Part shown: positions 1 through 46,683 of the stretch, one piece after another | Layout: each line of letters starts with the position of its first letter | Numbering within the stretch: the stretch's first letter is position 1 | Assembly: GCA_022567555.1 (NCBI GenBank) | Contig: JADFGT010000010.1 | Span: forward strand, 1 to 46,683 | Length of the DNA: 46,683 bases | Direction of reading: 5' to 3' | DNA from: Armatimonadota bacterium | GTDB taxonomy: Bacteria; Armatimonadota; Fimbriimonadia; Fimbriimonadales; ATM1 | Position numbers and translations under genes: made by a program | Notes under the pieces: generated by a model | Database searches by the model: none | Seen by the model: only the letters and a program-made list of their open reading frames with translations | What the model was told of the DNA's origin: nothing

Positions 1-146
1 ACCCACACGGACAGCACCGTCTCGGGATACCGGTCGAAGATGGTGGCGATCACCAGACCGAAGACGGCGAGTACGATGGACAAGGCAAAGAACAAGATGA
101 AGAGAAACAATACGCGCGCGCGGTGGGATATCATGCGGCTCGTCAC
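1..146 (-). CDS. Membrane protein, N-terminal fragment (runs off window)
   Basis: The reverse strand is open from a GTG at 146 (or an ATG at 134) to the window edge. The peptide starts MISHRARVLFLF at the ATG and continues as one long hydrophobic stretch of about 25 residues after a short positively charged leader. That is the pattern of a signal anchor or first transmembrane helix, followed by a more polar segment (DRYPETVLSV). A GGAGAG sequence lies just upstream of the GTG, which favours that start. Too little is present to name a family; sensor proteins and envelope proteins often begin like this. The same bases are also open on the forward strand, so only one reading of 40-130 is likely real, and the hydrophobic helix favours this one. 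Confidence 0.55.
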   Translation of the reverse strand, partial: MTSRMISHRARVLFLFILFFALSIVLAVFGLVIATIFDRYPETVLSVW

Positions 147-408
147 CTACTCTCCGGGTTCATACCTGCGTTTGCTGCCGGAGGACGAAGCGGTATCCGG
201 TCATATAGATATCCGTGTCGGCATGACTATCGGCGAGTTTGATGCAATCTTTCCGCTTCTCGCGGTTTACGACCCTGGTTTTGTGCCTCTAAGCAGCACG
301 TTTCTGGAACGAGAGGAGTGGCTGTTCTTCGAGTCTCTGAACTTCGGTGTTCTAATGGATGCCGGCAAAATCACAGCGTTGACTGTAACGCCTATCAGGG
401 GCGGCTGA
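133..408 (+). CDS. Small protein of unknown function
   Basis: This reading frame gives 91 residues from an ATG at 133, preceded by GGTGGGAT. The frame stays open further upstream, but that part overlaps a convincing hydrophobic N-terminus on the other strand. The composition looks protein-like: an acidic stretch (PEDEAVSGHID), a GMTIGEFDAIFP segment, and alternating hydrophobic residues near the end (GVLMDAGKITALTVTP) that suggest a beta strand. GMT followed by an alpha-helical stretch is seen in small envelope proteins of the SmpA/OmlA type, but no signal peptide or lipobox is present and I do not assign it there. Its 3' end overlaps the end of the convergent caspase-like gene by 57 bases. 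It may be a real small gene or a chance frame. Confidence 0.4.
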   Translation: MRLVTYSPGSYLRLLPEDEAVSGHIDIRVGMTIGEFDAIFPLLAVYDPGFVPLSSTFLEREEWLFFESLNFGVLMDAGKITALTVTPIRGG

Positions 409-3400
409 TTCAGAGTCGTCGGACAGAAGGGCGATCCCGGCGGGGAGCCGGAGGCGCCAGATTGTCCGCACGCCCGATTCGTCCACGAGGTGCATTCTTT
501 GCTCTTCTTCCTTCAGGAACTCGAGTCCGCCGGACAGGTCCGCAGGCGCGAGTTTAGCGTAGAGCGCAAGACTCTTCCCGGACGCGCGGACTGTGCCCGT
601 CAGGTTCCCATAGCGGTCAATCTGTCCCTTGACCGCCGAGATGACCCCGTCATCGCGCTCGAAGAATCCGACTACAGAACCGTCAGCGTTGATTGTCAGT
701 TCCAGGTCCCCGCTTTCGCCGTCATTTGTCACCACCTGAAACAAGTAGGCTCCCGCGAAGCGGTCCACGTCTGCGTCACGCCCGTAAGCCAGATTGTTAA
801 TGTATGGGTTGCCCGGCGCCGCCTTAGCCAATTCCCAAACGACCCTGTCTGCGTCCTCATCGCGCCCGTCGTCCCTGTATATCTGCACCAAAGACATACC
901 TGCCTCAAACAGGAGAAAGCCCAGCGGTGCCCGTTTCCAGGAGGCCGAGAGCAGCGGCAGTGCGCGTGCGTCATCGCCGAGCGCATGCCAGGCCAATCCG
1001 GCGAGAACCATTTCGACCGGCCGCGAATCCGGCATCGAGTTCAGTCTGTCCGTCGCCTCCGTCCGGCGACCGGACTTTGCATCTATCAGTATCCGCGTCC
1101 AGGGTTCGAACAATGCCTGGTCACCGATGATCCCGGATCTTTCCCCGGGCGTCTTCTTCACGGCGTTCAGGTCTTGTAAGAGAGTCCCCGCTTGGTCCGC
1201 GTGGCCTTGCAGTGTCAGGTAGAGGGCGTACAGTCTTCGGGCTCCGGAACCGAACTCGGCCGGCGAAAGCGATCTGGTTCGAAGCCGTTCGATCTCGGCG
1301 TCTTGCGCCGTGTCCATGTAATGTAGGAGCAGTGAAAAACCGAGGAACTCGCGCATGAATGGGGACTTCGGCGACGCGGCCCCATGCTTCTTTATGAGGT
1401 GTTCGAGTTCGAGATGCCTGCCCTTGTTTACGCCCATGTTTATAATATATCCCCACGCCTCGTTGTCGCCCTGAAGGTCCTCGGCGCGGAGCATGAGCCG
1501 CTGTAGGCAATAGGTTGTAATCTGTCGGCAATAGGTTACAACGTCGGTTTTGTCCGCTTCAGGGCGCGCTGAGGCGTCACCAATAAATGCCAGGGCGCAC
1601 TTCGCCAACTCGACCCACGTCTGGTAGGGAGGATTTTTCTCCGCGTATAGTTCATCCGTCCAGTCAGGAACTTCGATTCCGCTCACTGCGGCGGCGAACC
1701 CCGCCGCGACTTGCGCACGCCACGAGTCGGAGTACTTCGCCGCTGCCGATATCAGCCGCTCGGCCAGATCGGAAACGGATGACCCTGCGATCGTCACAAC
1801 ATACAGCAACTCGTAGTCGCGCAGGTTCCCTGATTCCAGGGCGTCCCCAAGTGCGTCCAGCGACTTCGGGCGATCCTGGGTGAGGTTGAGGAGGCCGGCT
1901 TTCCAGAGGTGTAGTCTGCCGCTGTTGCTCTGGCCTGAAAGAGCGTCGTCAATCGCGCTTAGCGCCTCATGATAGTTGGATTGCGCGGCCAGGGCTTCGA
2001 CAAGGCGGTAGACGAAGAGCTCATAGCCGGGGACGGACCCGGGCGACGCCATCGCCGCTCTGTACGCGGCGGCGGCTTCGCGAAAACGTCCCTGTGTAAG
2101 AGCAGTTTCTCCCTGAACGTATTTCTCCATTCGCTGATTGCCCCGGGAGATCGCAGCAAGTTCACTAAGGACCGCCAGCTGTGCATCATGATCGGCGGTC
2201 GTCCGCAAGACGAGAGAAAGGAGAAAGCCGGTTTCAACGCTCTTCTCCAACTGCCACAGTCCGCGCGCCGACGCCAATACGGGCTCCCAAGACTTGCGCA
2301 GGATGCCGTCTGAAAGGCCGGCTAAGTGGTACCACGTCGTCCCATTGGGCCCGCTAAGGGCTGTCCTCAGCGCATCTGTCGCTTCGGTCAGCCTCCCCCG
2401 TTCGCGCAGCGCGTTGCCGAGCACGTACGCGGCGCGTTGACTCAGATCAGTGAACCGCTCGGCAGTTTTCAACACTTCGATACTCTCATCCAAGTCGTCG
2501 CGGCCGTAAAGTTCCTCCCCCAGCGCGGTCAGCGCTGCGCCGAAGAAGCTGGGAGCCAGTGCGCTCGCCTCTGCGATAAACTGTCTAAGAGTCTCCTGGC
2601 GCAGTTGCTCGGGCAAGTAGGCGCCTAAGAGCACATCCTGGCGTTCGTCGGTCCACATCAGAGGCGCCTGCGCGTCATCTCCGTAATCGCGTTCGGTGTA
2701 TTCTTGAGCGGCATCGTGGACGTATTTCGCCACGTCGGACGCCCATAGCGCCCCCGACACCTCTCTTCTCAGGTCTTTTTTCTCGAGGGCTTCCAGCAGG
2801 AAGTGAGTGAAGACGCCGCGGCCGAGCCGGGAGTCCTCATAGGAGCGCTTGCCCGGCTCGCATCCGAGCAACACCGCAATGTTCGTTTCGCCGCCCAGTC
2901 TCGCCAACTGCTTGCCGAACTGATTCCTCTCGCCGCTCCGGCAGGCGTCGGCGATTATCAACACGTTTTTCAGTCCGGCTTCGGAGAAGCGTTTGATGAG
3001 TTCTGCGACCGGAAGCCCAACTCTCTCGACACTCTCTTTCCTCGCGTCGGTAGGCAACAGGAAGTCGCCCCTCGTTGTGGCAACGCCGTGCCCGGAGAAG
3101 AAGAATATGAACAGGTCGCTCTTATCCAACCTTCGGTCGCTGAGTATTGATTCGATCTCCCCGAGAATGTGCCCGGCGGTTGGGGTCAATCGCGGCCCGG
3201 ACTCATCGGTCAGCAGACGGACGGTGTCTTCTCGAAAACTGTAATGCCGGAGTAGGAGCGCTGCAAAATCGCGGGCGTCGCTCGACGCGAAATCCAGTTT
3301 GGAGTAATGCTCGTAGGCGCCTGCCCCCACCACGATTGCCCACCGCTTTCCTGGGACGAACGGTATCTCCGGCTCGAAAGACGGTCCCTGGGGACTGCCG

Positions 3401-3447
3401 AGCGCCGGAACTATCAGCAGGGAGACGAGGACAGCGGGTCGTCGCAC
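352..3447 (-). CDS. Exported caspase-like (peptidase C14) protein with TPR repeats
   Basis: The product has about 1,031 residues. I chose the GTG at 3447 because AAGGAG lies 8 bases upstream and the peptide then opens as a signal sequence (MRRPAVLVSLLIVPALG). Residues about 30-270 form a caspase-fold domain: a WAIVVGAGAY first strand, the catalytic His120 in FFFSGHG, and the catalytic Cys169 in IADACRSG, so the dyad is intact. The rest, roughly residues 290-880, is rich in paired helices with A/G/Y/L spacing typical of tetratricopeptide repeats. The last 150 residues look like beta structure. Known bacterial caspase homologues cleave after basic or acidic residues; substrate and role here are unknown. 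An N-terminal signal would put the protease outside the cytoplasm, which is atypical for defence caspases. It is transcribed alone, convergent with a small gene. Confidence 0.85.
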   Translation of the reverse strand: MRRPAVLVSLLIVPALGSPQGPSFEPEIPFVPGKRWAIVVGAGAYEHYSKLDFASSDARDFAALLLRHYSFREDTVRLLTDESGPRLTPTAGHILGEIESILSDRRLDKSDLFIFFFSGHGVATTRGDFLLPTDARKESVERVGLPVAELIKRFSEAGLKNVLIIADACRSGERNQFGKQLARLGGETNIAVLLGCEPGKRSYEDSRLGRGVFTHFLLEALEKKDLRREVSGALWASDVAKYVHDAAQEYTERDYGDDAQAPLMWTDERQDVLLGAYLPEQLRQETLRQFIAEASALAPSFFGAALTALGEELYGRDDLDESIEVLKTAERFTDLSQRAAYVLGNALRERGRLTEATDALRTALSGPNGTTWYHLAGLSDGILRKSWEPVLASARGLWQLEKSVETGFLLSLVLRTTADHDAQLAVLSELAAISRGNQRMEKYVQGETALTQGRFREAAAAYRAAMASPGSVPGYELFVYRLVEALAAQSNYHEALSAIDDALSGQSNSGRLHLWKAGLLNLTQDRPKSLDALGDALESGNLRDYELLYVVTIAGSSVSDLAERLISAAAKYSDSWRAQVAAGFAAAVSGIEVPDWTDELYAEKNPPYQTWVELAKCALAFIGDASARPEADKTDVVTYCRQITTYCLQRLMLRAEDLQGDNEAWGYIINMGVNKGRHLELEHLIKKHGAASPKSPFMREFLGFSLLLHYMDTAQDAEIERLRTRSLSPAEFGSGARRLYALYLTLQGHADQAGTLLQDLNAVKKTPGERSGIIGDQALFEPWTRILIDAKSGRRTEATDRLNSMPDSRPVEMVLAGLAWHALGDDARALPLLSASWKRAPLGFLLFEAGMSLVQIYRDDGRDEDADRVVWELAKAAPGNPYINNLAYGRDADVDRFAGAYLFQVVTNDGESGDLELTINADGSVVGFFERDDGVISAVKGQIDRYGNLTGTVRASGKSLALYAKLAPADLSGGLEFLKEEEQRMHLVDESGVRTIWRLRLPAGIALLSDDSESAAPDRRYSQRCDFAGIH

Positions 3448-3575
3448 GCTAAAGGCTCCTTGCACCAGAGCCGGTTAGGGCGGGCCAGGCACCCAAGAAG
3501 TGTCCGGCCGCCAGTGGACGGCGGCTCCGGATAGGGGTCATGCGTTTGGCCATGCGGCACGTGCGATAGACGCTG

Positions 3576-3651
3576 TGGTGGAGGCGACCGGACTCGAACC
3601 GGTGACCTTCTGCTTGCAAAACAGACGCTCTCCCAACTGAGCTACGCCCCC
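3576..3651 (-). tRNA. tRNA-Ala(UGC)
   Basis: This is a complete 76-base cloverleaf including an encoded 3' CCA. The acceptor stem GGGGGCG pairs with CGCCTCC with one G-U. The D arm GCTCAGTTGGGAGAGC, the anticodon loop with TGC, and the T arm with GGTTCGAGTCC are all standard. It faces away from the tRNA-Ile gene 142 bases away. The usual Ile-Ala pair of rRNA spacers would lie on one strand, and no rRNA is present here. Confidence 0.97.
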
Positions 3652-3793
3652 TTGATACTCGCTGTTAACGATACCCGCCCACCGGTCGGCCGGCCACTGG
3701 CTTTCCGCCGAAGGCGTGTACCGGCGTCGGCAGAGTTCGAACCCGGCGGCCGGAACCCTCGCTTCGTGAGGGGGGTAGAATTTGGGGCCCCGT

Positions 3794-3870
3794 GGGCCCA
3801 TAGCTCAGGTGGTCAGAGCGCGCCCCTGATAAGGGCGAGGTCGGTAGTTCGAGTCTACCTGGGCCCACCA
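3794..3870 (+). tRNA. tRNA-Ile(GAU)
   Basis: This is a complete 77-base cloverleaf with encoded CCA. The acceptor stem GGGCCCA pairs with TGGGCCC, the D arm is GCTCAGGTGGTCAGAGC, the anticodon is GAT inside a CCCC/GGGG-type stem, and the T arm carries TTCGAGT. It is not within an rRNA operon; the next gene downstream on the strand is the exported propeller protein. Confidence 0.97.
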
Positions 3871-4026
3871 AGTCCGGTCTGACGGCCTCCGGACCCGCCT
3901 CATTGTAAGATCGAGCCGAAACCTGCGACCTTGTTGGGCCTCTGGCGCGTCCAATTCATTACTTGGCAAAGAGGGCCTGCGACCGGTCATACTGAGACGC
4001 AGATCCGCCGAGGAGGAAGCGAAAAA

Positions 4027-5637
4027 ATGTTTCCAAGACGCCTCAGCCTTACCGGGCTTTTCCTCTGTGTCGCCGCCGGCGTCCAGGCCCTGACCGGCCC
4101 GGTGCCGCTCGGCTGGAGATGGTTCGCCGAAGCCGGTTTCGCGCCGACCGCAAAGCCGACTCTGAGCGACGGCCTGGTGGTCGTGCCCGTCGGGCGCAGG
4201 GTCTACGCCCTGGACGCCGGCACCGGCTACCAACGCTGGATGTTCCCGCCGGGCGGAGAACCGGACGGAGACTTCCGGACGTCAGTTGTGGCGAGCGGGG
4301 ATGTGTTTGTCGCGTGCAACACAAACCGGTTCGTTTACGCCGTGGACAAGAAAACGGGCCGGAGGGCATGGGACATGCTACTGAGCCGGGCGGTCGTGCG
4401 GACGGCGGTCGCCACAGACGACGTTGTGTTCCTCTTCACGACCGATAACCGGATTGTCGCCCTAAACTCATCGGACGGCAAGCGGGCGTGGAGCCAGGAC
4501 TATCAGATTGGGGACAACGTCATCGGCAAGCCGCTCTTGTACCAGGGGAAATTGATCTTTTTCACGGCCCGCGGCCAATTGCTGGCGCTGAATACCGCGA
4601 CGAAGCGAATCGCTTGGAGCCAGCGAGTTCTCAGCGTGAACTCAGACGGGGGCCCTGTTGCTTTTGAGAACAGTATCTTCATCGTGACCGGTTCGCAGGT
4701 TGTCCGATTGAACCCTGTGAGCGGCGCGGTGCAATGGGTTCTTCGGTTCCCCGCACAGTTGGCGGGGGGGCCGGCGGTTACACGTAACGGCGGTATTGTG
4801 GCAACGTCCAGCACGGAGATCTATACATTTGCGTTGAACGGCCGGAGTCACAGCCGCGAGCCCACCGAACTGAAGGGTTACCTGACCGGCTCCCCTCAAT
4901 CGGCTGGCGATAATGTGTTCGTCCGAACGAGGAACGGCACGATATACCTCTTGGACCCGGAACGCGGGGATGACCCGGTTATCTGGGAATACACCACGCT
5001 GCCGATTGCCGGCACCATGCGCGTGACGACCGCCAGCACCGGAGGCGGCGGCGGTGGGAGCGGCGGCCTCTACGGCGGCGGTGGAGGTGGCGGTGGTGCA
5101 AGGAGCACGACGACGACCGAGTCCCCCGCCGACTACGTCGCCGTGCTCGGGCCCCTTGCAATAAGCGACCGCGCGGTCTACGCCCTTGCGGAGGACGCCA
5201 GTCTGTTCGCGTGGGGTGCAGCCCTGGGCGTGGACGAGATCGGCCCTACGGTCGTGATGATGAGCCCGCCGATGGGGTCTGCCATGTCGGGTAGGCCGGA
5301 CCTCGACCTTCTGTTCAGGATCGAGGACCAGGGCACGGGCATCATGACGCGCAGTATTCGCGTGACAATGAACGGGCGCGACATGAAATCCGAGTACAAG
5401 TCCGCCGGCGGATTCCTTTACGTGCGCATCCGCCGGCCCGGAAGCACGACACCGGGCGCTAACCCTCCGCTCACCGACGGCCGAAAGATGATCCGCATCT
5501 CCGTGGCCGACTGGGCCGGCAACGTGACGGAGAACACGTTCTCGCTAATCATTGATAACACATTGCCGGTGGTTCGCGAAAGGACGGTGGACGAGAGACG
5601 AGGCACCGGAAGCGGGGGCGGGCCGAGCATCGGTTAG
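4027..5637 (+). CDS. Exported PQQ/BamB-like beta-propeller protein with C-terminal Ig-like domain
   Basis: The product has 536 residues from the ATG that follows GAGGAGGAAG; a longer upstream frame lacks a ribosome site. Residues 1-21 are a signal peptide (FPRRLSLTGLFLCVAAG). Residues about 30-350 contain repeated strands of the PQQ-propeller type, each with a V/IYALD or VALN turn followed by TGxxxW (for example DAGTGYQRW, DKKTGRRAW, NTATKRIAW). BamB of the outer-membrane assembly machine and PQQ dehydrogenases share this fold; no catalytic residues are evident. A glycine-rich loop near residues 338-358 separates it from the last blade. The final 120 residues (PPMGSAMSG through DWAGNVTENTF) look like a bacterial Ig-like domain. 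It probably works as a surface or periplasmic scaffold. It lies 5 bases upstream of dprA. Confidence 0.85.
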   Translation: MFPRRLSLTGLFLCVAAGVQALTGPVPLGWRWFAEAGFAPTAKPTLSDGLVVVPVGRRVYALDAGTGYQRWMFPPGGEPDGDFRTSVVASGDVFVACNTNRFVYAVDKKTGRRAWDMLLSRAVVRTAVATDDVVFLFTTDNRIVALNSSDGKRAWSQDYQIGDNVIGKPLLYQGKLIFFTARGQLLALNTATKRIAWSQRVLSVNSDGGPVAFENSIFIVTGSQVVRLNPVSGAVQWVLRFPAQLAGGPAVTRNGGIVATSSTEIYTFALNGRSHSREPTELKGYLTGSPQSAGDNVFVRTRNGTIYLLDPERGDDPVIWEYTTLPIAGTMRVTTASTGGGGGGSGGLYGGGGGGGGARSTTTTESPADYVAVLGPLAISDRAVYALAEDASLFAWGAALGVDEIGPTVVMMSPPMGSAMSGRPDLDLLFRIEDQGTGIMTRSIRVTMNGRDMKSEYKSAGGFLYVRIRRPGSTTPGANPPLTDGRKMIRISVADWAGNVTENTFSLIIDNTLPVVRERTVDERRGTGSGGGPSIG

Positions 5638-5642
5638 CGCCG

Positions 5643-6677
5643 ATGAGGCAGCAGGAGTTCTGGCAGGCGCTGCTCAGTTTGGACCTGCCGCCTCGCAAGT
5701 CCCGAGAATTGCTGGAGCGGCTCGGGACCGCCTGTTTATCGGCGGATGATCTGGCTTCGTCCCGGGTGCTGTCCTCTTCCGAGCGGCTCTGCCTTCAGGA
5801 ACAGAAGCCGCTGAGCGAGGTTCAACGCCGCCTGCTCCGCGTAGTTTCCATCGAAGAGGACGCGTATCCGGCGAACCTCCGCCTGTTGTGCGACCCTCCC
5901 GCGGCGCTCATGGTGGAGGGGGATCTGAAGCCGGAGGATGAGTTGGCGGTCGCGATTGTGGGAACTCGCAGAGCGACGCCGTATGGCCGAGCCGTGGCTC
6001 GGAAACTGGCGGCGGACCTCGCGGCCGGCGGCGTGACCGTCGTCAGCGGAGGGGCGCACGGGATTGACGCCGAGGCCCACGCCGGCGCTCTGGGAGCGGG
6101 GGGGCGTACCATCGTGGTCGCGGGTTCGGGTCTCGACCGCCCCTATCCTGCCGCGAACCGGTCCCTTTTCGCCAGAGTCGTGAAGAACGGCGCGGTCCTG
6201 ACCCAGTTCGCGCTTGGGACGGCACCGGACTACTGGCGATTCCCGCTTCGCAATTACACGATCGCGGGCTTGGTGCGCGCAGTCGTCGTGGTGGAGGCCC
6301 CCCAAGGCAGCGGATCGCTCTCTACGGCAAATGCCGCCGTCGACGAGGGCCGGCACGTCTTCGCGACGCCGGCGGCGGTAGGCAGCCAAGGCCACGCCGG
6401 CAGTTTCCGCCTGATCAACGACGGCGCCACGCTGCTTTACACGCCTGACCAGGTGTTCGAGGCGTTGGGCGTCGAACGTCGGGTCGCCGAAAGAGAGCCG
6501 CCGGAACTTACCGACACTCAGAACAACATCCTGGAACGGTTGACCAGAGAACCGGAACTTGTGGACAACCTGAGCGAGGCTCTGGGCCTGTCCGCCGGCG
6601 TGGTGCTGGCAGACCTCACGAAGTTGGAAATCGAGGGTCTTGTGGCGCGGTCGGCCGGAGGCTACGTCCGCCTGTGA
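5643..6677 (+). CDS. dprA: DNA-processing protein DprA
   Basis: DprA binds single-stranded DNA entering by natural transformation and loads RecA. The 344 residues show the Rossmann-fold core: VAIVGTRRATPYG at about 103-115, SGGAHGID at 135-142, GSGLDRPYPAANR at 161-173, FPLRNYTIAGL at 200-210 and PQGSGSLSTA at 220-229. A SAM-like N-terminal region precedes the core and a winged helix (residues 285-344) follows it; the length is typical. It starts 5 bases after the propeller gene and its stop overlaps the GTG start of nagA by four bases, so the three are probably co-transcribed. No other competence gene is in the window. Confidence 0.95.
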   Translation: MRQQEFWQALLSLDLPPRKSRELLERLGTACLSADDLASSRVLSSSERLCLQEQKPLSEVQRRLLRVVSIEEDAYPANLRLLCDPPAALMVEGDLKPEDELAVAIVGTRRATPYGRAVARKLAADLAAGGVTVVSGGAHGIDAEAHAGALGAGGRTIVVAGSGLDRPYPAANRSLFARVVKNGAVLTQFALGTAPDYWRFPLRNYTIAGLVRAVVVVEAPQGSGSLSTANAAVDEGRHVFATPAAVGSQGHAGSFRLINDGATLLYTPDQVFEALGVERRVAEREPPELTDTQNNILERLTREPELVDNLSEALGLSAGVVLADLTKLEIEGLVARSAGGYVRL

Positions 6678-7732
6678 GGGCGTCTTGGCTGTTGCCGGAA
6701 GGGAATGAGGGCGCCGGCCGGTGGGTGCCTGCGGACGTGAACTTCGACAGCGGCACGGTCGCGCTCCTGGACGCTGAGTCGGAACCTCCGTACTTGGTCC
6801 CGGCCCTCGTTGATTGTCACTGTCACGGCGTAGACGGGTTGGACGTGATGGATGGCGAGGGCGCGGCCGTCGGGGCACGGCTGAGGTCTCTCGGCGTGGA
6901 GTGGTTTCTGCCGACCACGATAACGGCGGCTTGGGGGCAACTTCGTTCTGCGCTAATGCCTTTGCGGAGCGGCTTTCCCGGCTTTGCAGGGGTTCACTTG
7001 GAGGGCCCTTTCATCAACCCGAAGCGGGCCGGGGCGCAGCCGAAGGACGCGGTGCAGGAGCCAAGCATCGAGGCGTTGGAGCGCGGCTTAGGGGACCTGA
7101 TGGACCTCGTCCGCATTGTCACGCTCGCCCCGGAGATGCCGGGCGGGCTGGAACTGACAGCAGCGCTGGCGCAAAGGGGCGTGCGGGTGAGCGCGGGCCA
7201 CACCGACGCTGATTGCGAGACACTCATCCGAGCGAAGGAGGCGGGCCTGTCCAGGATGACCCACTTCTACAACGCAATGCGGCCGTTTCATCACAGGGAC
7301 CTCGGCAGTGTGGGCTTCGGGCTGGCGAATGAAATCACGTGCGAGCTCATTTACGACCGGCAGCACGTTTGCCCCGAGGCGGCACGGTTGCTGTGGGAGC
7401 GCCGTGGTCCGCGCGGAGTCGTGGGGATCAGCGACGGCACGGCCCTGAGCGGCGCCCCTGACGGCAAACAGACGGAGATGTGGGGACACACGGTCGTAAA
7501 GCGAGATGGTTGCGTGCGCCTGCAAGATGGGACGCTGGCCGGCAGTTGCGTGACGATGGCGGACGTGTTTCGCAACCTCTGGCAGGATATCGGCCCCGCC
7601 GGGGCCGTGCTCGCCTGTTCTTTGAACCCGCGGGCGGATCTGGGCCTGCCCGAAGCGGCGCTCTGGCTGGTCGTGAACGAGGAGGGGGAGATCACTGAGA
7701 CGCTGGAGGGTAACCTGGCGCGTCGGAGATAG
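6674..7732 (+). CDS. nagA: N-acetylglucosamine-6-phosphate deacetylase
   Basis: NagA removes the acetyl group from GlcNAc-6-phosphate in amino-sugar recycling. Visible signatures are VDCHCHG (metal ligands His49, His51), GVHLEGPFINPKRAG with Glu110, SAGHTDAD with His176, THFYNAM with His197, and ISDGTAL with the catalytic Asp254. The N-terminal beta-sandwich half is short, about 45 residues before the first metal motif, so the protein is slightly smaller (352 residues) than common homologues. The GTG start overlaps the dprA stop as GTGA. No nagB or sugar transporter is adjacent. Confidence 0.9.
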   Translation: MRASWLLPEGNEGAGRWVPADVNFDSGTVALLDAESEPPYLVPALVDCHCHGVDGLDVMDGEGAAVGARLRSLGVEWFLPTTITAAWGQLRSALMPLRSGFPGFAGVHLEGPFINPKRAGAQPKDAVQEPSIEALERGLGDLMDLVRIVTLAPEMPGGLELTAALAQRGVRVSAGHTDADCETLIRAKEAGLSRMTHFYNAMRPFHHRDLGSVGFGLANEITCELIYDRQHVCPEAARLLWERRGPRGVVGISDGTALSGAPDGKQTEMWGHTVVKRDGCVRLQDGTLAGSCVTMADVFRNLWQDIGPAGAVLACSLNPRADLGLPEAALWLVVNEEGEITETLEGNLARRR

Positions 7733-7857
7733 CCGATTGGCGGTATTCGATAGCCGATTGACGATAGGCGATAGACGGTTGACGGTGAGAGAACCCCGTG
7801 TACGCTGCGATTCGCGGGCCGCCGGTCGCCGGTCGTCAGTCGCCGGCCGGTAGACCC
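7733..7857. repeat. Degenerate tandem repeat region upstream of permease gene
   Basis: This gap is built from imperfect short units. The first half repeats CGATAGCCGATTGACGATAG-like units about 10 bases long; the second half repeats the pattern GTCGCCGGTCGTCAGTCGCC. The same two motif types recur before flhA and thyX. No open frame or promoter is convincing inside it. Confidence 0.75.
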
Positions 7858-9690
7858 ATGTCTTTGATAACGGCACTCAGAAGGCTGATATTCGGCGCGC
7901 CGATTGCCACATCCCGGGCCCATCACGAACGTCTTCCCAAACTGTTCGGACTGCCGGTGTTCGCCAGCGACAACATCTCGTCTGTCGCATACGCAACCGA
8001 AGAGATACTCCTTATGCTCAGCATTGCCGGGGCGGCGGCGCTCGGCTACGTCACTTGGATCGCGCTTGCGATTGTCGTGCTGGTTCTGGTGGTCATCACC
8101 AGTTACACGCGGACCATTTACGCCTATCCTCAGGGCGGCGGCGACTACCGTGTTACGAGCGACAACCTGGGTAGCAAGGTGGGTCGGATCACCGGCGCCG
8201 CTCTGCTCATTGATTACACGCTGACCGTGGCCGTAAGTGTCAGTGCCGGAGTGTTGGCCATCGTGTCCGCTTTTCCGAACTTGCAGCCGTATACCGTGCA
8301 TATGGCTCTCGCGGCTGTTGCGGCCATTGCCATGATGAATCTGCGTGGTATGCGCGAAAGCGGGCTTGTGTTCGCGCTTCCGACATATGCTTTTGTGGGT
8401 CTCATGCTGGCGCTGATAGTGGCGGGCCTGATGCGGGCCGGCACCCATCCGGAACCTGTGCCGGTTCCTGTCGAGGCGATGAAACAGGCCACGGCGCCGC
8501 TAACGCTCTGGCTGATACTGCGCGCGTTTGCGGCCGGGTGCGCCGCCTTGACAGGAATCGAGGCGATTGCCGACAGCGTGCCCGCGTTCCGGAAGCCGGC
8601 GGCTTACAACGCCAGCCGAACGCTATGGATGCTCGGGGCTATATTGGTCGTGATATTCTTGGGTATGAGTTGGATGGCCAGGCATTATGGAGTTGTAGCG
8701 ATGGACGTAGATCAGCCGGGTTATCGCACGGTCGTGGCCCAGTTGGCGGCCACCATGTTTGGCGAGGGTGGGATGTTCTACGTCATTCAGATCTCCACGA
8801 TGCTGATTCTGGTGTTGGCGGCGAACACGGCGTTCGCCGACTTTCCCCGCCTGTGCAGTTTCATCGCGGGCGACAGTTTTCTGCCGAGGCAACTGTCCAA
8901 CCTCGGCGACCGGCTCGTTTTTCAGAACGGCATCATCCTGCTTGCGGTTGCGTCCGGCGCGCTGATCTTCGTTTTCGGGGCGGATGTCCACCGGTTGATC
9001 CCGCTTTACGCGCTCGGAGTGTTCACGGCGTTCACTCTGGGTCAGGCGGGAATGGTCGTGCGGCAGGTGCGATTGAAGGCCCGGTGGTGGGGGCCGGTCA
9101 TTAGTTTTATCGGTATGGTTGCGACCGGTACCGTTTGGGTGGTAATTTTGACTACGAAGTTTATGATTGGCGCATGGATTATCGTCGTTGGGCTAATGGT
9201 CCTATTGGCAGTCTTTTGGGGCATAAGGCGGCACTATCGCTACCTGACGCGCGCCCTGACACCGGTTCTTGGCGAAAAACCGGGTCCGGTGGATACGACC
9301 GTGCTGCTGCTGGTCCCACGGATTCACCGTGGCATTCTCACCGCGATCGCATATGCCCGGACGCTGAGCAAAGACATACGCGCCGTATATGTTAATATCA
9401 ATCCGGACAGCGTGGAAGAGGTCAAGCGTGAGTGGGACCAGTTCGCCGGCGATATCCCGCTGGTCGTGCTGGAAGCGCCCTATCGCTCGCTGGTTGATCC
9501 AATTTTGGAGTACATTGACGAGGCCGTGGGCGAGCGTGAAAACCATATGCTGACCGTGATACTGCCGCAGGCGGTCCCAAAGCACTGGTGGCAGGGCCTC
9601 TTGCATAACAACGCGGCGCTTCCCCTCAAACTGGCGCTCGCGTCGCGCAAGAACGTTGTCGTAACGAACGTGAGGTACTTTCTGGAATGA
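7858..9690 (+). CDS. APC-superfamily amino-acid permease with C-terminal Usp-like domain
   Basis: The product has 610 residues. The ATG at 7858 opens MSLITALRRLIFG; an upstream extension would translate intergenic repeat. Residues about 40-470 contain around twelve hydrophobic helices. The first carries the typical FASDNISSVAYATEEILL segment of this permease group, whose members import amino acids with protons; the substrate is not readable. After the last helix a soluble C-terminal domain of about 130 residues (from TTVLLLVPRIHRG to VVVTNVRYFLE) resembles universal-stress or KdpD-type nucleotide-binding folds that may gate transport. Its stop overlaps the next ATG as ATGA, which indicates translational coupling with the STAS/Usp-like gene. 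Confidence 0.88.
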   Translation: MSLITALRRLIFGAPIATSRAHHERLPKLFGLPVFASDNISSVAYATEEILLMLSIAGAAALGYVTWIALAIVVLVLVVITSYTRTIYAYPQGGGDYRVTSDNLGSKVGRITGAALLIDYTLTVAVSVSAGVLAIVSAFPNLQPYTVHMALAAVAAIAMMNLRGMRESGLVFALPTYAFVGLMLALIVAGLMRAGTHPEPVPVPVEAMKQATAPLTLWLILRAFAAGCAALTGIEAIADSVPAFRKPAAYNASRTLWMLGAILVVIFLGMSWMARHYGVVAMDVDQPGYRTVVAQLAATMFGEGGMFYVIQISTMLILVLAANTAFADFPRLCSFIAGDSFLPRQLSNLGDRLVFQNGIILLAVASGALIFVFGADVHRLIPLYALGVFTAFTLGQAGMVVRQVRLKARWWGPVISFIGMVATGTVWVVILTTKFMIGAWIIVVGLMVLLAVFWGIRRHYRYLTRALTPVLGEKPGPVDTTVLLLVPRIHRGILTAIAYARTLSKDIRAVYVNINPDSVEEVKREWDQFAGDIPLVVLEAPYRSLVDPILEYIDEAVGERENHMLTVILPQAVPKHWWQGLLHNNAALPLKLALASRKNVVVTNVRYFLE

Positions 9691-10499
9691 TCGTTGAGTC
9701 GGCTGAAGACACCATCAAACTGTCCGGCGACCTGACCTCGAATCAGTGGGAGGCGATTCGCACGGTCGCGGCGATTCTGTTGAAAAAACATCCGCGCGGC
9801 GTGGTTGTGGATTGCGAGGGCATTCGTTTTTGCACGCCGGACGGCGCGCAAACGTTTTTCGACATGATGACGCACATCGAGTCACGGAAGGCGCGCATTA
9901 TCGTGGCAAACGTTCCGGAGCATTGCAAGGAGGTTTTGCAGCATGTTCCGGAAGTGCGCTCCGGCCTTGCGATCGCCGATTCCGTGGAGGAAGCGCGGCA
10001 CTCGCTGGAGCTGTTGGACGAACTGACCGTGGTGAACAGCCGCCCCCCCCACACGACCGGGAAACTCGTTCTATCTCTGACAGGAGGCCCGGCGGACCCG
10101 TACGCCACTTCGCTCGCCGCCGCGATCGCCGAGCGTAGGCAGTTGGCGGTCGTGGCCGTGTATCCACTGGTGGTGCCGCGTGCGCTTCCGAAGAGCACGC
10201 CGATGCGGGATGAGGAGGACGCCGCCGCCGATGCGTTGCAAAAAGCTAAGAATGCGCTCGATGGAAGGGGGCTTTTGGTGGAGCCGACCCTCGAACGGAC
10301 GCGATCGGTGCCTTCCGCGCTGCAAAAGGTAACCCAAGACGCGGCGGGGCGGGCCGTGGTCGTCGCCCTGCCGGCGGAAGACCCGGCCAAGGGCGAGCCG
10401 CTGAAGACCGTGAAGGGCCTGCTGACATCCATCACAGCCGAACTGATACTGGTCCGCGAACCGGGTCCGCAAACGGACACCGAGCAGGAAGCGCGGTAG
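9687..10499 (+). CDS. STAS-like / universal-stress-like regulatory protein
   Basis: The product has 270 residues. The first 110 look like a STAS domain: strand-helix alternation with VVVDCEGIRFCTPDGAQTFFDMM, where the SpoIIAA/anti-sigma antagonist family has its phosphorylatable Ser or Thr near the D-G turn, then RIIVANVPEHCKEVL. From about residue 125 the chain becomes a second alpha/beta domain (GKLVLSLTGGPADPYATSL ... AVVVALPAEDP ... ELILVREPG) that resembles a universal-stress fold. It is probably cytoplasmic. Start-stop overlap with the permease suggests that the two proteins act together, for instance in regulating transport. This is inference; no experiment is known to me for this pair. 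Confidence 0.65.
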   Translation: MIVESAEDTIKLSGDLTSNQWEAIRTVAAILLKKHPRGVVVDCEGIRFCTPDGAQTFFDMMTHIESRKARIIVANVPEHCKEVLQHVPEVRSGLAIADSVEEARHSLELLDELTVVNSRPPHTTGKLVLSLTGGPADPYATSLAAAIAERRQLAVVAVYPLVVPRALPKSTPMRDEEDAAADALQKAKNALDGRGLLVEPTLERTRSVPSALQKVTQDAAGRAVVVALPAEDPAKGEPLKTVKGLLTSITAELILVREPGPQTDTEQEAR

Positions 10500-10591
10500 G
10501 TTTCTGCGGCTGACTTTGCGGCCCAGCACTGCGTTCCATGACAACGTACGGCCTAGATTCGTACCCCCGGCTGCTATCCTAAGGCGACGGC

Positions 10592-12109
10592 ATGCGGAAA
10601 CAGGCCAAGCCGATACGGACGCTGTTCCTTGTCGCCGGTCCGCTGGCGGCAGGGCTGATTCTGCTGTTCCTGGACCTGGAGCCCGGCCGCCCCGAGGTAA
10701 CGCGGACGGCGGCGGTGGCGGTCTGGATGGCGCTCTGGTGGCTCAGCGAGGCCGCTCCACTGCCGGTGACGGCGCTGCTGCCTGTCGCGCTGTTCCCGCT
10801 CTCGGGCGTTATGTCGGGCAAGCAGGTGGCGCCCATTTATTTCAACCACATCATCTTTCTGTTCATCGGCGGCTTCATCATCGCGCTCGCCATGCAGCGC
10901 TGGAACTTGCACAAACGCATCGCCCTCGCCATTATCTCGCTGATCGGCTTTTCGCCCAACCGCATTCTTCTCGGCTTCATGCTGGCGACGGCGTTTCTTT
11001 CAATGTGGATATCAAACACCGCCACGACGATGATGATGGTGCCGATCGCGTTGGGGATTATTCTGCGGTTGGAGGAGACGGGCGGCGAGGGGGCCAGGCG
11101 GTTCAGCATTGGTCTGCTGCTGGCGATAGCGTACGGCGCGTCCATAGGCGGCATCGCAACGCTCATCGGAACGCCGCCGAACCTTTCGTTCGTCCGCATC
11201 CTGGGCATTATGTTTGAGGGCGCGCCGGAGATCAGTTTCGTTGGATGGATGAAGATGGCGCTGCCCTTGTCGGCGGTGATGCTGGCGGTTGCGTGGCTCT
11301 ATCTGTCGCGCGTGTTCTGCCGGAACCTGAAGGGTTTTGCGCCGGACCGGGAGGCGTTCGCGCGCGAGCAGCGGGAATTGGGACCGATGCTCTTCGAGGA
11401 GAAAGCGGTGCTTTTTGTATTCGCCGCAACCGCGATTCTGTGGGTGACGCGATCGGACGTCACCTTCGGTGCAGTGACGATTCCGGGGTGGGCCGGACTC
11501 TTGGGTCTGCGCGATATGGTGGACGACGGGACAGTTGCGATTACGATGGCGGTACTCCTGTTCCTGCTGCCTTCAAGAAGACACGAACGAGGCAGACTGC
11601 TGGCATGGGAAGACGTGGCGAAACTGCCCTGGGGCATCGTGCTCTTGTTCGGGGGGGGCTTTGCGCTCGCGTCCGGCTTCGCTGAGAGCGGCTTGTCGCA
11701 ATGGATCGGCACGCGCTTCGAAGGCGCGGCGGACATGAACCCGATCATCATCGTTGCCCTAATCTGTTTGACCGTCACATTCCTTACCGAGCTCACCTCC
11801 AACACCGCCACGACGGAGATGCTGCTTCCCATCCTCGGCGCCGTCGCGGTGGGCATGGGAGTGAATCCGCTGCTGCTTATGATTCCCGCGACGCTATCGG
11901 CCTCGTGCGCCTTCATGCTGCCCGTCGCGACGCCTCCGAACGCCATTGTGTTCGGCGCAAAGCGCATCACAATCGCACAGATGAGCCGTACAGGGCTGGT
12001 GATGAATATGGTGGGAATTGTGCTGATCACGGGGACGGTGCTCTTGCTCGGGAAGCTTGCGTTTGACATTGATCTCATGCAGGCGCCGGACTGGGCCGTG
12101 CCGCGTTAG
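10592..12109 (+). CDS. DASS/SLC13-family sodium:dicarboxylate or sulfate symporter
   Basis: The product has 505 residues and about 11-12 hydrophobic helices. Two inverted-repeat halves each carry the family substrate/sodium motif: SNTATTMMM with GTPPN in the first half, and SNTATTEMLLP with ATPPNAIVFG in the second. These SNT and TPPN motifs are diagnostic of DASS carriers, which move C4-dicarboxylates, citrate or sulfate with sodium. The substrate cannot be told from sequence alone. The AAGG six bases before ATG may serve as ribosome site, and a TATCCT box lies just upstream. It stands alone between the STAS gene and mqnA. Confidence 0.9.
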   Translation: MRKQAKPIRTLFLVAGPLAAGLILLFLDLEPGRPEVTRTAAVAVWMALWWLSEAAPLPVTALLPVALFPLSGVMSGKQVAPIYFNHIIFLFIGGFIIALAMQRWNLHKRIALAIISLIGFSPNRILLGFMLATAFLSMWISNTATTMMMVPIALGIILRLEETGGEGARRFSIGLLLAIAYGASIGGIATLIGTPPNLSFVRILGIMFEGAPEISFVGWMKMALPLSAVMLAVAWLYLSRVFCRNLKGFAPDREAFAREQRELGPMLFEEKAVLFVFAATAILWVTRSDVTFGAVTIPGWAGLLGLRDMVDDGTVAITMAVLLFLLPSRRHERGRLLAWEDVAKLPWGIVLLFGGGFALASGFAESGLSQWIGTRFEGAADMNPIIIVALICLTVTFLTELTSNTATTEMLLPILGAVAVGMGVNPLLLMIPATLSASCAFMLPVATPPNAIVFGAKRITIAQMSRTGLVMNMVGIVLITGTVLLLGKLAFDIDLMQAPDWAVPR

Positions 12110-12144
12110 CGGGCTGTTCATGCACGCGGCGTCTCGGAATGGCG

Positions 12145-12150
12145 TAGAAT
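12145..12150 (+). promoter_or_regulatory. Candidate -10 box of mqnA (leaderless)
   Basis: TAGAAT ends six bases before the GTG start (nine before the alternative ATG). No Shine-Dalgarno sequence lies between. Transcription would then begin at or next to the start codon. No clear -35 hexamer is visible. Confidence 0.45.
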
Positions 12151-12156
12151 CGCTCC

Positions 12157-12978
12157 GTGATGTCCCGTCGCGCAATCGGCTGTGTGCCGTTCCTAAACGC
12201 GAAGCCGCTGATTCACTATTTCAGCACTCCGGAAGCCCAAGGAGAGGTCGAGGTCCTCTTCGCGCCGCCGTCCGACCTGGCCGAGTGGGTGCTCGACGGC
12301 CGCGTTGACGCCGCGCTCGCCAGCAGTTTTCTTGCGCTCGAGCGGCCGGGCCTGCGGGCCGCGCCGGGCGTCTCGATCAGTTCCACGGGGCCTGTGGAGA
12401 GCGTTCGTCTGTTTTCGAAGAAGCCGTTCGACCAGGTAGGGGTTATGGCATTGGACCGAGGGTCAATGACCGCGAACCACCTGGCGCGGATTCTTCTGGC
12501 CGAGCAGTTCGGCGCACAGCCGGGGACGTTTCCGGCCGAGCCTGACATGGAGGCCATGCTGACCCGGGCGGACGCGGCGGTGCTGATAGGCGACGCAGGA
12601 ATGGACGCGCCCGCCGAGGGATTGCGCGTGCTGGACCTCGGCGCGGAATGGGACAGGATGACCGGCCTGCCCTTTGTTTGGGCCTTGTGGATCGGAACTG
12701 AGAGCCTCACGCCGGAACTGGCGCACACACTTCTGAAAGCGAAGGAACGCGGCATGGAGCGCATCGAAGAGGTTGCGAAGGCCGAAAGCGAACGCCTCGG
12801 CTGGGCCTATTCCCGCTGCCTCCGTTATCTGGCCGAGGTGATTGACTTCGACCTGACCGAACGGCACCTTCAGGGCCTTCGGCTGTTCGCCGACCTGTGC
12901 GCGAAATATGGCTTCATCGCGAAATCGTGGACGCCGGAGATTGTGGGAGAGGCGGCTCCAGCGGCTAAGCGGCAATGA
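12157..12978 (+). CDS. mqnA: Chorismate dehydratase MqnA (futalosine pathway)
   Basis: MqnA converts chorismate to 3-enolpyruvyl-benzoate, the first step of the futalosine route to menaquinone. The 273-residue protein opens with the family signature IGCVPFLNAKPLIHYF, then ALASSFLAL and VESVRLFSK, the periplasmic-binding-protein-like fold with GSMTANHLARILL near residue 106, and RADAAVLIGDAG near 145-155. The length is typical. Start is GTG at 12157 or the immediately following ATG. The partner genes mqnB, mqnC, mqnD and mqnE are not in this window, so the pathway is scattered. Presence of mqnA implies menaquinone-based respiration. Confidence 0.93.
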   Translation: MMSRRAIGCVPFLNAKPLIHYFSTPEAQGEVEVLFAPPSDLAEWVLDGRVDAALASSFLALERPGLRAAPGVSISSTGPVESVRLFSKKPFDQVGVMALDRGSMTANHLARILLAEQFGAQPGTFPAEPDMEAMLTRADAAVLIGDAGMDAPAEGLRVLDLGAEWDRMTGLPFVWALWIGTESLTPELAHTLLKAKERGMERIEEVAKAESERLGWAYSRCLRYLAEVIDFDLTERHLQGLRLFADLCAKYGFIAKSWTPEIVGEAAPAAKRQ

Positions 12979-13144
12979 AGAAAGCGCGTGGGTTCTCATT
13001 CCGCTTCCGTTAGTTCCTGCCCGAGTGCCGCCGGTCGTCTGCTCAGGTGTATTGAGGGCGTTTTCGCCCTGCGAGCGAACATTCCCGCCCCGGCTGCGTA
13101 TGAACTCCATGAGATTGATGCAGGCAGGATCGGAGGTTATCAGA

Positions 13145-13822
13145 ATGAAAACAAGCATCATCGTAACGGTTTGCGCGCTGGCGTTGAGCGCGTCGCTCGC
13201 GGTGGCGCAGGGGCCAGGCCCGGGCGGACAGCGGCAGCGCGGGCAAGGTGCCGGAATGGGAATGGGGCAGGGGCCGCTCCTCGCAATAGGGCTTCTTCAG
13301 AGGCCCGATGTGCAGAAGGAGTTGAACCTCACCGACGAGCAGAAGCAGACTCTCGCCCAGAAGCTGCGCGGCCTGCGACAACAGCCCGGACAACGCGGCG
13401 AGCGCCGTGAACGCGGCGATCAGCGACGCGGTGGCGGCGACCAGAGGGCCGACCAACAGCGCATCGCCGGCGCCATCAAGGAAGTGCTGAACGACAAGCA
13501 GTTCGAGCGGTTTCAGCAACTGGTGCTGCAGAGGGCGGGGCCCTCGGCGATTGCCGGGCCGGACGTGGCGAAGCAACTAAGTCTAACTGAAAAGCAACAG
13601 ACAGAGATACGCGACATCCAGCGGGCGTCCGGCGAAAAGGCGCGTGCCGCGATGCAGGAAGCGCGCGGTGACCGGGAAGCGATGCGCGGCATAAGAGAGA
13701 AGATGCAGGCATCGCGAGAAGCTGCGGGAAAACAGATCTTGGGCTTGCTCACCGCTGAGCAGCAGAAAAAGTGGAAGAGCCTGTTGGGCAAGCCCTTCAA
13801 GTTCGAGACGGGAAGAGCCTGA
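13145..13822 (+). CDS. Exported LTXXQ-motif protein
   Basis: The product has 225 residues from the ATG that follows GGAGG at a spacing of eight bases. Residues 1-20 are a signal peptide ending ASLAVAQ. A glycine/glutamine-rich segment follows (QRGQGAGMGMGQG). Three copies of an LTxxQ-like motif are visible: LNLTDEQKQTL, LSLTEKQQTEI and LLTAEQQKKW, each starting a long amphipathic helix. Proteins of this kind relate to the Spy/CpxP periplasmic chaperone and metal-stress group. Between them lies an Arg-, Gln- and Gly-rich low-complexity stretch (residues ~75-105). The role is probably periplasmic; the chaperone function is inferred from family resemblance only. A strong hairpin terminator follows. 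Confidence 0.75.
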   Translation: MKTSIIVTVCALALSASLAVAQGPGPGGQRQRGQGAGMGMGQGPLLAIGLLQRPDVQKELNLTDEQKQTLAQKLRGLRQQPGQRGERRERGDQRRGGGDQRADQQRIAGAIKEVLNDKQFERFQQLVLQRAGPSAIAGPDVAKQLSLTEKQQTEIRDIQRASGEKARAAMQEARGDREAMRGIREKMQASREAAGKQILGLLTAEQQKKWKSLLGKPFKFETGRA

Positions 13823-13844
13823 ACCGGACTACGGTTTCCGCCTT

Positions 13845-13882
13845 GCGGCCCCATTCACACGTGAACGGGGCCGCTGTATTTT
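13845..13882 (+). terminator. Rho-independent terminator
   Basis: An outer stem GCGGCCCC/GGGGCCGC encloses an inner stem TTCAC/GTGAA, followed by TGTATTTT. It sits 22 bases after the LTXXQ gene and just before the convergent glycosyltransferase stop, so it may serve the forward gene chiefly. Confidence 0.8.
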
Positions 13883-14628
13883 CAATCGGTGCGGCGCGGC
13901 ATATCTTTTGGATCGCGGAGGCGAGAGCGAAACGTTAGTCGAAGGGCTGCGAGGTCGCGGAGCATGCGGAAGCCGTCCCGAATGAGCCGCACCTTCGACC
14001 CTTCTTGATGCGACCAGCGGATCGGCACTTCCGTAATCTCGAAACCGAGCGCCCTCGCCAGCATCAGCGCCTCGAAATCGTAACTGTATCCGTTCAGCCG
14101 GCAGCGTGGAAAGATTGCGGCCGCCGCGTCGTAAGAAAACAGTTTGAAGCCGCACTGCGTGTCCTTTAGGCCCGGCACGCCGAGAACTCGCACGACCCCG
14201 TTGAACAATCTTCCCGCCATTTCACGGAACTTGGGCTGGTGAATCTCAAGTTGGCTCTCACTCAGCGCCCTGCTGCCGATCGCCACCGGTGTTGCAGCCG
14301 CAAACAGTTTCTCGACCTCCTCGATCGGCGCTGCAAGGTCGGCGTCGCAAAGCAAAAGCCAGTCGGCTTCGGCCGTGAGCATTCCTGTTCGAACCGCGTA
14401 CCCTTTGCCCCGGTTGGGGCGATACTCGATCAGTTCGAACCTTTCGTCCTCTTCGGTGAACCGCTTGGCGATGTCGGGCGTTCGGTCGGTGCTGCCGTCG
14501 CTGATGACGAGGACCGTCCACGTGTATGCCTGGGAGTCCAGATACTCGCGGATGCGCCCGAGGGAGTCGGCCAATCGCGGCTCTTCGTTATAGGCAGGGA
14601 CTATGACGGCCAGGTGCGGACGGCCCAC
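13882..14628 (-). CDS. Family 2 glycosyltransferase, dolichyl/polyprenyl-phosphate glucosyltransferase-like
   Basis: The product has 248 residues with a GTG start. GT2 signatures appear in order: LAVIVPAYNEEPRL at the N-terminus, VISDGSTDRT near 42-51, NRGKGYAVRTGM, and the metal-binding LLCDADLAAP around 93-102. The later part carries DTQCGFKLFS, YDFEALMLARALG and EVPIRWSHQEGSKV, which match the Alg5/DPM-like subgroup that transfers a sugar from a nucleotide donor to a polyprenyl phosphate. No membrane helix is evident, so the protein is probably cytosolic and membrane-associated. It is convergent with the LTXXQ gene; the gene upstream on its strand is not coupled. Confidence 0.9.
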   Translation of the reverse strand: MGRPHLAVIVPAYNEEPRLADSLGRIREYLDSQAYTWTVLVISDGSTDRTPDIAKRFTEEDERFELIEYRPNRGKGYAVRTGMLTAEADWLLLCDADLAAPIEEVEKLFAAATPVAIGSRALSESQLEIHQPKFREMAGRLFNGVVRVLGVPGLKDTQCGFKLFSYDAAAAIFPRCRLNGYSYDFEALMLARALGFEITEVPIRWSHQEGSKVRLIRDGFRMLRDLAALRLTFRSRLRDPKDMPRRTD

Positions 14629-14634
14629 GCGGAG

Positions 14635-14640
14635 AGTCTA
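14635..14640 (-). promoter_or_regulatory. Candidate -10 box of glycosyltransferase gene (leaderless)
   Basis: On the reverse strand TAGACT ends six bases before the GTG start, the same geometry as at mqnA, and there is no ribosome-binding sequence between them. Confidence 0.4.
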
Positions 14641-14671
14641 CTACTTGGGCGCCCGTGAGCTCCGGCGCCGG

Positions 14672-15670
14672 TTACGATGGCAACCGGCCTTCCGCGAAGA
14701 TCGTGGGGAACCCGCCGGTGTGCCAGAAGAGGGTGCGGCCGGTCAGTTCGCCTTTCTCCGCCAGGTCGAGGAATCCCGCGAACGCTTTGCTGGTGTAGAC
14801 CGGGTCCAGGAATATGCCCTCGGTACGCGCGAGAATCCGGGTCGCATCCTGCGCATCTTCAGAGGGCACCTGGTAGCCCGCGCCGGCATACTCCATCCGC
14901 AAGTCAATGTCGTCGCGGGTCATGCGCAGTTTGCCCAACAGTAGGGCGTCGAGGCCGCCGGCGATGCTCGCGCAAACGTCCGCCAACTCCGGCTCCTTGT
15001 CAGTGGCGACGCCGATGAGGTGGGTTTTCAGGCCGGTGCGGCGCAGGCCGTACGCCATCCCCCCCTGTGTGCCGCCGCTGCCGCTGGCGACGACGATCCG
15101 GTCGAACGGCTCGGCCTGTTGTGAGATCTCGTCTATCGCCCGGACGAAACCGAGCGCGCCGATTGGGTTGCTGCCTCCGCTGGGCGATTGATAAACTTTT
15201 CTTCCTTTCTTGCGCAGTTCGTCCGCTAACGCGGCGGCGTGTTGGCTCAAGTCGTCGAAAGTTCCGTCCGGATAGAGATGGATGTTCGCGCCGAGCCAGC
15301 TATCGAGCACTTGATTCGCCGTGGGCCAAGGCGCTTCCGGCCATTCGCCGGGTTTCGTTTCGCGGCCGGATCCCGGGTGTGGCCAGTACATGGTGACGGC
15401 GTGAAACTCGATGCCGTGCACGCCGCACGCCGCCGCGGATTGCCTTACGAAGTTGCTCTGCGATGCGCCTTGGGTAACGAAGGTGTCGGCCCCTTGGTCC
15501 AGCGCGTCGGCGATCAGGTACTCCAGTTTCCTGCCTTTGTTGCCGCCGCCTCCGAAGCCGCTAAGGTCGTCCCGCTTTATCCAGAGGTCTATCCCCAGTT
15601 TCTCCGAGAGGCGGTCGAGGCGGTGCAGGGGCGTCGGGTCGCAGGTGAGCGGAATGCGGCAATGGAGCAT
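14672..15670 (-). CDS. PLP-dependent D-cysteine desulfhydrase / ACC deaminase family enzyme
   Basis: The product has 332 residues from ATG at 15670 (MLHCRIPLTCD); a longer upstream frame has no support. Family signatures are WIKRDDLSGFGGGGNKGRKLEYL, in which Lys45 of GGNK should hold pyridoxal phosphate, FVTQGASQSNFVRQSAAAC for the Ser/Asn contacts, and VASGSGGTQGGMAYGL as the phosphate-binding glycine loop. Members break down D-cysteine to pyruvate, sulfide and ammonia, or open 1-aminocyclopropane-1-carboxylate. Substrate preference is not decided here. The length fits the family. It is divergent from the next gene on the forward strand. Confidence 0.85.
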   Translation of the reverse strand: MLHCRIPLTCDPTPLHRLDRLSEKLGIDLWIKRDDLSGFGGGGNKGRKLEYLIADALDQGADTFVTQGASQSNFVRQSAAACGVHGIEFHAVTMYWPHPGSGRETKPGEWPEAPWPTANQVLDSWLGANIHLYPDGTFDDLSQHAAALADELRKKGRKVYQSPSGGSNPIGALGFVRAIDEISQQAEPFDRIVVASGSGGTQGGMAYGLRRTGLKTHLIGVATDKEPELADVCASIAGGLDALLLGKLRMTRDDIDLRMEYAGAGYQVPSEDAQDATRILARTEGIFLDPVYTSKAFAGFLDLAEKGELTGRTLFWHTGGFPTIFAEGRLPS

Positions 15671-15677
15671 GAGACTT

Positions 15678-15683
15678 AGTATG
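15678..15683 (-). promoter_or_regulatory. Candidate -10 box of D-cysteine desulfhydrase-like gene
   Basis: CATACT on the reverse strand ends seven bases before the ATG; no Shine-Dalgarno lies between them. Confidence 0.35.
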
Positions 15684-15788
15684 CCAGGTGGCGCCGACCG
15701 CCATCGGAGAGGGCGTTCCACCGGCCGCAGTAGGCCAGCGCACGGACCGTACCGAGGGGCAATCGGTTAGACTCTGGGCGTTATCGCC

Positions 15789-17045
15789 ATGAGCAAGCAT
15801 TCCGGTTGCGCCGATTCGACGGTTCCGCGCAGGCGGGCCGTACCCAATGCTCTGTGCGCGTCGCTCGCCGTGGCCGCGATTCTCAACTGGCATTGCGATA
15901 CAGGGCCGCGGCTGAACGGCGACCCCGCAGCCTCGAAGGCGCAGTCTGTGGGCGCACGACGGGCCGGTTCCCAAGAGCGCTCGTCGGAAGGGGAGCCCTA
16001 TAGTGGCGGCATCTACCAGGTGTGGTTCCGCATCGGCCTCGATACAGACCTGGGAGACCTTCGCTGGTCGCCGTCCGGGGACAGGCTGGCTTACTCTCAA
16101 GAGGGTGATCTGTGCCTCTGGCCGGACGGGGCGCAAATCACGCTTATCCAAGATGATTTCAGTTCGGTCGCCCTCGACCTGGAATGGAGCCCCGACGGAG
16201 AGTTCATTGTTGCCCGCGGGAATGGAAAGACCCTGCTCGTGGACGCGACAGAGGTTGAAGTCGTGGAGACGTTCGACGACCACAGGTTCATCTGGTGGAT
16301 GGATGGAAGGCGTTGCTGGGCGGAACCGCTGGACGCCGGGGCAAGGACGCCGGATGACGTCCAGACGTGGCACTTCGGATCCCGCAGACGGGAACTGCCG
16401 CCGGGTTTGACGCTGATCGCATATGCCGCCGGCGGCGGGGCGCTTCTCGCCGAACACAACCCCGCGGACGGCGGGGGATATCCGGAAGGCCCGCTCGTAC
16501 TCCTACGCATGGACATCAAGACAGGGAAGATTCTGTGGCGGAAGACGATCCATGAAACCGGCCGAATGGACTACAGATCCACGCCGATCCTGGCGTGGAA
16601 CGAGGGACTGCATGCCGCCGCCATTTTGACGGACGCCTCGGGGGGAGGCACGTTCGTTGGCCGGGTGTATTCCGGAGACGCTGTGCACGAATTGGAGAGC
16701 GTTTACACGGCCGGAGATAGTTACAACTGGGTTATGGAACCGGTGTCGTGGGTAGGAGACGAACTTTGCGTCTCCCTGTCCTTGGCATACTCATACAAGC
16801 CAAGCGAAAACGTCCAAGCGACCATGTTCTGGAGAGAGATCAATTTCTTCAGTGTGAAGGACGGCACGATGCGCTCCGTTTACCAGTCTGACTACCTGGG
16901 CTTCAAGGCGGTTGCGAGCGCGGAGTGGCTGGCGTTCGTTGAGATTCGAGATGGCGACCGGTATCTCGTCATCGCCCCCTGGGCGAGGGGAAGCGACGGG
17001 AGGTTGCTGCGTCCTATCTACGATCCTGACCCTTGGGTTCCTTAA
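15789..17045 (+). CDS. Exported beta-propeller (PD40/WD40-like) protein, unknown function
   Basis: The product has 418 residues. The N-terminus has a basic leader and a hydrophobic core (PNALCASLAVAAILNW) followed by HCDTG, so a signal peptide or a divergent lipobox with the Cys as anchor is possible. The mature part has propeller-like repeats: DLRWSPSGDRLAYS, then DLEWSPDGEFIVARG, each a WSPxG strand of the PD40 kind also found in TolB. The later half is less regular and rich in aromatic strands. No enzyme motif is visible. A likely binding or scaffold role is inference. It ends 400 bases before the acetyltransferase gene, in a repeat-rich gap. Confidence 0.7.
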   Translation: MSKHSGCADSTVPRRRAVPNALCASLAVAAILNWHCDTGPRLNGDPAASKAQSVGARRAGSQERSSEGEPYSGGIYQVWFRIGLDTDLGDLRWSPSGDRLAYSQEGDLCLWPDGAQITLIQDDFSSVALDLEWSPDGEFIVARGNGKTLLVDATEVEVVETFDDHRFIWWMDGRRCWAEPLDAGARTPDDVQTWHFGSRRRELPPGLTLIAYAAGGGALLAEHNPADGGGYPEGPLVLLRMDIKTGKILWRKTIHETGRMDYRSTPILAWNEGLHAAAILTDASGGGTFVGRVYSGDAVHELESVYTAGDSYNWVMEPVSWVGDELCVSLSLAYSYKPSENVQATMFWREINFFSVKDGTMRSVYQSDYLGFKAVASAEWLAFVEIRDGDRYLVIAPWARGSDGRLLRPIYDPDPWVP

Positions 17046-17126
17046 CCTCGCTGCGTCTGGTGTTCGGTGCCTGCGTGGCTTCCGACCCGGCCGCTACAAA
17101 CCTGGAAGTTAGCCCGGCCCGGCGAT

Positions 17127-17161
17127 CAGTCGCTCACGCGTATGAAGTCCACCTTTGATGC
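17127..17161. repeat. Direct repeat copy A (tail-like sequence)
   Basis: This 35-base unit matches the unit at 17295 at 29 of 35 positions. Read on the reverse strand it encodes VDFIRVSD and the stop codon, which begins one base outside the unit. It lies directly before a hairpin with a TTCCACC loop. Confidence 0.7.
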
Positions 17162-17218
17162 TGCGCCGACCCTTCCACCGGGTCGGCGCGCTCTGGCCGC
17201 GACCGGTGGAACGGTCGC
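17159..17218 (+). repeat. REPIN-like double hairpin, copy 1
   Basis: Two hairpins are joined by a short spacer. The first has a perfect 10-bp stem GCGCCGACCC/GGGTCGGCGC with loop TTCCACC. The second has a 7-bp stem GCGACCG/CGGTCGC with loop GTGGAA. The loops are complementary, as expected for two REPs in opposite orientation. A second copy lies inverted at 35479-35538 and matches at 56 of 60 bases; all four differences are in the central spacer. Confidence 0.8.
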
Positions 17219-17238
17219 GGGAGCGGAAGAGTTCACAT

Positions 17239-17263
17239 CCCTCACCGGTCGCACCGGTGAGGG
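17239..17263. repeat. Perfect hairpin, 11-bp stem
   Basis: CCCTCACCGGT and ACCGGTGAGGG flank a CGC loop. No T-run follows on either strand, so a terminator is unlikely; it fits the surrounding palindromes better. Confidence 0.7.
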
Positions 17264-17294
17264 TCGAACCTGGACGTTTGCGTCATTTGTTGGT

Positions 17295-17329
17295 CAGTCG
17301 GCCACGCGAATGTAGTCCACGTTTTATGC
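17295..17329. repeat. Direct repeat copy B (tail-like sequence)
   Basis: Second copy of the 35-base unit. On the reverse strand it encodes VDYIRVAD and a stop, but an in-frame TAA stands one codon before the shared segment, so no long gene can use it. Confidence 0.7.
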
Positions 17330-17353
17330 CACCATCTTTCCACGGATGGTGGC
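17328..17353. repeat. Hairpin with TTCCAC loop
   Basis: A 9-bp stem GCCACCATC/GATGGTGGC surrounds TTTCCACG. The loop shares TTCCAC with the first hairpin of the REPIN-like element, while the stem sequence differs completely. Confidence 0.7.
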
Positions 17354-17459
17354 CCGGTGTGATGCGGAGGGGTGTGCGCGGCGGCCGGCATCCGGTGGAG
17401 CGGAATTGTCGTGAAGCGTCGGCCATCGCGCGATCGTGGCCGGCTGCGGGAAAGGCCGC

Positions 17460-18620
17460 ATGGACCTGCACATACGCGAATACCGGGAGGAGAAGGACAG
17501 GGAGCAACTGGCTCCCATCTGGTCGGTCGCTTTCTCCGGCGGCGAGCCGGTCCCCGAAGACAAGCGTTTGGACAAGGAGGACTCCTCAACGTTCGTGGTA
17601 GAGGCGCGCGGCCGGATCGTGGCCGGCTTTCGCGTGCACCACATGACGGCCACTCGCGGCGAGACGGCTCTAAGATGCGGCGGAGTGGCGGCGGTCGCTG
17701 TGGCGCCGGAGTTCCGGCAGGCGGGCTTAGGCGCCCGCATGATGGAGTGGTCTCTCGACTGGATGCGAGAAGAGGGTTTCCTGCTCACTTCGCTGTATGC
17801 TTTTCGTGAAGGCTACTACCGGAAGTTCGGTTATGAGTGCGCGGGCGTCCGAATGCGCATCACGTGCCCAAACCAGCGATTCCCACGCGTCGAGCCCTCC
17901 CTGCCGGTGCGGCAGTTGACACCCGACGACTGGCAGCAACTGGAGCCGGCGTACGCCCGGTTCGCGCGGCGCTATTCGGGGATGAACCTGCCCCGGCATC
18001 CGGAGCGATGGAAGAGCGTGTTCGGCCGCCGGCCACCGGACCCGATCGTGTACGCCGCGGGCGACCCGGTGGAAGCGTACGCGATCCTTCGCGTTTCGGC
18101 CGACTTCTGGGGAGACGAAACGGTTTCGGAACTTGTCTGGGCCACGCCCGAAGGGTACCGATCGGTTTTTGCGGCGCTGTTCGGCATCGGAATCAACCGC
18201 GCATCTCTGGCCTGGTGCGAGCCTTCGGACGGGCCCTTTCTGGCGACTTCAGTGGATCAGGGCGTGAAGGCCGCCTACGAGAATCCGATCATGTTCCGAG
18301 TTCTCGACGTTCCGGCGGCACTCGGCGCGCTGAAGCCTCAAGCAAGCGGCGACTTTTCTCTTCTGGTGCATGACGAAGGTGTGCCGCAAAACCGAGGGCC
18401 GTGGCGCGTGTCGTTCTCATTGGACGGCGTTAGCGTTGAAGCGTGCGATTCCGCCGGGATTGAAATGGACATCCGGCACTTTTCTCAGGCGTTTCTCGGC
18501 GAGCCTTCGTTCGCCGGCCTGCTTGGCCAGGGCTTCGTGAAGGTTTGCAGAGAGGCGGACGCCAAGAGTGCGGCCGACTTGTTGACTCCAAGAGCAACGT
18601 ATTGCCTTGATATGTTTTGA
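17460..18620 (+). CDS. Eis-type GNAT N-acetyltransferase
   Basis: The product has 386 residues from ATG at 17460 (MDLHIREYREE); a GTG 24 bases upstream is possible. The first GNAT domain has the acetyl-CoA loop VAAVAVAPEFRQAGLGARMM near residues 78-97 followed by LYAFREGYYRKFGYE. Residues about 145-280 look like a second, degenerate GNAT domain. The C-terminal 100 residues resemble the sterol-carrier-like domain of Eis (FSLLVHDEGVPQNRGPW, then a final GLLGQGFVKV). This three-part layout is that of the Eis family; the mycobacterial member acetylates aminoglycosides and host proteins. The native substrate here is unknown. It stands alone between two gaps. Confidence 0.85.
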   Translation: MDLHIREYREEKDREQLAPIWSVAFSGGEPVPEDKRLDKEDSSTFVVEARGRIVAGFRVHHMTATRGETALRCGGVAAVAVAPEFRQAGLGARMMEWSLDWMREEGFLLTSLYAFREGYYRKFGYECAGVRMRITCPNQRFPRVEPSLPVRQLTPDDWQQLEPAYARFARRYSGMNLPRHPERWKSVFGRRPPDPIVYAAGDPVEAYAILRVSADFWGDETVSELVWATPEGYRSVFAALFGIGINRASLAWCEPSDGPFLATSVDQGVKAAYENPIMFRVLDVPAALGALKPQASGDFSLLVHDEGVPQNRGPWRVSFSLDGVSVEACDSAGIEMDIRHFSQAFLGEPSFAGLLGQGFVKVCREADAKSAADLLTPRATYCLDMF

Positions 18621-18867
18621 ATGGCTCGCTGTTGGGCTGTGTGAGATCCGCAATTACGATGAGTGCTTTTCTGACAATGTTCCAATCTTTTTGATTCAGC
18701 CGAGGGCGGCCTATTCCGCGCGACTTTCTCACTTGAGGTCTCTCGTTGGGAATCGAGGAGAGTGGAGTTTTCGCGGCGGGGATGAGCCTGATCTGCTGAA
18801 AGTAGTGAGGGATGGATTGGGGGGCGGCGATGTGGGTGTCGGAGGCGGTGCCCTGCAAATGGTTGGG

Positions 18868-18873
18868 TACAAT
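18868..18873 (+). promoter_or_regulatory. Candidate -10 box before membrane-protein gene
   Basis: TACAAT lies 45 bases before the ATG of the membrane protein. No good -35 hexamer is found 16-18 bases upstream. The remaining bases of the 298-base gap show no convincing gene on either strand. Confidence 0.25.
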
Positions 18874-18918
18874 ACTGATTAGGCAACCGAGCACCGGGGA
18901 CGTCCACAGGTAGGTCTG

Positions 18919-19488
18919 ATGAACGGTGAGAAACGCGTAGTGCGGCGGCAGACGGCCCTCCTGATTAGGAGTGCGGCGATGGATGGCGGCCTCATCTGGC
19001 TTCTCGTGTTGCTCGTGTCCTTCACGCTCTCGAGAGTAATCAATGGATCGGGCCCACACCTCGACGTCGAGATTGTGCTCGTTTATGTGTTACTCGCGGC
19101 ACCCGTAATCATCGGTTCCATTTTCGTCGGCAATCTCATCATAGTCCGCTGGGCCATGCCCAAACACATAGGATCGACGCCTCAAAGTCCCTCCGGTCTG
19201 GCGATTTTTCTTATGGTCATTGGGTTAGTGGTGCTGGCGGCGTTCGAGGCGGACACTCTGGTCCAGGCGTGGCAGAGCATGCCTTATCGGCCGCTTTCTC
19301 CGGGCGAAGCCGAACATCTGGTCGAAGAGTTCGAGATGGATCTCTTCGCAATCGGCGTGTACTCGGCGATCGTCGCCTTCGGCGCCGGCTTCACAATGAA
19401 CTGGGCCAAGAAGATACAGCTGCTCGTACGGCTTCGAGAAGGCAGTCAAAAGCCGGGGCGCGTCAAGCACCATCGGAGTGCCGACTAA
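18919..19488 (+). CDS. Integral membrane protein, unknown function
   Basis: The product has 189 residues; AGGTAGG lies just before the ATG. Four hydrophobic segments are visible: GGLIWLLVLLVSFTL (about 24-38), VLVYVLLAAPVIIGSIFVGN (55-74), LAIFLMVIGLVVLAAF (95-110) and FAIGVYSAIVAFGAGF (about 146-161). The ends are basic (KRVVRRQ and RLREGSQKPGRVKHHR), consistent with both termini in the cytoplasm. An acidic patch EAEHLVEEFEMD precedes the last helix. I do not recognise the family, and nothing next to it suggests a role. Confidence 0.6.
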   Translation: MNGEKRVVRRQTALLIRSAAMDGGLIWLLVLLVSFTLSRVINGSGPHLDVEIVLVYVLLAAPVIIGSIFVGNLIIVRWAMPKHIGSTPQSPSGLAIFLMVIGLVVLAAFEADTLVQAWQSMPYRPLSPGEAEHLVEEFEMDLFAIGVYSAIVAFGAGFTMNWAKKIQLLVRLREGSQKPGRVKHHRSAD

Positions 19489-19526
19489 AGGCCCACATAC
19501 TGCGGCCGCACTCTCATCGCTCGTTA

Positions 19527-20945
19527 CTATTCGTCCGGACTTGCCCGCAGCGCCGCCGCGCGCTCCTGGGCGTCCCTCGCTTTTAACGTGACGGTCAGGC
19601 CGTCAATCAGGGGGACCACACCTGCTCGCTTCTTGACGATTCGCGCAAGTTCGTCCTCGAAGAAGAACTTCTCTTCGCCGAACGCGGGCTTCAGTTGGTC
19701 AAGCCAGGTCGCGTTCGAATCGAACTTGGCGAAGAACGGGCGTTTGCACCAATCAGGGTTGCGGCCTTGCAGGAAAGTGAGCACAAACACCTTCTCGCCA
19801 TTTACCTCGGCAACACCCTCTACGGCGACTTTTCCAGGGTACGCAGACATAGAAGGACCGCGCACAGTTCGCGCCAGTCCTGAAACCTGTTGGAATGCGC
19901 CGTGGAAAACCTCCCATGCGCGTATGAGCGGAACCGAGAAGTAATCTTGTGCCCCGGTTTCGCGTTCAACGAACATGTAATAGGGAATACATCCGATGCG
20001 AACCTGTTCTTTCCACATCCGCGCCCAAACGTCCGGCGAGTCGTTGATGTGTTTGATAAGTGGTGATTGCGTTCTTATCTGCGCGCCGGTGCTTCTAATG
20101 CGACGGATTGCCTCACGGGCGACGTCCGTGGAAAGTTCCATCCAATGGTTGTAATGGCCCATGATCGCCAGATGCTTTCCGGCATTCACGATCTTCTCGA
20201 ACAGCCGCAGCACGTCGTCGGCGTCTTTGTCGGTTACAAAACGATACGGCCAATAAGCGACTGATTTGGTTCCGATTCGTATTGTCTGAATGTGCTCGAA
20301 CTCCGGTTCCAACAGCGGCTCGATGTAAAGTGCGAGGTTCTTTGCGGCCATTATCATCGGGTCGCCGCCCGTGAAGAGTACGTCCGTCAGTTCTTTGTGC
20401 TGCGAGAGATATCGTTGGAACCGCTTCGACTCGTCCGTCGCAAATCTCAGGTCCTCCATGCCCACAAACTGCGCCCACCGGAAGCAAAAGGTGCAGTAGG
20501 AGTGACAAGTTTGTCCATGGGATGGAAAGACGAGGCATGTTTCGCGATACTTGTGTTGAACGCCGGGAACCGGTTCATCGTTCATAAGCGGTACGTTCGC
20601 CGTCATCTGTCCGGCAGGGTGTGGATTCAGTTCGAGCCGGATTGCGTTTGCGAGTGCCTGTACCTCCTCCTTTGACGCTCCGCGCCGTAGCGCGTCCGCC
20701 ATGCGTTCAAAGTGGCGCGTATCCAGCATGCCTTTTTGCATAAATGTGAGTTGATAAATCGGGTCGTTCGGTATGTTGTCCCAATCAATCAGTTCCTCAA
20801 CGACGTAACTGTTGGCGCGGAAAGGCAGGACGTTCGAGACGACCTTCATTTCGAATCGCTGATCCGCGTCCAATCTTTGTAACTGCGGCAGCGTGTCAAT
20901 GTCTCGAACGCCATAAAACTTCAGCTTTCTCGGTGTAATGCTCAC
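19527..20945 (-). CDS. KamA-family radical SAM aminomutase-like enzyme
   Basis: The product has 472 residues. I chose the GTG start because GGGGAGGT is five bases upstream; an ATG 42 bases further up lacks such a site. The radical-SAM cluster motif TCHSYCTFC gives Cys147, Cys151 and Cys154, followed by FTGGDPM for S-adenosylmethionine binding. Lysine 2,3-aminomutases hold PLP through a Lys after a glycine run (PGGGGK); here the matching place reads AYPGKVAVEG, so the glycine run is shortened. The enzyme may therefore belong to a KamA-like side branch with a different amino-acid substrate. tRNA-Lys lies 134 bases upstream and lysS 4 kb further away, but no EF-P or epmA gene is present. Confidence 0.85.
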   Translation of the reverse strand: MSITPRKLKFYGVRDIDTLPQLQRLDADQRFEMKVVSNVLPFRANSYVVEELIDWDNIPNDPIYQLTFMQKGMLDTRHFERMADALRRGASKEEVQALANAIRLELNPHPAGQMTANVPLMNDEPVPGVQHKYRETCLVFPSHGQTCHSYCTFCFRWAQFVGMEDLRFATDESKRFQRYLSQHKELTDVLFTGGDPMIMAAKNLALYIEPLLEPEFEHIQTIRIGTKSVAYWPYRFVTDKDADDVLRLFEKIVNAGKHLAIMGHYNHWMELSTDVAREAIRRIRSTGAQIRTQSPLIKHINDSPDVWARMWKEQVRIGCIPYYMFVERETGAQDYFSVPLIRAWEVFHGAFQQVSGLARTVRGPSMSAYPGKVAVEGVAEVNGEKVFVLTFLQGRNPDWCKRPFFAKFDSNATWLDQLKPAFGEEKFFFEDELARIVKKRAGVVPLIDGLTVTLKARDAQERAAALRASPDE

Positions 20946-20968
20946 TGCTACCTCCCCGTACGCATAAT

Positions 20969-20998
20969 AACATACCGTATCTTGCATTCAGGACGCAA
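20969..20998 (-). promoter_or_regulatory. Candidate promoter of KamA-like gene
   Basis: On the reverse strand TTGCGT and TATGTT are 18 bases apart, and the -10 box lies 23 bases before the chosen GTG start, leaving room for the GGGGAGGT ribosome site. Confidence 0.35.
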
Positions 20999-21120
20999 GG
21001 TGTGAAGGCGAGACATCGGCCGGGCAGCCCCGGAAATGTGGGGCTCGGCACCGTGCTTGAGTGCAGATCCTCGAGTAGTCAGAGGCCCACGATATCGTCC
21101 CGCCGGCCTGTGGGAAGCCA

Positions 21121-21196
21121 TGGTGAGCCGTATAGGATTCGAACCTATGACCTGCTGATTAAGAGTCAGCTGCTCTACCAACTGAGCTAACGGCCC
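21121..21196 (-). tRNA. tRNA-Lys(CUU)
   Basis: A complete 76-base cloverleaf with encoded CCA. Acceptor stem GGGCCGT pairs with ACGGCTC with one G-U; D arm GCTCAGTTGGTAGAGC; anticodon stem GCTGA/TCAGC with loop CTCTTAA giving CTT; T arm ATAGGTTCGAATCCTAT. It lies just upstream, by reverse-strand direction, of the KamA-like gene and downstream of tatD. Confidence 0.97.
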
Positions 21197-21210
21197 ACGG
21201 GATGCCGATT

Positions 21211-22002
21211 CTACCTCGGCGTGAAGTTCGCCGGAGGCAGCGCGAAGAACCGGTCGGCGTTGGCTGTGGTTATGTCGGCGGACTGCTCGGGGCTCATCTT
21301 CAAGAGAGAGGCGAGCCCGTCGTTTATCAGGGGCAGCATCGCCGGCTCGTTCGGCCTGCCGCGATAGGGGTGTGGCGCCATGTACGGCGAGTCGGTTTCC
21401 AAGAGGATGCGGTCGGTGGGCATCTGCGAGACGATGCGTCGCAGGTCGTCCGCCTTCTTATATGTAATCGGGCCGTCAACGCCGAACCAGCAACCCAGCG
21501 CACGCGCACGCAGTGCGTCTCTTTCATCCCCGCTAAAGCAGTGCAGCGCCATCCGGACCGGCGGGTTCTGAAGCGCTTCGAGCCAGTCCAGCAGGTCGGC
21601 ATACGCGTCGCGGCAGTGAAACACAACCGGCAGGCCGAGGTCGGCGGCGAGTTCTACTTGGTCGGTCGTGCACAGCCTCTGCTGCTCGGGAGACGCATAA
21701 TCCCAATGATAGTCGAGCCCGATCTCGCCGATCGCGACCGCCTCCGGTTCTTGCGCCAACGACTCGATCTCTTTGAGGCCACTTGATGTGTAGTTTGCCG
21801 CATAATTTGGATGCCAGCCGACAACGGCGTAAACACACTCATGTTCTTTGGCAAGTTCGACGGCTCGCCGCGATGTCTCGGTGTCCATTCCGACGAGCAG
21901 TACGCGGTCCACATTGTTCTCTTTAGCGCGCGCGAGGGCTGCGCCGGGATCCGGGAACGCATCCGTCAAGTTTAGGTGGCAGTGTGTGTCAGTCAAGCGC
22001 AT
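21211..22002 (-). CDS. tatD: TatD-family metal-dependent DNase
   Basis: TatD-type enzymes are metal-dependent nucleases of the amidohydrolase fold. The 263 residues show the metal site DTHCHLNL (His7, His9), Glu93 in GEIGLDYHW, His129 in FHCRDAY, His154 in ALHCFSG and Asp204 in LETDSPYMAP, with the usual RGRPNEP near the end. The length is typical. It follows mogA on the same strand after 6 bases, so it is the last gene of the moaC-mogA-tatD operon, and the tRNA-Lys gene starts 14 bases after its stop. Cytoplasmic; the cellular substrate is not settled for the family. Confidence 0.93.
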   Translation of the reverse strand: MRLTDTHCHLNLTDAFPDPGAALARAKENNVDRVLLVGMDTETSRRAVELAKEHECVYAVVGWHPNYAANYTSSGLKEIESLAQEPEAVAIGEIGLDYHWDYASPEQQRLCTTDQVELAADLGLPVVFHCRDAYADLLDWLEALQNPPVRMALHCFSGDERDALRARALGCWFGVDGPITYKKADDLRRIVSQMPTDRILLETDSPYMAPHPYRGRPNEPAMLPLINDGLASLLKMSPEQSADITTANADRFFALPPANFTPR

Positions 22003-22008
22003 TCGGTC

Positions 22009-22491
22009 TCAGCAGGGATGGCCGCCGCGTTCGCCGCGCAGTTGGCTCAGGAGGTGGGGCAATAGCGGTGCGAGCGCTTCGATTCCGTCGCGTGCGCCGT
22101 TCGGCGAGCCGGGGAGATTGACGATCAGCGTCTGTCCGCGACTTCCGGCGACGCCGCGTGAGAGCGCCGCCATGACCGTTTTCTTCGCGCCTTCCACGCG
22201 GATGAGTTCCTCTAATCCCTGGGCGCGTCGGTCCAACACGGCAAGCGTGGCTTCGGGAGTGATGTCGCGCGGCGCAAGACCGGTTCCACCCGTGGTGAAG
22301 ATTGCGTCGCATCGCCCGCACATGGTAAGGAGCGCGTCGGTGATCTTCGCCTTTTCGTCGTAGACGATTCGCTTATCGAAGTTTCTTGCGCCGATGGCGC
22401 GCAGTGCTTCCTCCACCGCCGGACCGCTCCGATCATCGTCCTCAGTTCGCGTGTCGCTAACGGTAATTATGCCAAACCGAAGTTCGCTCAT
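22009..22491 (-). CDS. mogA: Molybdopterin adenylyltransferase MogA/MoaB
   Basis: The protein adenylates molybdopterin before molybdenum insertion. Its 160 residues start at ATG 22491, which overlaps the moaC stop as ATGA; a start 15 bases upstream is possible but less likely. Family signatures are [10 protein letters not shown] at the N-terminus, the pterin-binding loop [19 protein letters not shown] near 68-86, and [17 protein letters not shown] near 125-141. MogA and MoaB share these motifs and cannot be told apart safely by eye. Coupling with moaC supports a Moco role. Confidence 0.9.
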
Positions 22492-22952
22492 TCTTTGCGC
22501 GTCCAATCGCTTTTCCCTCCGGTTTTTTCAACGAGCCGAATCTTTTCGATCTCCATTTCCGGCCCGGCGGACTTCAGCATATCATAAAGCGTCAGCGCGG
22601 CGACCGAGGCGGCGGTGAGCGCTTCCATTTCAACACCTGTCTTGGCTTCGGCGGTGGCCTCAGCACTTATTACTACTCCTTCGTCAGTTACTTGCAGGTT
22701 CACAGCGACGAGAGCTAGCGGCAGCGGGTGGCACAGCGGTATAAGTTCGGCGGTCCGCTTGCCGGCCTGGATGCCGGCGATGCGAGAAACCGCCAGCGCG
22801 TCGCCCTTCGGGTTGTTTTTCAGCGCGGCAATATGCGCGTCGCTCAGGCGAACGAACGCTTCGGCCACGGCGTGCCGCCGCGTGACCTCTTTGTCCGAAA
22901 CGTCAACCATGCGCGCGCGGCCTTCCCGGTCCAGATGCGATAGCGGGTCCAT
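22488..22952 (-). CDS. moaC: Cyclic pyranopterin monophosphate synthase MoaC
   Basis: MoaC, with MoaA, makes cyclic pyranopterin monophosphate from GTP in molybdenum cofactor synthesis. The 154 residues begin with [11 protein letters not shown] and carry the diagnostic blocks [41 protein letters not shown] and [11 protein letters not shown], the last with the active-site Lys. Length fits the family. A longer frame upstream lacks any motif, and the ATG at 22952 has a TACGCT box six bases before it. The coding end overlaps mogA by four bases. moaA and the molybdopterin synthase genes are not in the window. Confidence 0.95.
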
Positions 22953-22958
22953 GCCGTG

Positions 22959-22964
22959 AGCGTA
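22959..22964 (-). promoter_or_regulatory. Candidate -10 box of moaC operon (leaderless)
   Basis: TACGCT on the reverse strand ends six bases before the ATG of moaC, as at mqnA and the glycosyltransferase gene. No ribosome site is present in the short space. Confidence 0.35.
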
Positions 22965-23161
22965 CCTGCCGGGCGGGTTCTGGGTCGCTTCGGTCCGCCG
23001 TATGCCACATCGGGCTCGGTGAAACGGTTCCCCTCGCAGGCGCTGTGCAGCGCCCGACCTCCGCTTCCCATCGTCCGACAAAGACTCCCGCCGTCCGGGC
23101 CGGACCGAACCGCTGACTCCCTACGTGAGGGCGGCCGTCTGCCATAATCTCAGATAGCGCC

Positions 23162-23464
23162 ATGAGCGAACTGATGTTCATTGTCGAAGAGGACCCCGAA
23201 GGCGGGTACTGGGCCCGCGCCGTAGGTGAGTCTATCTTTACGGAGGCTGACGATTTGGATGAGCTAAGAAAACAGGTCCTCGATGCCGTGAAGTGCCATT
23301 TCGAGGATGGGGAAGTGCCAAAGGTGATCCGTCTTCACTTCGTGCGGGACGAGATAATCGCCGTATCAGGTTGCCGCGAGACCTTTCCGGCGACGACCTT
23401 GCGCGGAAACTCGGCACGTTTGGCTACGACATCACCCGCCAGACCGGATCACACCTGCGGTTGA
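23162..23464 (+). CDS. HicB-like antitoxin, apparently extended by loss of its stop
   Basis: The first about 68 residues fit small HicB-type antitoxins of the type that pairs with the HicA group below: MSELMFIVEEDPEGGYWARAVGESIFTEADDLDELRKQV and then KCHFEDGEVPKVIRLHFVRDEIIAV. HicB neutralises the HicA RNase and often represses its own operon. Relatives as I recall them end after IAV with a stop in an ATGA overlap with hicA. Here the codon after GTA is TCA, so translation runs on for 32 more residues in a low-quality frame to TAG at 23462-23464. Only the N-terminal 68 residues look like conserved protein. The extension overlaps hicA completely out of frame. Confidence 0.75.
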   Translation: MSELMFIVEEDPEGGYWARAVGESIFTEADDLDELRKQVLDAVKCHFEDGEVPKVIRLHFVRDEIIAVSGCRETFPATTLRGNSARLATTSPARPDHTCG

Positions 23465-23631
23465 CTACGCAGGAGAATCGTCGGCATCACCTCACAATTC
23501 CACGGTACCGCAACCTTCGAGTCGGCACGCCTGCCGCCGTCATCCGCGCCGTGGCGGAGCACTTCGTTATCTCAAGGGATATTGTCGCGCAAAAGTTGTT
23601 TGGCAAGAGGCGCGGAGGAGGCGACAGTTAG
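23371..23631 (+). CDS. HicA-like toxin (mRNA interferase), start codon degraded
   Basis: The conserved part reads MPRDLSGDDLARKLGTFGYD and ITRQTGSHLRLTT with the catalytic GSH histidine, then HHLTIPRYRNLRVGTP, the full pattern of small double-stranded-RNA-binding HicA toxins, which cleave mRNA. The frame is intact to the TAG at 23629-23631. At 23365 the expected ATG reads ATC, so I give the next possible start, TTG at 23371 (86 residues); it has no good ribosome site. Translation may depend on hicB readthrough or not occur at all. The stop overlaps that of the convergent lysS gene by three bases. Toxicity of a product starting at TTG is unknown. Confidence 0.7.
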   Translation: MPRDLSGDDLARKLGTFGYDITRQTGSHLRLTTQENRRHHLTIPRYRNLRVGTPAAVIRAVAEHFVISRDIVAQKLFGKRRGGGDS

Positions 23632-25118
23632 TCCCTCCCCTCCGGCCGCAGCGTCGGAAAGAGGATCACGTCCCGAATAGTCTCCGCGCCGGAGAGGAGC
23701 ATTGCCAGCCTGTCCATGCCGATTCCCAGGCCGCCTGTGGGCGGCATGCCGATTTCCAGTGCGTAAAGGAAATCTTCGTCCATAGGGTTCGCCTCGTGAT
23801 GGCCGGCAGCGAGTTGCGCGGCCTGCAGTTCCAACCTCGCGCGCTGGTCAATCGGGTCGTTCAGTTCGCTGAACGCGTTGCAGAATTCGCGGCCCAACAT
23901 GTAGCCCTCGAAGCGCCGTGTCAGCCTCGGATTCGTGGGATGCTTCTTCGCCAAAGGCGACGTCTCGATGGGGAAGTTCTCTACGAATGTCGGCTGAATC
24001 AGTTTACGCTCAACAAACCGCTCATGGATTTTTTCGATGATGCTGCCGACTTCCGATTCGTCTTCAGACGGCAGGCCGAGGCGGTCCATCGCCGCTTTCG
24101 CGCTTTTCAGCGTCTCGAACTCCGACGGCGCGACGCCGGCTTCCGTCTCTATCTTTGAGAGCATGTCAATGCGCTGCCACGGCTTACTGAAATCGAGCGT
24201 GACGCCGCCGACCTCCAGTTTTTCGCTCCCGAACACCCGAACGGCGATCTCGCGGCAGAGGTCTTCTACCAGCGCCTGGATGTCCTCCATCTTTGCGTAT
24301 GCCTGATAAAGTTCCAGCATGGTGAACTCCGGGTTGTGCCGAGTGCTGATGCCTTCGTTGCGAAAAACGCGTCCGATTTCGAACACCTTCTCGAACCCAC
24401 CGACAATCAGCCTCTTGAGATGAAGTTCGAGCGATATGCGAAGTTTCAGGTCTAAGTCCAGCGTGTTGTGGTGCGTTTCGAACGGCCGCGCCGCCGCCCC
24501 CCCCGCATCTTGCTGCAAGACAGGTGTCTCGACCTCCATGAACCCCCGCTCTTCCAAAAAGCGGCGCGTCACCGAAATCATCCGCGACCGTTTCACAAAC
24601 AGGCTGCGACTCTCTTCGTTGGCTATCAGATCCAGGTAGCGCCGGCGGTATCGCTCCTCTTTGTCGGTGAGCGCGTACCAGTGGTGGCCCTCCTTCTCTT
24701 TGCCGACCGGCAGGGTGTGCAGGCATTTCGCAAGGACGGACAGGTCTCGCACGTGCACCGTCACCTCGCCCATCTTCGTTCTGAAGACCTCGCCGCGAAC
24801 GCCGACGATGTCGCCGATGTCCACAAGGTTGAATACGTTCCACAGCGTGTCGCCCACGTCGTTCTTCTTGAGATAAACTTGAACGCGTTCGCCCTGCCGT
24901 GTCAGGTCGAAGAACGCGGCCTTGCCCATTTTGCGCAGGGCGGTTATGCGGCCCGCGACCGTGACCTCGGCGCCTTCGAGGTCCGCAAATCGTCCGTGGA
25001 TCTCGGCCGGAGTGTGCGATTGAGGGAAATCCTCAAACAGATAGGGGTCGTGGCCGAGTTCGCGCAGCCGGGCGAGTTTTTGCAGTCGGAGTTGCCGGAC
25101 GTCCTGCTCCGCGCTCAC
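23628..25118 (-). CDS. lysS: Lysyl-tRNA synthetase, class II
   Basis: LysS charges tRNA-Lys, whose gene lies 2.4 kb away. The 496-residue protein has the N-terminal OB-fold anticodon-binding domain (EVTVAGRITALRKMGKAAFFDL near residues 50-71), class II motif 2 (FEIGRVFRNEGISTRHNPEFTMLELYQAY) and motif 3 (GLGIGMDRLAMLLSGAETIRDVILFP) close to the C-terminus. The length is normal for a full LysRS, not for an EpmA/PoxA-type paralogue. Its ATG overlaps the greA stop by four bases, so greA and lysS form an operon. Confidence 0.97.
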   Translation of the reverse strand: MSAEQDVRQLRLQKLARLRELGHDPYLFEDFPQSHTPAEIHGRFADLEGAEVTVAGRITALRKMGKAAFFDLTRQGERVQVYLKKNDVGDTLWNVFNLVDIGDIVGVRGEVFRTKMGEVTVHVRDLSVLAKCLHTLPVGKEKEGHHWYALTDKEERYRRRYLDLIANEESRSLFVKRSRMISVTRRFLEERGFMEVETPVLQQDAGGAAARPFETHHNTLDLDLKLRISLELHLKRLIVGGFEKVFEIGRVFRNEGISTRHNPEFTMLELYQAYAKMEDIQALVEDLCREIAVRVFGSEKLEVGGVTLDFSKPWQRIDMLSKIETEAGVAPSEFETLKSAKAAMDRLGLPSEDESEVGSIIEKIHERFVERKLIQPTFVENFPIETSPLAKKHPTNPRLTRRFEGYMLGREFCNAFSELNDPIDQRARLELQAAQLAAGHHEANPMDEDFLYALEIGMPPTGGLGIGMDRLAMLLSGAETIRDVILFPTLRPEGRD

Positions 25119-25609
25119 CGCACCGCCTTCCCGATCTTTATGATCTGGTAGGTTACCTTCCCGGAGGGAGCCTGGAATGTGACCTTGTCTTCCTTGGCCC
25201 TTCCGAAGATCGCCATGCCGAGGGGTGACTCATTGGAAATCTTGTCGCGGTCCGGGTCCGCCTCGGCGGTGCTTACGACAGTGACCACGCTCTCCTTCTT
25301 GCTCCGCGTGTTGAGCAACGTGACCCTGGATCCGATAGCGACCTCGCGAACGGAGATATCCTTGGGCGAGAGGACCATGCAGTTGCCTAAGATTGCCCTC
25401 AACTCGGCGATTCGGCTTTCGACGATGGCCTGCTCGAACTTGACCTCTTCGAGTTCGGAGTTATCCTCGCTGAACTCGCCGTGCTCCATGCTCTCGCGGA
25501 TGCGCTCCGCTATCTGCTGGCGCCTCTTGGTCGTGAGTTCGTCCAGTTCTTCTGTGAGCCTCGTGTGCCCCGTCGGGGTCAGGAGGATGACGTCGCTGTC
25601 ATTTCGCAT
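25115..25609 (-). CDS. greA: Transcript cleavage factor GreA
   Basis: GreA rescues backtracked RNA polymerase by stimulating transcript cleavage. The 164 residues show a coiled-coil N-terminal hairpin, LTPTGHTRLTEELDELTTKRRQQIAERI, whose tip carries HGEFSEDNSELEEVKFEQ; in E. coli GreA this tip reads GDLKENAEY with the acidic pair Asp41/Glu44. Here the first position is Glu and the second acidic residue is kept. The FKBP-like C-terminal domain ends ESPLGMAIFGRAKEDKVTF. Start is taken as ATG at 25609 after AGAGG; TTG six bases upstream is possible. It is co-transcribed with lysS. Confidence 0.93.
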   Translation of the reverse strand: MRNDSDVILLTPTGHTRLTEELDELTTKRRQQIAERIRESMEHGEFSEDNSELEEVKFEQAIVESRIAELRAILGNCMVLSPKDISVREVAIGSRVTLLNTRSKKESVVTVVSTAEADPDRDKISNESPLGMAIFGRAKEDKVTFQAPSGKVTYQIIKIGKAVR

Positions 25610-25674
25610 TCCCAAGGACCTCTCAGCATCCGGAGCGGGCGGCCGGCCGGCGACTCCGGACGCATAGTCCGGGC

Positions 25675-25680
25675 ATTATA
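25675..25680 (-). promoter_or_regulatory. -10 box of greA-lysS operon
   Basis: The reverse strand reads TATAAT, a perfect -10 hexamer, 65 bases before the greA ATG. No consensus -35 hexamer lies at 16-18 bases, so activity is inferred only. The gap also holds the start of the flagellar operon on the other strand. Confidence 0.5.
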
Positions 25681-25869
25681 GCCGAACACCCCCACAATAT
25701 ACGTACGATATCCCCCGAAGGTTCTATCGGCCGCTTCGGGCCAACCTGAGGATTTCCGCGCCTCCGCCGATGATCCAACTGGCCCAGACTGCGCGCTGCG
25801 GTCGGGGCGGGTGGCACGGATAGCCGCCTGGACTCTCTATGGACGGGGCCTGGATAGGAAGGACCACCG

Positions 25870-26292
25870 TTGAGGATACTCGAGAACCTGTTCGGCAGCC
25901 ACGCCGCTCGGCTGCAAGAGGCTTTGGGCCGCACTGCGGAGCGCCACCGTTTGCTGACCGGCAACCTGGCCAACATCAGTACGCCCGGGTACAAGCGGAA
26001 GGACATGGACTTCGCCATCTCCCTGGACCGGGCCGGCAGGAACGGGCCGCGCCTAAGACTCCGGACCGGGGACCCACGACACTTCGAACGCGGGGTCGTG
26101 CCGATCAGATCGGGCAGGGGCGCGGGTGGCTCGGTCGTGGAAACGCGCTCGATACGCACCGACGGCAACAGCGTGGACCTGGAACGAGAGGTCGCCGCCC
26201 TGACCGAAACCCAACTCCATTACAGCGCCCTGAGCCTTATGAGCCAGCGGTATTTCCAGGGGCTGAAGACCGTGATTCGGGAGGGTCGCTAA
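25870..26292 (+). CDS. flgB: Flagellar basal-body rod protein FlgB
   Basis: FlgB is a proximal rod subunit joining the MS ring to the rod. The 140 residues begin with MRILENLFGSHAARLQEALG and the rod-family motif NLANISTPGYKRKDMDF near 37-53; the C-terminal helix ends TQLHYSALSLMSQRYFQGLK. Start is TTG at 25870 preceded by GGAAGGA, a ribosome site with good spacing, and no ATG fits better. flgC follows after one base. First gene of the flagellar operon in this window. Confidence 0.93.
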   Translation: MRILENLFGSHAARLQEALGRTAERHRLLTGNLANISTPGYKRKDMDFAISLDRAGRNGPRLRLRTGDPRHFERGVVPIRSGRGAGGSVVETRSIRTDGNSVDLEREVAALTETQLHYSALSLMSQRYFQGLKTVIREGR

Positions 26293-26293
26293 T

Positions 26294-26686
26294 ATGAGCC
26301 TGCTTCGATCATTCGCAGTCAGCGTGAGCGCAATGACGGCCGAGCGCTATCGAATGGACGTGATTTCGGCAAACTTGGCGAACGCAAACACGATGCGGAT
26401 GAACGGCCAGGACCCGTATCGGCGGCGAATGGTCGCCGTGATGGCGGACGGCTCCGGGGGCGTTCGTATCCAGGGCACCCTGGAGGACGCCAGCCCGTTC
26501 CGCGTGGTGCATGAGCCGGGCAATCCATACGCCGACGCCGACGGCAACGTGTTTTACAGCAACGTTGACGCGATCACGGAAATGGTGGACATGATCAGCG
26601 CAAGCCGCGCATACGAGGCGAACATTCAAGCCTTCAACCTCACCAAGCAGATGCTTCAGAGCGCTCTGGATATCGGGCGCGTTTGA
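26294..26686 (+). CDS. flgC: Flagellar basal-body rod protein FlgC
   Basis: FlgC forms the proximal rod with FlgB. The 130 residues contain the family signature VISANLANANT near 22-32, the DPYRRRMVAV segment, and the conserved ending EMVDMISASRAYEANIQAFN with a coiled C-terminal helix. The stop overlaps a TTG that can start fliE. Length and position between flgB and fliE are standard. Confidence 0.95.
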   Translation: MSLLRSFAVSVSAMTAERYRMDVISANLANANTMRMNGQDPYRRRMVAVMADGSGGVRIQGTLEDASPFRVVHEPGNPYADADGNVFYSNVDAITEMVDMISASRAYEANIQAFNLTKQMLQSALDIGRV

Positions 26687-26982
26687 CAGAGATGCGCATT
26701 GATGCAATAGGACGGCTCCAACAAGGGCAAGCCCCTACCGCGGGGAAGTCGCCTGTCGGCGGTGACGACTTCGGCCGGATGCTGACGGACGCCTTGAAGG
26801 AAGTGAACGACGCGCAGATGGCTGCACGCGACGTTCAGAACGATCTCATGGCGGGTCGGAAGGTCGAATACCATGACTTGGTATTCGCCATGGAGCGGGC
26901 ATCGGTTGCACTGCAACTGACAATGCAAGTGCGCAACAAGCTCCTGGAGGCATACCAGGAGATTCAGCGTATGCAGGTATGA
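26683..26982 (+). CDS. fliE: Flagellar hook-basal body protein FliE
   Basis: FliE links the MS ring to the proximal rod. The 99 residues have the expected weakly conserved N-terminus and then DDFGRMLTDALKEVN and the conserved tail EYHDLVFAMERASVALQLTMQVRNKLLEAYQEI, which is the FliE signature. TTG at 26683 overlaps the flgC stop as TTGA; ATG at 26692 is the alternative, with no strong ribosome site for either. Confidence 0.92.
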   Translation: MTEMRIDAIGRLQQGQAPTAGKSPVGGDDFGRMLTDALKEVNDAQMAARDVQNDLMAGRKVEYHDLVFAMERASVALQLTMQVRNKLLEAYQEIQRMQV

Positions 26983-27088
26983 GTTTCTTCGGTTTTCTGT
27001 TTTCGGAACGGTTTCAACTATGAAACTGATTCCTGAAGACTGATAACCGAAAACCGTTCCTATCGGCCCACCCGGCGTCGAATCAACT
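26983..27088. repeat. Degenerate repeat gap before fliF
   Basis: The 106 bases contain several short imperfect repeats of TTTTCGGTTTTC type and inverted copies of GAAAACCG, with a GGTTTCAACTATGAAACT hairpin between. It differs in base content from its neighbours (AT-richer). A ribosome site before fliF is not obvious. Confidence 0.55.
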
Positions 27089-28762
27089 ATGGGTGGAAAT
27101 CTGCTAAAAATCCGTGCGTGGTGGGAAACCGCCGATCGTACAACCAAAACTGTCACGCTTGTCGGCGGCGCACTGCTCTCCGCGCTATTGGTTATCGTGT
27201 TCTATGTGTCGAGCACTCCGGACATGCGCCAACTGTTTCCGCGTCTGGACCCGACCGAGCAGGGCCGCGTCATCCAGAAACTGCAGGAATTGAAGATTCC
27301 ATACGAGCAGGATTCGGATGGAAGCATCAACGTGCCCGGCCACATGGTGGCGGAGGCCCGCGCCCGGCTGGCGCAGGACGGGATTCCCACGACCATAGCG
27401 CTGGGCAACTCGCGATTGGACAGATCCAGCATCACGGAATCGGCGTCGCTCCAAGAAGAGAAGTTTCGCATCGCCCTGGAGGAGGAACTTCAAAAGACGC
27501 TGGTGCTGCTCGCGCCGATTAGCGCTGCAAAGGTGCATATCGCGCCCGGCAACAATTCGCCGTTCATCGGAGATGACAGGGACCCCAGCGCAAGCGTGGT
27601 GGTGCAACTCAGGGCAGGGTTCTCACCCGCGCGGAGCGTCGCCGACGCGGTCGTCACCACGCTGGGTGGGGCCGTTGAGGGTTTGATGCCTGAGAACATA
27701 TTCGTCTCTGATTCGTCGGGCGCCGTGATTTGGGACGGCAAAGCGGACGGCGATGGCGGCGTGAACTCGGGAGTCAAGAAGCGCCAGGCCGAACGCGTAG
27801 AAGCGCAATTATTGGAGCGGCGCATCGAAAGCGCCATCGGGCGCGTTTTCGGTCCCGGCAAGGCGAGCGTGAGCGCCGAAGTGGAAATGAACTTCGACAA
27901 GGAAGACGTCACAACGACCACCAAGACCCCCTCAAAGGTCCCAATCAGAAGCGACACCGTGACTGAGGAGATGAGTGACGGGACAGGTATTCAGCCGAGG
28001 GGGGCGGTCCCGCCATTGGGAGGAGCGCCGGCAGCGAGCGGGGGAACCGCTAGTTCGGCAAGCGGTAATACGTATTCAGTCTCGCAGGCATACACGGAGT
28101 TTGGCGACGGGACACTGGAGAGGGTTGATAAGAGCAAAGCACCGGGGGCGGTCACGTCAAGCCGCGTGAGCATCTTTCTCGACGAATCCCTCTCCGACCA
28201 TGTCCAGAACGTCCAGACATACGTTTCGACCCTAATCGGAGCCGACGCGGATCCTGAGAAATTCATAGTTACAGTCTCCGCCGTGGCGTTCGACACGTCC
28301 GCTGCCGACATGGCGAAAAAGGAGTTGGCTGCCGTGAACTCGTCTCAGATGAAGCAGCAGATCATCTCCCTGATCCCTGTCTTTGCGCTTGTGATCGTAG
28401 GTTTCCTGGTAGTGCGGGCTCTTGGAAAGGCGGCGGCGGGCAACACGAACGTCATGGTCTCGGCGGGCGCTCTGCCGTCCGGAGGCGGGGCAGTGGCAAC
28501 CCTGCCCGCACCTGCCGGGTCGGCGACCTCCGCCAAGGCTGCCGGCGCCGCAGCGGCGCTTCCCGGGCCGGGTGACGAGGAGGCGTTGAGCGACACGGCT
28601 CGAAAGCGCGCCGACGCGATAAAGCGTTCGATGCGCCCGGACGTGGAAGACATCCCCGAAAAGTTCGACGCCGAACTGGAACAACTGTTACGCATGGCCG
28701 ACACGCGCCCCGAGTCCGTGGGGCTGCTCATAAAGAGTTGGCTGTTGGAGGAGACATTGTAA
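27089..28762 (+). CDS. fliF: Flagellar MS-ring protein FliF
   Basis: FliF builds the inner-membrane MS ring. The 557 residues include an N-terminal transmembrane helix (about 21-41), the ring-building motifs with SSTPDMRQLFPRLDPTEQ and IDRSSITESASLQEEKFR-like text, and a second transmembrane helix near 425-447 (ISLIPVFALVIVGFLVV). The final 60 residues include DIPEKFDAELEQLLRMADTRPESVGLLIKSWL, the FliG-binding tail. The periplasmic loop carries a Gly/Ala-rich linker of unusual low complexity (GAPAASGGTASSASGN). fliG starts directly after the stop. Confidence 0.95.
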   Translation: MGGNLLKIRAWWETADRTTKTVTLVGGALLSALLVIVFYVSSTPDMRQLFPRLDPTEQGRVIQKLQELKIPYEQDSDGSINVPGHMVAEARARLAQDGIPTTIALGNSRLDRSSITESASLQEEKFRIALEEELQKTLVLLAPISAAKVHIAPGNNSPFIGDDRDPSASVVVQLRAGFSPARSVADAVVTTLGGAVEGLMPENIFVSDSSGAVIWDGKADGDGGVNSGVKKRQAERVEAQLLERRIESAIGRVFGPGKASVSAEVEMNFDKEDVTTTTKTPSKVPIRSDTVTEEMSDGTGIQPRGAVPPLGGAPAASGGTASSASGNTYSVSQAYTEFGDGTLERVDKSKAPGAVTSSRVSIFLDESLSDHVQNVQTYVSTLIGADADPEKFIVTVSAVAFDTSAADMAKKELAAVNSSQMKQQIISLIPVFALVIVGFLVVRALGKAAAGNTNVMVSAGALPSGGGAVATLPAPAGSATSAKAAGAAAALPGPGDEEALSDTARKRADAIKRSMRPDVEDIPEKFDAELEQLLRMADTRPESVGLLIKSWLLEETL

Positions 28763-29773
28763 ATGAGAGGCGCGCAGCACGCACTTCCCAATCGGCTGAA
28801 GGCCGCGGTCATGATGATGGTTTTTGGCCCCGAACTCAGTTCGAAAGTGATGCAGTTCCTCGACGAGGAGCAGGTTGAGCAGATCACCGTGGAGATCGCG
28901 CGACTGGACCGCATCACTCCCGCAATGCGCACCCAGGTCATTCAGGAGTTTCACCACATGGCCATCGCACAGGACTACATCGCGGAAGGCGGCGTTGAGC
29001 ACGCGCGAAAACTTCTGGAGGCGGCCTTTGGCCAAAAGCGGGCCTCCGGCATGATTGACCGCGTCAATCGGACCCTTCAGGTCGTTCCGTTCGATTTTCT
29101 CCGGCGCAGCGACCCATCGCAACTCGCCTCCTTCCTGCAGGAGGAGCATCCCCAAACTATCGCCCTGATTCTTGCCTACATTCCCGCAAACCTCGCGGCT
29201 CAATCGCTCAGCCAGCTTCCCACAGACCTTCGTGGGGAGGTCGCCGAACGAATAGCGTTGCTGGACCGCACACCGCCGGACGTCATTCGGGAGGTGGAAA
29301 AAGTGCTTGAAAAGAAGTTCAGTTCGATCGCCCAGGGGGAGATGATGTCGGCCGGCGGTGTGAAGGCGCTCGTGGACCTGCTGAACCGGGTGGACCGAAC
29401 AACCGAAGGAACAATTCTTGAATCACTGAACACCTCTAACCCCGACCTTGCCCAAGAGGTGATGAACATGCTTTTCATCTTCGAAGACATCGTGCAGTTG
29501 GACGACCGCGCGGTGCAGCAGATATTGCGCGAAGTGGAAGTGAAGGAACTCGCTGTCGCCCTCAAGGGAACCCCGGAAGAGGTCCAAGAAAAGATCTACA
29601 GCAACATGTCTGAGCGCGCTTCACAGATGGTCAAGGAGGACATGGAGTTCATGGGGCCTGTGAAGATCTCGACCGTGCACGAAGCCCAACAAAAGATAGT
29701 CGCCGTCATCCGCAGGTTGGAGGAGGCGGGAGAGATCTCGATGGGACGAGGCGAGGAGGAGATTCTTGTTTAG
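28763..29773 (+). CDS. fliG: Flagellar motor switch protein FliG
   Basis: FliG is the C-ring subunit that meets the stator. The 336 residues have the FliF-binding N-terminus, EEHPQTIALILAYI at 127-140 (the EHPQR-like motif), and the C-terminal torque domain with LDDRAVQQILREVEVKELAVALKG and MGPVKISTVHEAQQKIV, including the charged helix that contacts MotA. It starts immediately after the fliF stop and its last codons overlap the start of fliH by eight bases. Confidence 0.96.
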   Translation: MRGAQHALPNRLKAAVMMMVFGPELSSKVMQFLDEEQVEQITVEIARLDRITPAMRTQVIQEFHHMAIAQDYIAEGGVEHARKLLEAAFGQKRASGMIDRVNRTLQVVPFDFLRRSDPSQLASFLQEEHPQTIALILAYIPANLAAQSLSQLPTDLRGEVAERIALLDRTPPDVIREVEKVLEKKFSSIAQGEMMSAGGVKALVDLLNRVDRTTEGTILESLNTSNPDLAQEVMNMLFIFEDIVQLDDRAVQQILREVEVKELAVALKGTPEEVQEKIYSNMSERASQMVKEDMEFMGPVKISTVHEAQQKIVAVIRRLEEAGEISMGRGEEEILV

Positions 29774-30437
29774 GCGGATCATCCCAAGGGATGAAGCGCA
29801 AGATTTTCCGAGCCTCAATGCGCAACTGCCGGAAGCGCCGGGGGTTCCGGTCCGGTCGCGAACGCGCGCCGGGCCCGAGAATGCCGGAGCGACGGCAGAC
29901 CGGACACTCGGCCGGTTCGACGTCGAGCGTGAGAAGGCGTTCAAAGAGGGCTTCGTAGATGGATACGAAACGGGTCTGCGCCAGGGCGCTGAGGAGACAA
30001 AGGCACAAAATCGCGAGCGGCTTGACCGGTTCTCGGCAGACCTGCGGGCCGTCGTGGACCGCATCGAGCGCGCAATGGACCTCTGGTACCAGAAGGCGGA
30101 GCACGGCCTGTCGGTGCTCTCCGCGGACATTGCAAAGAAGATCGTTTCAAGGGAGCTGGAAACGCGCCCTGACGCGGTTCTGGAGATTGTCAGGGAAGCC
30201 GTCGGCCGAGTAAGGAACGCGGTGTCCGCCCGGGTCCGTGTGAATCCGTTTGACCTTCCGGCCTTGGAGGAGAGGAAGGAGGACGTATGCGCGTCCGCGG
30301 GGTCAGTATCGGAGATTGAGATGGTCGGCGATGACACGCTGTCTCGCGGCTCTGTGATTATCGAGAGCGAGAGCGGTGTGGTGGACGCCACCGTCGAATC
30401 GAAGTTGGACCATATCATCGAAGGTGAAGCGGCCTGA
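29766..30437 (+). CDS. fliH: Flagellar export apparatus protein FliH
   Basis: FliH is the stator-like partner of the export ATPase FliI. The 223 residues start at TTG 29766, well placed after GGCGAGGAGGAG. The N-terminal third is poorly conserved; then EKAFKEGFVDGYETGLRQGAEE is a glycine-spaced helix repeat (GxxxG-like) of the FliH/YscL type; the C-terminal half resembles V/A-ATPase subunit E. Family assignment rests on these plus position before fliI, with which it overlaps by one base. Confidence 0.85.
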   Translation: MFRRIIPRDEAQDFPSLNAQLPEAPGVPVRSRTRAGPENAGATADRTLGRFDVEREKAFKEGFVDGYETGLRQGAEETKAQNRERLDRFSADLRAVVDRIERAMDLWYQKAEHGLSVLSADIAKKIVSRELETRPDAVLEIVREAVGRVRNAVSARVRVNPFDLPALEERKEDVCASAGSVSEIEMVGDDTLSRGSVIIESESGVVDATVESKLDHIIEGEAA

Positions 30438-31759
30438 TGCGCGTGCCGACGGCTGAGTTCGTCAAAGCCCGCGAGCAGGTGGCCGCTGCCGACTCGATCG
30501 AGGTGTACGGCCGCGTGCAGAAGGTCGTCGGGCTTGTCATCGAGTCATCCGGCCCGTCGGTGCGCATAGGTGATATGTGCCTGGTGAACGCGGCCGCGGT
30601 GGACCGGCCTATTAGGGCCGAGGTCGTCGGCTTCCGTGGAAACCGAATTCTCCTTATGCCGTTCGCCGAGATGACAGGGGTGCGAGCCGGATGCACAGTC
30701 CGGAGCACCGGCGGGTGTCACCGTGTCCCGGTCGGCGACGCTCTCTTGGGGCGTGTGTTAACGGGCCTGGGAGAGCCGCTGGACGGACGGCCCCCCTTGC
30801 CGGGCGGCGAGACATATCCGGTGCTGAACCGGCCGCCGAACCCGATGAAGCGACAGCGCATCACGCGGCCGCTGCCGTTGGGTGTGCGGGCGCTCGACGC
30901 CCTGCTCACCTGCGGCGTTGGACAGCGGCTGGGCATCTTCTCCGGTAGCGGCGTCGGTAAGAGCACGCTTCTCGGCATGGTCGCCCGCCACACCGAGGCG
31001 GACGTGAACGTGATCGCGCTGGTGGGCGAACGCGGCCGCGAAGTCCGTGAGTTCATCGAACGCGACCTGGGCAAGGAGGGTCTGGAGCGAAGCGTTGTCG
31101 TTGTCGCGACAAGCGACCAGCCGGCGCTCGTGAGAATCAAGGCGGCGTTTACGGCGACCGCCATCGCCGAGTCTTTTCGCGACCGTGGAATGGACGTGCT
31201 GTTCATGATGGATAGCATCACTCGGTTCGCCATGGCTCAGCGCGAGGTCGGACTGGCAATCGGCGAACCGCCAAGCACAAAGGGATACACGCCCAGCGTA
31301 TTCAGCCTTCTGCCGCGCCTCATGGAAAGGGCGGGAATGTCGGACGTCGGCTCCATCACCGCCCTATACTCGGTGCTGGTCGAGGGGGACGACACAAATG
31401 AGCCCATCGCGGACACGGCCCGGTCCATTCTGGACGGTCACATCGTTCTCGAACGGAAATTGGCGAACGCGGGACACTATCCCGCCATAGACGTCCTCGC
31501 AAGTTTGAGCAGGGTGATGCCGGAGATCACACCGCCCGAGCAGATGAAGGCGGCCAACCGGCTCCGTGAACTGATATCTGCGTATCGCGAAGTGGAAGAC
31601 TTGGTTTCAATAGGCGCTTACAAATCCGGTTCGAAGCCGGTCGCCGACGCCGCCATCGAGCGCTGGGACCGGATTACCGCCTTTCTTCGGCAGGACAAGA
31701 CGAGCCGCGTGACCCTAAACGAGGCCGTGGCCGGCCTTCTGGAGATCGTGAATGCGTAA
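30437..31759 (+). CDS. fliI: Flagellum-specific ATPase FliI
   Basis: FliI powers export of flagellar subunits. The 440 residues carry Walker A SGSGVGKST at 169-177, the F1-like arginine/glutamate environment VALVGERGREVREF near 200-210, Walker B VLFMMDSITRFA around 255-266 and GEPPSTKGYTPSVFSLLPRL, which is the type III ATPase signature. Length matches. Start ATG is in the fliH stop (TGATG), and its end overlaps fliJ by eight bases. Confidence 0.97.
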   Translation: MRVPTAEFVKAREQVAAADSIEVYGRVQKVVGLVIESSGPSVRIGDMCLVNAAAVDRPIRAEVVGFRGNRILLMPFAEMTGVRAGCTVRSTGGCHRVPVGDALLGRVLTGLGEPLDGRPPLPGGETYPVLNRPPNPMKRQRITRPLPLGVRALDALLTCGVGQRLGIFSGSGVGKSTLLGMVARHTEADVNVIALVGERGREVREFIERDLGKEGLERSVVVVATSDQPALVRIKAAFTATAIAESFRDRGMDVLFMMDSITRFAMAQREVGLAIGEPPSTKGYTPSVFSLLPRLMERAGMSDVGSITALYSVLVEGDDTNEPIADTARSILDGHIVLERKLANAGHYPAIDVLASLSRVMPEITPPEQMKAANRLRELISAYREVEDLVSIGAYKSGSKPVADAAIERWDRITAFLRQDKTSRVTLNEAVAGLLEIVNA

Positions 31760-32171
31760 GTTTGAGTTCCGCCTGCAGCGGGTGCTGGAATACCGCGAAC
31801 TTCAGGAGGGCTGGGCTAAGGAGGCCTATCTGGGGGCGCAGGCCGCACGTCTGCGGGCCGAAGACGACTTGGCGAAACTGCGCGGACGCCGGGAGGATGC
31901 GCTCTTGACATCCGCACCGTCGCTCGTCGAGATACGCGATCTGGACCGGTATCTTTCGAGGCTCGAGGACGAGATTGAAGAGCAGAAATCCGTCGTAGAG
32001 ATCCTGAAGGCGGACGAGGAGAAGGCGCTGCACGAATGGACTGAAGCGCGAAAGAACCTGAAGGCGCTCCAGAAATTGCGCGACTCGGCGCAGACCGAGT
32101 GGCAGCGCCAGGCGGACCGAGAAGAGCAGAAGAGCCTGGACGACTGGACGAGCATGCGGAGGGCCGGCTGA
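31752..32171 (+). CDS. fliJ: Flagellar export chaperone FliJ
   Basis: FliJ is the small coiled-coil stalk protein of the FliHIJ export complex. The 139 residues are almost all alpha-helical and charged ([20 protein letters not shown] at the start, then an uninterrupted heptad-like pattern with E/K/L/A spacing). FliJ has little sequence conservation, so the call rests mainly on position after fliI, size and coiled-coil content. It overlaps the end of fliI. Confidence 0.82.
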
Positions 32172-32172
32172 C

Positions 32173-32736
32173 ATGAAGATTCATCCCTTGGGTCCGCAGA
32201 GGATTCAGGAACGCATGCGCCAGATTGAAGCGCGCATGTCGGAACTGTTCGGCGCCGAGATGCAGAAGAAGTCGGGGGATACCGCAACGGTTCGCCCGGG
32301 GGCCCCGGTCGGCGGTGTCGGCGCGGGCGTGCTGCGGCCGCTCGGCGCCTTCGCGGCAGACAGGTCGGCGCTGACGGTCGTTGCGGACTCGGCGGCCGAC
32401 GAGTTCGGCCTCGACCGGGCGCTGTTCCGGGCATTGATCGGCGCCGAGAGCGGCTGGAACTCTCGCGCGGTTTCACCCAAGGGCGCCCAGGGGCTGGCCC
32501 AACTGATGCCGGCTACCGCCGGCTCGCTCGGAGTCACAGAGCCGTTCGACCCGGCACAGAATCTGCGGGGCGGCGCGCGATATCTCCGGCGGATGCTGGA
32601 TGAGTTCGGCACGGTTGACCTGGCGCTGGCCGCTTACAACGCGGGCCCTGGCGCCGTACGGCGGTATGGAGGCATCCCGCCCTACTCCGAGACGCAGGCG
32701 TATGTGCGTAAGATTTTGGCGGAGATTCGCGGATGA
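32173..32736 (+). CDS. Lytic transglycosylase, SLT domain, flagellum-associated
   Basis: The product has 187 residues; no signal peptide is visible, so export by the flagellar apparatus is possible. The SLT domain starts near residue 70 with [30 protein letters not shown], where Glu92 is the catalytic acid, then [10 protein letters not shown], and later [12 protein letters not shown]. Such enzymes cut peptidoglycan to let the rod cross the wall; in many bacteria FlgJ does this, and here a separate gene sits in the operon between fliJ and the motE-like gene. It starts two bases after fliJ and overlaps the next gene by four bases. Confidence 0.88.
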
Positions 32737-33224
32737 AGTTCTTTATCATCGGTTTGTCGGCGATCATCGTTCTCGGCGGCACGTTTGTCGGGCTCGGATA
32801 CTCCGGGATCGTGAACATTCCCGGAATCTCGCCCGAAAAGAAGGTGAAACAATCGGTGGAGGACGCCGAGGAGACGGCCGAAGACCAGGATTCGGAGAAA
32901 GAGGATAAGACCGAGAAACCCTCCGAAGACTCGGAGACTCCGGCCGTAGCCGAAAAGGCCGCTCCGGAAACGCCCCCCCCAGCGCCGCCCGAGGCTACGC
33001 CGCCCCCCCGCAGAGACGGCACGGAGCGCCTCGCCCAACTCTGGTCTACCATGGACAGCGAGGATGTTGTTAAGATTCTCGATAATTGGCAAGACGGCGA
33101 TGTCCTGCTTGTGCTGGTGAAGATGGAGGACAAGAAACTGGCGGCAATTTTGTCCGCCCTGCCCGCGGATCGAGCCGCCCGCTTCAGCAAAGGCATAAAG
33201 GCGCTGGAGAAGGGGGGGAAGTGA
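32733..33224 (+). CDS. MotE-like membrane-anchored protein
   Basis: The product has 163 residues. A single transmembrane helix spans about 4-26 ([19 protein letters not shown]). A charged Glu/Asp/Lys-rich linker and a proline-rich spacer follow (roughly 35-95). The C-terminal 65 residues read [21 protein letters not shown] and [26 protein letters not shown], the pattern of MgtE-N-like helical repeats (LxxMDxxxxxxIL) that MotE uses to help MotC insert. Position in a flagellar operon supports this; MotE proper is usually somewhat longer. The ATG overlaps the transglycosylase stop. Confidence 0.7.
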
Positions 33225-33351
33225 TGGGCCCGACTGGCGACCGGCGACCGGCCGATCAAGGATTGGCGACCGGCGAATTGGCGAGGTTTCCCTTTCGTCA
33301 GTCGTCAGTCGTCAGTCGCTTGTTGCCGGTCGCTCTTCAGAGGCCTGCTGA
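33225..33351. repeat. Degenerate tandem repeat region before flhA
   Basis: The 127-base gap repeats GGCGACCGGCGACCGG-type units, then GTCAGTCGTCAGTCGTCAGT and GCCGGTCGC. The two halves are roughly complementary, so the whole can fold. The motifs match those before the permease and thyX genes. It separates flhA from the otherwise overlapping flagellar genes. Confidence 0.7.
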
Positions 33352-35412
33352 GTGAAAATCTTCGAACGGATCCTGCGGCACTCCGACCTGCTGCTGGCTA
33401 TCGGCATCTTGGCCGTCGTTGTCGTGCTGATTATCCCGCTTCCGCACTGGCTACTGGACGTGGGAATCGTAATCAGCCTCGCAAGCGCAGTCATCATTGC
33501 GCTCATCGCCACAAACGTATCGCACCCGCTCCAGTTCAGCACTTTTCCGTCCGTGCTGTTGCTCACCACGCTGCTGCGATTGGCGCTCGGTATCGCCGCG
33601 ACTAAGCTGATCCTGGGCACCGCGCACGCGGGCATGGTTATTGAGACGTTTGGGACCTTTGTAATGGGCGGCGACTTTGTGGTGGGCTTCGTCGCGTTCA
33701 TTATTATCGTAATCGTGCAGTTTATTGTCATCACAAACGGCTCCGGCCGCGTTGCGGAAGTGGTGGCCCGGTTCACTCTCGACGCAATGCCGGGCAAGCA
33801 GATGTCTATTGACGCCGACCTGAACTCCGGTCTCATCAACGAGGCGGATGCGAAGGAGCGCCGCCAAGAGATTAAGCGCGAAGCGGACTTCTACGGCGCG
33901 ATGGACGGAGCGAGCAAGTTTATAAAGGGAGACGCCATTGCGTCAATGCTGATTATCGTGGTCAACATAATCGGCGGAATAATTGTGGGCTTTATGCGCA
34001 ACCAGGGGTCCTTCATGGACATCCTGCGCACCTACGCCTTGCTGAGCGTCGGCGAGGGACTGGTCATGCAGATTCCGGCGCTCCTCATCAGCACGAGCGC
34101 AGGGCTGATGGTAACGCGGTCGGGCCAGGACTCCGGAATGGGAAGCGCGGTGCTCAAGCAGATCTTCGATCAGCCGAAGGCGATCATGGGCACGGCATTG
34201 GCGCTCGGTGTGCTGGCATTCGTCCCCGGCTTTCCGACCCTTGTTTTCCTGGCCTTCGCCGCCGCCGCCTTTGGCGCATATAGGTTTGCAGATTCGCAGC
34301 CGAAGCCGCCGACCGCCGAGGAGAAGGCCAAAGCCCAAGCGGCGGCCCAGCCACAGGCGCCCACCGGCCCGGAAGCGGTAATGCCGCTTCTGAACGTGGA
34401 CCCGATCGAGTTGGAGATAGGGTACGGCCTCACCCGTCTGGCCGACCCGCGCCAGGGCGGCGACCTGCCCGAACGAGTTACCGCCGTGCGCCGGCAACTG
34501 GCCATCGAAATGGGGTTCGTGTTGCCCAGCGTCCGAATCCGGGACAACGTGCAGTTGGGCCCAAACGACTACGTTCTCCGAATCCGGGGTGAAGAGGTGG
34601 CGCGCGGACAAGCGTTCACCGACAGTTGTCTGGCCATAGACAGCGGGTCGGTTACGGACCCGGTTATCGGCACCAAGACAAAAGACCCCGTGTTTGGAAT
34701 TGACGCGCTGTGGATCGAGAAGGGACAGAAGGAGCAGGCCGAGCGGAACGGATATACCGTCATCAATTCGAGCGCGATGATAAGCACGCACCTGAACGAG
34801 ATCGTGAAAACCCACGCCGCCGAATTGGTCAGTCGCCAGGACGTGCAGAACCTTCTGGACAACCTGAAAGAGATAAATGCCGCTGTGGTAGAGGAACTGG
34901 TGCCTGCCCAGATGACGGTTGGAAGCGTGCAGAAGGTGCTGCAGCATCTCCTGCGGGAAGGGGTGCCGATCCGCGACCTCGTTACGATATTGGAGACTCT
35001 GGCGGACTTCGCGGAGCGCGTGAAGGAGCCGGATCAGCTCGGCGAACTGGTGCGCGCCTCGATAGCGAGGACGATAACTCGGCAGCATCTGGACGACGAC
35101 GGAAAGGTCCACTGCATAACGCTCGAACCGGCGCTGGAAAAAACGATGGCCGAGCAGATACAACAGACGCCATACGGCTCAACCCTCGCGATGGAGCCGG
35201 ATGAAACGAAAGAACTCGTGCAGAAGATAACTGTGCAGTCGGACGCCGCCCTGGCGCGCGGGGCGAGCGCGGTTGTGTTGTGCGGAAACACGATTAGACT
35301 GGCGCTGAAGCGCCTTCTGGAGCGGCATCAGGTTAGCCTTCCGGTGCTGGCGTTCAACGAGGTCTCGGCCAACGCGGAGGTGAACTTCGTGGGCCAAATA
35401 AAAGCGGCCTGA
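33352..35412 (+). CDS. flhA: Flagellar biosynthesis protein FlhA
   Basis: FlhA is the export-gate membrane ring of the flagellar type III system. The 686 residues include about eight hydrophobic helices in the first 310 and the FHIPEP signature region VARFTLDAMPGKQMSIDADL with NEADAKERR following (about 140-175). The cytoplasmic part starts around 330 after a proline/alanine linker and includes GFVLPSVRIRDN and the docking region for late chaperones. GTG start; no clear ribosome site, and a repeat gap precedes it. It ends the flagellar operon; flhB, fliP, fliQ and fliR are not in the window. Confidence 0.95.
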   Translation: MKIFERILRHSDLLLAIGILAVVVVLIIPLPHWLLDVGIVISLASAVIIALIATNVSHPLQFSTFPSVLLLTTLLRLALGIAATKLILGTAHAGMVIETFGTFVMGGDFVVGFVAFIIIVIVQFIVITNGSGRVAEVVARFTLDAMPGKQMSIDADLNSGLINEADAKERRQEIKREADFYGAMDGASKFIKGDAIASMLIIVVNIIGGIIVGFMRNQGSFMDILRTYALLSVGEGLVMQIPALLISTSAGLMVTRSGQDSGMGSAVLKQIFDQPKAIMGTALALGVLAFVPGFPTLVFLAFAAAAFGAYRFADSQPKPPTAEEKAKAQAAAQPQAPTGPEAVMPLLNVDPIELEIGYGLTRLADPRQGGDLPERVTAVRRQLAIEMGFVLPSVRIRDNVQLGPNDYVLRIRGEEVARGQAFTDSCLAIDSGSVTDPVIGTKTKDPVFGIDALWIEKGQKEQAERNGYTVINSSAMISTHLNEIVKTHAAELVSRQDVQNLLDNLKEINAAVVEELVPAQMTVGSVQKVLQHLLREGVPIRDLVTILETLADFAERVKEPDQLGELVRASIARTITRQHLDDDGKVHCITLEPALEKTMAEQIQQTPYGSTLAMEPDETKELVQKITVQSDAALARGASAVVLCGNTIRLALKRLLERHQVSLPVLAFNEVSANAEVNFVGQIKAA

Positions 35413-35478
35413 GGGACACGTCTGGGTCGTTCGTAGACAGGCTCGTTCTTCTGCTCCCGCTTGCTCCAGCTTGCTGCT

Positions 35479-35538
35479 GCGACCGTTCCACCGGTCGCGG
35501 CCGAGGCGCACCGACCCGGTGGAAGGGTCGGCGCAGCA
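35479..35538 (-). repeat. REPIN-like double hairpin, copy 2 (inverted)
   Basis: Reverse complement of this segment matches copy 1 at 17159-17218 in 56 of 60 bases. The stems and the complementary TTCCACC/GTGGAA loops are conserved; the four changes lie in the spacer. It is 67 bases upstream of the RAYT start codon. Confidence 0.8.
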
Positions 35539-35564
35539 AAGAAGAACCGGCGCGCCTTTAAACT

Positions 35565-35589
35565 CCCTCAACACGTGCCGTGTTGAGGG
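35565..35589. repeat. REP palindrome, left flank of RAYT
   Basis: CCCTCAACACG and CGTGTTGAGGG pair across TGC. The outer side carries TTTAAACT, which matches the reverse complement of the outer edge of the right-flank REP. The RAYT ATG follows 16 bases later. Confidence 0.85.
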
Positions 35590-35605
35590 TAATCTGCGAC
35601 TCCGG

Positions 35606-36160
35606 ATGCCCGCCTACAAGCATTACAAGAATATGGTCGAAGCGCGCGCGACGGGCTTCTTCACCACCACATGCCTCGACTTCAATCACGCGCTCGCGCG
35701 CCCCGCCATTCGTGACGTTATGTGCATAAGGCTCTGCGACGATTCTGTCTATTACGGCGCGCTCCTCCACGCGTTCGCGGTCATGAGCAACCACATCCAC
35801 CTCATAGCCACTATGCCGGATGACCTCGACGGGAGCGCGTTCATCAAACGGATCAAAGAGCGCAGCGCAAAACAGATTCTCCCCATATTGAACGAAGTAG
35901 AGCGGAGCGGATTCGACGGTCAGCGCGGACTGAATCAACGCAAGTTCTGGCAGGTGAGTTTCGATAGTTTCCCGATTGAGAGCCAGAGGGCGTTGCTCCA
36001 GAAGCTGGAGTATGTACACAACAACCCGGTGGAGGCGGGGCTGTGTGAGCGAGCAAAGGATTACCGGTGGTCGAGCGCGCAGTTTCACTCGCAAGGTCTG
36101 TGGGGTCCCGACCGTGGCGTCGCAGCGGTTGCGTTGCGGCTCTATCGGAGGACGACGTGA
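35606..36160 (+). CDS. REP-associated tyrosine transposase (RAYT, Y1_Tnp)
   Basis: RAYTs are single-copy HUH-type tyrosine enzymes that cut REP hairpins. The 184 residues show the HUH motif MSNHIHLIA with His63 and His65, the catalytic-tyrosine helix KLEYVHNNPVEAGL with Tyr136, and the trailing DYRWSSA typical of the TnpA-REP group. All catalytic residues are intact. The reading frame extends upstream through the left REP, but the ATG after that REP gives the normal size. The gene is bracketed by inverted REP palindromes at 35565 and 36162, which is the recognised RAYT-REP layout, and sits between the flagellar operon and a GIY-YIG gene. It may be the source of the nearby REP copies. Confidence 0.92.
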   Translation: MPAYKHYKNMVEARATGFFTTTCLDFNHALARPAIRDVMCIRLCDDSVYYGALLHAFAVMSNHIHLIATMPDDLDGSAFIKRIKERSAKQILPILNEVERSGFDGQRGLNQRKFWQVSFDSFPIESQRALLQKLEYVHNNPVEAGLCERAKDYRWSSAQFHSQGLWGPDRGVAAVALRLYRRTT

Positions 36161-36161
36161 A

Positions 36162-36192
36162 CCCTCAACACGGCGCGTGTTGAGGGAGTTAA
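36162..36192. repeat. REP palindrome, right flank of RAYT
   Basis: CCCTCAACACG and CGTGTTGAGGG pair across GCG, then GAGTTAA continues outward. It begins two bases after the RAYT stop codon and is the inverted partner of the left REP. Confidence 0.85.
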
Positions 36193-36264
36193 AGAGAATC
36201 TTGTCGCTTGGAGCCCAATCGTCGTGAGGACGGATTGATGGTGAAGCGCGGGAGGGAGCCGTAG

Positions 36265-36684
36265 TCACGTCTTCGTTGATCCGTTCCATGGCGGATTCAA
36301 TAGGCCTATGAGGTGAGCCTCGATCCCGGCCAGGTCCTTCGTTGGGAACCCGACATGAGACGAGGAGTCCCAGTCATCGAAAACCCAAATGGCGACATCT
36401 TGTCCCCGCGCGAGGAGGTCGCTGATTCTCTTCTTTTGCGCCATGTTCGTTCTTTGGCTAGGATCAGGCGTCTTATAATTTTGCAGTCGTTCGACAAGCA
36501 ATCTCTCTGTCTTGCCCAGATACATAACTGACTGCCCGATCGTGAAGGCGTATAGCACGCCAGATCTGTTCCTCGGACTAACTAGTTCGTACATGAAACG
36601 TTCTTGTTCCGCACGCCACTGTCCAGCGCGCCTGAATCCGATTCTCTCAAGGATTTGCACTTGATCCGTCTGCTGGCTCTTCAA
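36265..36684 (-). CDS. GIY-YIG nuclease-domain protein
   Basis: The product has 139 residues, TTG start (no ATG or GTG in frame before it; a GAGGA lies upstream). The GIY-YIG fold is seen as GVLYAFTIGQSVMYLGKT near residues 43-60, with RLQNYK after it and the distal catalytic Glu in AGIEAHLIGLLNPPWN near the C-terminus; both tyrosine-equivalent positions are filled (LYAF and MYLG). Members cut DNA as repair, intron-homing or restriction enzymes. The role here is unknown. It lies next to a RAYT and an ATP-grasp gene in an accessory patch and may be transferred with them. Confidence 0.75.
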   Translation of the reverse strand: MKSQQTDQVQILERIGFRRAGQWRAEQERFMYELVSPRNRSGVLYAFTIGQSVMYLGKTERLLVERLQNYKTPDPSQRTNMAQKKRISDLLARGQDVAIWVFDDWDSSSHVGFPTKDLAGIEAHLIGLLNPPWNGSTKT

Positions 36685-36791
36685 TTGCCTGAGGTCCTCT
36701 CGTACTGGGTGCGCGTACTCAGGCGGTATTATCCGTGAGCGAGATCGTAAAATGCTCGGTGGGTGCGGTGCGACTTAGCTCCTCGCAGCGA

Positions 36792-36923
36792 ATCTGTCCA
36801 CGAACGGCCCTGCGAGGGCCACTGGCTGCCGGCGCGAAACGCCAAGGACCGATCGGCGGGCGGCCTGGACAGATTGCGTTCACCTGTCTACATCTGTGAA
36901 AACCTCGATTAGCGATCTGTCCA
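36792..36923. repeat. Three copies of ATCTGTCCA around promoter
   Basis: ATCTGTCCA occurs at 36792 and 36915 in one orientation and as TGGACAGAT at 36866 in the other, within the 344-base gap before the ATP-grasp gene. The nine-base word is the same at each place. A GGCCCT/AGGGCC hairpin lies between. The rest of the gap shows no gene. The copies could be operator sites or unrelated repeats. Confidence 0.4.
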
Positions 36924-36944
36924 GGGACGGTCGTCGCTGCTCTG

Positions 36945-36973
36945 TTGACACTCCCTGCGAAACCCTGTACCAT
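36945..36973 (+). promoter_or_regulatory. Sigma-70-type promoter of ATP-grasp gene
   Basis: TTGACA and TACCAT are spaced by exactly 17 bases; the -35 hexamer is perfect and the -10 matches four of six. The start codon lies 56 bases downstream, leaving a leader with a GGAG sequence. Confidence 0.6.
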
Positions 36974-37028
36974 ATAGGCTCAACAGGTCGCACGAAGAGA
37001 GGTTTTCGAGGTTGGAGAGTGGAAACCG

Positions 37029-38243
37029 GTGGCCGATGATCGTGTGCAAATGCGCGTACTGCTCGTCTCGCTCCTGAATTGGAGAACCAGCGCCAGGCTG
37101 CCCAGGGCCCTGCACGACGCAGGGATTCGGGCCGGCGCGCTTTCCGTGCCGGGCGGCATTCTCTTCGCAACGCGGTGCACGCACCCGCGATTCACGTTCC
37201 GATCATGGTCGGCGCCCGAAATAACCGAGGCGCTATGTGCCGCGGTTGCCTCATTGAAACCGCAACTTCTCATCCCGTGTGACGATGAGACGGTTCACTA
37301 TCTCGAGCGGCTGGTTCAATACTCGCAAGATGGGCGGGTCACCGGCCTGCCCCGTGAACTTATCAACGTTATAAGGTCCTCTTTGTGCGCTCCCAACTAC
37401 TACGATACGCTATACAGGAAAAGCGCACTGCTGCGCGTGGCGGACGGGGCCGGGCTGCGAACTCCTGTGCAGGCGTGCATAGACTGCTTGGACGACGGCA
37501 GGCGAGCGGCCGGCAATGCGACGTATCCCGTTGTCTTCAAACCAGATTGCGGCGTCGCCGGAAGCGGGGTCTCGATTTGCAGGACGAAGGACGAACTGAA
37601 CGCCGTTATGGCAAATCATTTCCGTCCACGCGACGCGGGGTCAAAGACTGCAGGCAGTACAGTACAGGCTGATCATCGGGGGGCATGCATCCAGCAATTC
37701 ATCCCCGGCAAGACTTCAGCATACTGTTTCGTAGCGCGCGACGGCCGGGTGCTCGCGGGGTTCGTTGCCGTAAAGGAACTGGTTCATCCCGATCCCACGG
37801 GATCCGCGACTGTGGTCAGTTTCGCGAGATCCGACGAGATAGAACAGATGTCAAGAAGACTCGTATCGGTCGTCGGCTATAACGGATTCGGCGCAGTGGA
37901 TTTTCGGGTAGATCAGAACACCGGTGTGCCGCATCTGATAGAGTTCAACGCCTGCCCGGTCCAAGTTACGCACCTGGGCAGGCGTATCGGCGTAGACTTG
38001 TGCGCGGCGCTATTCGATCACATGAACGGCCGGGAACCTCGGAGTGAGCACGCTCTTAAGACCGAAGAGACGGTTTGTTCCCTCAACACGCCGCGCGTTG
38101 AGCGAGTTAACACCGAAGAGAAGGTCGCGCTCTTTCCGCAAGAATGGCATCGCGACCCCCATAGTCCGAATATACAGTCGTTGTACCATGACATACCATC
38201 GGACGAACCCGAACTCGTTCTGGCGCTGAAGGCCGCAAGGTGA
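37029..38243 (+). CDS. ATP-grasp enzyme with a REP palindrome inside its frame
   Basis: The product has 404 residues; GTG start after GGAG, with an ATG 21 bases downstream as alternative. The central ATP-grasp fold shows LLIPCDDETVHYLERL, PVVFKPDCGVAGSGVSIC (ATP-lid lysine and glycine loop), CIQQFIPGKTSAY and the metal site GAVDFRVDQNTGVPHLIEFNAC, close to carbamoyl-phosphate synthetase-like and D-Ala-D-Ala-ligase-like members. The ligase substrate is unknown. Near residue 350 the frame reads TEETVCSLNTPRVERVNTEE: the middle is a REP palindrome that was inserted without breaking the frame, and TEE occurs on both sides. After it, VALFPQEWHRDPHS continues as an ordinary conserved-looking C-terminus. 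A solo REP follows the stop by 15 bases. Confidence 0.8.
   Translation: MADDRVQMRVLLVSLLNWRTSARLPRALHDAGIRAGALSVPGGILFATRCTHPRFTFRSWSAPEITEALCAAVASLKPQLLIPCDDETVHYLERLVQYSQDGRVTGLPRELINVIRSSLCAPNYYDTLYRKSALLRVADGAGLRTPVQACIDCLDDGRRAAGNATYPVVFKPDCGVAGSGVSICRTKDELNAVMANHFRPRDAGSKTAGSTVQADHRGACIQQFIPGKTSAYCFVARDGRVLAGFVAVKELVHPDPTGSATVVSFARSDEIEQMSRRLVSVVGYNGFGAVDFRVDQNTGVPHLIEFNACPVQVTHLGRRIGVDLCAALFDHMNGREPRSEHALKTEETVCSLNTPRVERVNTEEKVALFPQEWHRDPHSPNIQSLYHDIPSDEPELVLALKAAR
38061..38121. repeat. REP inserted in ATP-grasp gene, flanked by 10-bp direct repeats
   Basis: ACCGAAGAGA occurs at 38061-38070 and again at 38112-38121, 51 bases apart (17 codons). Between them lies a REP whose left arm is CCCTCAACACG and whose right arm CGCGTTGAGCGAGTTAAC has two mismatches to the standard arm. 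Confidence 0.75.
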
Positions 38244-38257
38244 GAGATGCGTTCTTC

Positions 38258-38290
38258 AACTCCCTCAACACGCCGCGTGTTGAGGGAGTT
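38258..38290. repeat. Solo REP palindrome
   Basis: AACTCCCTCAACACG and CGTGTTGAGGGAGTT form a perfect 15-bp stem with loop CCG. Both sides carry the AACTC/GAGTT extension, unlike the RAYT-flanking copies, which have it only on the outer side. Confidence 0.8.
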
Positions 38291-38317
38291 AACTCACACT
38301 TGTAATCCCTTTGTAAT

Positions 38318-38342
38318 CCCTAAACAATGTCATTGTTTAGGG
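38318..38342. repeat. Palindrome, REP-like architecture
   Basis: CCCTAAACAATG and CATTGTTTAGGG form a 12-bp stem with a single T between. The outer CCCT/AGGG and the central ACA-TGT core resemble the REP, but the sequence differs. A repeated TTGTAATCCC word (38300 and 38311) precedes it. Confidence 0.6.
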
Positions 38343-38371
38343 TATCTCTCCGCGACCGGCGCAACGGCACG

Positions 38372-38392
38372 CTCGACATTGAGAATGTCGAG
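38372..38392. repeat. Palindrome with CTCGACATT arms
   Basis: CTCGACATT and AATGTCGAG pair across GAG. It lies 26 bases after the previous palindrome. An A-run follows on the forward strand, so the T-run of the reverse strand precedes the hairpin and it is not a standard terminator. Confidence 0.6.
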
Positions 38393-38439
38393 GGATTGAA
38401 AAAAAAGAAGAAGGGCGGGCGGACTCCCGGCCTAACTAT

Positions 38440-39339
38440 TTACTCCGCAAACAGGTCGCGCATGCGGCGGCGCTGAGCGAGCTGACGAAGTTTCCTGATC
38501 GCCTGGATCTCTATCTGCCGCACCCTCTCGCGCGAAAGATGCAACTCGGCGCTTATGTCTCTGAGCGGAGAGCCGTCGGCGCCTTCCTCCAGACCCAGCC
38601 GGCTGCGCATGACCCGGCGTTCGCGCTCGGTAAGGTCCTGCAGAATCTGCTGCAAGTGGCGCATGACATCCCGGTCAATCGCGAGCGCCTCGGGGTCGGC
38701 CTGCGCCGTGTCCGCCACGATTGCGCCCAGCGGCGTGCTTTCGTCCTCGCCGACCATGATGTCGAGCGAAATCGGGTCCTGGGCAGACAGCAGAAGACGC
38801 AGCAGTTTCGGAGTGGAGAAGCCGAGCGCTTCGGCCAACTCCTCGTCGCCCGGGTCGCGGCCCAGTTCGCCCTTCAGCCGCGCCCGCTCCCTCTCGATAT
38901 GCCGGACGGATTCGGCGACGTGGGCGGGAAGGCGGATGGCTTTGGCCTTGCAGTCAATCGCCCGCCCGATCGTCTGTCGAATCCAGTGGGTAGCGTAGGT
39001 CGAGAACCGGAAGCCTCGGTCCGGGTCGAAGCGCTCGACTGCGTTCATCAGGCCGATGGCACCCTCCTGTACGAGGTCCTCGAACGGGATGGCCCGGTTT
39101 CGAAAATGCTTAGCGATGTTGATGACGAGGCGCATGTTCGCCTCAACGAGCCGCTTCTTCGCGTTCTCGTCTCCCCGCCGGGCGCGGCGGGCCAGCGCCC
39201 GCTCCTCTTCGGCGGCGAGCAGGGGCGCTCGGGTCAGGCGCGAGAGGTACGACGGGACGGCGTCGTACTGGTTCTCGCCCTGCTCGGACGGGGTTCCGGC
39301 CGGTTGATACATCGTTCTGCACTGTGGCTGGGCCGTCAT
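38440..39339 (-). CDS. Sigma-70 family group 2 RNA polymerase sigma factor
   Basis: The product has 299 residues from ATG at 39339, which is preceded by AAGGA at good spacing; the longer frame upstream is probably untranslated. Region 1.2-2 is intact: YLSRLTRAPLLAAEEERAL, then LVIN IAKHFRN, QEGAIGLMNAVERFDPDRGFRFSTYATHWIRQTIGRA, which includes the -10-reading helix. Region 3 follows as RLPAHVAESV, and region 4 as LTERERRVMRSRLGL and LRDISAELHLSRERVRQIEIQAIRKLRQLA. Region 1.1 and the long non-conserved insert of a primary RpoD are missing, which favours a group 2 (RpoS/HrdB-like) or a short primary factor. It may read promoters like the TANNNT boxes in this window. Confidence 0.9.
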   Translation of the reverse strand: MTAQPQCRTMYQPAGTPSEQGENQYDAVPSYLSRLTRAPLLAAEEERALARRARRGDENAKKRLVEANMRLVINIAKHFRNRAIPFEDLVQEGAIGLMNAVERFDPDRGFRFSTYATHWIRQTIGRAIDCKAKAIRLPAHVAESVRHIERERARLKGELGRDPGDEELAEALGFSTPKLLRLLLSAQDPISLDIMVGEDESTPLGAIVADTAQADPEALAIDRDVMRHLQQILQDLTERERRVMRSRLGLEEGADGSPLRDISAELHLSRERVRQIEIQAIRKLRQLAQRRRMRDLFAE

Positions 39340-39605
39340 GCGGTCCTTCGCGACGGTCCGGCGCTCAATACTTCTCGCTCGGGGCGGCCTGTCCTTGTAG
39401 CCGCCCGCCGGACATGCAATCCACGTGCCAGGCGCCCGTGGCTCCGTTGCCGGGCGCAAAACGCTCAATCTAAACAGTGACCGTGTGGCGTAGCCGGATG
39501 GTCGTCTCGGACGGTGCAGCCGCGCCCACTTACCTATTCTAATACGACGAATCGAAACGGGTTCCTGTTTTACCAGGTTTTGGTTGTAAACTCCTGGGTG
39601 CGGCT

Positions 39606-40607
39606 ATGAACGAGAAACAGTTCGTGGGGCGGAGGAAGGCCGACTGGGACCGGCTGACGGCGCTGGTGGACCGGTCGGACCACAGCATAAGGGCCCTCTC
39701 GGGGTCTGAATTGCGCGAGTTCGGCCGCCTATACAGGCGGGTAGCCGGGGACCTCGCCTACCTGCGAACCCACAGCGACAACAGCCAACTGATCCGCTAC
39801 CTGAACGACCTCGTCGGCCGAGGGCACGGAGTGCTGTACCGTCACCCGAGCCGGTCGGTCCTGATCGGCCTCGTGGTCCTATTCAGAGAGTCGGCGGCTG
39901 CGGTGCGCCGGCGCCGGGTTTTTGTCCTTCTCTCGATCCTGATTACGGTGCTGTCCGCGGCGTTTGCCTGGGCCGCTCTCGATTCGGACCCCGAGATTCT
40001 GGACGTCATTGTGCCTCCCGGATTCCGGTCATCTCTGGACTGGTGGAAGGAGCAGACGTTCGAGAACGTGGAGGCGCAAGCGGCGACGGCCGGCACCGGG
40101 TTCTACATCTTGAACAACACGATGGCGAGCATCTATGCGGCGGCCGGGGGGCTCACATTCGGGCTCCTCTCGGTGTATCTGCTGTTCTCAAACGGAATCG
40201 TTCTGGGCGCATTCATGAAGGAGATCGCGGGCGTCGGCGGACTGGGTCACTTTGCCGTCGGCGTGTTGCCGCACGGCATCACTGAATTGGGCGGCATTTT
40301 CATCGCGGGCGGTGCGGGCCTGATGATGGGGTGGGCGCTTCTGAATCCGGGCAGGCGGACCCGCCTTCAGTCGCTGCGGGCCGTCGGCAAGGACACCACA
40401 CTCTTAATCGGCCTGGGCGTCTGCATGATCTGGATCGCCGCGCCCATCGAGGCCTGGATAAGTTTCGGCCGTGCGGTACCGGACGCGGCTAAACTTACGT
40501 TTGCGGGCTTGTCTTTGGCGATGTGGATGCTCTTCTTCTTCGTGGCCGGCAGGGACTCGGACCAGGCCACGGACAGTCCCTCACATGGAGAGGCCCGGCG
40601 GGCCTGA
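39606..40607 (+). CDS. SpoIIM-family membrane protein
   Basis: The product has 333 residues with ATG at 39606; TAAACT lies 13 bases before it. A cytoplasmic N-terminal part (WDRLTALVDRSDHSIRALSGSELREFGRLYRRVAGDLAYL) is followed by about five transmembrane helices with the family segment FYILNNTMASIYAAAGGLTFGLLSVYLLFSNGIVLGAF and HGITELGGIFIAGGAGL. This matches the stage II sporulation M-like (DUF95) family, which is common outside spore formers; no other sporulation gene is in the window. The role here is unknown. Alone between the sigma factor and a convergent methyltransferase gene. Confidence 0.87.
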   Translation: MNEKQFVGRRKADWDRLTALVDRSDHSIRALSGSELREFGRLYRRVAGDLAYLRTHSDNSQLIRYLNDLVGRGHGVLYRHPSRSVLIGLVVLFRESAAAVRRRRVFVLLSILITVLSAAFAWAALDSDPEILDVIVPPGFRSSLDWWKEQTFENVEAQAATAGTGFYILNNTMASIYAAAGGLTFGLLSVYLLFSNGIVLGAFMKEIAGVGGLGHFAVGVLPHGITELGGIFIAGGAGLMMGWALLNPGRRTRLQSLRAVGKDTTLLIGLGVCMIWIAAPIEAWISFGRAVPDAAKLTFAGLSLAMWMLFFFVAGRDSDQATDSPSHGEARRA

Positions 40608-40693
40608 CCTGCGCCCGGGAACCGTCCGCGATCGGCGCCTGTCCGACCCATGGCTTAGGGTGAGCCTCTTGACCGGTCACGGAGTGGGAACAG

Positions 40694-41530
40694 TTACGGT
40701 TCCGCAACGACGCCGAACGCCTCCGGCGCGCGGCTTACGCGGCGGAAGCCCGCTTCGCGCAGGCGGCGGATGACACCTCGTGTGTTGCGTGCGCCGAGCG
40801 CGCTATCCGGGTCCCCCACGTAGTGAAACGTCCTGCCCCGGCGTGTGAGCACGCGCCTGAATTCTGAGTAGAGGGCGCCCGAATACATTTCGCCCGCCAG
40901 TTTCAGCGTCGGCGGGTCGTGGATGATGCGGTTGAAGGAGGCGGCCGGTAACTTCTCAACCTCCACCGTCGCGTCGCCGATTATCTGCTTAATCTTCGCG
41001 TTGTCGAACAGTTCCTTAGACCACGGGTTCACCCGGGCGATCTCCAAGACGGCGGGGTCTAACTCGATGGTGGTCACTTCCTCGGCGGTGCGCGCCGCCT
41101 CGATCGCCGTGTAGCCGAGGCCGGTTGCAGTGTCGAGGACCCGGCCTCTTATCGGGCTGATCGCCTCTATCTTCCGGCGCGTGTCGCGGTGCGGGTCGGT
41201 GCCTTTGATGCGGTGCATGGGGAACCCGGAGACGAACAGCGTCGGCGCCCCGCCGGTGGGGACGAGACTCAGGACCAGGCCGGTCATTTCGGAAAGAGCG
41301 CGGACCTCTTCAGCCTCGCCGCCGCACACGAGGAAGCAACTTCGTGTGGCGCCGCTGATTCGCTCGACTGCCGGCCAGTCGAGCAGTTCGCCGCCGGGGA
41401 ACATAACCCCGTCGTCGGCCAGAGCTGCCTCGACCTTCGTGAGGCCGAGGTCGGGTGAGACCTTCGCTTTCTCCAACCCGTCCTCCCGCGCCTTGAGCAG
41501 GACGTCCGCTTGATAATGAGATAGCACCAT
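40694..41530 (-). CDS. Archaeal-type SAM-dependent methyltransferase
   Basis: The product has 278 residues from ATG at 41530; a TTG 30 bases further upstream is possible. The Rossmann motif is GRVLDTATGLGYTAIEAAR near 125-143, with TIELDPAVLEIARVNPWSKELFDN, then the catalytic-pocket NRIIHDPPTLKLAGEMYSGALYSEFRRVL and a FHYVGDPDSALGARNTRGVIRRL ending. This exact series of motifs (DTATGLGY, ARVNPWS, IHDPP, SGALYSEF) is known from the predicted archaeal methyltransferase group COG2521; bacterial members are uncommon. Substrate unknown. An N-terminal 100-residue extension is of unclear fold. Convergent with SpoIIM and divergent from ileS. Confidence 0.75.
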   Translation of the reverse strand: MVLSHYQADVLLKAREDGLEKAKVSPDLGLTKVEAALADDGVMFPGGELLDWPAVERISGATRSCFLVCGGEAEEVRALSEMTGLVLSLVPTGGAPTLFVSGFPMHRIKGTDPHRDTRRKIEAISPIRGRVLDTATGLGYTAIEAARTAEEVTTIELDPAVLEIARVNPWSKELFDNAKIKQIIGDATVEVEKLPAASFNRIIHDPPTLKLAGEMYSGALYSEFRRVLTRRGRTFHYVGDPDSALGARNTRGVIRRLREAGFRRVSRAPEAFGVVAEP

Positions 41531-41629
41531 GCGAGTTTCGCCGCAGTAACCTCTGTTCAACGCTCGTCCTCAATCCTCCCGCCGCACCTCGCGCAGTCTG
41601 TGGAGAACGGGCGGCCACAGCCTCGCAGG

Positions 41630-41635
41630 TAGAAT
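41630..41635 (+). promoter_or_regulatory. Candidate -10 box of ileS
   Basis: TAGAAT ends ten bases before the ileS ATG, again without a ribosome site in between. A -35 hexamer is not recognisable. Confidence 0.3.
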
Positions 41636-41645
41636 CGCGTTTCTG

Positions 41646-44444
41646 ATGGACTTGCGGTCCACCCTGAACCTGCCCGATCCCGAGTTCACCATCCCAATGA
41701 GGGCCAACCTGGCCAAGAACGAGCCGGTAATCCAGGCGCGTTGGGACGAAATCGGAGTGTATCGCCTCGTCCAGAAAGCGAGGCGGGGCGCGCCCACGTT
41801 CATTCTCCATGACGGCCCGCCTTACACGAACAGCCCGGTGCACATCGGCACGGCGCTCAACAAGGCGCTGAAGGACTTCGTGGTGAAGTACAAGACGCTG
41901 CGCGGGTTCCACTGTCCGTATGTGCCGGGGTTCGATAACCACGGCCTGCCGATTGAGTTGGCGGTGCAAGAGAAGGCCGGCAAACGAATGGAGCCGCCGG
42001 AGATGCGCCGGGCCTGCCGTGAGCATGCCGCCGAGTTCATCCGCGTTCAGACCGATCAGTTCAAGCGGCTCGGCGTTTTCGGCGACTGGGAGCACCGGTA
42101 CGCGACGATGGACTTCGGTTATGAGGCGGCGATAGTCCGAACGTTCGCGAAACTTGCGGAAAAGGGCTACATCTATCGCGACCTGCGGCCCATCCATTGG
42201 TCCACTTACAGCCGCACGGCGCTGGCGGAAACCGAGTTGGTCTATCAGGAACACAAGTCCGTTGCGATCTATGTGCGGTTTCCGCTGAGAAGTGATGTGA
42301 AGGGCCTGTTCGGGGCAGCGGCCGGCGAAAACCCCCCACCCCGGCCCTCCCCCGCAAGGGGGGAGGGGGTTTTCGCCATTGTCTGGACGACGACTCCATG
42401 GACGATTCCGGGCAACCTGGCCCTCGCGTTTCATCCGGAGTTCGATTATGTTCTTGTGGAATCCGAGGGCGACTACTATCTCCTTTATGAGGGGCTCGTG
42501 GATCGCGTTTTCTCGGAGATGGGAAAGCCGAGAGGCGAGACGGTGGCGACGATAAAAGGCTGCGACCTCGAGGGTGCCGTCTTCAAACATCCGATCTTCG
42601 ACCGCGACTCGGTGGGCGTTCTCGCTGACTACGTGCAGCCCGACGAGGGCACGGGCGTCGTACACACCGCGCCCGGCCACGGCGCAGACGACTTCTACAC
42701 CGGGCGGAAATATGGCTTGGAAATCCTATGCCCGGTGGACGAGGGCGGATACTTCACGGAAGCGGCCGGCGAGTTCAAGGGGATGCATATAAAAGATGCC
42801 GACGAGGCCGTGCCCAAACGGCTCGACGAAGAGGGCAACCTCCTGAAAGTGTATGAGTTCGCGCACAGTTACCCGTATGCCGAGCGGGACAAACACCCCG
42901 TCATCTTCCGGACCACCGAGCAATGGTTCTTGAACGTGGACCATGACGGCTTGCGGGAGCGCGCTCTGCAAGAGATCAAGAAGGTCGAGTGGTTTCCGCA
43001 GGCCGGGGAAGCGCGTATCTCGGCCATGGTGGAGGGCCGGCCCGACTGGTGCCTTTCGCGCCAGCGCGTTTGGGGCGTCGGCCTGCCGATTCTGTACGGC
43101 AAGGAGTCGGGGAAACCGGTCTTGGACCCTGAGATAATGGAGCGGGTGGCGTGCCTTGTCGAGGAGAAGGGCTCGGACGCCTGGTTCAGCGTCCCGCTCA
43201 ATGAGGTCCTTCCCCCCGGATATAAGCACCCGGAGACCGGAGAGACGGAATTCCGCAAAGAGACCGACGTGCTGGACGTTTGGTTCGACAGCGGAATAAC
43301 TCACTTGGCGGTGCTGGACGCCCGATATGATGAAAACTGGCAGGACCTGAAGTGGCCCGCCGACCTTTACTTGGAAGGAAGCGACCAGCACCGGGGCTGG
43401 TTCAACAGCAGTCTGATGACGGCGGTGGCAGTCAAAGGCGCGGCTCCTTATAAGCAAGTGCTCACACACGGCTTCGTTGTGGACGAGAAGGGCGAGAAGA
43501 TTTCCAAGTCCAAGGGCAATGTCGTGGACCCTGTGGAGGCGTCGAATCGGTATGGCGCGGACATCCTGCGTCTTTGGGCAGCGAGCGTGGATTACACCGG
43601 AGACGTGCGCTGCGGGGACAATCTGCTCAAGCAGGTCGGCGAAACTTACCGGCGCATCCGGAACACGCTGCGCTTTCTTTTGGCGAACCTATACGACTTC
43701 GAGCCTGATGCCGGACACGCGGTGACGTTGGAACTGGACGAGTGGGCGGTCATTCAGACCAGGCTTCTGGAACACGCGTTCTGCGACAAGATGGACGCCT
43801 ACGACTTCAGCGCAGCGACTTCGCTGGTTCACAACTTCTGCGTTCGAGAACTGAGTTCGTTCTATTTGGACGCGATCAAGGACCGCATGTATTGCGATCC
43901 GAAACAGAGTGCGGGACGCCGAAGCGGCCAGGCCGCGTGCCACCAAATACTTCTCTTGCTAACCAAACTCATTGCGCCGGTTCTGCCCCACACGGCTGAG
44001 GAGGTTTATCTGCGCGCTCCTGTCGCTGATCGCAATCCGACACTGTTTCTGGAGACCGTGGAACCTATCACCGACGCAGAAATGTCCGATGCGAGCGCTT
44101 CCGCTCTACAATGGAGGTATAGGTGGCTCCTCGAATTCAAGGACCGCCTGTATTCCGGGCTGGAAGAGTGGAAGAAGGGATCGGGCATTCGGGACTCGCA
44201 GGAGGTTACGGCGACAATTTGTGGGCCGGCTGACCTCTGCGCGCGCCTGGGGTCTTTCGGGGCGAATCTGGCGCTGTTCCTCAGGTTGAGTTCAGTCAAC
44301 TTGAAAGATGCCGATGAAGAACGCTATGAGTTTGAGAAATCGCCGCACCTCAAGTGCAAGCGATGCTGGCTGCGCAGGCCGGACGTGGAGGCCCTAAAGG
44401 GCGAGCCCCTATGCGCTCGCTGCCGGGAGGTGCTGGGCCTTTGA
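41646..44444 (+). CDS. ileS: Isoleucyl-tRNA synthetase with 18-codon palindromic insertion
   Basis: IleRS charges tRNA-Ile. The 932 residues are a normal length with DGPPYTNSPVHIGTALNK (HIGH motif, His66-Gly68 region), WTTTPWTIPGNLALAFHP of the editing domain, EKISKSKGN (KMSKS motif) near residue 620, and a C-terminal zinc knuckle CKRCWLRRP with CARCREVL. Residues 227-244 read GENPPPRPSPARGEGVFA, encoded by a 54-base palindrome; just after it the conserved VWTTTPWT editing motif resumes, so the insert lies in a surface loop at the entry to the editing domain. All three catalytic/editing motifs are intact, and the frame is unbroken. The gene starts ten bases after a TAGAAT box and ends 76 bases before lspA. 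Confidence 0.93.
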   Translation: MDLRSTLNLPDPEFTIPMRANLAKNEPVIQARWDEIGVYRLVQKARRGAPTFILHDGPPYTNSPVHIGTALNKALKDFVVKYKTLRGFHCPYVPGFDNHGLPIELAVQEKAGKRMEPPEMRRACREHAAEFIRVQTDQFKRLGVFGDWEHRYATMDFGYEAAIVRTFAKLAEKGYIYRDLRPIHWSTYSRTALAETELVYQEHKSVAIYVRFPLRSDVKGLFGAAAGENPPPRPSPARGEGVFAIVWTTTPWTIPGNLALAFHPEFDYVLVESEGDYYLLYEGLVDRVFSEMGKPRGETVATIKGCDLEGAVFKHPIFDRDSVGVLADYVQPDEGTGVVHTAPGHGADDFYTGRKYGLEILCPVDEGGYFTEAAGEFKGMHIKDADEAVPKRLDEEGNLLKVYEFAHSYPYAERDKHPVIFRTTEQWFLNVDHDGLRERALQEIKKVEWFPQAGEARISAMVEGRPDWCLSRQRVWGVGLPILYGKESGKPVLDPEIMERVACLVEEKGSDAWFSVPLNEVLPPGYKHPETGETEFRKETDVLDVWFDSGITHLAVLDARYDENWQDLKWPADLYLEGSDQHRGWFNSSLMTAVAVKGAAPYKQVLTHGFVVDEKGEKISKSKGNVVDPVEASNRYGADILRLWAASVDYTGDVRCGDNLLKQVGETYRRIRNTLRFLLANLYDFEPDAGHAVTLELDEWAVIQTRLLEHAFCDKMDAYDFSAATSLVHNFCVRELSSFYLDAIKDRMYCDPKQSAGRRSGQAACHQILLLLTKLIAPVLPHTAEEVYLRAPVADRNPTLFLETVEPITDAEMSDASASALQWRYRWLLEFKDRLYSGLEEWKKGSGIRDSQEVTATICGPADLCARLGSFGANLALFLRLSSVNLKDADEERYEFEKSPHLKCKRCWLRRPDVEALKGEPLCARCREVLGL
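42324..42377. repeat. 54-base palindromic element within ileS
   Basis: The ends GGCGAAAACCCCC and GGGGGTTTTCGCC are a perfect 13-bp inverted repeat; inside, CCCTCCCCC pairs with GGGGGAGGG around GCAA. It occupies exactly 18 codons. Similar C-rich/G-rich palindromes occur between genes in many bacteria; this one sits inside an essential gene. Confidence 0.8.
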
Positions 44445-44520
44445 GAGCCGGGAGCGCGTTAGTGCGCGTCTATCCGGCCCGAATCGTCAAGCCTCTGTTC
44501 TCTCGAGGCCGGAAAGCCTG

Positions 44521-45021
44521 ATGTGGGCTGTCCTGCTCTGGACAGGGGCATTGGTTCTGCTCGACCAGGCGAGCAAGGCGTACGTCAGGGCGAACTTCAA
44601 CATTGGCGAGTTTCGACCGATTATTCCCGGCGTGCTGGACATTCGGCACGTGGAGAATACCGGCATCGCCTTCGGCATGTTCCAGGGGGCGGGGCTCTGG
44701 CTTGCCCCCGTGGCGCTGCTTGTGGCGATCGTCGCGGTCGTGGGTTACATCAGGTCAGACTCGAGCGAGCGGCTGTTCCGTCTCTCGATGATACTGGTCA
44801 CCGCCGGAGCGGCGGGAAACTTCATTGATCGTGTTTTCCATGGCGGGCGCGTCACAGATTTTATAGACCTGAGGTTCATCCACGTTTTCAACGTGGCGGA
44901 CATGTGCATTACGTTCGCAGTGGCCTTACTCGCGATTCGGTGGATCGCCGAGGAGCTGCGGCCCAAACGGGACAAGGCGGTCCCGGCCGACTCGGAATCG
45001 GGTACCGGACCCGGCAACTGA
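44521..45021 (+). CDS. lspA: Lipoprotein signal peptidase LspA
   Basis: LspA (signal peptidase II) cleaves the signal peptide of lipoproteins after lipid attachment. The 166 residues have four transmembrane helices and the family motifs DQASKAYV near 15-22, HVENTGIAFG at 43-52, GNFIDRVFHGGRVTDFIDL, and FNVADMCITFA. The catalytic aspartates are most likely Asp113 (in VTDF) and Asp127 (in FNVAD). It follows ileS as in many bacteria, in the same direction. Confidence 0.95.
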   Translation: MWAVLLWTGALVLLDQASKAYVRANFNIGEFRPIIPGVLDIRHVENTGIAFGMFQGAGLWLAPVALLVAIVAVVGYIRSDSSERLFRLSMILVTAGAAGNFIDRVFHGGRVTDFIDLRFIHVFNVADMCITFAVALLAIRWIAEELRPKRDKAVPADSESGTGPGN

Positions 45022-45257
45022 GGCCCGGTCCGCCTCGTGCGGCCGGGGAAATGGGTAAGATGGGCCCATATATGGAGCAGTCGCCGCGCAGGGCATGGGC
45101 CGTTCGGTGGAGCACCGGTAGTTGGTTCTACATGGCGCCCCGACGAGAGGGACGACGTATTCGGTCGTCCAGCACCCGAAACGGTCCGGCACGATAAGCG
45201 CGTCGGGCCTTCTCTTTTGAGGCTGCCTGCGGCTCCTCTGGGAACAGGATTGAACGG

Positions 45258-45800
45258 ATGCGGATAAACGACGTGTTGTTGCTGAACAACAACTATGAAC
45301 CGCTGAACGTGTGCACGCTCATGCGGGCGGTCGCGCTCATGTTGAAGGGCAAGGTGGAAATCCTTCACAGGAACGGCCACGTCATTCGCACGAGCAGCAA
45401 GGATTTCGACGCGCCGTCGGTCATCCGTCTCCGATACTACGTGAAGCGGCCGATGCCCGTGCTCAGGCTGTCGAAGCACTCTGTGCTGGCCCGGGACGCC
45501 TACACCTGTCAATACTGCGGAGTGAGCAGCAGGGACCTCACGATTGACCACATCATCCCGCGCCGTATGGGCGGCGGCCACAACTGGGAGAACGTTGTGG
45601 CGTGCTGCCGCCGCTGTAACCTGCGAAAGGGAGACAAGAGGCCCAAGCATGTGAACATGCGGCTATTGAGGAGGCCGAAGCGGCCGCACTACGTTCCGTT
45701 CATTCCGCTGCCGACCTACATGCGGGCCGATGGGCGCGCAGACTGGACGCCGTATCTGCCGGTGTTTAGCGAGTTTCGGTGCCGGAACGATAGCCGATAG
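45258..45800 (+). CDS. HNH endonuclease
   Basis: The product has 180 residues; GAACAGGA precedes the ATG. An N-terminal module (INDVLLLNNNYEPLNVCT) common to a subgroup of HNH proteins leads to the nuclease domain: CxxC at 84-87, LTIDHII with Asp97/His98, NWENVVACC with Asn112 and a second CxxC at 117-120 forming the zinc site. HNH proteins of this kind are cellular nucleases of unknown role, sometimes linked to DNA repair or restriction. Upstream is a 236-base gap after lspA in which I see no gene, and a repeat gap precedes thyX downstream. Confidence 0.85.
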   Translation: MRINDVLLLNNNYEPLNVCTLMRAVALMLKGKVEILHRNGHVIRTSSKDFDAPSVIRLRYYVKRPMPVLRLSKHSVLARDAYTCQYCGVSSRDLTIDHIIPRRMGGGHNWENVVACCRRCNLRKGDKRPKHVNMRLLRRPKRPHYVPFIPLPTYMRADGRADWTPYLPVFSEFRCRNDSR

Positions 45801-45898
45801 ACGAGAGTCGCCGGGCGCCCGTCGTCAGTCGCCGGTCGTCAGTCGCCAGTCGCCAGTCGTCAGTCGTCTGCCGGCAATCGGGTAAACCACCCTCTGCA
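45801..45898. repeat. Degenerate tandem repeat region before thyX
   Basis: The first bases repeat GATAGCCGATAG-type units; then GTCGTCAGTCGCC and CAGTCGCCAGTCGCCAGT repeats follow. It carries the same two motif types as the gaps before the permease and flhA. Confidence 0.75.
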
Positions 45899-46683
45899 AT
45901 GGCGCGGCTGGTCATCCCCGAGGCCGAGGAACTCCTCGACAAGGAACTCAAGGTCCTGGATAAGGGGTACGTGCGGCTCGTGGACTACCTGGGCGGGGAC
46001 GCGCGGATCGTGCAGTCGGCCCGGGTTTCTTACGGTCCAGGCACCAAGACCGTGCGCGAAGACCGGGGCCTAATCAACTACCTGATGCGCAACCAGCACA
46101 CCAGCCCGTTCGAGCAGGTGATCCTCACGTTTCACTGCAAGATGCCGATCTTTGTCGCGCGGCAGTGGGTGCGGCACCGCACCGCGCGGCTGAACGAAAT
46201 AAGCGCGCGCTACAGCGTCATGCCGGACGAGTTCTATCTGCCCGAATCGGAGCAGATGCGCATCCAGAGCAAGCGCAACAAACAGGGCCGCGACGCAGAG
46301 ACCATTCCGCCGGAGCAGGCGCTGGAAATGATCGCCACGTTGGAGAGCGAGCAGAAAAAGATTTATGAGTCTTATGAGGAGATGCTGGAAGCCGGCCTCG
46401 CGCGAGAACTTGCCCGAATCAGCCTGCCGGTTTCCCTTTACACGGAGTGGTATTGGCAGATTGACCTGCACAACCTGTTTCACTTTCTGCACGTGCGGAT
46501 GGACGAGCACGCGCAGTGGGAGATAAGGGAGTACGCGAAGGCGCTGGCGAAGTGCGCGAAGGCGGTGGCGCCGATGGCCTTTGAATCTTGGGAGGAGCAG
46601 GTCTTCTTCGCAGTTCGTTTCTCGCGCACCGAATGCCGCGCGCTTGCGGCGACGTTGGAGGGCAGAGAGCCGGACTTGGATGA
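45899..46683 (+). CDS. thyX: Flavin-dependent thymidylate synthase ThyX (partial)
   Basis: ThyX makes dTMP from dUMP with FAD and methylenetetrahydrofolate, replacing ThyA. 261 residues are visible; the gene runs off the window end in frame after EPDLD. The signature RHRxxxxxxxS is present as Arg92-His93-Arg94 and Ser102 inside VRHRTARLNEISARYS. Other conserved text includes RVSYGPGTK, HTSPFEQVILTFHCKMP and LHNLFHFLHVRMDEHAQWEIR. Start is ATG at 45899 after a repeat gap; TAAACC 10 bases before it may be a weak -10. Presence of ThyX with no thyA visible suggests this is the main synthase. Confidence 0.94.
   Translation, partial: MARLVIPEAEELLDKELKVLDKGYVRLVDYLGGDARIVQSARVSYGPGTKTVREDRGLINYLMRNQHTSPFEQVILTFHCKMPIFVARQWVRHRTARLNEISARYSVMPDEFYLPESEQMRIQSKRNKQGRDAETIPPEQALEMIATLESEQKKIYESYEEMLEAGLARELARISLPVSLYTEWYWQIDLHNLFHFLHVRMDEHAQWEIREYAKALAKCAKAVAPMAFESWEEQVFFAVRFSRTECRALAATLEGREPDLD

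Follow-up and report, generated by a model that had tools for sequence, protein, structure and literature searches.

A gene of the ATP-grasp family in the draft genome of an Armatimonadota bacterium (2.95 Mb in 179 contigs, 91.5% complete) carries a REP palindrome between two copies of a 10-bp sequence, and its reading frame runs through all three. The locus raises the question of whether a REP inserted here, duplicated its target in doing so, and became coding sequence. We examined the whole stretch of 46,683 nucleotides that carries the gene (the window), the remainder of the genome, and genomes of relatives.

An in-frame REP in an ATP-grasp gene

The features at the site are as follows.

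37029–38243, + strand: ATP-grasp family gene carrying the REP insertion (ORF of 404 aa with a GTG start, supported by Pfam and an AlphaFold model)
38061–38070, + strand: left copy of the direct repeat ACCGAAGAGA, extending imperfectly as 38056–38074 (17/19)
38071–38111, + strand: inserted REP element, a match to a 47-copy family and missing from all ATP-grasp homologues
38112–38121, + strand: right copy of ACCGAAGAGA, extending as 38107–38125; homologues L036 and L037 have one equivalent site
38256–38292, no strand: intergenic REP just after the gene (core 38264–38284, 0 mismatches to the consensus over 33 bp)

The gene product scores above the Pfam cut-off for both CPSase_L_D2 and ATP-grasp_3, and the AlphaFold model of the 404-aa protein has a pTM of 0.84. 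Within the inserted element the order is CGG, a left shoulder TTTGTTCC, the core palindrome CTCAACACGCCGCGCGTTGAG at 38082–38102, a right shoulder CGAGTTAA, and C. The core has 1 mismatch to the family consensus; with its shoulders the element has 5 differences from the 33-bp consensus and is therefore an older copy. Palindrome matches at up to three mismatches number four in the window and 0 in 100 dinucleotide shuffles of it. A preliminary description of this DNA had placed the REP in frame between two ACCGAAGAGA copies 51 bp apart, adding 17 codons and leaving the C-terminus in frame. The coordinates and the ORF bear this out: the copies are spaced 51 bp start to start, the insert measures 41 bp (51 bp counting one repeat copy), and the translation reads TEE-TVCSLNTPRVERVN-TEE before continuing in frame to the C-terminus VALFPQEWHRDP. 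In the AlphaFold model the inserted residues 345–361 sit in a low-confidence loop (339–360) just ahead of a strand.

Exact 10-mer repeats alone are not rare in the window, with 14 matching positions at periods of 30–100 bp. At the level of at least 17/19, the pair 38056–38074/38107–38125 is the only direct repeat at those periods in the 46.7 kb. We also considered whether ACCGAAGAGA belongs to another dispersed repeat and rejected this, with 25 near matches genome-wide against 12 for a reversed-pattern control (about twofold), two of the 25 being the copies described here.

The empty site was read from the closest homologues, at only 28–36% identity; these came from the same order, plus one Gloeobacterales and one Acidobacteria MAG. 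In the alignment all of them lack 17–19 residues exactly at the REP position, and the sequence that follows the insert is native (TEEKVALFPQEWHRDP, compared with TENDVIALFPQEWHRDP in L037 and LEETLVTFFPQEWHRDP in L036). Removal of 17 aa (51 bp, one repeat plus the element) brings the protein to within about 1 aa of homologue lengths. Because the homologues lack these residues and the removal restores the ancestral length, the segment is, judged from these alignments, a true insertion. The preliminary description had proposed just such a comparison of orthologues, in which a TEE…TEE of the same length would have marked the REP match as coincidence. No homologue has one, and its proposal that a REP was inserted and converted into coding sequence is upheld by the homologues that lack the segment.

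The REP family and its candidate transposase

A 21-bp family core searched with up to three mismatches gave 47 matches in the genome and 0 for a reversed-pattern control. Aligned copies yield a consensus palindrome of about 37 bp, TTAACTCC-CTCAACACGCnGCGTGTTGAG-GGAGTTAA, with near-perfect symmetry. An unpaired GTAG or CGTC tetranucleotide tag at one end was not seen in the aligned flanks, where the symmetric TTAACTCC/GGAGTTAA shoulders stand instead. The family has the form known for RAYT-associated REPs, a dispersed palindrome of about 20–40 bp in many copies. From 40 relatives the family is essentially absent: the sister genus G001 gave two diverged, RAYT-associated matches, and three other relatives gave one chance-like match each.

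Elsewhere in the window, family palindromes flank a transposase gene.

35567–35587, no strand: REP palindrome upstream of the transposase gene (family match)
35606–36160, + strand: RAYT-like Y1 (HUH) transposase gene (Pfam Y1_Tnp, 9.1e-9), with REPs at both ends
36164–36184, no strand: REP palindrome downstream of the transposase gene (family match)

This arrangement (35567–36184) recurs on contig C89, where a second unit (156–773) has flanking REPs and a protein 88.5% identical, and decayed units are present on contigs C13, C31, and C49. In the sister genus G001 a 43%-identical transposase lies near variant palindromes (CTCAACCCG...CGGGTTGAG), and the differences in enzyme and palindrome look like co-variation. 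The transposase at 35606–36160 is the likely mobiliser of this REP family.

Several further repeats were noted in passing. Right after the ATP-grasp stop, at 38258–38400, three different palindromes lie in a row: the REP, CCCTAAACAATG/CATTGTTTAGGG, and CTCGACATT/AATGTCGAG. A second palindrome family, CYTCAACAATnnnATTGTTGARG, has many copies genome-wide (e.g., at L001:1555 and L107–L115), one of which is translated inside hyuA adjoining a REP; neither direct repeats nor a transposase were seen for it. The sequence GAATCTGTCCACGANCGGCC is common to the window at about 36788 and to L065 at about 220, and is possibly another dispersed repeat. The REP at L051:1501 is flanked by two stretches resembling tRNA genes.

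REPs in frame in other genes

Seven further genes contain a REP in frame: those for transketolase, DnaE, hydantoinase/oxoprolinase A (HyuA), M61 peptidase, Ppx/GppA, UbiA, and ADP-ribosylglycohydrolase. Pfam domains lie around or beside the REP in all seven ORFs, bringing in-frame insertions, of the kind that defines the Rickettsia elements, to eight unrelated conserved genes. Two of the three frames serve, SLNTPRVE in 5/8 genes and TPSTRGVLRE in 3/8, and the third frame has stops. In each of the four genes that we compared with relatives of the same family and order the insert was missing there: from 10/10 for transketolase, 12/12 for DnaE, 10/10 for M61 peptidase, and 8/8 for HyuA. The REP in DnaE falls in a variable linker, where one of the relatives carries its own, unrelated insert. 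For transketolase and Ppx, comparison with PDB homologues gives the same gaps at the REP.

At L005 and L015 the ORFs that span the REP have no Pfam match and were dismissed as spurious; the REP at L050, crossed by long ORFs, was judged intergenic by reading. In metE (L053:1501) a REP supplies the last codons and the stop. Genic elements amount to 8 of about 34, a count that excludes those tied to the transposase. Coding sequence makes up most of a bacterial genome, so this proportion would represent a depletion, such as the loss of most genic insertions would produce.

Direct repeats at other copies

For 33 elements we set the left flank against the right, absorbing adjacent half-REPs and scoring ungapped repeats near the element. 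These tests were devised after the first cases had been seen, and their numbers are a guide and not a clean p-value. Scores of at least 10 occurred in 3/33 elements, against an expectation of 0.06 (permuted flanks) to 0.40 (random sites), and both expectations drop when closer contact is required. Flush direct repeats are above chance at 3–4 of 33 elements, with 0.1–0.7 expected. The three highest-scoring elements are the ATP-grasp copy (15/17 in that scoring), L043 (13/14), and L050 (31/44), with the M61 repeat (11/14) next. At L043:1414–1575 a cluster of three palindromes lies inside the 14-bp repeat, as if inserted as one unit. At L050:1449–1576 the imperfect repeat, 44 bp long and flush on both sides of an apparently intergenic REP, is far longer than usual target duplications.

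Empty-site lengths can be set beside these repeats in other genes. Excision by the M61 direct repeat (AGACGC...) removes 75 bp and gives the ancestral length, as does removal of 45 bp by the transketolase repeat GATCC, a 5-bp repeat that is not significant alone. The HyuA repeat reaches 13/15 when the first palindrome is taken alone; it and the transketolase repeat are weaker, and consistent with empty-site lengths. No recognisable duplication was found at most of the 33 elements, including the in-frame copies in ppx and ubiA. An earlier result of ours, with exact matches in 30-bp flanks, had singled out the ATP-grasp copy as the sole one with a repeat. It did not survive lighter masking and boundaries that took account of clusters; strict masking of 6-mers resembling the REP had hidden repeats, GGAGTT being one of the REP's own 6-mers.

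On this sequence evidence, a minority of copies have a real duplication, and its length varies from 5 to about 44 bp. IS200/IS605 family transposases are not known to make larger target duplications (PMC2817692); most copies here agree with that, and a minority do not. Because the lengths vary and most copies are without a repeat, the duplication is not a fixed transposase signature.

How the insertion may have arisen

We consider it probable that a non-autonomous, RAYT-associated palindromic element of about 37 bp inserted into the loop-coding part of the ATP-grasp gene. To the preliminary description the site looked like an insertion that had made a target duplication. In favour of this are the unique 17/19 repeat flush with the element, the single site in homologues, and the few other copies that behave alike; against it, most family copies are without a duplication. 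We infer both that a RAYT moved this REP and that the duplication dates from that same event. Most probably, single-stranded REP DNA would have joined the target at one end, with the other end sealed after target bases had been re-copied, via re-annealing at the TTAA common to the REP end and the target, or after a staggered break had been filled in. Either route would leave duplications of variable length. In the ATP-grasp copy, one case only, four bases at the start of the duplicated stretch are common to the REP end TTAA and the target TTAAGACC, which fits re-annealing. The 41-bp element alone is not a multiple of three, and 10 duplicated target bases bring the addition to 51 bp and keep the frame. 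A REP of this family could be translated in either of two open frames, and survival within genes would select events of a total length divisible by three that fall in linkers. We suggest tentatively, and with some doubt, that the REP insertion route (e.g., one-ended RAYT joining, then microhomology-primed re-copying) generates duplications of variable length, aiding frame restoration and persistence as coding sequence.

The direct repeat might instead be independent of transposition, a small tandem duplication by replication slippage before or after the REP inserted, perhaps provoked by the hairpin. Hairpins promote slippage, and repeats that range from 5 to 44 bp and are missing at most copies look unlike the work of a transposase. 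We nevertheless regard this as unlikely, given that the transketolase, M61, and ATP-grasp homologues have only one copy and that the repeats are flush with the element at several loci. It is very improbable that a DDE transposase making a fixed target duplication moved the element as a MITE. A palindrome with terminal inverted repeats and direct repeats has that look, but a fixed-length duplication at most copies was not found (clear cases number 3–4 of 33, at 5–44 bp) and a Y1 transposase gene lies between these same palindromes. That the palindrome is a coincidence within a native TEE…TEE protein sequence is scarcely credible: TEE repeats come easily in acidic linkers, but the shuffled windows gave no match, the homologues refute it by lacking the segment, and the same family lies in frame in other genes.

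Relation to known systems

Our preferred reading, insertion of a RAYT-associated REP, places the family beside described systems. In RAYT/REP units, or REPtrons, a Y1 transposase gene lies between two REPs, with non-autonomous REPs dispersed elsewhere (PMC2817692, PMC8266576). The present arrangement fits the RAYT/REP organisation (PMC2817692) save for the missing GTAG/CGTC tag. It differs from REPtrons in having several transposase units or remnants where they have a single one, and in the flush direct repeats at some dispersed copies. The dissemination of REPs has been described as unresolved (PMC8266576), and a limited search of the open-access literature turned up no account of REPs with target duplications.

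Intragenic GTAG/CGTC REPs occur in many species, including in dnaE and dnaE2 (BMC Genomics 2013, PMC3733652). Like the present family, they are short, mostly intergenic palindromes, of which some are translated, in frame, as part of unrelated genes (DNA polymerase genes among them), and GTAG families flank Y1 transposase genes; unlike them, the family here has neither tag and is a near-perfect symmetric palindrome of 37 bp. A text search of PMC3733652 found no mention of duplication, direct repeats, or an empty site. In-frame palindromic elements are also established in Rickettsia and Wolbachia (PMC2229807, PMC10969869, PMC3767692). The Rickettsia palindromic elements (RPE; Ogata et al. 2000; PMC2229807, PMC10969869) likewise lie in frame in many unrelated conserved genes that remain intact. 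They differ in length (105–146 bp, against about 37 bp, or 37–41 bp, here, well short of the about 105–150 bp of RPE-1-type elements), and their target duplication is marked "?" in Table 1 of PMC2229807. The present element, moreover, belongs to a genome unrelated to theirs and has a candidate transposase adjacent to it.

The preliminary description saw a REP converted into coding sequence. That part is not new, since translated REPs and REP-like palindromes had already been reported (PMC3733652, PMC2229807); a REP turned coding sequence is a further case of an established phenomenon, and the less expected part is the variable target duplications beside a Y1-type system. Insertions in conserved genes offer empty sites that can be read from homologues, which intergenic REPs rarely do. 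With eight genic sites and a candidate transposase in one genome, insertion endpoints and duplications become measurable. A genome unrelated to Rickettsia now joins those in which protein sequence has come from palindromes, in this instance in dnaE and transketolase.
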